Part shown: one piece after another, positions 1-36,602 of the stretch
Layout of the letters: each line of letters opens with the position of its first letter
How positions within the stretch are numbered: the stretch's first letter is position 1
IMG/VR virus record: IMGVR_UViG_3300020725_000003
Location: 1-36,602 of that record
DNA from: a virus
Length of the DNA: 36,602 nt
Strand: one strand, 5' to 3'
Translations under genes and position numbers: made by a program
Notes under the pieces: generated by a model
What the model was told of the DNA's origin: nothing
Database searches by the model: none
What the model saw: only the letters and a program-made list of their open reading frames with translations

Positions 1-195
1 CGGTTGCCTCTAGCCATGCGAGGCTCTGGCTTTTGGTTGTATTGAATGAAGCGAGTCTTGTCCCGATTACGCATAACGGTGACATCCCCGCGTTCGATCT
101 TGGCTAGGGCATGGCTGACACGGATCTGCATGGTTTCAGTCATGGGTTGGGACTTGTAGACGAAGACATCCCGCATATGACCAGGCGCGTAACCT
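1..195. repeat. terminal direct repeat, left copy (assembly overlap)
   Basis: Bases 1-195 match 36408-36602 with six substitutions, at window positions 10, 33, 48, 54, 65 and 69. From 70 to 195 (126 bases) the copies are identical. Five differences are silent in the encoded protein and one is Lys/Arg. The pattern fits a circular contig closed through two strain variants better than a true direct terminal repeat, whose copies would normally be identical. Confidence 0.9.
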
Positions 196-296
196 GCTAG
201 TTCTGCCAACATAGGCCATGACCACGGCGTGTTGTCGTCCTCTTGGAAACGATCCATGCGCCGGTAAATCTCTGATTTATTTAAGACTTTATCCAT
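1..296 (-). CDS. helix-turn-helix protein, 5' part (continues at the right end)
   Basis: This is the N-terminal part of a protein of about 130 residues that crosses the contig join and finishes at 36311. The ATG at 296 overlaps the end of the terminase gene by 8 bases (ATGGATAA), so the two are translationally coupled. Residues of about 25-75 (LAELAGYAPGHMRDVF, then TMQIRVSHALAKIERG) have the spacing of an XRE-like helix-turn-helix that ends in a conserved Leu-x-Lys-Ile-Glu-x-Gly. Because it directly follows the large terminase, a role as small terminase (DNA recognition for packaging) is possible, but it could also be a transcription regulator. The fold is seen only by pattern; the role is inference. 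Confidence 0.7.
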   Translation of the reverse strand, partial: MDKVLNKSEIYRRMDRFQEDDNTPWSWPMLAELAGYAPGHMRDVFVYKSQPMTETMQIRVSHALAKIERGDVTVMRNRDKTRFIQYNQKPEPRMARGN

Positions 297-2067
297 TTGG
301 TCCAAATCCTATGCGCTTCAGGTATTCGGATACGTTTTTGCCGACGGCCAGTTCTCCGGCTGTGCGGTCTTCGGTTTTGAGTTGCATGTCACGGGTAATG
401 CGGCGTGCAATGAGCTGTGGCTGCACTTGCTCGGCAAAAGCGGCGGCTGCAAGGCCAGCGGCCATAACGCGGTCATCTTTAGAACGTCCAGGCGCGGAAA
501 TGGTTCCACCGTCACGCCGAATAGTTTTCATTTCTTCCAAGAGTTCCTCGGACTTGACGATCATCATGTCGCGTTCGAAGTAATCTTTGTAATAAGACAG
601 CATACGCTCTTTGGACGCTTGGGTTGTGACCCAGCCAATCGAGTTGGTCAGGCCACCAAGGGTATCGTTCTTCCTCCAGATATAATTTTGCATGGAGGAA
701 AGGACGGCCATTAACGCTTCGCCTTGCTTACGGGTTTCGCTTTGGGACGCGATGTTGACGGCTTGTCTTTTGAGGTTGCGGAGTTCTTGGATGACGGGCT
801 GGCCTGGGCCGTTGACTTCGAGGTTGAGCGTAGAGTTTTTGTAGGCTCCGGCGAGGTGGGCGATGACCCAGGCGAACTGGTAGGTGTTAAGTTCTGAGGT
901 GGCGAACTCTGCGACTTGGTCGAGTCCGTCGGCGTAGCACCTAAAAATCTGAATACAAAAACGGTCAGCCCAATCAGAGCTGCCATAAGCAGGATCTGCT
1001 CCAATAACGTAGTATCCATTATCATCTGGTTCTTCCCATATTTTGAGGGTTGCGAGTTTAGGGTTTGACTTCATTACTTCCGTGTCTTGGAAATTGTGGC
1101 CCATCACATAGCGATAGCAGTCAGGCACTGCCTTGCGAGATGCCTTCATTGCGTCGGTGCATTTGCTGTTCGAGAAGAACGAGCTGCCGGTCATCACGAA
1201 CGCATAGTCTTCCGTGGGCGGGAACTCTTGGTACATGAGGGCTTCGTCTTTGATGCCTTCCGCGAGCTTCCAGCGCCACCAAGCAAGCTGCCGAGAGTTG
1301 ATCTCGTAGTTGTAGAGCTTCTTGATGTCGCGCACCCATTCTTTCTCTTCGGGTGTTACTTTTCCGTCCCAATAGACCTTGTAGATAGGATTGTCGGCCT
1401 CGACAGAGTAGAACTCGTTACGCCACCAACCACAAAAGATAGCACGTTGGGTTCTTGCTCGCTTGGCAGTAACGTACATATCGTGGAACATATTAAATCC
1501 ACGCGCTGTTGATTCAAACATGTAGAGTCTAAGAGGATTAGTTTCCGCAAGAGACGCAAGTAGGGAAGCGAGTCCTTCCTCATCCCCCCAAGACGAGGTT
1601 TCGGTCCCGTGTAAGTAAGTAATAGCTTTACCACGCCCCAAGCTCCCTTTAGCTCGCAAGCCTGCTACCTGATAAAACAGGCGACTGCGGTTCTTCAGAC
1701 TTAATTGGTTTCTATTATGGGCCAGCAGCGGGATCTTATATTCCTTGGGCAAGCCGTCCATGTACATGCCAAGGGTAGACCTGAACATGTCACGGTTTTC
1801 TTCCGTGTCAGTCGTTAGCGTACCTTGGAGACCAGGATTAATAAAATGCCAGTACAGATCCAAGGCAAGACTGATAGTAGTAATACCGAGCTGACGGCCT
1901 TTAAGGATAACAAAGAAATGGCAATCATCTTCTAATCCTTTCGCAACTTCTTCCATGACATAGGTCTGCGTGCCAAGCAGACGGTCCATCTTCTTTAGAC
2001 CTTCTTCTTTGGTCTCAATCTTGAGCTGCCGGCAAAACGCATAGAACTGTTGCAGGTTAAATTTCAT
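289..2067 (-). CDS. terL: terminase large subunit (packaging ATPase/nuclease)
   Basis: This 592-residue protein is the motor that pumps DNA into proheads and cuts the concatemer. A Walker-A-like loop KGRQLGITT lies at residues 56-64, where a Thr/Ile replaces the usual Gly-Lys-Thr order. The coupling motif EST is at 185-187. The block QEFPPTEDYAFVMTGSSFF at about 280-298 is typical of P22/T4-type large terminases. The RNase-H-like nuclease domain starts with the catalytic Asp in VIGADPAYG (about 358) and ends with a second acidic site in KDDRVMAAGLA (about 552). The start overlaps the stop of the upstream methyltransferase (TAATG). No ordinary TerS is seen upstream; the downstream HTH gene is the best candidate. 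Confidence 0.93.
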   Translation of the reverse strand: MKFNLQQFYAFCRQLKIETKEEGLKKMDRLLGTQTYVMEEVAKGLEDDCHFFVILKGRQLGITTISLALDLYWHFINPGLQGTLTTDTEENRDMFRSTLGMYMDGLPKEYKIPLLAHNRNQLSLKNRSRLFYQVAGLRAKGSLGRGKAITYLHGTETSSWGDEEGLASLLASLAETNPLRLYMFESTARGFNMFHDMYVTAKRARTQRAIFCGWWRNEFYSVEADNPIYKVYWDGKVTPEEKEWVRDIKKLYNYEINSRQLAWWRWKLAEGIKDEALMYQEFPPTEDYAFVMTGSSFFSNSKCTDAMKASRKAVPDCYRYVMGHNFQDTEVMKSNPKLATLKIWEEPDDNGYYVIGADPAYGSSDWADRFCIQIFRCYADGLDQVAEFATSELNTYQFAWVIAHLAGAYKNSTLNLEVNGPGQPVIQELRNLKRQAVNIASQSETRKQGEALMAVLSSMQNYIWRKNDTLGGLTNSIGWVTTQASKERMLSYYKDYFERDMMIVKSEELLEEMKTIRRDGGTISAPGRSKDDRVMAAGLAAAAFAEQVQPQLIARRITRDMQLKTEDRTAGELAVGKNVSEYLKRIGFGPNG

Positions 2068-2720
2068 TACTGTGCCTGATATTTAGCAACGCCGTAACCA
2101 ACCGAGGTTACATTCATCTCAAGCAACGCAAATCCTTGTTGTGTCAGAATAGCATCGCAAGCTATCCGGTTGCGCTCGCTGTGGTACTCAAACATCACAT
2201 ACCTTGTCTCGCTCAAGTCCAGCCTAGCAAGTATGTATACCTCGGCACCTTCGCAATCGAGCTTAACAATATCATAGCTCACCAAGCTCTCAGGCTCGAC
2301 CACATCAATCTCGACATACTCGTCTACCTGCTCGTTGCCCTGATACTGGCTGTTCTCACCGACATTGTGCTTGCCAAAGTATAGCTTGTCTCTGGCTGGA
2401 TCGCCCACTGCCGACTGGAATCGGGTAACGCCCTTTAGATCCTGGGTATTCGCAAATAAAAACTGATGATTGGCTTCCAACGGCTCGTATGCATCTATTT
2501 CACAGTTAGGCCATCTGAGCTTGGCATACACCGTAAATGCCCCGCAATTGGCACCCACATCCAAGACCAGCAAGGATCGGCCTTCAGCGTCAGCCTCGTT
2601 GTACGGAATGCTGTACTCGCCTTCGAGAACCTTCTTTAGATGCCCAACCATGCCTTCAGGACAAAGAAACTGTCTGTCGTTCTTTGGCTCTTCAGCCCGT
2701 ATGTGTCCACCTTGTGCCAT
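2067..2720 (-). CDS. FkbM-family SAM-dependent methyltransferase
   Basis: This 217-residue protein has the class I methyltransferase glycine-rich SAM loop LVLDVGANCGAFTVYA at about 51-66, the acidic EP end of strand 2 (YEPLEANHQ), and the FkbM hallmark VKLDCEGAE near residue 155. FkbM enzymes O-methylate sugars or small molecules, and phage copies are thought to modify surface glycans or virion components; the substrate here cannot be read from sequence. It lies between tRNA-Arg and the large terminase, in the late transcription unit, with an AAGGGA ribosome-binding site upstream. Being coupled to terL suggests late expression. The glycosyltransferase at 11656 could act on the same glycan, but this is speculation. 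Confidence 0.85.
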   Translation of the reverse strand: MAQGGHIRAEEPKNDRQFLCPEGMVGHLKKVLEGEYSIPYNEADAEGRSLLVLDVGANCGAFTVYAKLRWPNCEIDAYEPLEANHQFLFANTQDLKGVTRFQSAVGDPARDKLYFGKHNVGENSQYQGNEQVDEYVEIDVVEPESLVSYDIVKLDCEGAEVYILARLDLSETRYVMFEYHSERNRIACDAILTQQGFALLEMNVTSVGYGVAKYQAQ

Positions 2721-2740
2721 CTCAGCGTCCCTTCTGTTGA

Positions 2741-2817
2741 TGGTGCTCTCAGAACGATTTGAACGTCCAACCTACGCTTTCGTAGAGCGTTGCTCTATCC
2801 AGTTGAGCTATGAGAGC
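2741..2817 (-). tRNA. tRNA-Arg (anticodon ACG)
   Basis: A full cloverleaf can be drawn on the minus strand: acceptor GCTCTCA/TGAGAGC, D stem GCTC/GAGC with a GG-containing loop, anticodon stem ACGCT/AGCGT with loop CTACGAA, and T loop TTCAAAT. The anticodon is ACG, which reads CGT codons (and CGC/CGA if A34 is converted to inosine by host TadA). The 3' CCA is encoded, the discriminator is A, and the length is 77 bases. CGT is common in the basic small proteins of this phage. Confidence 0.93.
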
Positions 2818-2823
2818 TTGATT

Positions 2824-3033
2824 TTAATTTTTAGACAGTTCAGCCATATATTCGGAAAACGGTTTCAAACCGTTCAGCGGAATTTCCATATTGTCTAAGT
2901 TTTCAAGCAAATACTCGGCAACTTTGTTCAGGTTAATGTCAGCGTAAATATTCTGCTGCCCCAGTGCGTAACCTAAGCACATGGCCGTACGCGCTAAGCG
3001 ATAATCGTAAACGTTTTTTTGATCGTCAGACAT
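2824..3033 (-). CDS. small hypothetical protein between tRNA genes
   Basis: A 69-residue acidic protein beginning MSDDQKNVYDYR. I chose the ATG at 3033 because GGAG sits just upstream. The longer open frame to 3063 would begin inside the adjacent tRNA-like element. The sequence looks helical, without cysteine clusters, signal peptide or membrane segment. It is read between the tRNA-like gene and tRNA-Arg and so belongs to the tRNA island. I do not recognise the family. Confidence 0.65.
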   Translation of the reverse strand: MSDDQKNVYDYRLARTAMCLGYALGQQNIYADINLNKVAEYLLENLDNMEIPLNGLKPFSEYMAELSKN

Positions 3034-3051
3034 TTCAATCTCCAAAAGATT

Positions 3052-3129
3052 TGGCGGGGGCATTGGATTTGCACCAAACCAGCCTGCATGTTGGATGGAT
3101 GCAAGCCCCTTCTAGTAGGGAACTCCCCC
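3052..3129 (-). tRNA. tRNA-like element, anticodon unclear (possible degenerate tRNA)
   Basis: It lies 5 bases downstream of the initiator-type tRNA, with an encoded 3' GCCA. Acceptor GGGGGAG/TGCCCCC pairs at five of seven positions plus a wobble. The D arm is CCCT-ACTAGA-AGGG. The anticodon stem CTTGC/GCAGG continues two more pairs and leaves a 9-base loop CCATCCAAC (or 13 bases if only five pairs form). The T arm has only four clear pairs around loop TGCAAAT. Like its neighbour it lacks the GG of the D loop and has G in place of T55. A 9-base loop and no T33 make the anticodon uncertain; TCC (Gly) would be the central triplet. Confidence 0.4.
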
Positions 3130-3134
3130 GATAC

Positions 3135-3209
3135 TGGTTGCGGGAGCGTGAGTTGCACACGCGACCTTCGCCTTATGAGGGCGATGAGATACTACTTCTC
3201 CATCCCGCG
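3135..3209 (-). tRNA. initiator-type tRNA-Met (anticodon CAT)
   Basis: The minus-strand sequence begins CGCGGGATGGAGA and ends CCCGCAACCA. Position 1 is C and position 72 is A, the unpaired C1:A72 that marks bacterial initiator tRNAs. The D stem GAGA/TCTC has the initiator-type A11:T24 pair. The anticodon stem TCGCC/GGCGA carries three G:C pairs next to the loop CTCATAA, though not in the standard GGG/CCC order. CCA is encoded. Oddly, the D loop AGTAGTA has a single G instead of GG and the T loop is TGCAACT, with G at position 55. Confidence 0.85.
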
Positions 3210-3240
3210 TAACCAGATATGCCTGATACTACCTGATGTG

Positions 3241-3453
3241 TCAAGCAGCGTCTATCTTGGCAATCAGTGCCTGTACATCTGCCTCAGCAGCAGCCTCTGC
3301 ATTCTGAGCAGCCTGAGCTACCTGCGCCTCAAGATCAGTAACCTTAGCCTGCAACTCAGCCACCGTACCCTCAAGCGCAGTCTTAGCATTAGCCCAATCA
3401 GCCTTCAGATTAAGCAAGCCTTCTACCTTTGTAACCAAATCAGAAAATGACAT
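3241..3453 (-). CDS. small coiled-coil protein, first gene of the leftward unit
   Basis: A 70-residue protein, MSFSDLVTKVEGLL onward, with long alanine-rich heptads (AELQAKVTDLEAQVAQAAQ) that predict a continuous coiled coil. The ATG at 3453 is preceded by GGAGG at a good distance; the open frame extends to 3561 but the extra part crosses the promoter region. It is the first coding sequence after the control region, ahead of the tRNA cluster. Small coiled-coil proteins of this type are common in phages and have no known function. No membrane segment is seen. Confidence 0.7.
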   Translation of the reverse strand: MSFSDLVTKVEGLLNLKADWANAKTALEGTVAELQAKVTDLEAQVAQAAQNAEAAAEADVQALIAKIDAA

Positions 3454-3615
3454 GTGAACCTCCATTGCAACGAGAAGCACACTATAACCGAAATATTTTT
3501 TGGGGGGAACTGAATGTGGGGTGCACGCTCCAGCCACCCCCCTGGCCCATGCGTAGGTCAAGGTGCAGGCCTATCTCATGACTAATAGCTATTACACACA
3601 ATAGGCTTATAGCTC

Positions 3616-3632
3616 TTATCTATAATAGATAA
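3616..3632. repeat. perfect palindrome TTATCTA-TAA-TAGATAA
   Basis: Seven-base arms are separated by three bases, and the centre contains TATAAT. It looks like an operator or a promoter -10 embedded in an operator. No matching -35 box is present at 16-18 bases on the plus strand. Confidence 0.5.
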
Positions 3633-3662
3633 TGAATGATGAATGATGATACTAATGTCATG

Positions 3663-3732
3663 GGTCCAGATTATGAATAATAGACCATCTGGCACCATTC
3701 TGGACCAACGCGCAGGGAGTATCTGGCACCAT
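3663..3732. repeat. direct and inverted repeats in the control region
   Basis: ATCTGGCACCAT occurs at 3687-3698 and again at 3721-3732, start-to-start 34 bases, about three helical turns. GGTCCAGA (3663-3670) is the reverse complement of TCTGGACC (3699-3706). The spacing suggests binding of a protein to one face of the helix. Confidence 0.6.
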
Positions 3733-3828
3733 CGATTTCATCGCGGTATCTAAATACCTCACTAATTTGATTAATGATCTGATAACACTAATTTACAAAA
3801 ATAATTGTAATAGATGCCTAATCGTCTA

Positions 3829-3893
3829 TTGACACTATTGTCACTATCTGATTATCTCATAAGCGATAAGGACATTAATGATCCTTATATAAT
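3829..3893 (+). promoter_or_regulatory. early rightward promoter candidate(s) for the GP88-like gene
   Basis: TTGACA at 3829-3834 is followed by CTATT-GTCAC-TATCT-GATTAT, the same arrangement as the promoter at 4657. The -10 is imperfect at 15-18 base spacing (GATTAT or TATCTC). A second candidate is the perfect TATAAT at 3888-3893, 25 bases before the chosen start, but it lacks a -35. Confidence 0.5.
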
Positions 3894-3917
3894 AATAACT
3901 ATTAGGAGATGATTTCG

Positions 3918-4652
3918 ATGGATAATAGAATATTCTCTTTCGATAGTGCTAAGGCTATCAAAGCACAATCTTACGGCTATCTTAATGCAATCCACTATAT
4001 GGCACCGGCTAGCTTATCGGGCTTCAATCTTTGCCCTAAAGCTTCAGAGGCTTGCAAGGCTTTGTGCTTAGGCTGGCAATCCGGCCAAGCTGGCATGGTA
4101 GCTAAGGATGACGATCTAAATAGCGTGCGTCTATCTCGCCTGGCAAAGGCTAAGCGCTTCATGAAGGAGCGCAAGGCTTATATGCGTGACGTGGTACGTT
4201 CTATCGAGCTTGGCATCAAGAAAGCTGAAAAGCTTGGCATGAAGCTTTGCGTACGCATGAACGGGTCCACCGACATTGCGTGGGAAGGTATCGCTTGCGA
4301 GCGTGACGGTGTTACCTACCGCAATCTCATGTTAGCCTTTCCTGATATCCAATTTGTTGATTATACAAAAATTGCTAGCCGTTTAGAGCGCAAGCTTCCC
4401 GACAATTATTATCTTATCCTATCACGTCATGAGGCTAACGATAGCGACGTCGTTAGGATCGTTTCATCCGGGCTTGGCAATGCAGCTGTAGTTTTTGAGA
4501 CTGTGCCTATGACCTGGCAAGGCTTAACCGTGATCGACGGTGATAAGCATGATTTGCGTCATTTAGACCCGCACGGTGTTATCGTTGGATTAACACCTAA
4601 AGGTCGCAAGGCTAAGCGTGACACGTCGGGATTTGTAATTCGTGCAGCATAA
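3918..4652 (+). CDS. GP88-like protein (phage gene product 88 family)
   Basis: This 244-residue protein resembles the phage 'gene product 88' family: an N-terminal segment NLCPKASEACKALCLGWQ with closely spaced cysteines, a middle block with arginine-lysine-rich helices (LAKAKRFMKERKAYM), then VRMNGSTDIAW and PDIQFVDYTK, which match the family's 'R-x-N/H-x-S-x-D ... F-x-x-Y-T-K' pattern. The function of this family is unknown; the cysteine cluster could bind metal. I chose ATG 3918 rather than 3909 because AGGAG at 3904-3908 abuts the first ATG but is well placed for the second. It is the first gene of the rightward unit. Confidence 0.7.
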   Translation: MDNRIFSFDSAKAIKAQSYGYLNAIHYMAPASLSGFNLCPKASEACKALCLGWQSGQAGMVAKDDDLNSVRLSRLAKAKRFMKERKAYMRDVVRSIELGIKKAEKLGMKLCVRMNGSTDIAWEGIACERDGVTYRNLMLAFPDIQFVDYTKIASRLERKLPDNYYLILSRHEANDSDVVRIVSSGLGNAAVVFETVPMTWQGLTVIDGDKHDLRHLDPHGVIVGLTPKGRKAKRDTSGFVIRAA

Positions 4653-4656
4653 TCGC

Positions 4657-4698
4657 TTGACACCTAGTCACCTTATGATATTGTTGTCATAAGGTGAC
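4657..4698 (+). promoter_or_regulatory. promoter with 12-bp operator-like dyad
   Basis: TTGACA (4657-4662) is followed after 16 bases by TATTGT (4679-4684). The -10 sits in the 8-base gap between two perfect arms, GTCACCTTATGA (4667-4678) and TCATAAGGTGAC (4687-4698). A repressor bound here would cover the promoter. There is no T run after the dyad, so a terminator for the upstream gene is less likely. Confidence 0.6.
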
Positions 4699-4715
4699 AT
4701 TGAAACCTTAACATA

Positions 4716-4728
4716 GGAAACCGCGACA
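4716..4728 (+). promoter_or_regulatory. repeated ribosome-binding leader GGAAACCGCGACA (copy 1)
   Basis: The same 13 bases precede the start codons at 4728 and 5476 (copy 2 at 5463-5475). Each includes an AGGAAA-type ribosome-binding site. It may be a translation-control site or simply a duplicated leader. Confidence 0.55.
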
Positions 4729-4922
4729 TGACATACTATCCAACCAAAAAAGACCGCGCCGAGTTTCATGCTTGGCTACGCGCAATTTTACGCAATCCAG
4801 ACGGTCATATAGTCCGTTGGGCTAATTTCCTAATCAGCCAACACGACTGGTCAGCTAGCAAGCGAATTGAAATCAGCCGTCATCAAACGAAAAGCGGCAA
4901 TCCAGAATTTTACACTTTTTAA
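4728..4922 (+). CDS. small hypothetical early protein
   Basis: A 64-residue protein (MTYYPTKKDRAEFHAWLRAIL...), rich in Arg/His/Trp, with no membrane segment. It starts right after the repeated leader GGAAACCGCGACA and lies downstream of the dyad promoter at 4657, so it is probably the first gene of that regulated early transcript. The family is not recognised. Small soluble early proteins in this position often act on host factors, but nothing in this sequence shows that. Confidence 0.6.
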   Translation: MTYYPTKKDRAEFHAWLRAILRNPDGHIVRWANFLISQHDWSASKRIEISRHQTKSGNPEFYTF

Positions 4923-4933
4923 GGGGGCATATT

Positions 4934-5164
4934 ATGACATTGCAAGAGCTTAAAGCAATCGCCGATCAAGCCGATGAAACCTTTACCAAGGCTTGCGACG
5001 TTCACTATTGCGACGGTCGGTGGGGATACTATCGAGCCGTTGAATGCGACTACCAAGTACCAGAAGAGCTTCACCTTTTGTGCGATCAAGCGCTGAAAGC
5101 AATTCATGCGTTCTATGCCAAGCGTGACGGTGCTAGGGGCTTTTTAGGATCAAGAGGCGTTTAA
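4934..5164 (+). CDS. small hypothetical early protein
   Basis: A 76-residue protein with a helical N-terminus (MTLQELKAIADQADETF) and a Cys/Tyr-rich middle (CDVHYCDGRWGYYRAVECDY). The cysteine spacing (C-x4-C, then C further on) does not match a known zinc motif with certainty. AAGGGGG just upstream is a strong ribosome-binding site. It is in the same early transcript as its neighbours. I do not recognise it. Confidence 0.6.
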   Translation: MTLQELKAIADQADETFTKACDVHYCDGRWGYYRAVECDYQVPEELHLLCDQALKAIHAFYAKRDGARGFLGSRGV

Positions 5165-5165
5165 A

Positions 5166-5267
5166 ATGACATATTCTGACACCCTATCAGCACTTTATGA
5201 AGCTACCGTTTGGCTCGCATTAATTGCAAGCGTGTGGGCAATATCTGACAAAATATGGGGGGCTTGA
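5166..5267 (+). CDS. 33-residue single-pass membrane peptide
   Basis: An open frame MTYSDTLSALYEATVWLALIASVWAISDKIWGA, whose residues of about 12-27 form one hydrophobic helix. It starts 2 bases after the preceding stop and its TGA overlaps the ATG of the next gene (TTGATGATA), typical of coupled phage genes. No strong Shine-Dalgarno is visible (only a short purine run), so translation may depend on coupling. Such peptides may modulate the membrane, but this is inferred only from the hydrophobic segment. Confidence 0.5.
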   Translation: MTYSDTLSALYEATVWLALIASVWAISDKIWGA

Positions 5268-5461
5268 TGATAACATCTGAAACCATTCAAGCCCTTAAAC
5301 AATTCTTGCGGCTATGTCCCGAACAACCGCGAGATGAGCCAGTGGAGGCCGTTAATCCTGGCCTAGCTGACTTCTATCGGGACACTTTTTATATCCTCGA
5401 ACCTCTAGAGATTACCGAGGCCGAGGCCGTTCAAACCCTTGATAACTTATTGAAAACATAA
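5267..5461 (+). CDS. small acidic hypothetical protein
   Basis: A 64-residue acidic protein, MITSETIQALKQFLRLC onward. The ATG at 5267 overlaps the stop of the 33-residue peptide and follows GGGGGG (5257-5262), so it is preferred over an in-frame ATG at 5255, which has no ribosome-binding site. It has two predicted helices and no membrane segment. Function unknown. Confidence 0.6.
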   Translation: MITSETIQALKQFLRLCPEQPRDEPVEAVNPGLADFYRDTFYILEPLEITEAEAVQTLDNLLKT

Positions 5462-5462
5462 A

Positions 5463-5475
5463 GGAAACCGCGACA
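5463..5475 (+). promoter_or_regulatory. repeated ribosome-binding leader GGAAACCGCGACA (copy 2)
   Basis: Identical to 4716-4728. It directly abuts the ATG at 5476. Confidence 0.55.
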
Positions 5476-5865
5476 ATGCCAACGATTGAAACCTCTATGA
5501 CCGATGCAGCCAAGGCCGTTAACCTTGCCAGTGAAACCTACGGCTCGACTAACGCAATTTACAAAAAGGCTGCCGCTATCGCGTCCTACAAGCTAGGCTA
5601 CGGAATGTCCGAGCATGACGTGCTTCTTGTCGAAATGTCCATCCTAGAAGCCAAGATGGCAGCTCGCCGAGACATTGCTAGCACTTACTCCGAATTGATC
5701 CGGCTGATCGCTACTGCCTCCGGCTTGAACGGTACTCAGCCGATCCGGCTTGCCGAGGATATGCTAGCTACCGTCGAAGATAACTTGACGGATGGTGTGA
5801 AACGCATTGCCAATATGTTCGCTCCCAAGTTGCCAAACGTGAGTGACACCGCCGAGCCATCGTGA
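5476..5865 (+). CDS. hypothetical early helical protein
   Basis: A 129-residue mostly helical protein (MPTIETSMTDAAKAVNLASETYGS...). The segment GYGMSEHDVLLVEMSILEAKMAARRD suggests an amphipathic helix that may mediate oligomerisation. It has no cysteines and no membrane segment. It is the last gene of the first rightward early block and is followed by a clear intrinsic terminator. I do not recognise the family. Confidence 0.65.
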   Translation: MPTIETSMTDAAKAVNLASETYGSTNAIYKKAAAIASYKLGYGMSEHDVLLVEMSILEAKMAARRDIASTYSELIRLIATASGLNGTQPIRLAEDMLATVEDNLTDGVKRIANMFAPKLPNVSDTAEPS

Positions 5866-5906
5866 TAAGACTAGCATCAGATTTCCTCCGAAGTCTCTCC
5901 CTACTT

Positions 5907-5935
5907 GGCGGCCCCTCACAAGGGCCGTCTTTTTG
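5907..5935 (+). terminator. rho-independent terminator of the first early block
   Basis: GGCGGCCC and GGGCCGTC form a GC-rich stem around the loop CTCACAA, followed directly by TTTTTG. It ends rightward transcription before the leftward replication genes. Confidence 0.85.
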
Positions 5936-5941
5936 TTTGTG

Positions 5942-6454
5942 CTACCCTACCCCTTGATGGGTAGCCGATCCCTCTCTACGGGCTTTTCTGGCCTTCCTGT
6001 CATCATTTATAAACTTGATATAGGCTGGATCATTAACCGTAAATCGACCAGGGGGCATCGATCGGGTGTAAATTTGGAAATAATCCTTCCCGTGATCCAT
6101 TTCGACTCGTAGGCTGTCGAACAAATTATTGACCCTTTCTCGCATGATCCTTCGATGCTCTTGCTCCTCAGGCGTTAGCACCACTTCGATGCGAACAGGA
6201 TTTTCTGGCCTCGGTTTATCTGAACCATAAGCTTTTTCCTGACAAAATTCGTGCATCTCGGCGATCGAGGGCATAAACTTGCACTCCGCAATGATGCCAT
6301 TTGACGGGTTTACCAGTGCTATTAGTATCCTTGACGAGTATTGTTCCAGTGCTTCCGAGGCCAAACGAATGAATATTTCTCGGTCTGCCCGAGTGTCGTT
6401 ATAGGCCGCCAGTAAGATTGAGACTGCCTTGATTGCTTCCGTTTTCGTAGCCAT
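5942..6454 (-). CDS. possible replicative helicase loader (lambda P-like position)
   Basis: A 170-residue protein. I place the start at ATG 6454 (AAAGGAAA upstream); a TTG at 6460 is also open. The central segment ILIALVNPSNGIIAECKFMPSIAEMHEFCQEK resembles the 'PT-x-x-E-x-x-x-W/F-C' region of phage proteins found next to O-like initiators. A basic C-terminus (DDRKARKARREG) follows. It overlaps the 3' end of the DUF1376 gene by 56 bases, so both come from one leftward transcript. The name rests mainly on gene order and the weak motif, so a loader function is only likely. Confidence 0.5.
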   Translation of the reverse strand: MATKTEAIKAVSILLAAYNDTRADREIFIRLASEALEQYSSRILIALVNPSNGIIAECKFMPSIAEMHEFCQEKAYGSDKPRPENPVRIEVVLTPEEQEHRRIMRERVNNLFDSLRVEMDHGKDYFQIYTRSMPPGRFTVNDPAYIKFINDDRKARKARREGSATHQGVG

Positions 6455-7154
6455 TTTCAATTTCCTTTAAAAGTTTTTCGGTTGTTTCGCGTAAAGTTTC
6501 CTTGTGATTGCCTCGGTAACTTCGCTCTGCATTGCGGCACCAGTTGCGCCAAGTTGCCGACCAGTCGACCTTAACGCCCTTCGAACTTGGCTGGCTGTGC
6601 CAGTGATCCCTGAATTTATCCACCTCCACCGACCTCACGCCGAGCCCATCAGCGAACTCAAGGTCAGTCTTAGATGGCTTCCAATCCTCAGGCAGTCGCG
6701 TACCACGCGATGCATAAGACTTGGCCTTTGGTTCTATAATATGATTATGATTATGGTTCTGATTATGGTTCTGGTTAGCATTCGTCAAGCATTGCTCCAA
6801 GGATGCTTCAGGCAATGCTTGAGCAATGCTTGGAGCATTCCATCGAGCATTTGCAGCACGCTTGGCACGTTCAGCATTATTGTCTTTCAGCTCATTTTGC
6901 CGAGCCAAATCGCGTTCGATTCTTTTGTGTTTCCAATCGACTTGGAAAAAGTCGGACAGGACAGGACGCATCTCTAGCCATTCTTCCAATGTCCGGCCTG
7001 CAATGCGAGCCAGACGCTGGTTCTCAGTTGGCAAGCCACCGTGCTGCCAGTAATGCGAGATGAGCTTGAGGTAGGCGACGTGTTCAGCGTCAGTGAGGTG
7101 CGCGGTATCGCGCCAATAATCGCCCCAATAAAAGGGCATAAAGGGCAAGGCCAT
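6399..7154 (-). CDS. DUF1376 replication initiator-like protein
   Basis: A 251-residue protein whose N-terminus, MALPFMPFYWGDYWRDTAHLTDAEHVAYL, is the signature of DUF1376: 'FYxGDY' followed by a winged-helix-like region (residues of about 1-90). The family is found in phage replication modules where lambda O would stand. The middle holds an Asn/His/Gln tract (NQNHNQNHNHNH) encoded by 12-base repeats. The C-terminus includes LPEDWKPSKTDLEFADGLG, DHWHSQPSSKGVKVDWSATWRNWCR, a block widespread in phage initiators. GGAG precedes the ATG. The gene also contains the putative origin. Confidence 0.8.
   Translation of the reverse strand: MALPFMPFYWGDYWRDTAHLTDAEHVAYLKLISHYWQHGGLPTENQRLARIAGRTLEEWLEMRPVLSDFFQVDWKHKRIERDLARQNELKDNNAERAKRAANARWNAPSIAQALPEASLEQCLTNANQNHNQNHNHNHIIEPKAKSYASRGTRLPEDWKPSKTDLEFADGLGVRSVEVDKFRDHWHSQPSSKGVKVDWSATWRNWCRNAERSYRGNHKETLRETTEKLLKEIENGYENGSNQGSLNLTGGL
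6731..6836. other. putative replication origin: iterons plus AT-rich repeats
   Basis: Three copies of one core lie close together: CAAGCATTGCTC (6786-6797, inverted), GGCAATGCTTGAGC (6811-6824) and GAGCAATGCTTGGAGC (6821-6836). They are flanked at 6731-6779 by an AT-rich stretch with two tandem copies of GATTATGGTTCT. Iterons next to an AT-rich element inside the initiator gene is the plan of lambda ori within O. Confidence 0.55.
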
Positions 7155-7171
7155 GTGTACTCCAATGGTTG

Positions 7172-7212
7172 CCCGATACTTACCGCAATGGTATAAAGCG
7201 GTTGTTATCGGG
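7172..7212. promoter_or_regulatory. nested stem structure in the DUF1376 leader
   Basis: Outer arms CCCGATA (7172-7178) and TATCGGG (7206-7212) enclose inner arms ACCGC (7182-7186) and GCGGT (7198-7202). It lies 17-58 bases before the DUF1376 ATG, so the leftward mRNA would carry a branched fold in its leader. It could be an RNA control element or an operator. Confidence 0.4.
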
Positions 7213-7234
7213 GCGGCTGCAACGTCCCCAATTC

Positions 7235-7275
7235 GAGGTCGGCAGAGTTAGCGCTCTACCGGCCTCATTCTTTTT
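7235..7275 (+). terminator. long hairpin with T run, possible rightward terminator
   Basis: Bases 7235-7266 form a 13-pair stem (one mismatch, one G:T) with the loop TTAGCG, then ATTC and TTTTT (7271-7275). It has the form of an intrinsic terminator on the plus strand. On the minus strand the same hairpin would stand in the leader between the putative repressor gene and the DUF1376 gene. Confidence 0.5.
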
Positions 7276-7281
7276 AGCAGT

Positions 7282-7506
7282 TTATTCGCTTGCTGTCATC
7301 GAATTGTTATTCATCTTTTCAACGATACGATTCTCAAAAGCCGCGAACTCTGGATCTTCCATCATCCGATAATAATGCAGTCCGGCTGCGACAAGATTAC
7401 GCACGCCATCTGCCTCGCAATTGAAGCGTTGCTTGAACCGAAACTCAACAACCTCTCCCCATTGCTCTGCACTAAAAAGAGTAATTTTCCTAATTCCGTC
7501 AGACAT
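7282..7506 (-). CDS. small putative DNA-binding regulator (ribbon-helix-helix-like)
   Basis: A 74-residue protein. Its first 45 residues (RKITLFSAEQWGEVVEFRFKQRF...DGVRNLVAAGLHYY) have the strand-helix-helix rhythm of Arc/MetJ-type ribbon-helix-helix proteins, but no invariant motif proves it. It is transcribed leftward from a promoter whose -35 overlaps the -35 of a rightward promoter, the classic place for an autoregulated phage repressor. The GGGGA ribosome-binding site supports the ATG at 7506. The likely target is the palindrome CGCTTGACAAGCG just upstream; this is inference from position. Confidence 0.55.
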   Translation of the reverse strand: MSDGIRKITLFSAEQWGEVVEFRFKQRFNCEADGVRNLVAAGLHYYRMMEDPEFAAFENRIVEKMNNNSMTASE

Positions 7507-7543
7507 TTAGTGTCCCCTATTGCTTGGTTAATCGGATGTCATC

Positions 7544-7572
7544 TTTATACGATATTACAAGACGCTTGACAA
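7544..7572 (-). promoter_or_regulatory. leftward promoter for the putative repressor and replication genes
   Basis: On the minus strand TTGTCA (7572-7567) and TATAAA (7549-7544) are separated by 17 bases, a near-consensus sigma-70 promoter. Its -35 lies in the palindrome CGCTTGACAAGCG shared with the opposing promoter. Confidence 0.7.
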
Positions 7573-7595
7573 GCGACGCATATTATAGATATAAG
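7566..7595 (+). promoter_or_regulatory. rightward promoter for the recombination block
   Basis: TTGACA (7566-7571), 18-base spacer, TATAAG (7590-7595). It is followed by AGGAGG and the ATG at 7613. The surrounding ACGC-N15-GCGT arms (around 7577-7599) give further dyad symmetry, suggesting operator sites. Confidence 0.7.
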
Positions 7596-7612
7596 CGTAT
7601 CAGGAGGTCACT

Positions 7613-7828
7613 ATGAGCCAAGCTAAACTAGATAAAGCGATGCGTCTTGATGGTTATGTCAGAAAAATGCAATCGACATTGTTTGCATTCGAAGTCACTA
7701 TGGAAGATGGCCCGTTGCTTGGTGTCATATCAGACCTTCTGACTACGATTGACCATGCTAAGAATGATTTGCACTGGATCAAGAAGGATCTTGTGGAACG
7801 GATTGCACACAATATCGAAGAAGTCTGA
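7613..7828 (+). CDS. small hypothetical early helical protein
   Basis: A 71-residue protein (MSQAKLDKAMRLDGYVRKM...) with an alternating helical pattern and an acidic middle (VTMEDGPLLGVISDLL). AGGAGG precedes its ATG by a good distance. It is the first gene after the strong rightward promoter, so it should be made early and abundantly. No motif is recognised. Confidence 0.65.
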   Translation: MSQAKLDKAMRLDGYVRKMQSTLFAFEVTMEDGPLLGVISDLLTTIDHAKNDLHWIKKDLVERIAHNIEEV

Positions 7829-7853
7829 TTATCAACCATTGGGGACAAATGGC

Positions 7854-8159
7854 ATGAGAAAGATATACGATGGAGATTCGTATTTCCCATTTCTGTTTTC
7901 TACTAGCGACGGTTTAGGAAATCCAAAAGTCACAGATGTAAACATTATTTATGTGGCTAAAGAACAGAAAGAAGGTTGGGAAACTTGGGAAGACAGCAAG
8001 GTAATCAAAATTGATTTACGCCAGACGGTGGAAGATTTTATTGATTGCACGCTAAACAATGAACACAAAATAGCAAAAGATTATACACAAGAAGCTAAAC
8101 AGTTGATTGCCCTGTTGAGAGAATTGGCAAATCAAATTGAAGAAAAACTCGGAGAATAA
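7854..8159 (+). CDS. hypothetical early protein
   Basis: A 101-residue protein, MRKIYDGDSYFPFLFST onward. ATG 7854 is chosen because GGGGACAA stands before it; the open frame extends upstream to 7749 but that part overlaps the previous gene in another frame. The C-terminus (YTQEAKQLIALLRELANQIEEKLGE) is a likely coiled coil. Function unknown. It ends one base before the exonuclease ATG, so the genes are coupled. Confidence 0.65.
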   Translation: MRKIYDGDSYFPFLFSTSDGLGNPKVTDVNIIYVAKEQKEGWETWEDSKVIKIDLRQTVEDFIDCTLNNEHKIAKDYTQEAKQLIALLRELANQIEEKLGE

Positions 8160-8160
8160 A

Positions 8161-9054
8161 ATGAACGACTTCAGCCCTGAGACGCGACGCTCAGGTTGGT
8201 GGGCTACTGACAGCCGTAGAGCAGTGTCCGGCCACCTCGTCGATGTATTACTAGAGAAACGCGGAGAGAAGCAGGCAGACGACCTGTCAGGCAATGAAGC
8301 AGTGCAGATGGGTCATGTCATGCAGCCGGTGATCGGCAAGCTCTTCGAGGAAGCCACAGATATAAAGGTACGAGATTATGACCTCGCCGGAGAACACAGA
8401 ACCGAAAGCTGGCTCAAAGCCCACACAGACTTCGAAACCTCAGACGGTGGACTTCTCGAAGTTAAGAACTTTAATGCTTCTGTCGCGAACAAGTATCCCG
8501 ACGATGACGATGGCCTCAAGCTACCTACACCAGACCTTATCCAGTGCATCCATGAGGCAACAGTTTTCGGAAAGCCTCACATTTGGTTCGCGGTCCTCTT
8601 CGGTGGGCAAAGGTTCCGGTACTGGAAGATCGAAGTCACGGAAGAAATGAAGGCTGATTTCATTCAGCAAGCCGCTAAATGGTGGGCATTGGCACACACT
8701 GGGGATCTGCCCGACGCTGAGACAGTCGAGCAAGCCAAGATGCTCTATTCCAAGGCTACTGAGGAGGCTGTCGTTTCTACCGCTGCGATCGAGAACGCGA
8801 TTGCTAGCCTGAAAAGGATAAAATCAGCTATCAAAGAACTGGAAGAACAAGAAGGTTCATTTCAAGTCTACATCCAGAACTATATGCGAAATAAGTCTGA
8901 GCTGATTACGCCCTACAACGAGGTTCTGGTGACATGGAAGCAAGCCAAAGCAAGCAAGAGCTTTGACAAGGATTTATTCAAGCAAGCCATGCCAGACGTT
9001 TACGATCAATTCGTGGTTGAAAAGCCAGGCAGCAGAAGGTTTTTGCTGAAATGA
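8161..9054 (+). CDS. YqaJ/lambda-exonuclease-like recombination nuclease
   Basis: A 297-residue protein of the PD-(D/E)XK type related to YqaJ and lambda Exo, which resect double-stranded DNA ends 5'-3' to expose single strands for annealing. SGWWATDSRR near the N-terminus and GHVMQPVIGKLFEEAT match the conserved early motif. KAHTDFE carries the catalytic Asp, GLLEVKNF the Glu-x-Lys pair, and PDLIQCIHEATVFG the Gln-containing helix. The ATG at 8161 follows GGAG. It is paired with the RecT-like gene two genes downstream, as in lambda-Red-type systems. Confidence 0.83.
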   Translation: MNDFSPETRRSGWWATDSRRAVSGHLVDVLLEKRGEKQADDLSGNEAVQMGHVMQPVIGKLFEEATDIKVRDYDLAGEHRTESWLKAHTDFETSDGGLLEVKNFNASVANKYPDDDDGLKLPTPDLIQCIHEATVFGKPHIWFAVLFGGQRFRYWKIEVTEEMKADFIQQAAKWWALAHTGDLPDAETVEQAKMLYSKATEEAVVSTAAIENAIASLKRIKSAIKELEEQEGSFQVYIQNYMRNKSELITPYNEVLVTWKQAKASKSFDKDLFKQAMPDVYDQFVVEKPGSRRFLLK

Positions 9055-9248
9055 CAATAGACATATATGACCGATATAAGTTGGTTTTAAAGTTGCGAAG
9101 AAAAGGTCTGACTTATCGAGAAATTGGTGAGGAAATAGATGTTTGCACGTCAAGAGCGAGACAAATTTGCATACAGGCTTGGATAACAATCAAAGAATTT
9201 AAAACCAAAAAAGCATGGTTAAAACATCAATTAACCATATGGAGATGA
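9051..9248 (+). CDS. sigma-70 region-4-like helix-turn-helix mini-protein
   Basis: A 65-residue protein consisting of little more than one helix-turn-helix: RRKGLTYREIGEEIDVCTSRARQICIQA, which has the 'GLTYREIG-x3-D/G-x-S-x3-RVRQI' order of sigma factor region 4. It starts ATGA-overlapped with the exonuclease stop. It lacks regions 2 and 3, so it is not a complete sigma factor. It could bind -35 DNA or compete with or alter host RNA polymerase, for example as a transcription switch. The gene appears AT-richer than the recombination genes around it. Confidence 0.65.
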   Translation: MTIDIYDRYKLVLKLRRKGLTYREIGEEIDVCTSRARQICIQAWITIKEFKTKKAWLKHQLTIWR

Positions 9249-9252
9249 AAAA

Positions 9253-10002
9253 ATGAGCAATGATTTAGTACCATTCCAAGATCAACAACGCATGGCCGAG
9301 GCTATCGTGAAGTCCAAGTTCTACGGCTTCACTGACATCTCTCAGGTCATGGCCGTGATGATCGTAGCACAGGCTGAGAACAAGCACCCTGGCACTGTCG
9401 TTCAAGAATACGACATTATTCAAGGCCGACCTGCTCTCAAGTCTCAGGCCATCCTAGCACGCTTTCAGCAAGCTGGTGGCAAGGTGGAGTACCTCACATA
9501 CACCGACGATAAGGTAGAGATGACATTCTCACACCCTGCCGGCGGATCTCTCACGCTCGCATGGACGATGAAGCAGGCCACCTCTATCGGCTTGGCAACC
9601 AAGGACAACTGGAAGAAGTATCCTAGAGCCATGCTCAAGGCGCGTGTCGTGTCTGAAGGTGTGCGTGCGGTATACCCTGCTTGCATACTCGGTCACTACG
9701 CCGTCGAAGAGGTTATGGACTTCGATTCCAAGCCGCCAAAACTGCCGAAACAGGTCACTGAGGTCGAGCTTGTTGACGAGCTAGACGAGGTTGAGACGGA
9801 ATGGCCGTTCTATGTGCCTAATCCAGACGGTACCTTGAAAGTCTGGCAATGGTGCAGCAGCGCTGACGAGTTCATGGCGAACTATTCCGACATGGTTGAG
9901 AAGATCGCATCTTCCAAGCTATCGGGTGAACAGCAAGACGCTAAGTTACAGACCTTGCAAGCAGCGAACAGTGAAATTTTGACTAAGATAAGGGGAGAAT
10001 AA
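9253..10002 (+). CDS. RecT-family-like single-strand annealing protein
   Basis: A 249-residue protein expected to coat single-stranded DNA and anneal complementary strands. The N-terminal two thirds carry the pattern seen in phage RecT-like proteins: MAVMIVAQAENKHPGTVVQEYDIIQGRPALKSQ, then WTMKQATSIGLATKDNWKKYPRAMLKARVVSEGVRAVYPA. The C-terminus is helical and variable. It sits between the exonuclease and an SSB-tailed protein, which strengthens the call. Stop and next start overlap (TAATG). An Erf-type assignment is less likely. Confidence 0.75.
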   Translation: MSNDLVPFQDQQRMAEAIVKSKFYGFTDISQVMAVMIVAQAENKHPGTVVQEYDIIQGRPALKSQAILARFQQAGGKVEYLTYTDDKVEMTFSHPAGGSLTLAWTMKQATSIGLATKDNWKKYPRAMLKARVVSEGVRAVYPACILGHYAVEEVMDFDSKPPKLPKQVTEVELVDELDEVETEWPFYVPNPDGTLKVWQWCSSADEFMANYSDMVEKIASSKLSGEQQDAKLQTLQAANSEILTKIRGE

Positions 10003-10262
10003 TGGCTAATTACGTTCACAAGCCCGGCACAGGCTCGTTGTTGCAGAACAACAAAAAGACCACCTCAGCGCATCCAGACATGCGAGGCGAGATCGTTCTA
10101 GATCGCGACATGAAGGCAGGCGAGAGCATTGGTATTGCCGGTTGGAAGTCAGAGAATGCTTTCGGTGGCCTGATTAAGATCCGCTTAGACAAGCCGAGAG
10201 ACGGCACTGAGCAGTGGCCTAAGAAGGTTGGCAATCTAGATGATAATGACGTTCCATTTTAA
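10002..10262 (+). CDS. small protein with SSB-like C-terminal tip
   Basis: An 86-residue protein ending in LDDNDVPF, which mimics the acidic-Pro-Phe tip (DDDIPF) by which bacterial SSB recruits host replication and repair proteins. The body (GEIVLDRDMKAGESIGIAGWKSENAFGGLIKIRLDKP) is beta-rich and could be a reduced OB-like fold, but it is too short and divergent for a confident SSB call. Coupled to the annealing protein by a TAATG overlap, it probably works in the same recombination or replication pathway. Confidence 0.6.
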   Translation: MANYVHKPGTGSLLQNNKKTTSAHPDMRGEIVLDRDMKAGESIGIAGWKSENAFGGLIKIRLDKPRDGTEQWPKKVGNLDDNDVPF

Positions 10263-10273
10263 GGAGAAATGAG

Positions 10274-10504
10274 ATGCAAGAATATTCTTATCGTTGGATG
10301 GTGAGAGTTCAAAGAGACGAAAAAATGCAAGACATCCAAATTAACGGCGATGTTCTTACAGTTGATGAAGTCGGTTTGCACGCTTACGCTAATAAAAACC
10401 ATTTACGTTTGGTTTTCATTCCATTGCAAAACATCGTTAATGTTCAAGTTATGAACTTTGATGGTTATGCTAATGGATTTGAGGTTTTAAAAACTGTGAA
10501 ATAA
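10274..10504 (+). CDS. small hypothetical early protein
   Basis: A 76-residue protein, MQEYSYRWMVRVQRDEK onward, with predicted beta strands and no cysteine or membrane segment. AAGGAG stands 7 bases before the ATG. It lies between the SSB-tailed protein and the resolvase-like nuclease and appears AT-richer than both. Function unknown. Confidence 0.6.
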   Translation: MQEYSYRWMVRVQRDEKMQDIQINGDVLTVDEVGLHAYANKNHLRLVFIPLQNIVNVQVMNFDGYANGFEVLKTVK

Positions 10505-10539
10505 TTCCTATTACGATTTTTCTTTGGGGCGGGGAAGCA

Positions 10540-10908
10540 ATGTCGAAATCTCAACGAGACAAGGGTGCAGGGTTCGAGCGTGATATAGTCAACGTGCTCA
10601 AAGCACGAGGCTATGAAGCAAGTAGAAACCTCACACAGACCCGCGACGGTGGGGGAGACATAGATCTCCCTCGCTGGTTACTTGAATGCAAACGCTATGC
10701 AAAGATAGCGGTCTACACATGGCTTAAACAGGCGATCAAGGCAGCGCGACCAGGCCAGATCCCAGTGGTAATAGCACGGGCTGACAAGGAAGAGGCCATC
10801 GCCATTCTCAAGTTCACCGATTTTATGGAGTTGATGGATGCTAAAGAAGTTAAGACGAAACCTTTCGATCCTATTGTGGCGCCTGACAAAACCCAAGGTA
10901 GTCTCTGA
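10540..10908 (+). CDS. PD-(D/E)XK nuclease, Holliday-junction-resolvase-like
   Basis: A 122-residue protein with the Hjc-like order of motifs: KGAGFERDIVNVLKARGYEASRN (Glu in the first helix), GGGDIDLPRWLLECKRY (Asp, then Glu-x-Lys: the catalytic D...ECK), then YTWLKQAIKAARPGQIPVVIARADKEEAIAILKF. It would resolve branched DNA formed during phage recombination before packaging, which suits its place after exonuclease and annealing protein. A restriction-like nuclease is the alternative. GGGGAAG precedes the start. Confidence 0.72.
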   Translation: MSKSQRDKGAGFERDIVNVLKARGYEASRNLTQTRDGGGDIDLPRWLLECKRYAKIAVYTWLKQAIKAARPGQIPVVIARADKEEAIAILKFTDFMELMDAKEVKTKPFDPIVAPDKTQGSL

Positions 10909-10909
10909 G

Positions 10910-11035
10910 ATGCGAGAGCTTCAGCTCAGGCTTAAAGAAGCTCGTAAGAGGCACCAGAAGACACGGCATATCGAGGCACAGATCCGTGCCATAACCACGT
11001 TACAGCTACAGCGTGAGACGCAGAGGTTTCAGTGA
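10910..11035 (+). CDS. 41-residue basic helical peptide
   Basis: An open frame MRELQLRLKEARKRHQKTRH onward, strongly basic and amphipathic. ATG 10910 comes 1 base after the stop of the nuclease gene, so coupled translation is likely; the open frame reaches further upstream only by overlapping that gene. It overlaps the following GTG start (CAGTGA). It may bind nucleic acid; no family recognised. Confidence 0.5.
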   Translation: MRELQLRLKEARKRHQKTRHIEAQIRAITTLQLQRETQRFQ

Positions 11036-11229
11036 CCGATTTGACCCTCGAATACATTAAAGAACGTGATGAGTTGCTCAAAGAGATTGAGCGGCTGCGA
11101 AAAGCGTTAAACGCGGATAATCAAACAATCCGTTTGTATCTTGGTGAAATGACAGAGCAAGAAATGAGAACGGTAAAAGCAGCGTTTACATGGGTTCTTT
11201 TCCGCGCCGCAATGAAGGAGGGGCCGTGA
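11032..11229 (+). CDS. small hypothetical helical protein
   Basis: A 65-residue protein with a likely coiled coil (EYIKERDELLKEIERLRKALNADN) and a hydrophobic C-terminal helix. It uses GTG at 11032, overlapping the preceding TGA. Its own stop overlaps the GTG start of the GcrA gene (GTGA), so the three are translated as a chain. Function unknown. Confidence 0.55.
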   Translation: MTDLTLEYIKERDELLKEIERLRKALNADNQTIRLYLGEMTEQEMRTVKAAFTWVLFRAAMKEGP

Positions 11230-11672
11230 TTAAGTCTGTGATCTGGTCTCAACGAGAGAAAGACAAAGTCATCAAGATGGTCAAAGAAGGCCATACAGCG
11301 AGAGAAATATCTGCCGTTATCGGACGCACAAGAAACAGCATCATAGGATTTATCCACAGGTCTGGACTATCCTTCTCAGCTACCAATCCTACCCACAGAC
11401 CGGCATCAAAACCCACCCCTCGCAAGCGTTCTAAACCGTTACCAAAGCCTGCACCTGAGCCAGAAATATTCATACAATTCAACGCTGTAAAGCTATTCGA
11501 AGCCAAGCGCTTACAGTGTCGATATATCCTAGACAAACCGCACAATGTCTGGGACACCACCTGCTGCGGTGCACCTGTGTATAAGTCAAGTTATTGCAAG
11601 GAACATCACAGCATTGTCTACTACCGACCAACACCACAACCAAGGACGCAAGTAAATGTCAGAGCAAATTAA
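11226..11672 (+). CDS. GcrA-family cell-cycle regulator homologue
   Basis: A 148-residue protein of the GcrA family, a sigma-70 cofactor that in alphaproteobacteria activates promoters carrying CcrM-methylated GANTC. The N-terminal helix-turn-helix is SVIWSQREKDKVIKMVKEGHTAREISAVIGRTRNSIIGFIHRSGL. A proline-lysine linker follows, then the C-terminal cysteine region CRYIL...TCCGAPVYKSSYCKEHHSIVYY, as in GcrA. I start it at GTG 11226, with GGAGG 5 bases before; the frame is open further upstream but only across the previous gene. It probably redirects host transcription. It strongly suggests an alphaproteobacterial host. Confidence 0.85.
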   Translation: MIKSVIWSQREKDKVIKMVKEGHTAREISAVIGRTRNSIIGFIHRSGLSFSATNPTHRPASKPTPRKRSKPLPKPAPEPEIFIQFNAVKLFEAKRLQCRYILDKPHNVWDTTCCGAPVYKSSYCKEHHSIVYYRPTPQPRTQVNVRAN

Positions 11673-12465
11673 ATGCTTCATCGCCACCCCTATGTACGGT
11701 GGCATGTGCACGGGTTTCTACACGCAGAGCCTTCTCAAGCTACAGATGGGCTTGCAAGCCAGAGGCATCCCCTCTGCCATGTCTTTCATGTTCAACGAAA
11801 GTCTAATTACCCGTGCTCGTAACAGCTTGGTGCATCAGTTCCTAAAGACAGATTGCACGCACTTGCTCTTCATTGACGCTGACATCCGCTTCGACGCCGG
11901 CGAGCTGCTGCACATGTTCGATCACGATCTAGATGTGATGTGCGGGATCTATCCTAAGAAGGAGATCAACTGGCACTCGGTCGAAAGCTCTGTGCATCGC
12001 GGTGTGCCTGTCGATAAGCTCAAGAACAATACAGGCTCATGGGTCATCAACTTAGTAGATTACGTCGGCACCGTCACCGTGCGTATAGACACGCCTCTAG
12101 AGGTCTGGGCAGGCGGCACAGGCATGATGCTCATCAAGCGCAATGTCTTTGAGAAGCTCTCTGACGTAGTGCCAAGCTATCGCAATGACGTTGTAGACCT
12201 TGCAGGCAATGCTCAGATCAATGACAGCATCAAAGAGTTCTTTGCCACCAGCATCGAACCTGAGACGCAGCGTCTGCTATCCGAAGACTATCACTTCTGC
12301 CGTGAATGGCGAAACATTGGCGGTAAGATCTACGCAGCACCGTGGATGAATCTCGGCCATGTAGGATCTTATATCTTCGAAGGTGAGCTTACGAAGAATG
12401 AACCATCGCCTGAGCAGCAGCCAGAACTTCCTTTATCCGACGCTGAAAGCCATTCGCAAACGTAG
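11656..12465 (+). CDS. glycosyltransferase, GT-A fold (family 2-like)
   Basis: A 269-residue protein. It starts with a strand MSEQIKCFIATPMYGG and carries the metal-binding motif in CTHLLFIDADIRFDAGELLHM (DAD as the DxD). EVWAGGTGMMLIKRNVFEKL and SEDYHFCREWRNIGGKIYAAPWMNLGHVG are typical of phage-borne glycosyltransferases of this fold. The acceptor is unknown: phage DNA bases, a virion protein, or host surface glycan. Its start overlaps the GcrA gene by 17 bases; its 3' end overlaps the endolysin gene on the other strand by 77 bases. Confidence 0.8.
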   Translation: MSEQIKCFIATPMYGGMCTGFYTQSLLKLQMGLQARGIPSAMSFMFNESLITRARNSLVHQFLKTDCTHLLFIDADIRFDAGELLHMFDHDLDVMCGIYPKKEINWHSVESSVHRGVPVDKLKNNTGSWVINLVDYVGTVTVRIDTPLEVWAGGTGMMLIKRNVFEKLSDVVPSYRNDVVDLAGNAQINDSIKEFFATSIEPETQRLLSEDYHFCREWRNIGGKIYAAPWMNLGHVGSYIFEGELTKNEPSPEQQPELPLSDAESHSQT

Positions 12466-12907
12466 ACCATACTTTCAGGGATTGGAGGTACTGAAGATGT
12501 TCTTCGCTAAACTGTTCAAGAAGCTCTTCAGGGTCGCGTTGCTGTATCGCCGCAAGCGTATTAGGGCCAAGCACGCCGTCAACAGGCACGTTCAAAGCCC
12601 GTTGGATAAGTTTGATTGGCTCTGAGGTGCCTGAGTTCACGCCGCAATCAAATACGATGTAATCAATGCCAGCCGGCAGTTGGTCGCATTTATCACGATC
12701 CCAATAATTACGCTTATAGAGAGGGGCAACATCATCTGGTGTTAAGCCCCTCATCTCTGCTTCATCGACTGTACGACCGACATAGGCTTCCCAAGTGTCC
12801 TTAGTCACACCAAGGTTGGTCATGCCTCCAGGGTCTTTCGGGTTATCGACGTACCCGCCTTCTGACTTTAGAACAAGAGCAAGACATCTTTCAAAGTTCC
12901 CATTCAT
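12389..12907 (-). CDS. endolysin, GH108 glycosidase with C-terminal PG-binding domain
   Basis: A 172-residue protein that cuts peptidoglycan at the end of infection. SEGGYVDNPKDPGGMTNLGVT near residue 15-35 holds the catalytic Glu of glycosyl hydrolase family 108. YKRNYWDRDKCDQLPAGIDYIVFDCGVNSG is the second conserved block. The C-terminal half (AIQLI-like IKLIQRALNVPVDGVLGPNTLAAI) is the PG_binding_3 repeat. It is the last gene of the late unit and starts 4 bases inside the holin gene's end. No signal peptide, so it needs the holin. Confidence 0.9.
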   Translation of the reverse strand: MNGNFERCLALVLKSEGGYVDNPKDPGGMTNLGVTKDTWEAYVGRTVDEAEMRGLTPDDVAPLYKRNYWDRDKCDQLPAGIDYIVFDCGVNSGTSEPIKLIQRALNVPVDGVLGPNTLAAIQQRDPEELLEQFSEEHLQYLQSLKVWSTFANGFQRRIKEVLAAAQAMVHSS

Positions 12908-13278
12908 TTCGCATGTACCCCAAGGGTCTTTTCATAAGTACGCAAGCCAGCCATGCCGAGCATTGCCGTTACTAATTCCATAAGTGATTGATCCAGAGCA
13001 GGCAGATCGTGCCACCCCGCTCCCACGGCGACTGGACGCAATAAATACTGGTAGAGGAGACCAATTGCACCAACCCAACCAATAGCAGGCCGCCAGCCAG
13101 ATACAAAGAGGTTAGGGTTAGCAGCTTCAGCCGTGTTCGTTTCATCTTGCTTCGCGTCCCATGCTTGTAAAGATGCTCTGAGTTCTTGTTCAGCCTGTGC
13201 AGCCGCTGCCGGATCTGGAATGAATTTGTTTACAATCTGAAGGCCAGCGCTAATCGCGTCATCAATGCCAAATGCCAT
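12904..13278 (-). CDS. holin, 3TM family
   Basis: A 124-residue membrane protein. The block ANPNLFVSGWRPAIGWVGAIGLLYQYLLRPV and the C-terminal LMELVTAMLGMAGLRTYEKT match the phage/GTA '3TM holin' family, with hydrophobic segments at about 60-80 and 95-115 and an amphipathic N-terminus. Holins of this type open the membrane for the endolysin, whose gene directly follows with a 4-base overlap (ATGA). The preceding gene overlaps by 1 base (TAATG). Confidence 0.82.
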   Translation of the reverse strand: MAFGIDDAISAGLQIVNKFIPDPAAAAQAEQELRASLQAWDAKQDETNTAEAANPNLFVSGWRPAIGWVGAIGLLYQYLLRPVAVGAGWHDLPALDQSLMELVTAMLGMAGLRTYEKTLGVHAK

Positions 13279-13754
13279 TACTTAAGTCCCCCTGAGGTAA
13301 TGAAGATGGCTACTACCAATATACCAGCAAAGAGAATTACGCCACCCAGAAGGCTTAACGCGAGCATAGCGTCTTTCTTTGCCTCTTCCTTTAGCTCCAA
13401 CTCAATCTGAGCCTGACGAGCTGCTTCCTTACGCATCTCCGTCGTTTCTTTCAGGATAGATTCCCAAGCCTTGGGACCGTACTGAGCAACGAACATGTTC
13501 TTAACATCGAGCTGCATCTGCTTGGCCTTAGCCTTAACAGCATACAGTTTCACAGCCTCGGCCTCATACTCGGCCTGAGACTGGAACATCTTTTTCTTAC
13601 GAGGTGCAGAAGTTACTTGTACGATCTGAGCGATCTTGGCAAAGAGATTGCCGACCTTCTCAGCCGTATCCATGACATCTTGCCCAGCGTCTACCGCCGA
13701 TTTGATGCCGTTATAGAGCGCTGTCGCTCCAGCAATAAGGGTAAACGGGTCCAC
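13278..13754 (-). CDS. coiled-coil protein with C-terminal membrane helix
   Basis: A 158-residue protein: an N-terminal hydrophobic stretch (TLIAGATALYNGIKSAV), a charged helical middle (QAEYEAEAVKLYAVKAKAKQM...), and a C-terminal transmembrane helix of about 20 residues (LALSLLGGVILFAGILVVAIF). No lipobox is seen. Its place directly ahead of holin and endolysin suggests a lysis role (spanin-like or holin partner), but it could be a virion protein. The family is not recognised with certainty. Confidence 0.6.
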   Translation of the reverse strand: MDPFTLIAGATALYNGIKSAVDAGQDVMDTAEKVGNLFAKIAQIVQVTSAPRKKKMFQSQAEYEAEAVKLYAVKAKAKQMQLDVKNMFVAQYGPKAWESILKETTEMRKEAARQAQIELELKEEAKKDAMLALSLLGGVILFAGILVVAIFITSGGLK

Positions 13755-13762
13755 AGATCATC

Positions 13763-13990
13763 CTATCTGCATCCCCACCGACGACGAGCAGCTTTACCGC
13801 GTTCGCCTTTCCAAGACTTAGACCTAGCGCAGAACGACTTATGTCGCGGGTTCTTCGGGTCTTTCGTAGGAGCCTTCAGCTTGCTGCCGGTAGCCCTATT
13901 GTATTTAGCTCGGCCTTTAGCTGTCAGACCACCGCCTTTGCGTACAGACTGCTTTTCACCGCGCCCTACACTCAGAGATGGTCCAGACAT
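13763..13990 (-). CDS. basic small protein, DUF6321-like
   Basis: A 75-residue, very basic protein. GGGLTAKGRAKYNRATGSKLKAPTKDPK followed by RHKSFCARSKSW is the hallmark of a phage family that I believe is DUF6321; its role is unknown. The basic composition suggests nucleic acid or virion binding. The start shares one base with the stop of the preceding gene (TAATG), so it belongs to the late unit. Confidence 0.7.
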   Translation of the reverse strand: MSGPSLSVGRGEKQSVRKGGGLTAKGRAKYNRATGSKLKAPTKDPKNPRHKSFCARSKSWKGERGKAARRRWGCR

Positions 13991-14136
13991 TAGCGCCTCG
14001 CTGTTCTCTTAGATTTACGGAATGCTGCCGCCGTAGGAGCACCCTTGCTACCAGGCTTACGCATACGCTCGCCAGAACCTTTACGGATGCGTTCCCGCTT
14101 GGCATGGATGTTCGCGTATAAACCTTGGCTTGCCAT
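13990..14136 (-). CDS. 48-residue basic phage protein (LYANI type)
   Basis: A frame MASQGLYANIHAKRERIRKG, then a stretch rich in Arg, Lys and Gly and ending RKSKRTARR. This start, 'GLYANIHAKRERI', is widespread in small phage proteins found beside DUF6321-type genes. Function unknown. A weak ribosome-binding site (GAGGGA) lies upstream; the TAATG overlap couples it to the next gene. Arg-rich tail could bind DNA or RNA. Confidence 0.7.
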   Translation of the reverse strand: MASQGLYANIHAKRERIRKGSGERMRKPGSKGAPTAAAFRKSKRTARR

Positions 14137-14486
14137 TACAGTCCCTCACCCGGCGTTACATACACGCTTGCGTTGGCAGCATCACCAATCACACGCGCAT
14201 AGACATTGGACGATTGGCTGACCTGTGGCCCCGTAATTACTTTGTAAGAATAAGGAGGCAACGCAAAAACATAAGACGGACCGTTATCGGGAAGCGTCAC
14301 ATTGAAAGAATTGCTGGAGCTGATCCAGACGTAAACAGCGTTATTTACATCCGCGTTAGAAAGGAAATATTGTTGGCAAGGGCTGTCAGCCGTAATGGTA
14401 AACACGTTTGACTGAGTGTTTGCCGCACCAGTAACGGCAACCTTAGTCGTTTTTCCCATAGGCTGAAAAGGGATGTTATTAGCCAT
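14136..14486 (-). CDS. small beta-rich virion protein
   Basis: A 116-residue protein (MANNIPFQPMGKTTKVAVTGAANTQ...) made of short strands rich in Asn, Ser, Thr and Val and ending YVTPGEGL. It resembles the protein at 22574-22903, which ends YITVGDGL and has the same run of features, so the two look like paralogues. It is probably a decoration or fibre-linked component. The next gene begins within its stop. Confidence 0.6.
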   Translation of the reverse strand: MANNIPFQPMGKTTKVAVTGAANTQSNVFTITADSPCQQYFLSNADVNNAVYVWISSSNSFNVTLPDNGPSYVFALPPYSYKVITGPQVSQSSNVYARVIGDAANASVYVTPGEGL

Positions 14487-14719
14487 TAGACAACGCCCTT
14501 ATCTGGCTTGCTAGTTGGGCTGTTCTTGTAATCCTTTGGATCTGGACCAAAGTTCCAGACAGCTTGGAAACCACCGCGAGGAGCTGTACCAGGCGTAAAG
14601 GTGCCGCCACCGAAACCATAACCGTCCTTAGGCTTCTGAGGCCGAACCGGCGTAGCAGCCTGACCGCTCGACGGGTCAAGAAGATTATGGGTTACGTTCT
14701 TGTTCGACTGGTCCTTCAT
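14486..14719 (-). CDS. hypothetical small late protein
   Basis: A 77-residue protein rich in Gly, Pro and Lys (MKDQSNKNVTHNLLDPSSG ... GYGFGGGTFTPGTAP), likely disordered. Two overlapping frames are open here; this one is chosen because its stop overlaps the next start as TAATG and its start falls inside the end of the upstream membrane gene. No family recognised. Confidence 0.6.
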   Translation of the reverse strand: MKDQSNKNVTHNLLDPSSGQAATPVRPQKPKDGYGFGGGTFTPGTAPRGGFQAVWNFGPDPKDYKNSPTSKPDKGVV

Positions 14720-14921
14720 GGGTCTTAACCCTTTCCTTCAAGAGACTTGGAATGAATACCACTATACCAAATCCGGCGGCAATCTCCAATCTCTCCGGCG
14801 TAGGCGAATACATTGCCCAAGCCGATAGCCCGAAAGTCATTAGAATTGCCAATACGGTTAATAGTCGATCTGTTAAAACCGTTAAACCCATTCGGATCAC
14901 GGCCAAAAATGTAGCGTCCAT
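14685..14921 (-). CDS. small membrane protein, two transmembrane helices
   Basis: A 78-residue protein. LTVLTDRLLTVLAILMTFGLSAWAMY and RLEIAAGFGIVVFIPSLL form two hydrophobic helices, with an Arg/Glu-rich tail. GGGGGAC lies before the ATG. A different frame (to 15030) is open over the same bases but is less like a real protein. It could be a holin-like or injection-related membrane protein; I would not name it. Confidence 0.6.
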   Translation of the reverse strand: MDATFLAVIRMGLTVLTDRLLTVLAILMTFGLSAWAMYSPTPERLEIAAGFGIVVFIPSLLKERVKTHEGPVEQERNP

Positions 14922-14941
14922 TGCGTCCCCCGACGTTGCGC

Positions 14942-15142
14942 TTAAGTGTCATCCGAGGTAGCGAATCCGCTTCCCCATTCATCCTCACTAACCTTTTGCT
15001 TGAGTTTTTCAAGGTTAATCGCACGATCAATAACTTTTAATTTCTGCTCTAGGTCAATCTCACCAGCCTGCATCGACTGCTTGAGCAGGTCTGAAATCGC
15101 CTTTTCAAGATCTGGATTGATGCCGTTGTTCTTCTTAGACAT
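14942..15142 (-). CDS. small conserved-looking late protein
   Basis: A 66-residue acidic protein: NPDLEKAISDLLKQSMQAGEIDLEQKLKVIDRAINLEKLKQKVSEDEWGSGFAT. The pattern 'DLEKAI-x-DLLK ... K-x-KVIDR-x-x-x-LE-x-LK-x-K ... GSGF' is one I know from podovirus late regions, where it has no defined role. Its start overlaps the stop of the large ejection protein gene. Confidence 0.7.
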   Translation of the reverse strand: MSKKNNGINPDLEKAISDLLKQSMQAGEIDLEQKLKVIDRAINLEKLKQKVSEDEWGSGFATSDDT

Positions 15143-17448
15143 TATTTTCCACCAAATGTACGACGCAGGATTTCTTCACCAGCAACCGTTGTTAATCCAC
15201 CGTAAAATAAGGTTTTAATGGCCTTTTGAGCAAATTTTGTCTTCCCATAAGCCTTGTCGATCATGTCAATCTTTTGGAGCATGTCTGTGTATTCAGCACC
15301 AGAAATGGCACCTTTTGCACGCAAGTCAGAGGCAATGGTTCTAGCTTTACCAGAAACTTGTTCAGGCGATAAAAGATCCAATTCCTCTCCGCTCTTGCGA
15401 AGAACATCCGCTCGTTGTTCAGCAATCGTCTTTGCAACCGCCGGCTTCTGAGCTTCCTTAGCAAGCCTAGATTCTGCTTGAGCTGCACGTTTCTCAGCTT
15501 CAGTTGCAATTTTCTCTGGTGCAACCGCAATTTTTTCTGCTTCAGAAACTCTGCTAGAAGCCAATCCGCGCAGGCGTTCTTCGCCAGTAATTGCCTTTTC
15601 AGCTTCTCTAGCAGCAGCTGTAGCGCCTTTTTGAGCTGCTTTGGCTTGCGTTAATTCTGCCTTGACAGCATCCAAAGCTGATTGCCCAGAAGCTCTAGCT
15701 GAAGCAACAGTTTTAAATTCATCGTAAATACCAAGTTGCTTTAACACGCCTTCATTCTTCTGAACGAAAGAACGCAGTGCGTCAGCATTCGGAACACGAC
15801 CGCCACCGAATAACTCACGGTTAAAGAATGCTCTTGCACCGTTTTGGATTTCAGGATTTTCAGCCATTAAGCGAGTGAAAACCGGATGTCCCTCGCGTGC
15901 GCGTTGAATGACACGGCCAGCAACTTCGGCAGATCCACGCAAGAAATCTTGAGACAAAGCATCGACATCTAGCACGGCACGCAATGGTCCTTTACGAGAC
16001 ACAATGTCTAAGGGCCGAGACAGTTTTGCGTATTGCTCAAGAGCTTTACGATATGGATCGTGCGCTTTTTTAGCTGTGTTTATTAAAAGTTTTTTTAAAT
16101 CAGCAACATGATGCACCGCAGCAGCAGCATCGCCAGCCATACCGTTCGCCATCTGCACAGTCTTGGTAGACAAAATGCGATCCATTGCTTTACGAAGGCT
16201 GTCCGTAGAAGCAACATTTAACGCATTGATTTCTTGATTTCTTACGGTAGTTGTAAGTTGGTTTTTAAGAATGTTAAGCGTGTTAATAATAGATGGATCA
16301 CGTTCATTTTTAAGAATGCTGTTAATCTTGTTTAATACTTTAGTCGTATCAACAATTGGTCTTTGCCCTGCAGATGAAATTGCCTGACCAAAACCCGCCA
16401 ACTTTTCTCTGTTAGCGACGCCTGTATTACGAATATTCTCAGCCGTATCTCTAATGATAGTTCCAAATTGTTCAGGTGTAATTTGTTCACCAGAAGCCAA
16501 ACGCTGTTCTAATCGTTGAATAGCATTTTCAGCACCGGCGACGCGGCCTTCAACGTCAGCAACATGCGATGCTGCTTCTGCTTCATTTAGACCAGCTTCA
16601 CGCGCAGCTTTCTGAGCATCAGCCACACGATCTCTTGTTCTTGCAAGAGCTTGAGAACGAATGTCAGCCATAGCTTCAGGTGGCGTTCCAGCTTGACGAG
16701 CAGCACGTTCAGCCGCAACTGCATCACGCTCTGCAATCTGACGTTGTGCCGCAGAAATACGATCAAGATCTGCTTGAGCTTTCTGAGCCACTTCAGCCTG
16801 AGTTGCAATTTCTGCTTCAGTCAAACCCTTAACTGCACCGCGCAATTCCTCTGCGCCTTTAGCAGCCTCAGTGCCGCGTACTGTTGATACAAGACCTTTG
16901 ATAGCCGGAGCCACTCCAGTCGCAAGCCCTTTGAGAAGACCCGCACCACCAACTATATCATACAAGTTTTTGCCAATTGCCGACTCAACCGGATACTTCT
17001 TAGCTTCCGGAGTTTGAAACAATGGCGTTTGCAAGATCTCTTCTCTGGTTGGAAAAAGAGTTTCTCTGCCAGTGACAGGCATGGCTTGCTTTTTTTGACC
17101 AAAATAGGATGGTACATCAACAGCTAAAAATTGTTCTGCTGCACCAGGCAACCCAGCAACACCAGCAACTAATCCTTGACCAAGAGCTGCACCGCGCTCG
17201 CCAAAGCTCTTCACAGCCTCATATGGATCAATTGCTTTTTGAAAACCACTCAATCCCTTTTCAACTTTTTGATATGTCGTGTCTGAGTCTGCTTTAGCGG
17301 CACCAGTTTTGCGATCAATCGACTTAACTTTTTGATTTGGAAAGTCTTTTTGAGCACGAGAATACACATCCCCAGGCGACAAAGTATCTGGTGCGCCTGA
17401 GTAAACGTGTTGTTTCCCGTCTTCAAAAGTAATCGTAATGTCAGACAT
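15142..17448 (-). CDS. large internal virion (ejection) protein, coiled-coil-rich
   Basis: About 768 residues. The N-terminus, SDITITFEDGKQHVYSGAPDTLSP, is a beta-rich module found at the start of many podovirus internal proteins. A hydrophobic Gly/Ala patch (ALGQGLVAGVAGLPGAAEQF) and a long alanine-arginine coiled coil (about 200-330 and again about 590-700) follow. It probably lies in the head and is ejected to form a channel in the envelope. No lytic transglycosylase motif is clear. ATG 17448 is preferred to the TTG at 17457; both lie next to the previous stop. Confidence 0.65.
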   Translation of the reverse strand: MSDITITFEDGKQHVYSGAPDTLSPGDVYSRAQKDFPNQKVKSIDRKTGAAKADSDTTYQKVEKGLSGFQKAIDPYEAVKSFGERGAALGQGLVAGVAGLPGAAEQFLAVDVPSYFGQKKQAMPVTGRETLFPTREEILQTPLFQTPEAKKYPVESAIGKNLYDIVGGAGLLKGLATGVAPAIKGLVSTVRGTEAAKGAEELRGAVKGLTEAEIATQAEVAQKAQADLDRISAAQRQIAERDAVAAERAARQAGTPPEAMADIRSQALARTRDRVADAQKAAREAGLNEAEAASHVADVEGRVAGAENAIQRLEQRLASGEQITPEQFGTIIRDTAENIRNTGVANREKLAGFGQAISSAGQRPIVDTTKVLNKINSILKNERDPSIINTLNILKNQLTTTVRNQEINALNVASTDSLRKAMDRILSTKTVQMANGMAGDAAAAVHHVADLKKLLINTAKKAHDPYRKALEQYAKLSRPLDIVSRKGPLRAVLDVDALSQDFLRGSAEVAGRVIQRAREGHPVFTRLMAENPEIQNGARAFFNRELFGGGRVPNADALRSFVQKNEGVLKQLGIYDEFKTVASARASGQSALDAVKAELTQAKAAQKGATAAAREAEKAITGEERLRGLASSRVSEAEKIAVAPEKIATEAEKRAAQAESRLAKEAQKPAVAKTIAEQRADVLRKSGEELDLLSPEQVSGKARTIASDLRAKGAISGAEYTDMLQKIDMIDKAYGKTKFAQKAIKTLFYGGLTTVAGEEILRRTFGGK

Positions 17449-17450
17449 TG

Positions 17451-18815
17451 TTACCAACCGCTAGTTGAAACACCAGAAGGAACCGCCGATGCTGGCGCTT
17501 TATATGTTGGAGTTGGGAGATTGAAAGTGGGAACGCGTCCCATAGCTTGCATAAATTGATCTGGTTCAAGACCAGTAACACCAGCAACAGTGTTAATGCG
17601 ATCCATAATAATACCAGTCCATTGTTGTTTTGTAAGATTTGCTGGATCTAACAATGGCCCAAGGCTACGCATGACTGCAACTGGAAGTATGCTTCCACCG
17701 CGTGCCTCACGTTCCAATTCAAGATTATTAAAGATAGCTTTCTTGAAGAAGACAATATTCTTGTCATTTGGACTGAGACCAGCATTCTTTGCAGCTTCAT
17801 CAACAGCAGCCGTTGCAGCCGCAGCAGACTGTTGAGAGCTATCAATAGACGCCGTGCCAAGATTTCTTTCCAAGAAGCTCTGCGTTTGATTGGCAATACG
17901 ACCCAATTCACCGAAATCAATGTCTGGATCTTGCCCTTCAGCCACCAAATCATACGTCTTTTTAGCCGAACGCACCGCATTAACGATGGTAGCCGCAGCC
18001 TTATCATCTGTTGCTGCCGCTGTTCGAGGATCAAGAATCTTAGCAAGCTGTGCTTTTGGTCCCGCGCCTTGCGTCACTTCGGCCATCGTGCCGTACATCT
18101 TTGTAATGCTTTGATCCGCAGCATTCAAAAACTTATCGGCAAGCTCAATTCCCTTCAAAGAAGCCTGCACAGGTCCATTGCGAGCTGCATCTTGCTTCAA
18201 CATCTGAGCGTCTAATTTAGCCAACTCAACTTGCAATTGAGCGTTAGCACCACTGGCATTCAACGAAGCCATCTTGAGAGCGCGTTCAAAAGCACCTTTT
18301 ACCTGTTCAATGTGCAATTTCCATTGATTCATCTTTTGCTCAAAATTCTTAGTTTCGAGCGCAATACGATCTTGGTTGCCCTGACGATGGCCTTCAAGCA
18401 CACCGCTCATGGCTTCCATTGCACCAATGCCGCTTAAACGACCGCCACCACCCATCAACATTCCGGCAAGAGGCAACAAAGTAGCAAGACTTGACATGCT
18501 TTCTTGCGTCTCTGGCGAGTATTGAATGGTTGGAGGAGGAGCCATCAATTCAGGCTCAAACTTTTTATAAACAGCAGCTTCACCGGCATAACCAGCACGT
18601 TTGCTTTTAGCTTCCAACTCAGCTTTGCGAATGCCAATATCGCCCTTGGCTTGCGCGTAGGCTTCTTCAGCCTTTTGAGCCTTCTCAACATAAGGAGCTG
18701 TTAATTCTTCACGCTTTTTCATCAAAGCAGAAAAACTATCAGACAAGCCGCCCATGCTGCCTAAAACATCATTAGCCATAGAAGATGAAGATGTTGAGGA
18801 ATTAGTCTCAGCCAT
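17451..18815 (-). CDS. probable internal virion (ejection) protein
   Basis: A 454-residue protein, low in aromatics and rich in Ala, with long helices (KKREELTAPYVEKAQKAEEAYAQAKGDIGI) and a Gly/Met-rich hydrophobic patch LATLLPLAGMLMGGGGRLSGIGAMEAM. The composition and the position between two similar proteins fit the set of three ejection proteins in P22- and T7-like phages. Overlaps neighbouring genes by 1 base. No enzyme motif. Confidence 0.6.
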   Translation of the reverse strand: MAETNSSTSSSSMANDVLGSMGGLSDSFSALMKKREELTAPYVEKAQKAEEAYAQAKGDIGIRKAELEAKSKRAGYAGEAAVYKKFEPELMAPPPTIQYSPETQESMSSLATLLPLAGMLMGGGGRLSGIGAMEAMSGVLEGHRQGNQDRIALETKNFEQKMNQWKLHIEQVKGAFERALKMASLNASGANAQLQVELAKLDAQMLKQDAARNGPVQASLKGIELADKFLNAADQSITKMYGTMAEVTQGAGPKAQLAKILDPRTAAATDDKAAATIVNAVRSAKKTYDLVAEGQDPDIDFGELGRIANQTQSFLERNLGTASIDSSQQSAAAATAAVDEAAKNAGLSPNDKNIVFFKKAIFNNLELEREARGGSILPVAVMRSLGPLLDPANLTKQQWTGIIMDRINTVAGVTGLEPDQFMQAMGRVPTFNLPTPTYKAPASAVPSGVSTSGW

Positions 18816-19861
18816 TACGGAACTCCTGGATTAGTTTGGCTTTGCGGCGAACTTGCACCAATTGAGCCTAACTGCATCATCAACTTAGCAGCCGCTTGGT
18901 TAGCAGCATCTTGATATTTGAGCGTTGTAGTTAAACCTTCAGTTGTGCCTTGCAACTCAGCTTGAATGGCTGAAGCCATCAATGTATTGCCTGGGCCAAG
19001 CAACTGTAGAGCCATACTCTGTTGGTTCTGTAACGCTTGCTGGTACATATTCTGTAAAGCATTCTGCGTTTGAATAGCACCAACGCCGCCTGTACGAGCT
19101 GCTGCTTGTGCCAATTGAGCTTGTCCGGCTTGATAAGCCTGTTGCTGTGCAGGTGATAAAGCGCCTTGCAATGCCATCGCTAGTTGAGCACCACCAGCCG
19201 ATTGATACGGTTGCCCAAGCGTTTGATATTGCTGTGCAGCATTTTGATACGCAGCTTTGATTTGATTGCCAATGTCTTCAGCTTGCTGTTGAGCTTTCTG
19301 ATTAGCGAGATATGACATAATGCCACCAGCAGCAGATGTTAGACCTTTTAAGCCGCCAAGTTGGTTTAACAAACTGCCTAAACCGCCTTGCTGTTGTTTT
19401 TGGTCAGGTGTGACTTGCCCTGTAGGAGAAGGCGCAACGGCACCACCTGTTGCAGCAGAAATATCTAAACCAGCAGGTCGAGCTATGGGTGTAGGAACAT
19501 AACCACCTCCACCACCACCAACGGCGTCAAAACTTGGTGTTACGGGAGGCGTATAACCATAATACGATGCCGCAGATCCCGGCGAGCTTACAGGTTGATC
19601 TTGGCCGTATTGGTAAGGAGCAACAGGATCATACCCAAAAGTAGGCTGATACCCAGTAGGTGCAACAAATTCTGAACCGCTGGGCTGTGCAGACGTTGGA
19701 GTAGATGGCTGCTCAAGTGCTAAAGCGCCATCTCCAGCGCCTGCTAAGCCAACAGGTCCACCATAATTAGGCGCGGCCACTGGGCCTGTAAAGAAATTGC
19801 CGAAATCGCTTGGTGCAGCACCGGGCGAGTCAAACATATATAAATCAAAAGCATCACTCAT
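18815..19861 (-). CDS. Gln/Ala-rich probable virion protein
   Basis: A 348-residue protein. The first half is Gly/Pro/Tyr-rich and probably disordered (YQYGQDQPVSS...); the second half is a Gln/Ala-rich helix bundle (QQQAEDIGNQIKAAYQNAAQQYQTLGQPY) like the glutamine-rich phage internal proteins. It belongs to the same internal-protein cluster. The start follows the stop of the upstream gene by one base. No catalytic motif is seen. Confidence 0.6.
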   Translation of the reverse strand: MSDAFDLYMFDSPGAAPSDFGNFFTGPVAAPNYGGPVGLAGAGDGALALEQPSTPTSAQPSGSEFVAPTGYQPTFGYDPVAPYQYGQDQPVSSPGSAASYYGYTPPVTPSFDAVGGGGGGYVPTPIARPAGLDISAATGGAVAPSPTGQVTPDQKQQQGGLGSLLNQLGGLKGLTSAAGGIMSYLANQKAQQQAEDIGNQIKAAYQNAAQQYQTLGQPYQSAGGAQLAMALQGALSPAQQQAYQAGQAQLAQAAARTGGVGAIQTQNALQNMYQQALQNQQSMALQLLGPGNTLMASAIQAELQGTTEGLTTTLKYQDAANQAAAKLMMQLGSIGASSPQSQTNPGVP

Positions 19862-20668
19862 TTACGCCTCCGCTGACCCAATATTTCTGAGCGAGCCTAC
19901 GTTCCACACATTCGATTTCTTGCCTTCAGCGTCAGAAGAACCAAAGACAGAGCCGGTAGGAGTATAGCCCAAACTTGGTGCAATTGACAGAGATTGCCCC
20001 AAAGTCGGGCTAGGTGCTTGTGTAGCCGGACCCTGTAAACTCAAGCCCGGTTGTACGGGAGGCGTATAGCTAGGAGCAGATCCGCCAGACACTTGCGGCA
20101 AAGCGTAACCAGCAACTTGACCGGCAGCGCTACCAATAGTTGCAGCATCCGATTTAGGTACACCAAGATCATATTGTGCCAATCCCGACACAAGACCGCC
20201 AATGCCACCAATCTCACCGGCTCTAAGACCTTGTTGCAATGCAGTACTTAATGGAGCACCACCGGCCAAAGCGCCAGTCAAAGCACTGCTTCCCCCTTTT
20301 GCTGCTTCAATAAGGCCAGATGCAGCCGTAGGAGATCCGGCAATCGAAGCCGGTGTAGCAGGCGTGTAGACATCACCCGACAAACTGCCAGCTTGAGCGC
20401 CTAAATCCTTGGTTAATTCTGCACCAACACCTGCGCCCACACCGCCACCGACGCCACCTGTCAGAGCGCCTTTCGCAATGTCACCGCCCGTAATTGCAGC
20501 ATTAACAGCACCTTCACCGGCACCAATAATAGCACCCGTTTCTAAGGCGCCTAAAGTGCCAGAAGCCAACGTAATACCCGCAGACGCAAGCGTGCCTGTC
20601 ACAGCAGTCGAAATTGCACTGCCAAAAACAGTCTCAGCAAGGGGTAAAATGATTGATGCTGCTGGCAT
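19862..20668 (-). CDS. Gly/Ala-rich hydrophobic virion protein
   Basis: A 268-residue protein with long Gly/Ala/Thr/Ile stretches (ISTAVTGTLASAGITLASGTLGALETGAIIGAGEG) similar to membrane-active glycine-rich segments of phage internal proteins. It may insert in the host membrane during ejection. The second half is Pro/Ser-rich. The start overlaps the previous stop by one base. Family not recognised. Confidence 0.55.
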   Translation of the reverse strand: MPAASIILPLAETVFGSAISTAVTGTLASAGITLASGTLGALETGAIIGAGEGAVNAAITGGDIAKGALTGGVGGGVGAGVGAELTKDLGAQAGSLSGDVYTPATPASIAGSPTAASGLIEAAKGGSSALTGALAGGAPLSTALQQGLRAGEIGGIGGLVSGLAQYDLGVPKSDAATIGSAAGQVAGYALPQVSGGSAPSYTPPVQPGLSLQGPATQAPSPTLGQSLSIAPSLGYTPTGSVFGSSDAEGKKSNVWNVGSLRNIGSAEA

Positions 20669-21150
20669 TATAAATCCACCATGAATTGATATACCGGCTT
20701 TTTCTGGCCTGAGATCGTCTGATGACCTTGGCTGATCTTGACCGGCAATCCTGTGCTTTGAGCCATCTTAACAAATGCAGGGCTTTCGGCATAGGTCACG
20801 GCTTGCTTGTAACCCATCTGTTTCAAGCTGTTCACGCCAGCTTTGAACCGTTTCACAAGCGTCTGAGGATCTTCCACCGTGAAGGTATGAAACTCGACCG
20901 TACCAGCTTGTTTAGGCATTATACTAAAGACGGTATCGCCAATGCGAAGCAGCTTTATGGAACCTTTTTGAACCAGAGCAGCCAAGGTTTTAACAATTTG
21001 TTCTGGATTTTGACCTGTTTCTTTTTGCACAGACTGAGCAATAATTTCAGGCGTAGGCGTAACCTTTTTAGCCGCAGGCTTACGAGGGCCACGCAAGCTA
21101 CCCATGTCTTCCATCTTGGTCTTGAGCACTGGTTCTGCCGGAGTAACCAT
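20668..21150 (-). CDS. hypothetical late protein, remotely GNAT-like
   Basis: A 160-residue protein. A basic, Pro-rich start (RGPRKPAAKKVTPTP) is followed by a compact domain (VEFHTFTVEDPQTLVKRFKAGVNSLKQMGYKQAVTYAESPAFVKMAQSTGL). Its strand-helix order recalls the acyltransferase-like fold of small internal virion proteins in T7-like phages, but no acetyl-CoA loop is clear. Fold suggestion is weak; function unknown. Confidence 0.55.
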   Translation of the reverse strand: MVTPAEPVLKTKMEDMGSLRGPRKPAAKKVTPTPEIIAQSVQKETGQNPEQIVKTLAALVQKGSIKLLRIGDTVFSIMPKQAGTVEFHTFTVEDPQTLVKRFKAGVNSLKQMGYKQAVTYAESPAFVKMAQSTGLPVKISQGHQTISGQKKPVYQFMVDL

Positions 21151-21491
21151 CAGTTCAATCCTAACGCTGCTGCTATCTGTTCATGGATAGTCAAATGCTG
21201 TCCTAACCAATCATAGAAGTCATCTTGTTTTCCAAAATCAGCATCTAACATATTGAAAGGATTAGATAATCCTAGTTGAGCTGCAAAGAACTGATGTTCT
21301 ACCTGATGTGCTTGCAACCAGTCGTCGAGGTTGTCTGGATCTGCTTCGTACAACGGAAATGCAGGCACCGCGATGCCTTGGTCAAAGAACGTATCACGGA
21401 ACAATTGATGCTGAATAGAGTTCTCAAACAAGAAACGCTGTAGCCCTTCCTTGTCACCAAACTCAACAATGGAAAGGGTATCGAAATCCAT
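21150..21491 (-). CDS. hypothetical late protein with internal duplication
   Basis: A 113-residue acidic, aromatic-rich protein. Two stretches repeat one pattern: 'DKEGLQRFLFENSIQHQLFRDTFFDQG' and 'NLDDWLQAHQVEHQFFAAQLGL', with a third echo 'DDFYDWLGQHLTIHEQIAAALGL'. Each has D-x(3-6)-[LW]-[LQ]-x3-x-x-[HQ]-x2-[FI], so it may be built from three helical hairpin repeats. It is probably structural. Coupled to both neighbours by one-base overlaps. Confidence 0.6.
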   Translation of the reverse strand: MDFDTLSIVEFGDKEGLQRFLFENSIQHQLFRDTFFDQGIAVPAFPLYEADPDNLDDWLQAHQVEHQFFAAQLGLSNPFNMLDADFGKQDDFYDWLGQHLTIHEQIAAALGLN

Positions 21492-21700
21492 TACTTGTCA
21501 GCCTTTTTATCCAATTTATCAAAGATCTGTTTCAAAATGTCTTTAATCTCAACGATGTCTTGCTTGTAATCTATTTTAGTAACGTAGTTGGTGTGTAATT
21601 CTTTTTCGAGTTCTCGCACAGCTTCCCAAAGCGTTTTGAGAAACCAACCTGCTACCGCACCACAGCCAGCAATGATTATATTGATGAGATCCTGAGACAT
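21491..21700 (-). CDS. small membrane-anchored coiled-coil protein
   Basis: A 69-residue protein: an N-terminal hydrophobic helix (LINIIIAGCGAVAGWFLKTLW) followed by a charged coiled coil (EAVRELEKELHTNYV ... DIVEIKDILKQIFDKLDKK). This layout is common in small phage membrane proteins near fibre or lysis genes. It may be a holin-like or membrane-contact protein; no firm call. Confidence 0.6.
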   Translation of the reverse strand: MSQDLINIIIAGCGAVAGWFLKTLWEAVRELEKELHTNYVTKIDYKQDIVEIKDILKQIFDKLDKKADK

Positions 21701-21701
21701 A

Positions 21702-22565
21702 TTACACTGCGTAGTAAGGGATTTTGACGTTAGTGCCGTTAAGATTGATTGTCAGATAACCTGCCGGAACTAAAGGCAGTGAAGGCGTTGCAAATGTGGC
21801 CGTGGAAGATGTGCCAGCAGCCAAGTTCGCAATTGTTACAGTATTGTTAGCATTGATCGTCAAAGCATCCGATGTGCTTGTTGATCCATTTGCTAAGAAA
21901 TGAACGGCATTTGCGCCATTGGTGCCAATTGTTAAATCAGAATTAGCTCCAGATTGGATAAATGTAGCATTCGGCAAGGAAAAGCTGTTGTTGGGGAAAC
22001 CCGCAGCTACATAGCTATAATTGGAACTGTTTATTCCAAAATCAGCGTAAATTGTGCCAAGATCATTATAAAGAGAATAAGAACCATAAGCAGTGTTAGA
22101 AGTTAATTTGTTTTGCACTGCGACATAAGAATAAGTTGTTGCATTGCCAACAAAACTTGCAATCAAGCCCGTGTCATTTGTGATGTTAGCAGCGCCACCA
22201 ACGGATAATGTTCCGATGTTAGATGAAGCGCCGCTGTAAGTAATATTTGCAGAAGTTAGATTTGCTGTACCGCCAGTGATAGCTACCGCATTTGCGTTCT
22301 GAGTAGCCATCGTACCAAGGCCAGAAACCTGACCTGATGTAACGCTTATCGTGACGTTCGACGCCGACGTAAGACGCCCCTGCGCGTCAACCGTGAAACT
22401 TCCGACGGTGCTTGCATTGCCATAACTCGCTGCTGTAACGGTTGTGTTAGCTAAAGAGATTGTACCGTTGCCCGTGATTGGGCCTCCGGTTAAGCCGGTG
22501 CCTGTATTTATCTGTGTTACGGTGCCGTTACCACCACCGCCTGCTCCACCAGCTACTTTTAGCAT
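21702..22565 (-). CDS. tail fibre / appendage protein
   Basis: A 287-residue protein with the low-complexity beta pattern typical of trimeric phage fibres: GGGGNGTVTQINTGTGLTGGPI, then TVGSFTVDAQGRLTSASNVTI, a widely seen fibre motif, and many Asn/Ser/Thr repeats. The C-terminal part ends TINLNGTNVKIPYYAV. GAGGTGAACG is the ribosome-binding site. No chaperone or peptidase domain is seen. Confidence 0.75.
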   Translation of the reverse strand: MLKVAGGAGGGGNGTVTQINTGTGLTGGPITGNGTISLANTTVTAASYGNASTVGSFTVDAQGRLTSASNVTISVTSGQVSGLGTMATQNANAVAITGGTANLTSANITYSGASSNIGTLSVGGAANITNDTGLIASFVGNATTYSYVAVQNKLTSNTAYGSYSLYNDLGTIYADFGINSSNYSYVAAGFPNNSFSLPNATFIQSGANSDLTIGTNGANAVHFLANGSTSTSDALTINANNTVTIANLAAGTSSTATFATPSLPLVPAGYLTINLNGTNVKIPYYAV

Positions 22566-22573
22566 CGTTCACC

Positions 22574-22903
22574 TCACAGGCCATCGCCAACTGTAATGTA
22601 TATCTGAGCTGTTCCAGATGCAGTTATACCCGTAAAATACGCATTAGGCACAAACGTCAGAATTTCGTCTGTGTTAGGCAGCAACGGGAATGCAGGTCCA
22701 GTCGTAGTAACAATGGTTGCATTGTTAGTAGCGTCAGACGACGCAGTACCATAACCAAGAAACACCGTAACAGTGCCGGTGTTAATGATGCGATACTGAT
22801 TGCCACCGAGCGTTGAAGACACAGCTTGCACAGGCGATGGCGCAGTAGTTGCTGCCGTGAACGTGATCGTATTGCCCGTTTTTTGAAACGCGTTAATGCC
22901 CAT
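22574..22903 (-). CDS. small beta-rich virion protein (paralogue of 14136-14486)
   Basis: A 109-residue protein (MGINAFQKTGNTITFTAATTAPSPV...) ending YITVGDGL. It shares with 14136-14486 the order: N-terminal TITFT-like strand, QYRIINTG, a G-x-A/S-S block, FPLLPNTDEIL-like loop, then the C-terminal YxTxGxGL. A trimeric fibre-associated or decoration role is possible. Coupled to the upstream gene. Confidence 0.6.
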   Translation of the reverse strand: MGINAFQKTGNTITFTAATTAPSPVQAVSSTLGGNQYRIINTGTVTVFLGYGTASSDATNNATIVTTTGPAFPLLPNTDEILTFVPNAYFTGITASGTAQIYITVGDGL

Positions 22904-22904
22904 T

Positions 22905-23381
22905 TCAGGCTCCTGGTGCTACATAATCAGGGTCATGCGGCCAGTTAATGACCTTAGCCGTGATGAGGGACGGAATGTCGGTAGCTGCATTGATAGCAGC
23001 AATAGCTGTTGTAGCCTCTGTACGCACAGCAGCTCGCCATGTGAGCCAGTTAGCGGGCGGCGTGTATGCGCTGTCGTTGGCTTTGCGAGAGTCCATGTAG
23101 TCAGTTGGCTGAAGCATAGACCAGACAGTCTGTTGCACTTGCTTGACGGCAGTTGCTTTGAGCACAGTAAGATCTTTGTCGGTCGTAGAGAACGAACCGT
23201 CAGAGTTTTCTGTCACCCAGTAGTATTGATCGTCAGGCCGTGTCTGCTCTGCACGTTCAGTAATGCCAATAGCAGCTTTATCTGCCTCTGAAGCTAGACG
23301 CAGCCAGTTGGATGGGTACTGAACGCCGTCATGCTCAAACGGCTGATCTGGTGGAAGTGGTGTGCCATTGAGTAAAAACAT
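22905..23381 (-). CDS. tail-fibre-associated protein (fibre assembly/chaperone-like)
   Basis: A 158-residue protein. The front (FLLNGTPLPPDQPFEHDGVQYPSNWLRLAS) resembles a short module common beside phage tail fibres. The second half (VQQTVWSMLQPTDYMDSRKAND, PANWLTWRAAVRTEATTAIAAINAATDIPSL) matches the Trp-containing helical domain seen in fibre-assembly proteins (DUF4376-like). It lies between two fibre genes, which supports an assembly or connector role. Exact family is not certain. Confidence 0.6.
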   Translation of the reverse strand: MFLLNGTPLPPDQPFEHDGVQYPSNWLRLASEADKAAIGITERAEQTRPDDQYYWVTENSDGSFSTTDKDLTVLKATAVKQVQQTVWSMLQPTDYMDSRKANDSAYTPPANWLTWRAAVRTEATTAIAAINAATDIPSLITAKVINWPHDPDYVAPGA

Positions 23382-23393
23382 TCAAATCTCCTG

Positions 23394-25850
23394 TCAGCGA
23401 GCACGGCTAGATTGGAAAGGCGTTTCCGCGAAGGCAGCATACACATATGTGCCGCCGTTAGCATTGGTATCAGATGCCGAACTATTTCTAATTTTGAAAC
23501 CGTTAGAAAGGCCATCAAGCGTAACAACCGACCCTTCGGCTGCGCTGCTGTTTGCCGAAAGTTCTGCACTTTCTACGTTGTATGTGTCGCGGGACGTATC
23601 AAAAATGTTCCAAGCACCTGTGCTGTCAGAACGCTTAAACATTATCCAACGCGGCCTGAATCCGGTGTAACAGAAAGGCCCATCCGTACTACCATTGCCC
23701 GTGTAGCTTCCGAACGCAGAGAAGCCCGGCACTGCGGCCCAGCAGTAGGCGACTTGAGTAGCGGCATTTGTGTTGACGTTCCCTTGATTGCCAATTGAAA
23801 AGACAGATGAAGTAGGAGAAGTATTATTCCATACCGAAGTATCTGTCGTAGCAGCCGCAGTGTCGTTCAACCGGATGCGGGTGCCTTGACCAAGAGAAAT
23901 ATGGTAACACTCCCAAGGTGTGGCAGCGGAACTACGAGACTTCACAATAATCATAGATGGGACAGCGCCAAGACCATGCCCAACAGTACCTGTTGAACCA
24001 TTACCCGTATAAGTCACCACAGAGAACCCTGCGGTCGTGTTAGCCGACACGGTGGACGTGATGGTGCCACTGGTGTTGGAGACGGTAGAACCAGAGGCTT
24101 TCCATTGCCAACCGACGTAAGACCAACCATTTACGTTATTTTGATTATACGTCGTATTTCTTTGGGCGGTAAAACCATTAGAGTTGAAAGCAGTAATACC
24201 ACCGCCAGAATATTCAGCGGCAGTAGAATCACTGTTTAATAAATTTGAAGTTCCGCGTAATGAATCAGCCAAAATATTTTGCAAATTTGTTGAAGATGCT
24301 CCAGAACCTGATCTTAATTTTGCCCAGACAAAATCAGGTTGGAAAGTTGTGCCAATAGTATTATTGGCGCTATTTAATACTGCAAGAGTGTCGCCGTTGG
24401 CATTACCCGTACCCGTATACAACGTAGCCGCCATATACGCAGCACCATTAGGGACGTTTGACGATGGCAGATTGTAGGTGTTCAGTGCATTGAAGCCCGT
24501 TGGCGGGGTGTAGGTGAATGGCTGTTGGCCGTAATTCACGTTTAATGTTGATGTAGCACCAGAACCGCCAGCACCGCGTACATATGGGTAATAAATATTA
24601 CCTGTTAAGTTGGTAAATTGGGCATTTGTTCCCGTGGATGGAACGCCGCTTTCTGACCAAACACCGTTTTTACCAATCCATATTTTCCCCGCGCCAAGAT
24701 CAACGGCAACCATCATTACGTCGCCGTCTGCCGCAGCAGAAAAAATTGTTGTAGCAGTTGCGCCGTTTTTCTTTCTTACAAGAGGACCAGAAGGCACAAA
24801 TTGAAAACCCCAACAATTAGAATCGCCGTCAGGATTTCCGCTATATAAATTAAAACTATTATTAGCCCAACCACCCATAGCGTCACCAGACGTATTGGCA
24901 GTTTCAATCCATTCATAATACCATTTGCCAGTGGTAAAGCCCATTGTGGCAAGGCGTGTTTGTTGACCTGTGCTATTGCCAGTTGAAGCATATTGCAAAT
25001 TGCCGTTTGCAGTTCCTGTTGAAGAACTGGATGTAATTCCTAACGGATTCAACACAGCATAATTCGCCACCGACGCAGACGTAACCGTAGGGCTATCCGT
25101 CATGCTGTCGTAGGTCGTACCCGCCGTCAGGGAGATGTTGTTCGTCGTCCAGTTATTGCCATTGCCAGACGTGTCATAGCCAAGCGTGGTCGTGGATGTC
25201 GTGTTGCTGAACGGCAGATAGAACCCGTTCGTGCCATAGGTGCCGCTGTACTTAGCAGGTTGCCACACGCCGTTGGTGTCGTATGCACCAAAGCTAGATG
25301 GTGTCAGGGCTTGGCCGTCAATGAAGTTTACTTCGGCCATGTAGCCGTCAAAGTATGCAGTTCCGTTATTACGGCGTCCAATTTCATGAAGGACGTTTAA
25401 GTCGACCCATGTTTGGTAATTTTGCGCAGGGTAAGATGCAGTTGAAAATGACGTAATTTGTGCGCCATTAACATACAATTTCATGCGGTTTGCGGCAGTT
25501 GCTTGAGTGGTATCCATAGCCCAAACAAAATGATACCAAGCAGATGGATCACGAAATACTTGCGTTGTGGTTAACTGGACGGTAGAACTGGCAATAGTAA
25601 CCTGAAGACGGTCGCTTGTGTCAAAAAGCAGAATGTCAATTGTGGTATTTTCTGCGCCAAATAGCCATTGTTCAGCACCCGTCCCAATAGAACCGCGTTT
25701 TAGCCATGCACTCCACGTCCAAGTTGTACGGTTAGATGCACTCGCAGGTGTCCTATTCAAATACGCACTTGCAGACGAACGAAAGCGCAGTGATTTGCTG
25801 ACGCTGTAACCACCAGTAGTAGCTTTTCTAGTCTTGGCTGCGCTAAACAT
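23394..25850 (-). CDS. large receptor-binding fibre/spike: LamG- and SPRY-like domains
   Basis: An 818-residue protein. Residues of about 15-220 form a concanavalin-like LamG domain (YLNRTPASASNRTTWTWSAWLKRGS ... NRMKLYVNGAQITSF ... YFDGYMAEVNFIDGQALTPSSFG). A SPRY-like lectin fold lies at about 255-450 (GKWYYEWIETA ... CWGFQF ... VMMVAVDLGAGKIWIGKNGVW). The C-terminal part (TAGFSVVTYTGNGSTGTVGHGLGAVPSMIIVKSR ... FRPRWIMFKRSD) is a domain repeatedly found in such proteins (DUF7483-like). It is likely to recognise the host surface glycan. It overlaps the HNH gene by 8 bases. Confidence 0.8.
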   Translation of the reverse strand: MFSAAKTRKATTGGYSVSKSLRFRSSASAYLNRTPASASNRTTWTWSAWLKRGSIGTGAEQWLFGAENTTIDILLFDTSDRLQVTIASSTVQLTTTQVFRDPSAWYHFVWAMDTTQATAANRMKLYVNGAQITSFSTASYPAQNYQTWVDLNVLHEIGRRNNGTAYFDGYMAEVNFIDGQALTPSSFGAYDTNGVWQPAKYSGTYGTNGFYLPFSNTTSTTTLGYDTSGNGNNWTTNNISLTAGTTYDSMTDSPTVTSASVANYAVLNPLGITSSSSTGTANGNLQYASTGNSTGQQTRLATMGFTTGKWYYEWIETANTSGDAMGGWANNSFNLYSGNPDGDSNCWGFQFVPSGPLVRKKNGATATTIFSAAADGDVMMVAVDLGAGKIWIGKNGVWSESGVPSTGTNAQFTNLTGNIYYPYVRGAGGSGATSTLNVNYGQQPFTYTPPTGFNALNTYNLPSSNVPNGAAYMAATLYTGTGNANGDTLAVLNSANNTIGTTFQPDFVWAKLRSGSGASSTNLQNILADSLRGTSNLLNSDSTAAEYSGGGITAFNSNGFTAQRNTTYNQNNVNGWSYVGWQWKASGSTVSNTSGTITSTVSANTTAGFSVVTYTGNGSTGTVGHGLGAVPSMIIVKSRSSAATPWECYHISLGQGTRIRLNDTAAATTDTSVWNNTSPTSSVFSIGNQGNVNTNAATQVAYCWAAVPGFSAFGSYTGNGSTDGPFCYTGFRPRWIMFKRSDSTGAWNIFDTSRDTYNVESAELSANSSAAEGSVVTLDGLSNGFKIRNSSASDTNANGGTYVYAAFAETPFQSSRAR

Positions 25851-26472
25851 TCACGGTCCTATAATCAATGTTATATAAAGCGTAAGGCAATTTCATGCCT
25901 TTTACCAACCTTGTTCTTAACAAAGTTTGAGGTATGCCACCAATTTTTGCCCATTCAGCTATAGTGTGAGTTTCAGCGCCATAAGTATATTTTGCATTAT
26001 TAGATTTATTGTTTGCTTGCTCAACAGATGATGCCCACTTGCAATTAGACGGTTCGTAATTACCATCAACATTTATACGGTCAATTGAATACCCATTTGG
26101 CCTTTTTCCCATGTCGGAAATAAAGTTTTCAAACGAATTTATCCAACGATCACAAACAGTTATTCCACGACCACCATAACGAGCGTAGTCAGAATTTTTT
26201 GCATCGTAACAACGCTTTTTCATGGCTTGCCAGACACCGTATTCCGGCGAGTTTACCAATCCGTGTTTTTTAGCTAATTGGCTTAAAGATTCAGCTCTCA
26301 AACAACCGCAAGATTTTGTTCTTCCAGATCTCAAAGAATTGCCATTTACATTAACGGTTTTTCCACAATCACATATGCAAATCCAACCGTATTGTTTGCC
26401 CTTGTTTTCACCTCGATCAAGGACAGACAAACGACCAAATCGTTGCCCAAATATGTTAATTGCTTTTCCCAT
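25843..26472 (-). CDS. HNH/AP2-type homing endonuclease-like protein
   Basis: A 209-residue protein. The N-terminal part FGQRFGRLSVLDR ... WICICDCGKTVNVNGNSLRSGRTKSCGCLR is the zinc-binding module of phage HNH proteins, and YGGRGITVCDRWINSFENFISDMGKRPNGYSIDRINVDGNYEPSNCKWA is the HNH nuclease core (Asp-Arg-Ile, Asn-Gly-x-Tyr-x-x-x-Asn-Cys). A C-terminal helix-turn-helix follows (IAEWAKIGGIPQTLLRTRL). It stands between two fibre genes and looks AT-richer than they are, so it is probably a selfish insertion. Not an intron endonuclease: neither neighbour is visibly split. Confidence 0.88.
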   Translation of the reverse strand: MGKAINIFGQRFGRLSVLDRGENKGKQYGWICICDCGKTVNVNGNSLRSGRTKSCGCLRAESLSQLAKKHGLVNSPEYGVWQAMKKRCYDAKNSDYARYGGRGITVCDRWINSFENFISDMGKRPNGYSIDRINVDGNYEPSNCKWASSVEQANNKSNNAKYTYGAETHTIAEWAKIGGIPQTLLRTRLVKGMKLPYALYNIDYRTVNV

Positions 26473-27197
26473 TAGTAATTTTGTCCGTATACGGAGCCAT
26501 ACGTCGATACCCCGTCTTGGTAGAAGTTAAAGATGTCGATCTTACCCGTTGCAGAAGTAGGCGTTGGCGTTGTGGCACCGGCCCATTTTAAAGTAGATCC
26601 ACCTGCCCACGTCAAAGCGTCAGCAGCCGCGTAAGAGATCAAGATGGTAAAGCTCTTGCCTGATACAGAAGCAGGCAACGTAACCGTCGTAGAGCCGCTC
26701 GTCGTGATCTTCTGGATCGTACCGTTAGCCAAGCTCACAGACGTGTTGCCGGTCGCAGAATAAAGCGTCTCGGTGTAATTCGTAACTGTCGGCAAGTTCA
26801 ACGTGACGTTACCAAGAGAAGACGAGGTGCTACCAAGCGTGACCGTCGTGTTGCCAATGGTCGTTGTTGAGTTGGCAAGATACGAATTAGGGAATGTTGC
26901 AGCCACACTGGTCACGTTAGCGTTCTGAAGCACTACGTTTCCGAATGTCGTCTGAGTGCTGCCGAGCGTTACCGCCGTGTTACCAATTGTAACAGAGGTG
27001 TTCGACAAAAACGAGTTAGGGAAGGTCGATGACACAGAGGCGATATTGGCATTATTCAGCGTCAAATTGCCGATGTTCGTGAATGTGCCATTGATGGTCA
27101 CTGCCGTGTTGCCAAGTGTGATCGGCGTAGCAAAGTTAGCATCGAGGTTCGCCAACGGGATAGCCGATGTGGCATTTGCAAAAGTGTAGAAGGTCAT
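26472..27197 (-). CDS. tail fibre protein with tandem repeats
   Basis: A 241-residue protein. Two adjacent copies of a unit of about 44 residues are visible: TFPNSFLSNTSVTIGNTAVTLGSTQTTFGNVVLQNANVTSV and the next, TFPNSYLANSTTTIGNTTVTLGSTSSSLGNV. The end is a small beta domain (TVTLPASVSGKSFTILISYAAADALTW). Typical shaft-plus-tip of a trimeric fibre. It precedes the HNH gene and is coupled to the nozzle gene by TAATG. Confidence 0.72.
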   Translation of the reverse strand: MTFYTFANATSAIPLANLDANFATPITLGNTAVTINGTFTNIGNLTLNNANIASVSSTFPNSFLSNTSVTIGNTAVTLGSTQTTFGNVVLQNANVTSVAATFPNSYLANSTTTIGNTTVTLGSTSSSLGNVTLNLPTVTNYTETLYSATGNTSVSLANGTIQKITTSGSTTVTLPASVSGKSFTILISYAAADALTWAGGSTLKWAGATTPTPTSATGKIDIFNFYQDGVSTYGSVYGQNY

Positions 27198-29425
27198 TAG
27201 AACCTCGCTCTGAGTTCGTATTCCATTTCAAACGTATTATAAGTCAATGCTGCTGTATTTGATGTTACAGTAAGTCCGAGATATTTTCCATACTGCTGCG
27301 CGTCAGACTTGTAGAGAGTATAGCCGTAGCCGCCGATCCAACCGATAGTGGCATTGGAGTTGTTTTTCCAAGGGATTGTGTCGCCCAACAGGTTCGTCCA
27401 AGTGATTGTATTAATAAACACATAGGTCGGAGACGTGTTATTCGGGCTATCAACCGTGACATTGATGCCGCCAGACACCGTCAAAGTGGCTTCCACGCCG
27501 AATTTCAGGGCTTGTTTGTCCCTAATAATGTCCGTCAAAGGCCACAAAGCCGTCTGCAACATGGACGAAATGTTGGATGTGGAGCTTGAATACAGCTTGA
27601 CCAGATTGCTGCCGCCGGTGCCATACATGTTGATGCCGCCGGTCAAAGGCACGGATGTGATGTAGGTCAGAGCGCCTTGGCTCGTGATAAACCACTTTTT
27701 ATCGAAGAAAACAGCCTGAATTGGCCGCGCACCGTTCACCGGATCGTTGTAGGTGAAGCTGAATGCAGCGCACAAAATGTTGTTCAGCAGCACTTCGCCG
27801 CCCGAAATAGGCTGTGTAAAGTCGATATACGGGAAAATACCGTCAAGAGAGTCTGACAGCTTGGTCGTGGTAGCGCCAACGAGGGCATACACGCCGTAAT
27901 CGTTCATGAACAGCAACGAGCGGAAGTACGGGAAGATGGCGTCGATGCGCTTGGAACCGATAGAGGCCGACACGTTGGTATTGGTGAAGGTGGTCAGGCC
28001 GGTTGTGCCGACGCGAACGTCCGAAAACACGTTGATTGAATCGTCACCGAACACATACAAGAAGTTATTAGCGCTAATAAGCGCTGTGATCTTGCTGTGC
28101 AGCGTGTCATCTTGCAAGTTTAAGTTACCGGCGGAGACGGTCACAAAGTCATTGTAGGAACCAGCCGCCGAGTAAAACACGGTACGGCCCTGTGCAATCC
28201 ACACACGACCTTGGAAAGAAGCAATATCTACGCTGCTGTCGGCTGTAATTACGCCTGTAGCCGCGGCGTTGTTGCCAGAACCACCAGAGAAGCTAATTGT
28301 AGGTGCTGACGTGTATCCAGCACCTGGATTGGTCACTACGATCTGAGTAACGACGCCACCGTTCACGATAGCCGTTGCTGCTGCGTTAGTGCCACCGCCA
28401 GGCGCTGCTGTGATGTTCACAGTAGGAGCTGACGTATAACCCGTACCACCGTTAGTCAGCACGACGCCGACAGCGCCCGTGTTGAACGTCAAGAAACCTG
28501 CGACCGCTGTAGCATTGGTTGTTGCGCCGCCACCACTAATTGTCACCGTTGGTGTAGCCGTGTAGCCACTGCCAGGGTTAGTAATCGTAATAGATGACAC
28601 CAGACCAGAACCAAGAACGGCAGTAGCAGCCGCATTTGTACCGCCCCCGCCTGTAATCGTAATGCTCGGTGCCGATGTATAGCCAGATCCAGGGTTGGTA
28701 ATCGTGATTGCAACGACGTTACCACCGGAAATAGTGGGTGATCCTTGCGCCTGAACACCAAACTGGCTAGTCGGAGGGTCGATAGTTACTGTCGGAAGTG
28801 ACGTATAACCTGAACCAATATTGGTCACTTGAGCACTAATAATGGTGCCAGAAGCGTTAGAAATGGACGCTACAGCCGTTGCTTGTACGCCATTTGTCTG
28901 GTTTGGCGCCGAAATAGTTACAGTTGGCACCGTCGTATAGCCTGAACCGGCATTTGTGATACCAATCGTACTTATGCAGCCGACTGTGATGAGATCCGTA
29001 CCATTCCACGTCGAATAACCCTTGTTAGGGTCACTGATGATGATGCGATCATTCTTCCACTGTCTGACACGCACGCCAGTTGAGGAAAACGTGCTTGCGT
29101 TAGCTATGTTGCCTTTGCTGCCAGACGTGACGTTGTAATACTGAGCCGAACCATCCGATTGAAACGCAAAGACATAGTCTTGATTGTTGACGTTCCAGCT
29201 TGTCAGCGTCTGAACCGTGTTGCTCCACGTTACCGGCGTGCCACTAATGGTCACGTTAGCCACTTGAGGCACAACTTTTAGATTGCCGAAGCCGATTGGC
29301 TGGATGTTCTCAATCCAAGCAAACTCTTCATCTGCAATAGCGGTACGGTTGGCTTTCGTGTTTAACGCCTTGAAAGCCTTCACCACCTGATATTGTTTGC
29401 GCTGCTCAGGTGACTTCTCTGCCAT
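27197..29425 (-). CDS. tail nozzle / tubular tail protein with GSGYT repeat insertion
   Basis: A 742-residue protein fitting the podovirus nozzle (P22 gp10 / T7 gp12 type): an N-terminal AFKALNTKANRTAIADEEFAWIENIQPIGFGNLKVVPQ, then beta-propeller-like strands, with a C-terminal MQTALWPLTDIIRDKQAL... region. Residues of about 150-385 are an insertion of seven tandem units of about 30 residues, each carrying (N)PGSGYTSAPTVTISGG-like sequence. The same repeat occurs in the adjacent adaptor protein. The units look like small beta domains decorating the tail. Role inferred from order. Confidence 0.8.
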   Translation of the reverse strand: MAEKSPEQRKQYQVVKAFKALNTKANRTAIADEEFAWIENIQPIGFGNLKVVPQVANVTISGTPVTWSNTVQTLTSWNVNNQDYVFAFQSDGSAQYYNVTSGSKGNIANASTFSSTGVRVRQWKNDRIIISDPNKGYSTWNGTDLITVGCISTIGITNAGSGYTTVPTVTISAPNQTNGVQATAVASISNASGTIISAQVTNIGSGYTSLPTVTIDPPTSQFGVQAQGSPTISGGNVVAITITNPGSGYTSAPSITITGGGGTNAAATAVLGSGLVSSITITNPGSGYTATPTVTISGGGATTNATAVAGFLTFNTGAVGVVLTNGGTGYTSAPTVNITAAPGGGTNAAATAIVNGGVVTQIVVTNPGAGYTSAPTISFSGGSGNNAAATGVITADSSVDIASFQGRVWIAQGRTVFYSAAGSYNDFVTVSAGNLNLQDDTLHSKITALISANNFLYVFGDDSINVFSDVRVGTTGLTTFTNTNVSASIGSKRIDAIFPYFRSLLFMNDYGVYALVGATTTKLSDSLDGIFPYIDFTQPISGGEVLLNNILCAAFSFTYNDPVNGARPIQAVFFDKKWFITSQGALTYITSVPLTGGINMYGTGGSNLVKLYSSSTSNISSMLQTALWPLTDIIRDKQALKFGVEATLTVSGGINVTVDSPNNTSPTYVFINTITWTNLLGDTIPWKNNSNATIGWIGGYGYTLYKSDAQQYGKYLGLTVTSNTAALTYNTFEMEYELRARF

Positions 29426-30330
29426 TAGTATGGCCTCGAATAAGGATCAGGCATACGACGGGTAAACGTCGAGGACAGCACGTTCTGTGTCTTGGCGAGA
29501 TACTGATTCTTGAACAACTCTGCTTCGCCGTAAGACTGCTCTTTGTACTTAGCAATGTGAGCAGCATAGAATGGCACAGGATCTTGCCACGGCTGTGGTA
29601 TGTTTACTTCTACGTCGCTCAACGAAACTAGATCAACAGGCCGCACGACCGTATCAACCTCAATCGCATAATTTTGATCTGGCACAGGCGACAGATAGAA
29701 TGAGTTTGGCCCATACATGCTGTAAGCTATTGGACGACCTACATAATTTTGCCAAAACCGCAACTCGGCGTTGAACTGCGTCCAAGGCAGATAGCGCAAT
29801 GGAATGCGCGTGTTGCCCCAGTAGAGATTAATATTGATGATGTCCATCGTGAGCAGCCCTTGAGGCATACCCGTCAAGAATGCTGTAGCTGCTGCACCAG
29901 ATCCATTGCCATCCGTGCTTGTGATGGTGACATTAGGCGCAGTCGTATAACCCGAACCAGGGTTTGTCACTACAATAGATGCAATAGAACCAACGGCATT
30001 AGAACCGTATTCACCAGTCTGGCTAATTGTAGCATACGCCGCTGCGCTGCCTGAGCTGAACGTAATATTTGGCACGCTGGTATAACCAGAGCCAGGATTA
30101 GTCACTAGAACGCCAGATACTGTACCTGCTGAACTATCAAACGAATACAGTTCTTGGTTCTGAATAGCAACGGTGTTTTGAATGACGCGGTTAACGCCCG
30201 TATCACGGATGAGACGATTACGAGCGTTATTGATGTCGTCGGTAAGTTCCTGGTCAGTCCAGAAATTTGCGTTAGCGTCGTGCAGAAGCCTGCGCGTTAA
30301 CGTGATGTAAGACTGAAGCGTTGTAACCAT
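29425..30330 (-). CDS. tail adaptor (P22 gp4 / T7 gp11 type) with GSGYT repeats
   Basis: A 301-residue protein. The N-terminus MVTTLQSYITLTRRLLHDANANFWTDQELTDDINNARNRLIRDTG is the head-to-tail adaptor pattern, and LPWTQFNAELRFWQNYVGRPIAYSMYGPNSFYLSPVPDQ ... YAAHIAKYKEQSYGEAELFKNQY is its conserved C-terminal part. Two copies of the NPGSGYTS-x-PxVTI repeat are inserted at about 77-145. It connects the portal ring to the nozzle. The two GSGYT copies match those of the next protein. Confidence 0.82.
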   Translation of the reverse strand: MVTTLQSYITLTRRLLHDANANFWTDQELTDDINNARNRLIRDTGVNRVIQNTVAIQNQELYSFDSSAGTVSGVLVTNPGSGYTSVPNITFSSGSAAAYATISQTGEYGSNAVGSIASIVVTNPGSGYTTAPNVTITSTDGNGSGAAATAFLTGMPQGLLTMDIININLYWGNTRIPLRYLPWTQFNAELRFWQNYVGRPIAYSMYGPNSFYLSPVPDQNYAIEVDTVVRPVDLVSLSDVEVNIPQPWQDPVPFYAAHIAKYKEQSYGEAELFKNQYLAKTQNVLSSTFTRRMPDPYSRPY

Positions 30331-30342
30331 CGAACACCAACA

Positions 30343-30666
30343 TCACTTTAAGCCCTTTCCCCCGCCCTGCCGCGACGCAGGGAAGGGTACTCGGTCTACC
30401 ACTGGGGACGCATTGTGGTAGGTTTGAGGCTGAGTTTCCGAGATTACAAACTTATCGAGACGCTCCAGAGCTTTAGGAACGTCCGTTGCAACCTTGGTCC
30501 AGCCAAGCCTAGCCAATACGGGTACCTTGTCATCGACACCATACCCAAAAAAGATTCGAGCCAAATCGACGGATATTTCTGTAGCTTTGTTGGGAGGAAA
30601 GCTGTGAGACTTCCCATCCCAATTTTGAACAAAGAACTCATCCGTCGTGTTTGTTACCCAAACCAT
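30343..30666 (-). CDS. hypothetical head/tail-joining protein
   Basis: A 107-residue protein (MVWVTNTTDEFFVQNWDGKSHSFPPNKATEISVDLARIFFGYG...). The pattern 'N-x-T-x-x-x-F-x-x-x-W-D-G-x-x-x-x-F-x-P' is common in small virion proteins beside major capsid genes, without a known function. Position between a small beta-rich protein and the tail adaptor suggests a head-completion or connector role. Starts in the stop of the preceding gene (TAATG). Confidence 0.6.
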   Translation of the reverse strand: MVWVTNTTDEFFVQNWDGKSHSFPPNKATEISVDLARIFFGYGVDDKVPVLARLGWTKVATDVPKALERLDKFVISETQPQTYHNASPVVDRVPFPASRQGGGKGLK

Positions 30667-31106
30667 TAGAACTGCACATCACCATAGACGGAAACAAAAA
30701 TCGCAGCGTTTGCTACGTTAGTGTTCACATTGAGGAACAAAGCGTTAGCCGTGTAGCTCGTCGAATTGGCCGCAGCCGCAAGCGTGAGATCCACGAACGT
30801 GTTCGCACCCGTCAGGTTGGTTGTAACAGTGTTTGAGGTAACGAGGTTCGCACCGTCACTGGTCGTACCAACTGAGATGTTGGCCGTTGCACAGTTTGGT
30901 GCCGTACCACCCGCCGTGTTGCTCACGTTGTTTACCGTGATACGACGGATGATGTACGAACCTGTACCGCCGGTGCCGCCTTTGAGAAAAGGCAGAGCAA
31001 CGACAGCATTACCAGTTGCGGCTATGGATACGGGACCAGCAGTGGCAATACGAAAATTACCAAAACTGTCCTGTGTATTTTGGCCTACTGAATCAGGATT
31101 AGCCAT
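30666..31106 (-). CDS. small beta-rich head protein (possible decoration protein)
   Basis: A 146-residue protein rich in Ala, Thr, Asn and Val, low in charge, ending VSVYGDVQF. The segment YIIRRITVNNVSNTAGG ... CATANISVGTTSDGANLV is a beta sandwich-like pattern. It follows 31117-31482, a similar small beta protein. Both could decorate the capsid or fill head vertices; no specific family recognised. Confidence 0.6.
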   Translation of the reverse strand: MANPDSVGQNTQDSFGNFRIATAGPVSIAATGNAVVALPFLKGGTGGTGSYIIRRITVNNVSNTAGGTAPNCATANISVGTTSDGANLVTSNTVTTNLTGANTFVDLTLAAAANSTSYTANALFLNVNTNVANAAIFVSVYGDVQF

Positions 31107-31116
31107 TCAACCCTCC

Positions 31117-31482
31117 TTACGACGTTGCGTAGGTTGATTGTGTAGCTGCCTGACCACCGTTGACCGTGTACAGCGTAACCGTTTGCGTACCGGTGACTGC
31201 GTTCGCACGGAAGTTCCAACCGTCCGAAATCAATACAGCCGAAGGTGTGTTGTTAGGAATCAACGAAGTCCAGCTATTTACGTTGCTGGTATAGGTGTTA
31301 ACTTCGATGACCACGTTCGCAATTGCTGGAACAACATAGGTGCCAGCTGGGATAAATTGCGCGTTTGTCATCGTCGTTGCGTTACCCGAACCAACGCTCG
31401 AAATAGTCACTGGTTGCAAATACGCGGCTGGTTGGCCCGTTGCGACGTTGCTAACAAGGATTTTGTTTAAACCGAGAGACAT
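31117..31482 (-). CDS. small beta-rich head protein
   Basis: A 121-residue protein, MSLGLNKILVSNVATGQPAAYLQPVTIS onward, with regular Asn/Ser/Thr/Val strands (AIANVVIEVNTYTSNVNSW). It starts 10 bases after the major capsid stop and has a good GGAGT ribosome-binding site, so it should be made in quantity. Probably a capsid decoration or head-fibre protein, from composition and position only. Confidence 0.6.
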   Translation of the reverse strand: MSLGLNKILVSNVATGQPAAYLQPVTISSVGSGNATTMTNAQFIPAGTYVVPAIANVVIEVNTYTSNVNSWTSLIPNNTPSAVLISDGWNFRANAVTGTQTVTLYTVNGGQAATQSTYATS

Positions 31483-31492
31483 GAGCTACTCC

Positions 31493-32503
31493 TTACAGTG
31501 TTAGCGAATTGTAGCCAGTCACCTTGGTCATGGACTTTGGCTTGGTGCTTACCAACTCAGCGATGGTAAGAACGGCGCCAACATAACCAATCTGCCAGTT
31601 TGGAAGGGTTGACTCAAAGCCCGTGAACACGAACTGGCCCTGCTCATGGATGTAGAGCGAGAGATAGTTGGTGTTGAGGAGATAGAGCGTGCCTTCTGGG
31701 CAGTAAGGATCTGGATAAATCGGAACGCCAGCAACCATGAGAGCACGGAACGCAGCCTGTGGGCCGTTTGCATCGCCGTCGAAGCCGGAGCCTGGGGTGA
31801 TGACATACTGTTCCTGACCAACATAGTCCTGAGCGAGAAGCGTCCAAGTGCCGAAGCCGCAGACGCCGAAGGTCGGTACTTCCGCACCCTTCTTGACCGT
31901 ACCAGAGATATACTGGAGTACGTTCTGACGGGTTGGGTTGACCGAACCAGCAGCATACTGACCGGACTGCCACCAGGTGTAGGTTGAACGGTTGATGTTG
32001 CCGTAGGTGGCAACGGTGTTACCGTTATCAACTGCTGCTGGAAGACCAGTGAACTGCTGAGTATTTGTCGTGTTGTTGTAGAGCGAGTAAGACATCGCAT
32101 CCATCATCACGTTCGTAGCGTCGTTCATACGAGCTTCGATCAATGGGATGATTGCGTGATCTTGCTGTACAACACCTTCCATTCCGAGGAATGGGACTGG
32201 CGTAATCATCAGCTTGAGATCAAACTCAGCGTTGAATGCGCCCTGCTGAACAGCAGGTTGAGCAAACGAGCCGGAGTAATCCGACCACTGAGCGTTCACA
32301 AACTGAGCGCCTTGTACGGGGACTGTAACGGACGAGACACCGCCCGTAGCAGTTTGAGAGTTGGCAATCAGCGCAGCCATAAGCGGGGTGCTATTGTAGA
32401 GCTGCACCACCAACTTCGGAATAAACGCACGCCGTGTGACGTACGTTAATTCGTTGTACTGCGAAGTGCCGGTTGCTGGTACGATACCACCACCTATAGC
32501 CAT
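31493..32503 (-). CDS. major capsid protein
   Basis: A 336-residue protein. Length, position between a scaffold-like gene and decoration-like genes, and sequence traits (ATGTSQYNELTYVTRRAFIPKLVVQLYNSTPLMAALIAN; AEFDLKLMITPVPFLGMEGVVQQDHAIIPLIEARMNDA; late segment IYPDPYCPEGTLYLLNTNYLSLYIHEQGQFVFTGFE) agree with HK97-fold coat proteins of uncultured podoviruses. No leader protease domain or cleavage site is visible. It should be the most abundant late product. Confidence is high for role, lower for subfamily. Confidence 0.85.
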   Translation of the reverse strand: MAIGGGIVPATGTSQYNELTYVTRRAFIPKLVVQLYNSTPLMAALIANSQTATGGVSSVTVPVQGAQFVNAQWSDYSGSFAQPAVQQGAFNAEFDLKLMITPVPFLGMEGVVQQDHAIIPLIEARMNDATNVMMDAMSYSLYNNTTNTQQFTGLPAAVDNGNTVATYGNINRSTYTWWQSGQYAAGSVNPTRQNVLQYISGTVKKGAEVPTFGVCGFGTWTLLAQDYVGQEQYVITPGSGFDGDANGPQAAFRALMVAGVPIYPDPYCPEGTLYLLNTNYLSLYIHEQGQFVFTGFESTLPNWQIGYVGAVLTIAELVSTKPKSMTKVTGYNSLTL

Positions 32504-32537
32504 CGCTTAGTTCCTTTGCTTCGTTAAGTCCCCAATA

Positions 32538-33083
32538 TCAAAAGCCTACTGGCCGAGGATTTTTCCTCAGTTCAAATAGAGCTTTTGCCGCTTCATCACG
32601 CGCAGCTACTGTTGGATTTGTTCTGAACTTTGCCAGCGTGTCGCGTGCTGACTCGTTCATAAACGAGTGATTAAAGACCTTTGGCGATGTAGGCACCGCC
32701 GCACTTCTCATGAACTCGTAATAATCCGCAGCCGTTTCGTGATTTGTGATGCCCTTTTCGAGCATAACCTTTTCAATCTCTGCAACGTCCTCTTCAGACT
32801 TTGCTTTACCCTTTTTAACCAAGGCTTGACGCCGCTTTTCTAGCTCTTCAAGGGCGTCTTTTTCCCTTAATTTGCCTTCTAAAGCCTGATTTTTGGCCTC
32901 ATATTCAGCAAAACGAGCGTCTACTTGGTCTTTAATGTCGATGGCGTCGATTGTTAAGTTTGGCTTAACTTTCTTCGTCAAACGCAAAAAAGAGTCCCGC
33001 GTATCAGGGTTTTCGGCCAATTGACGAGCCAATAACGCCAATTCGTCGCGGGCATCGGGTGTGAGATCTTCTAATGAAGGCAT
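32538..33083 (-). CDS. scaffold-like head assembly protein
   Basis: A 181-residue, highly charged, helical protein (MPSLEDLTPDARDELALLARQLAENPDTR ... EYEAKNQALEGKLREKDALEELEKRRQALVKKGKAKSEEDVAEIEKVM). A long coiled coil in the middle and a basic C-terminus match phage scaffolds that organise coat protein and are lost on maturation. It stands directly upstream of the coat gene, the usual scaffold place. No protease motif. Confidence 0.75.
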   Translation of the reverse strand: MPSLEDLTPDARDELALLARQLAENPDTRDSFLRLTKKVKPNLTIDAIDIKDQVDARFAEYEAKNQALEGKLREKDALEELEKRRQALVKKGKAKSEEDVAEIEKVMLEKGITNHETAADYYEFMRSAAVPTSPKVFNHSFMNESARDTLAKFRTNPTVAARDEAAKALFELRKNPRPVGF

Positions 33084-33104
33084 TGTTGTCCCCTATCCTT
33101 CGGT

Positions 33105-33290
33105 TTAGATAACTTTGCGACCGTCGCCTGGTGGCTTAATCGTCATTGCATTCTTGCTGCCGGTTTTCGATGGGCCAGAAAGGCCACCAAAGTGGGCGTA
33201 ACGTGGCGTGTTAACGATTTGACCGTTAACCTGCTTGTCGGTTGTTGCATTGCGGGGTGCCGATGCGCCCCTTGGCTTAAAGAGTTCCAT
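33105..33290 (-). CDS. small basic head-region protein
   Basis: A 61-residue protein, MELFKPRGASAPRNATTDKQ onward. I use ATG 33290 with AAGGGA upstream; the open frame reaches 33326 but the extra 12 residues overlap the upstream gene. The composition (Lys, Pro, Gly, no hydrophobic core) suggests an extended or disordered protein. Function unknown. Confidence 0.6.
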   Translation of the reverse strand: MELFKPRGASAPRNATTDKQVNGQIVNTPRYAHFGGLSGPSKTGSKNAMTIKPPGDGRKVI

Positions 33291-33300
33291 AGTAATTCCC

Positions 33301-33780
33301 TTACATTGGAGGCATTGGAGGAGCACCGGGAGGACCGCCAGCCGGAGGGGCAGGTGGAGCGCCTGGAGGGTTCATCAATCCGAGATTTGGAGGCGCACCA
33401 GCAATCATACGAGAACCAGGAGTGCCGCCGCCGGCTTGAGGAAGGTTTTGAAGAAGCTGAAGAATTTCAGCATTTTGCAATTCACCGGCCTTTTGTTTCT
33501 TAGGGCCGAGCACCGTAGTCAGTGCTGAGATTGCGTTAATGAGTTTTTGGCCTTCTGGGCTTTCAGATCCGATAGCTGGGAGAGCTTGCTCAATCAAATC
33601 CATCGCCATTGAGACGTTGACGAGAGCTGCTTCTTTAACACCGGCTTTAGGTTCTGGGGTAGACATAGGGGTTGGCATGGGAGGAGGCGAAGAAGGAGGA
33701 GCTTCACCGACAGATACGCCACCTGGGGTTTCACCGCCAGCGCCCTGCATCAATGCCATAAGTTGTGCGTTATCAGCCAT
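33301..33780 (-). CDS. Pro/Gly-rich head-region protein
   Basis: A 159-residue protein with proline-glycine runs at both ends (EAPPSSPPPMPTPMSTP; PPGAPPAPPAGGPPGAPPMPP) and a helical core (VNVSMAMDLIEQALPAIGSESPEGQKLINAISALTTVLG). Proteins of this build, low-complexity tails plus one small helical domain, are frequent between portal and scaffold genes of uncultured podoviruses; role unknown. Confidence 0.65.
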   Translation of the reverse strand: MADNAQLMALMQGAGGETPGGVSVGEAPPSSPPPMPTPMSTPEPKAGVKEAALVNVSMAMDLIEQALPAIGSESPEGQKLINAISALTTVLGPKKQKAGELQNAEILQLLQNLPQAGGGTPGSRMIAGAPPNLGLMNPPGAPPAPPAGGPPGAPPMPPM

Positions 33781-33849
33781 GTCCGTTCCCTTTGAATAGG
33801 TGAAGGGGTATTTTTAGGTTTCCCCCCCTTCAGGGAAATCGCAGTAATA

Positions 33850-33864
33850 ACGGGTCTAACCCGT
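33850..33864. other. short perfect hairpin between the mini-peptide cluster and 33780
   Basis: ACGGGT and ACCCGT flank a 3-base loop. No T run follows on the minus strand (TATTACTG), so it may be an RNA processing or pausing site rather than a terminator. Confidence 0.35.
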
Positions 33865-33871
33865 GTATTAG

Positions 33872-33904
33872 TTAGCGACGTGCCTTACGAGCCTTGCGAC
33901 GCAT
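33872..33904 (-). CDS. 10-residue Arg/Lys-rich mini-peptide 3 (MRRKARKARR)
   Basis: ATG at 33904 is preceded by AGGAG at about 7 bases and the frame ends TAA at 33872. Eight of its 10 residues are Arg, Lys or Ala with seven positive charges. It is the third of three tandem minigenes of this kind. The regular start, ribosome-binding site and stop argue for translation; length alone would not. It could be a DNA-condensing or RNA-binding peptide, or an arginine-codon regulatory minigene. Confidence 0.5.
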   Translation of the reverse strand: MRRKARKARR

Positions 33905-33949
33905 GATGCGCTCCTGTGCTAAGGTTTCAGGGAGGGGTGGTAGCGCCAA

Positions 33950-33982
33950 TTAGCGCTTGTGCTTACGAGACTTACGAGCCAT
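33950..33982 (-). CDS. 10-residue Arg/Lys-rich mini-peptide 2 (MARKSRKHKR)
   Basis: ATG at 33982 has GGAGG 6 bases ahead, and the frame ends TAA at 33950. Nine residues after Met contain six Arg/Lys and one His. It has the same MxxKxRK pattern as mini-peptide 3 (R-K-[SA]-R-K), so the two may be copies of one gene. Its stop lies in a short inverted repeat AGCGC/GCGCT. Confidence 0.5.
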   Translation of the reverse strand: MARKSRKHKR

Positions 33983-34022
33983 TGAAGGCCTCCATCAGTT
34001 AAAGTTAACGTCCCCAACTTAT

Positions 34023-34070
34023 TCAACGACGCTTGCCGCGACGCGAACGCTTTACAGACTTGTAAGCCAT
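34023..34070 (-). CDS. 15-residue Arg/Lys-rich mini-peptide 1 (MAYKSVKRSRRGKRR)
   Basis: The ATG at 34070 overlaps the stop of the 54-residue gene as TAATG, and GGAGG of its ribosome-binding site is within the end of that gene. It ends TGA at 34023. Eight of 15 residues are Arg or Lys. Genuine coupling and the strong Shine-Dalgarno support real translation. Too short for any family assignment. Confidence 0.5.
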   Translation of the reverse strand: MAYKSVKRSRRGKRR

Positions 34071-34234
34071 TATGGCCTCCTTGCCGGTGATCGTGGAGTA
34101 GTGCGAGGCGTATAAGACTTCACACCACTTACTCTATAATCCATAGTAGCGGGTTTTACGTCGCGAGACAACTGGGTAGTTGACGCCCTTGGTTGGTCGC
34201 CCCGAACTGGGTTAATTTGCTGTCCTTTAGCCAT
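34070..34234 (-). CDS. 54-residue basic protein after the portal gene
   Basis: An open frame MAKGQQINPVRGDQPRASTT onward, ending TPRSPARRP. It begins 1 base after the portal TAA and ends in a TAATG overlap with mini-peptide 1. It is basic, proline-rich and probably disordered. Together with the three minigenes it forms a four-gene basic block between portal and head genes. No known family. Confidence 0.6.
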   Translation of the reverse strand: MAKGQQINPVRGDQPRASTTQLSRDVKPATMDYRVSGVKSYTPRTTPRSPARRP

Positions 34235-34235
34235 T

Positions 34236-35861
34236 TTAGCCTTGCTTTTTGCTCATTGGCACTACTTTTTCGCCGCCGCCTTGTGCTTGAGCTGCCGCCG
34301 CTTTGGCATCCATTTTCTTGAGCCGCTCCTTGAGAAGTTGCTTCATTGGAGGATCAAGCAAGTCGATGAGGCTTTCCTTGTCGATGGCTTGCGCTTTGAA
34401 CAGATTAAAAGCCAACGAACGCAGATCTTCCATAAAGATCGGGCTGTTCGAGTGCGCGTCCACTTTGACCACAAAGTCTTTGGTAAACTGTGCAGGGATG
34501 AACTTGTTGCCTTCAGTGTCTTTGAGATCAGAAGGATCGTAGGCTTGCATGATCTTAAGATACAGCGTTGCCATTTTCTCTAATGAATCTTCAACAACCA
34601 TAGCGCGTTTCTTGGCGCGTGAAGATCCAAGACGTGCGAGTTGAGAAGCGTGACCAGCAGAGCGCACACCTTGCTCACCACGGCCAGACAACACAGACGA
34701 AATTCCTGAGACTTCTTCAAACATTGCATCAATTTCTTTAAGCTGTGCGTAAAGATCTTGCGGAATGTTTGGTGCCAGACGTTCTGCTTTTGCATTCGGC
34801 ATGTCAGACGACAGCAAACCACCTGCGCGGTTGAGTGCAAAGTTCTTTTCATCCAAGATGCCGGTGAAGCCCGTGAGAGCTGTCGGCGGGTTAACTTGCT
34901 TGGATAGTAGATCCAGAATTTCCGTCATGCGCCGGTTACGCATTTGCTGAAGGTAAATCAGTTTGGAAACTTCGGATTGTCCCCAGTAGTAATCGTATTG
35001 TGGGTTAGGGCAGATCTGAATGAATGGCAGCTCGCCCTTGAGAAATAGCTCTTCGTTAGGCCGGTCGTAGATGATGACATCTGGCGCGGCGCGAGTAACG
35101 ACTTGATAGTCTTGCGTTTCGTCATTCCAGACATACAGTTCAGTCATTTCCACCGTGTCTTCGGCAATACGCGCTTTCATGCGGTTGTAGCCGTAAAGGT
35201 CGAGGTTGACGGTGCCGTATAGAGTTGGATTAGTCTGCGACATCACGATGCGGTCAACGCCTTCAGGCACATGCGTTGGTTCGTAATTGGCGGTTGTAAT
35301 GCGGCTAATAATGCTGTCGCGTTTCGGATGGTTGTACAAACGCGCCCACAAATCCTGTTTGGTCATGTAGTAAGTCTGGGTCAACGCTTGTTGACGGTCG
35401 GTATATGGTACGTCTTCGCGCAATACGCCCATCGAACCTGGGTCTACCAAGTAAGGATGGATAGACGTGTTGAAGGGTATGAGCTTGATAAAGGTCGAAT
35501 TATAGACCAAGGCCCAAGTAAGGGCCGTAGAGAAAACTTGATCGGCATTCGAGTTGTTCCATTCGTCGTGCAGCGCTTGGTTGAGTGGCGGCACGTAACG
35601 ATGTTGGATGTCATTTGCGCCAGCGCCGAGTGCAATATTGAAGCGCGTTGTTTCTGCGGAGTAAAGGAACGAAGTTAACTGGTCGATGTGCGAAGCGATC
35701 TTGTTGAAGGGTGCAGGTGATTCTTCTGGACCGGCGCCAAACAAAAAGTTAGAGCGCAAGGATGAGTAATCACCCTGACGCTCTGGCTTGGACACATCGC
35801 ACTTGTTAATCAGGTCTAAGTAAAAGAACTCGCGTTCATCTGCTTTAGTTGGAATCCGCAT
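34236..35861 (-). CDS. portal protein
   Basis: A 541-residue protein forming the 12-subunit entry ring for DNA. The N-terminal FLYSAETTRFNI, followed by a wing domain, DEWNNSNADQVFSTALTWALVYNSTFIKLIPFN, and a C-terminal helical crown (GISSVLSGRGEQGVRSAGHASQLARLGSSRAKKRAMVVEDSLEKMATLYLKIMQAY) are patterns seen in podovirus portals. The tail is Gln/Ala-rich (KAAAAQAQGGGEK). It sits between the terminase group and head genes, the usual order. The start overlaps the previous gene by 17 bases. Confidence 0.85.
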   Translation of the reverse strand: MRIPTKADEREFFYLDLINKCDVSKPERQGDYSSLRSNFLFGAGPEESPAPFNKIASHIDQLTSFLYSAETTRFNIALGAGANDIQHRYVPPLNQALHDEWNNSNADQVFSTALTWALVYNSTFIKLIPFNTSIHPYLVDPGSMGVLREDVPYTDRQQALTQTYYMTKQDLWARLYNHPKRDSIISRITTANYEPTHVPEGVDRIVMSQTNPTLYGTVNLDLYGYNRMKARIAEDTVEMTELYVWNDETQDYQVVTRAAPDVIIYDRPNEELFLKGELPFIQICPNPQYDYYWGQSEVSKLIYLQQMRNRRMTEILDLLSKQVNPPTALTGFTGILDEKNFALNRAGGLLSSDMPNAKAERLAPNIPQDLYAQLKEIDAMFEEVSGISSVLSGRGEQGVRSAGHASQLARLGSSRAKKRAMVVEDSLEKMATLYLKIMQAYDPSDLKDTEGNKFIPAQFTKDFVVKVDAHSNSPIFMEDLRSLAFNLFKAQAIDKESLIDLLDPPMKQLLKERLKKMDAKAAAAQAQGGGEKVVPMSKKQG

Positions 35862-36309
35862 TGATCTTTAATCCCTGATGGTCAGCTTGATAACTTGCCG
35901 CACGCGGTCCGGTTAGTTTGCCAAGATTCTTGGGATCAAACCCAGCCGGTTCGCCATTTCCTGATTGTACAGCCTTTCCGGCCAACGCGCTACCCATGTC
36001 AAAGCGCCCTGCGCCGCCCCACATAACGCCACCATTAGCCGCTTCATGGCCTTTGTTAAGCTCAGGCTTGTTGTTGCGGGTGTGATAGCCGGTCTGGAAC
36101 TCGCCTTCACGGGTTGACTTGATGTTGGTCATCTGGAAATCGGACGCCAAGCCCTTCAAAGTCTTGTCAGCGCCCTTGGTACGGTCGGATTTAATGGAAA
36201 ATGGCTTCAAAAAGACCTGTGTGACCTTTTTGCACCCGTGAGGGCATTCAGCCTCCCAAGCGTCAAAATACCCGTGTTTTACGCATTGATATGATCTTAA
36301 TACGGCCAT
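35845..36309 (-). CDS. zinc-ribbon-like hypothetical protein
   Basis: A 154-residue protein. The first 30 residues include YQCVKHGYFDAWEAECPHGCKK, whose Cys/His spacing (C-x2-H ... C-P-H-G-C) suggests a small zinc site. The rest is polar, Gly/Asn-rich. It precedes the portal gene in the late unit, and proteins with this front end commonly sit next to portal genes in environmental podoviruses. The zinc role is inferred from the pattern. Confidence 0.65.
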   Translation of the reverse strand: MAVLRSYQCVKHGYFDAWEAECPHGCKKVTQVFLKPFSIKSDRTKGADKTLKGLASDFQMTNIKSTREGEFQTGYHTRNNKPELNKGHEAANGGVMWGGAGRFDMGSALAGKAVQSGNGEPAGFDPKNLGKLTGPRAASYQADHQGLKINADSN

Positions 36310-36310
36310 T

Positions 36311-36602
36311 TTAGCCCTCCAACTGTTCTTTTAGGGTGATTTGGGAATAGTCATTACGGTTGATAATGCCTGGTTTTACCTTGAAGGCGCCGTTCTCAAG
36401 GATGATCCGGTTGCCTTTAGCCATGCGAGGCTCTGGCTTCTGGTTGTATTGAATAAAGCGCGTCTTGTCCCTATTCCGCATAACGGTGACATCCCCGCGT
36501 TCGATCTTGGCTAGGGCATGGCTGACACGGATCTGCATGGTTTCAGTCATGGGTTGGGACTTGTAGACGAAGACATCCCGCATATGACCAGGCGCGTAAC
36601 CT
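36311..36602 (-). CDS. helix-turn-helix protein, 3' part (continues from the left end)
   Basis: This is the C-terminal part of the gene starting at 296 on the other side of the join; overlapping 195 bases are present at both ends. It ends GFP-free with a basic tail (RDKTRFIQYNQKPEPRMAKGNRI ... NRNDYSQITLKEQLEG). The right copy has Lys where the left copy has Arg (in RMAKGN), the only amino-acid difference among six substitutions. The stop is 1 base before the next gene's ATG. Confidence 0.7.
   Translation of the reverse strand, partial: GYAPGHMRDVFVYKSQPMTETMQIRVSHALAKIERGDVTVMRNRDKTRFIQYNQKPEPRMAKGNRIILENGAFKVKPGIINRNDYSQITLKEQLEG
36408..36602. repeat. terminal direct repeat, right copy (assembly overlap)
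   Basis: See the left copy at 1-195. Identical from 36477 to 36602. The two copies differ only in the first 69 bases, at six positions. Joining them gives a circle of about 36,407 bases. Confidence 0.9.

Follow-up and report, generated by a model that had tools for sequence, protein, structure and literature searches.

Polybasic minigenes beside the portal gene in the head module of an uncultured tailed-phage lineage

Can an open reading frame of ten codons be a gene, and what would a phage use it for when three of them, all rich in arginine and lysine, follow one another close behind the portal gene? The question is raised by the window analysed here, a virus record of 36,602 bases, in which a sequence-only reading had picked out three tandem frames, each with a start, a stop and a good ribosome-binding site. 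All three are present as described and lie on the minus strand, which had been left unstated. The locus is anchored by the portal protein gene (541 aa, 34236..35861, minus strand), which matches the portal family PHROG 1216 (E 7.7e-13) and the Pfam family SU10_portal, PF23899 (E 2.5e-11). Behind it lies ORF54 (34070..34234, minus strand), encoding a basic 54-aa protein with a DQPR...YR motif and without a Pfam or PHROG match; as had been noted, it directly precedes the first minigene. ORF54 is coupled both to the portal stop and to minigene A, its stop overlapping the start of A (TAATG). Minigene A (34023..34070, minus strand) encodes the 15-aa peptide MAYKSVKRSRRGKRR behind the Shine-Dalgarno (SD) sequence AAGGAGG, minigene B (33950..33982, minus strand) the 10-aa peptide MARKSRKHKR behind GGAGG, and minigene C (33872..33904, minus strand) the 10-aa peptide MRRKARKARR behind AGGAG. 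Continuing on the same strand, these are followed by a hairpin, a predicted pseudoknot and a Pro-rich 159-aa head-module gene without a Pfam or PHROG match (33301..33780, minus strand), 3' of which lie genes for a 61-aa basic protein, a scaffold-like 181-aa protein and the major capsid protein. The minigenes are therefore located in the head module, between the portal gene and the Pro-rich, scaffold-like and capsid genes. A promoter and terminator scan of the head region found promoter-like sites to be no commoner than in shuffled sequences.

Evidence that the frames are genes comes from relatives of the portal. Minigenes were defined as frames of 8-24 aa with an ATG start, at least 45% K+R and an SD, located within 1.5 kb downstream of the portal gene on the same strand. 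A tblastn search of IMG/VR with the portal gave 80 loci of 71-100% identity, nearly all of which carry minigenes where there is enough downstream sequence, and further scans reach portals of ~25-30% identity, with minigenes in contigs of ~28 to 66 kb. In an unbiased set, composed of de-duplicated loci selected by the portal only and having at least 600 nt downstream (n=203), portal identity spans from 100% down to ~25%. At least one intact minigene, and up to three, is found in 193 of these 203 distinct loci, so that relatives generally keep the frames instead of showing the frameshifts, lost starts or lost ribosome-binding sites that the sequence-only reading had named as evidence to the contrary. 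Carriers make up 14/14 of the loci with a portal identity of at least 80%, 136/138 of those at 60-80%, 12/15 at 40-60% and 31/36 below 40%. The density of minigenes is 1.23/kb in the 1.5 kb after the portal and 0.0048/kb elsewhere on the same strand, a difference of about 250-fold, and the antisense strand of the same 1.5 kb in the portal-selected loci yields no match by the same criteria. Shuffled downstream regions give 0.004/kb, a count that, like those of codon use and pN/pS below, includes loci found by the minigene pattern in addition to the portal-selected loci that alone enter the 193 of 203. Among the ten misses, relaxed criteria recover a minigene in six (L184, L194, L332, L354, L367 and L396), while L166 has solely an A-like, less basic 20-mer and L169, L171 and L349 have no minigene even by the relaxed criteria.

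The association also holds in the opposite direction. A scan of IMG/VR that was blind to the portal, using a degenerate DNA pattern for an SD, ATG and R-K-x-R-K-x-R with no stop required, found at least 80 loci. All 80 listed matches are free-standing frames of 10-13 aa, and 78 of them lie 114-1173 nt after the same portal family; the other two (L227 and L228) are too close to a contig edge to tell. Within its reach, and among the matches listed, the pattern is specific to this lineage. The portal is shared by hundreds of IMG/VR contigs, and the GenBank phage set contains no cultured phage with it. The lineage is large and known from metagenomes only, and portal matches among genome contigs are MAG contigs from several phyla. 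A near-identity search of GenBank phages gave no match, and a search of the same set with the portal protein retrieved, besides chance-level matches, MW202753 and MW202825 only, both from Manatee Spring samples. Mx8, Mx9 and BUCT555 are related through the capsid, but distantly, and no polybasic minigenes are present in the stretches examined of Mx8, BUCT555, phiEco32 and SU10. The expectation that gene finders would miss such frames is borne out by the two GenBank records, in which the minigenes themselves are unannotated and are overlaid by antisense ORF annotations. The annotated hypothetical proteins cover the minigenes at 4740-5038 of MW202753 (L083) and 25683-25943 of MW202825 (L082), in record coordinates, and are probably spurious.

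The main clade has ORF54, which is absent from distant clades, and two minigenes, A (typically MYKKMKRGRKTRR) and one B-like gene (typically MARKARKGRKARK). Minigene A of the window retains the MYK..KRGRKTRR-type sequence of its relatives, and C is the positional equivalent of the family-wide MARKARKGRKARK gene. The earlier suggestion that the three frames are duplicates holds in part: most relatives have A and one B-like gene, the window and its subclade have three, and the middle MARKSRKHKR is probably the extra copy because C, which adjoins the trailing hairpin and pseudoknot, matches the B-like gene of the relatives by position, an argument made from gene order and sequence without a tree. 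The main clade keeps specific non-basic positions (Tyr2, Gly and Thr), R and K interchange, and some peptides show repeat expansion, for example MARRGRKAHKGHKARKGRKARK. Distant versions include MARKARKARKSRRKSKR (L170), MARRARRAKRASKK and MRKSYRAKRKTRR (both L182), MARRRKHRRGRRK (L370), MIVRNRKGRRHGRK (L342), MTAYKRKGRKGRK (L382) and MSYRMKRKGKRRGR (L194), and some have a non-basic head (MFEFQPLEA-, MLTKTPEAF- or MQTFELAKY-). Homology of the most distant versions is not provable at such length, and what is conserved is position and composition. Three versions of 20-22 aa have no Pfam or PHROG match, the window peptides being too short for such searches, and a PDB scan of one of the three gave chance-level matches only.

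The pattern of substitution shows that it is the peptides that are maintained. Values of pN/pS (Nei-Gojobori) are lowest in the 15-aa group of A (0.15) and highest in its 14-aa group (0.67), where subfamilies are mixed; C has 0.29. The ratios are rough, since pS is near saturation. Third-position entropy is highest in every minigene group. The 25 peptides of the MA... 13-aa group come from 70 different DNA sequences, 23 of which specify the identical MARKARKGRKARK. Codons vary while the peptides hold, so that selection acts on the peptide and not on the codons, and the synonymous-biased change that had been proposed as a check on related genomes was found, together with conservation of start, SD and stop. 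The peptides consist of R (36%), K (29%), G (9%) and A (8%), with D+E at about 0.2%, so that Arg and Lys together account for some 65% of residues. The Arg codons of the minigenes are CGT (50%) and CGC (40%; 90.6% together), as compared with 41% and 33% (73% together) in the large genes of the window, and 94% of the stops are TAA. All 450 collected minigenes have an SD of at least four bases, a figure that holds for the minigenes collected and says nothing of any that were missed, the SD being a search criterion; 418 of the 450 contain GGAG. Strong SDs, optimal Arg codons and TAA stops are the profile of genes predicted to be well translated. The same codon and stop usage lends no support to the idea that ribosomes stall on the Arg codons. 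A link to tRNA-Arg-ACG, which had been raised by its presence in the phage, was rejected: any tRNA occurs in 4 of 27 long records and tRNA-Arg-ACG in 3 of 27, and as nearly all of these records have minigenes the tRNA is not a required partner. Taken together, the sequence evidence shows the minigenes to be authentic, overlooked protein-coding genes of the head module.

The spacer between the last minigene and the Pro-rich gene is predicted to form RNA structures. Just 3' of the C stop lies a hairpin (33845..33870, minus strand; ACGGGT TAG ACCCGT), the stem sequence of which differs among relatives while its pairing is kept in many. A stem of at least six is present in 140 of 189 unique spacers (74%), as compared with 31% of mononucleotide shuffles, and is statistically weaker than the H-type RNA pseudoknot predicted next to it (33801..33838, minus strand). 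The pseudoknot is made up of stem 1 (TTTCCC/GGGAAA), stem 2 (TGAAGGGG/CCCCTTCA) and an A-rich loop 3. It reaches a score of at least 28 in 61.9% of the 189 unique spacers, a set that includes loci found by the minigene pattern with no bias expected on structures, and in 0.8% of dinucleotide shuffles. Dozens of different stem sequences preserve the pairing, and the structure occurs in most main-clade loci. Rfam has no match for either the hairpin or the pseudoknot. A TTGACA box directly follows the pseudoknot in many relatives. In a second clade, the minigenes are followed immediately by hairpins with a CGTCAG loop (L172, L174, L177, L180, L183 and L185), and in L182, L185, L189 and L192 the CGTCAG loop is complementary to CTGACGGAG in the ribosome-binding region or start of the next gene, which suggests a long-range contact between loop and ribosome-binding site. 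With the pseudoknot and hairpin in the main clade and the CGTCAG-loop hairpin in another, no RNA element is common to all lineages that have the peptides.

The surroundings of the minigenes are less constant than the minigenes themselves. Insertions separate them from the portal gene in L168 and L176-L178. The gene inserted in L176-L178 encodes 242 aa (MTDDEAIAIGLDGNRMQSEGKFREAVACHMKLLEHNPSNFGAAFNIAVCYINLEQYQ) and appears TPR-like by eye. Behind the minigenes of L170, L173 and L182-L192 lie unrelated genes; in the distant L194 and L195, the next gene after the minigene is Pro-rich and resembles the one found in the main clade. Overall, the gene after the minigenes belongs to one family in 203 loci, to a second family in five and to three singletons, and in some loci with another next gene the Pro-rich gene may lie further downstream. 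As neighbours change and the peptides stay, the peptides belong to the head module and are not the fixed leader of one gene.

Several explanations compete for these observations. Short K/R-rich frames can arise randomly and A overlaps the stop of ORF54, but the probability that the minigenes are chance open frames, or remnants of a frameshifted longer gene, is very small: it is already contradicted by the enrichment after the portal, the lack of antisense matches, purifying selection, an SD, start and stop conserved for each frame, and a distant clade with minigenes and without ORF54. A different possibility, which we regard as somewhat unlikely, is that the Arg-rich peptides bind the hairpins or the pseudoknot of their own mRNA and thereby regulate the head operon through termination, stability or translation. 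Ten to 15 aa would suffice for an arginine-rich RNA-binding motif, and the structures are placed suitably, with the hairpin and the variable-stemmed pseudoknot following the last minigene in most main-clade loci and the loops of the second clade able to pair with CTGACGGAG where the next gene begins. However, the structures differ among lineages that all keep the peptides, none accompanies the peptides everywhere, and other genes are inserted near the peptides in L168 and L176-L178.

It may also be the act of translating the polybasic frames, by slow passage through the exit tunnel or by coupled unfolding, that sets the expression of the next head gene. The succession of a short frame, an RNA structure and a gene has the geometry of attenuators and of repY/repZ-type control, and about 20 nt separate the end of the pseudoknot from the start codon of the Pro-rich gene. 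This explanation is nevertheless unlikely, given that the Arg codons are optimal, the stops are TAA and Arg and Lys alternate with no run of one regulatory or rare codon. The free interchange of R and K would mean that no single tRNA is sensed; moreover, where minigenes occur in twos or threes, each remains a frame of its own with an SD, peptide-level selection extends to residues besides R and K, and the following gene belongs to several unrelated families. Quite unlikely, too, is a role of the peptides as assembly cofactors whose target is a protein (the portal, the scaffold or the Pro-rich head protein) instead of nucleic acid. The strict linkage to the portal gene, the non-basic N-terminal heads of some distant versions and the net acidic portal (-9) and capsid protein (-7) agree with such a partner, but the Pro-rich (-4) and scaffold-like (-2) proteins are weakly acidic and the peptides drift widely in sequence and length, which is less expected of a specific protein interface.

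Most likely, the minigenes encode small DNA- or RNA-binding peptides used in head assembly; both DNA condensation and RNA binding, as originally suggested, are plausible. The more specific reading that we favour, at slightly less than an even chance, is that the peptides act on phage DNA as packaging or virion peptides. It is proposed that they are freely initiated, polycationic micropeptides of 10-15 aa, abundant and late, which would be unfolded, almost devoid of acidic or bulky hydrophobic residues, and able to bind nucleic acid electrostatically. They would act on the DNA while the procapsid is filled, in the manner of protamine-like packaging or virion peptides and in a role comparable to that of microvirus J or adenovirus mu, but would be made directly as minigene products. 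This reading is favoured by the location of the genes, the signs of high expression, the exchange of R and K, the changes in length, the repeat expansion and the absence of a common RNA target; a charge-based function accords in particular with the R/K interchange and the repeat expansion. A simple neutralisation of genome charge does not fit, as the number of minigenes (one to three) and the total charge (in the examples, sets of about 6 to 21 basic residues) vary without rising with contig size, the contigs of 62-66 kb carrying one. Counting against a packaging role are also the kept non-basic positions and non-basic heads, which suggest a protein partner, the conserved RNA structures beside the minigenes, which suggest regulation at the RNA level, and the few relatives that lack minigenes.

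Among known systems, protein J of phiX174-type phages is about 23-38 aa long, belongs to ssDNA viruses and has a capsid-binding C-terminus. As the DNA-binding protein of microviruses, J covers the DNA and directs it within the capsid (PMC13386984). The minigene peptides would likewise be small DNA-binding head proteins of a phage, but they are 10-15 aa long, polybasic throughout, present as one to three per genome and found in portal-bearing phages, and they are too short for a sequence comparison with J. Adenovirus mu and P6.9 of baculoviruses are both Arg-rich and unfolded and act on packaged dsDNA; mu is released by proteolysis, and P6.9 is about 55 aa long. P6.9 is a protamine-like virion protein (PMC5899202). 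Unlike either, the minigene peptides would be direct translation products. In lambda N, a full protein, an N-terminal stretch of about 22 aa binds boxB; the likeness lies in a short Arg-rich peptide beside RNA hairpins and the difference in that no boxB-like element is common to all minigene loci. The trpL and hisL attenuators and plasmid repY/repZ consist of a short SD-led frame, an RNA structure and a gene, whereas the minigenes have no run of one codon, use optimal codons, are conserved at the peptide level and precede changing genes. The Kuraviruses phiEco32 and SU10 (PF23899) have a distantly similar portal and the order portal, small gene, scaffold and capsid, but the small gene encodes a 78-aa mixed-charge protein, and their first 30 kb contain no polybasic minigene. 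The most likely function of the peptides is hence one known from other viruses, that of basic packaging peptides; if they were regulatory or independent of the virion, the minigenes would be further from known systems.

To our knowledge the minigenes have no counterpart in tailed phages. The impression that protamine-like peptides beside a portal are unfamiliar is supported in that nothing similar turned up in the literature searched, which did not cover the small-gene tables of Fremin et al. 2022; in these papers, no tailed phage is described with conserved polybasic genes of 10-15 aa. Being below the length cut-off of gene finders, the minigenes are misannotated or unannotated in public records, although their position is almost as well conserved as that of the portal itself. 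We judge it an evenly balanced proposition that polybasic micropeptides of 10-15 aa are a hallmark of a major uncultured lineage of tailed phages and serve either in protamine-like packaging or as regulators of the head operon by way of the adjacent pseudoknots. Peptides that condense or guide DNA would amount to a protamine-like system so far overlooked in tailed phages, and peptides with a regulatory role would rank with the smallest regulatory proteins known. The peptides can be made chemically, so their function is directly testable. If this reading is true, the minigenes would be among the shortest conserved protein-coding genes known, and hallmark genes of phages can be ten codons long.
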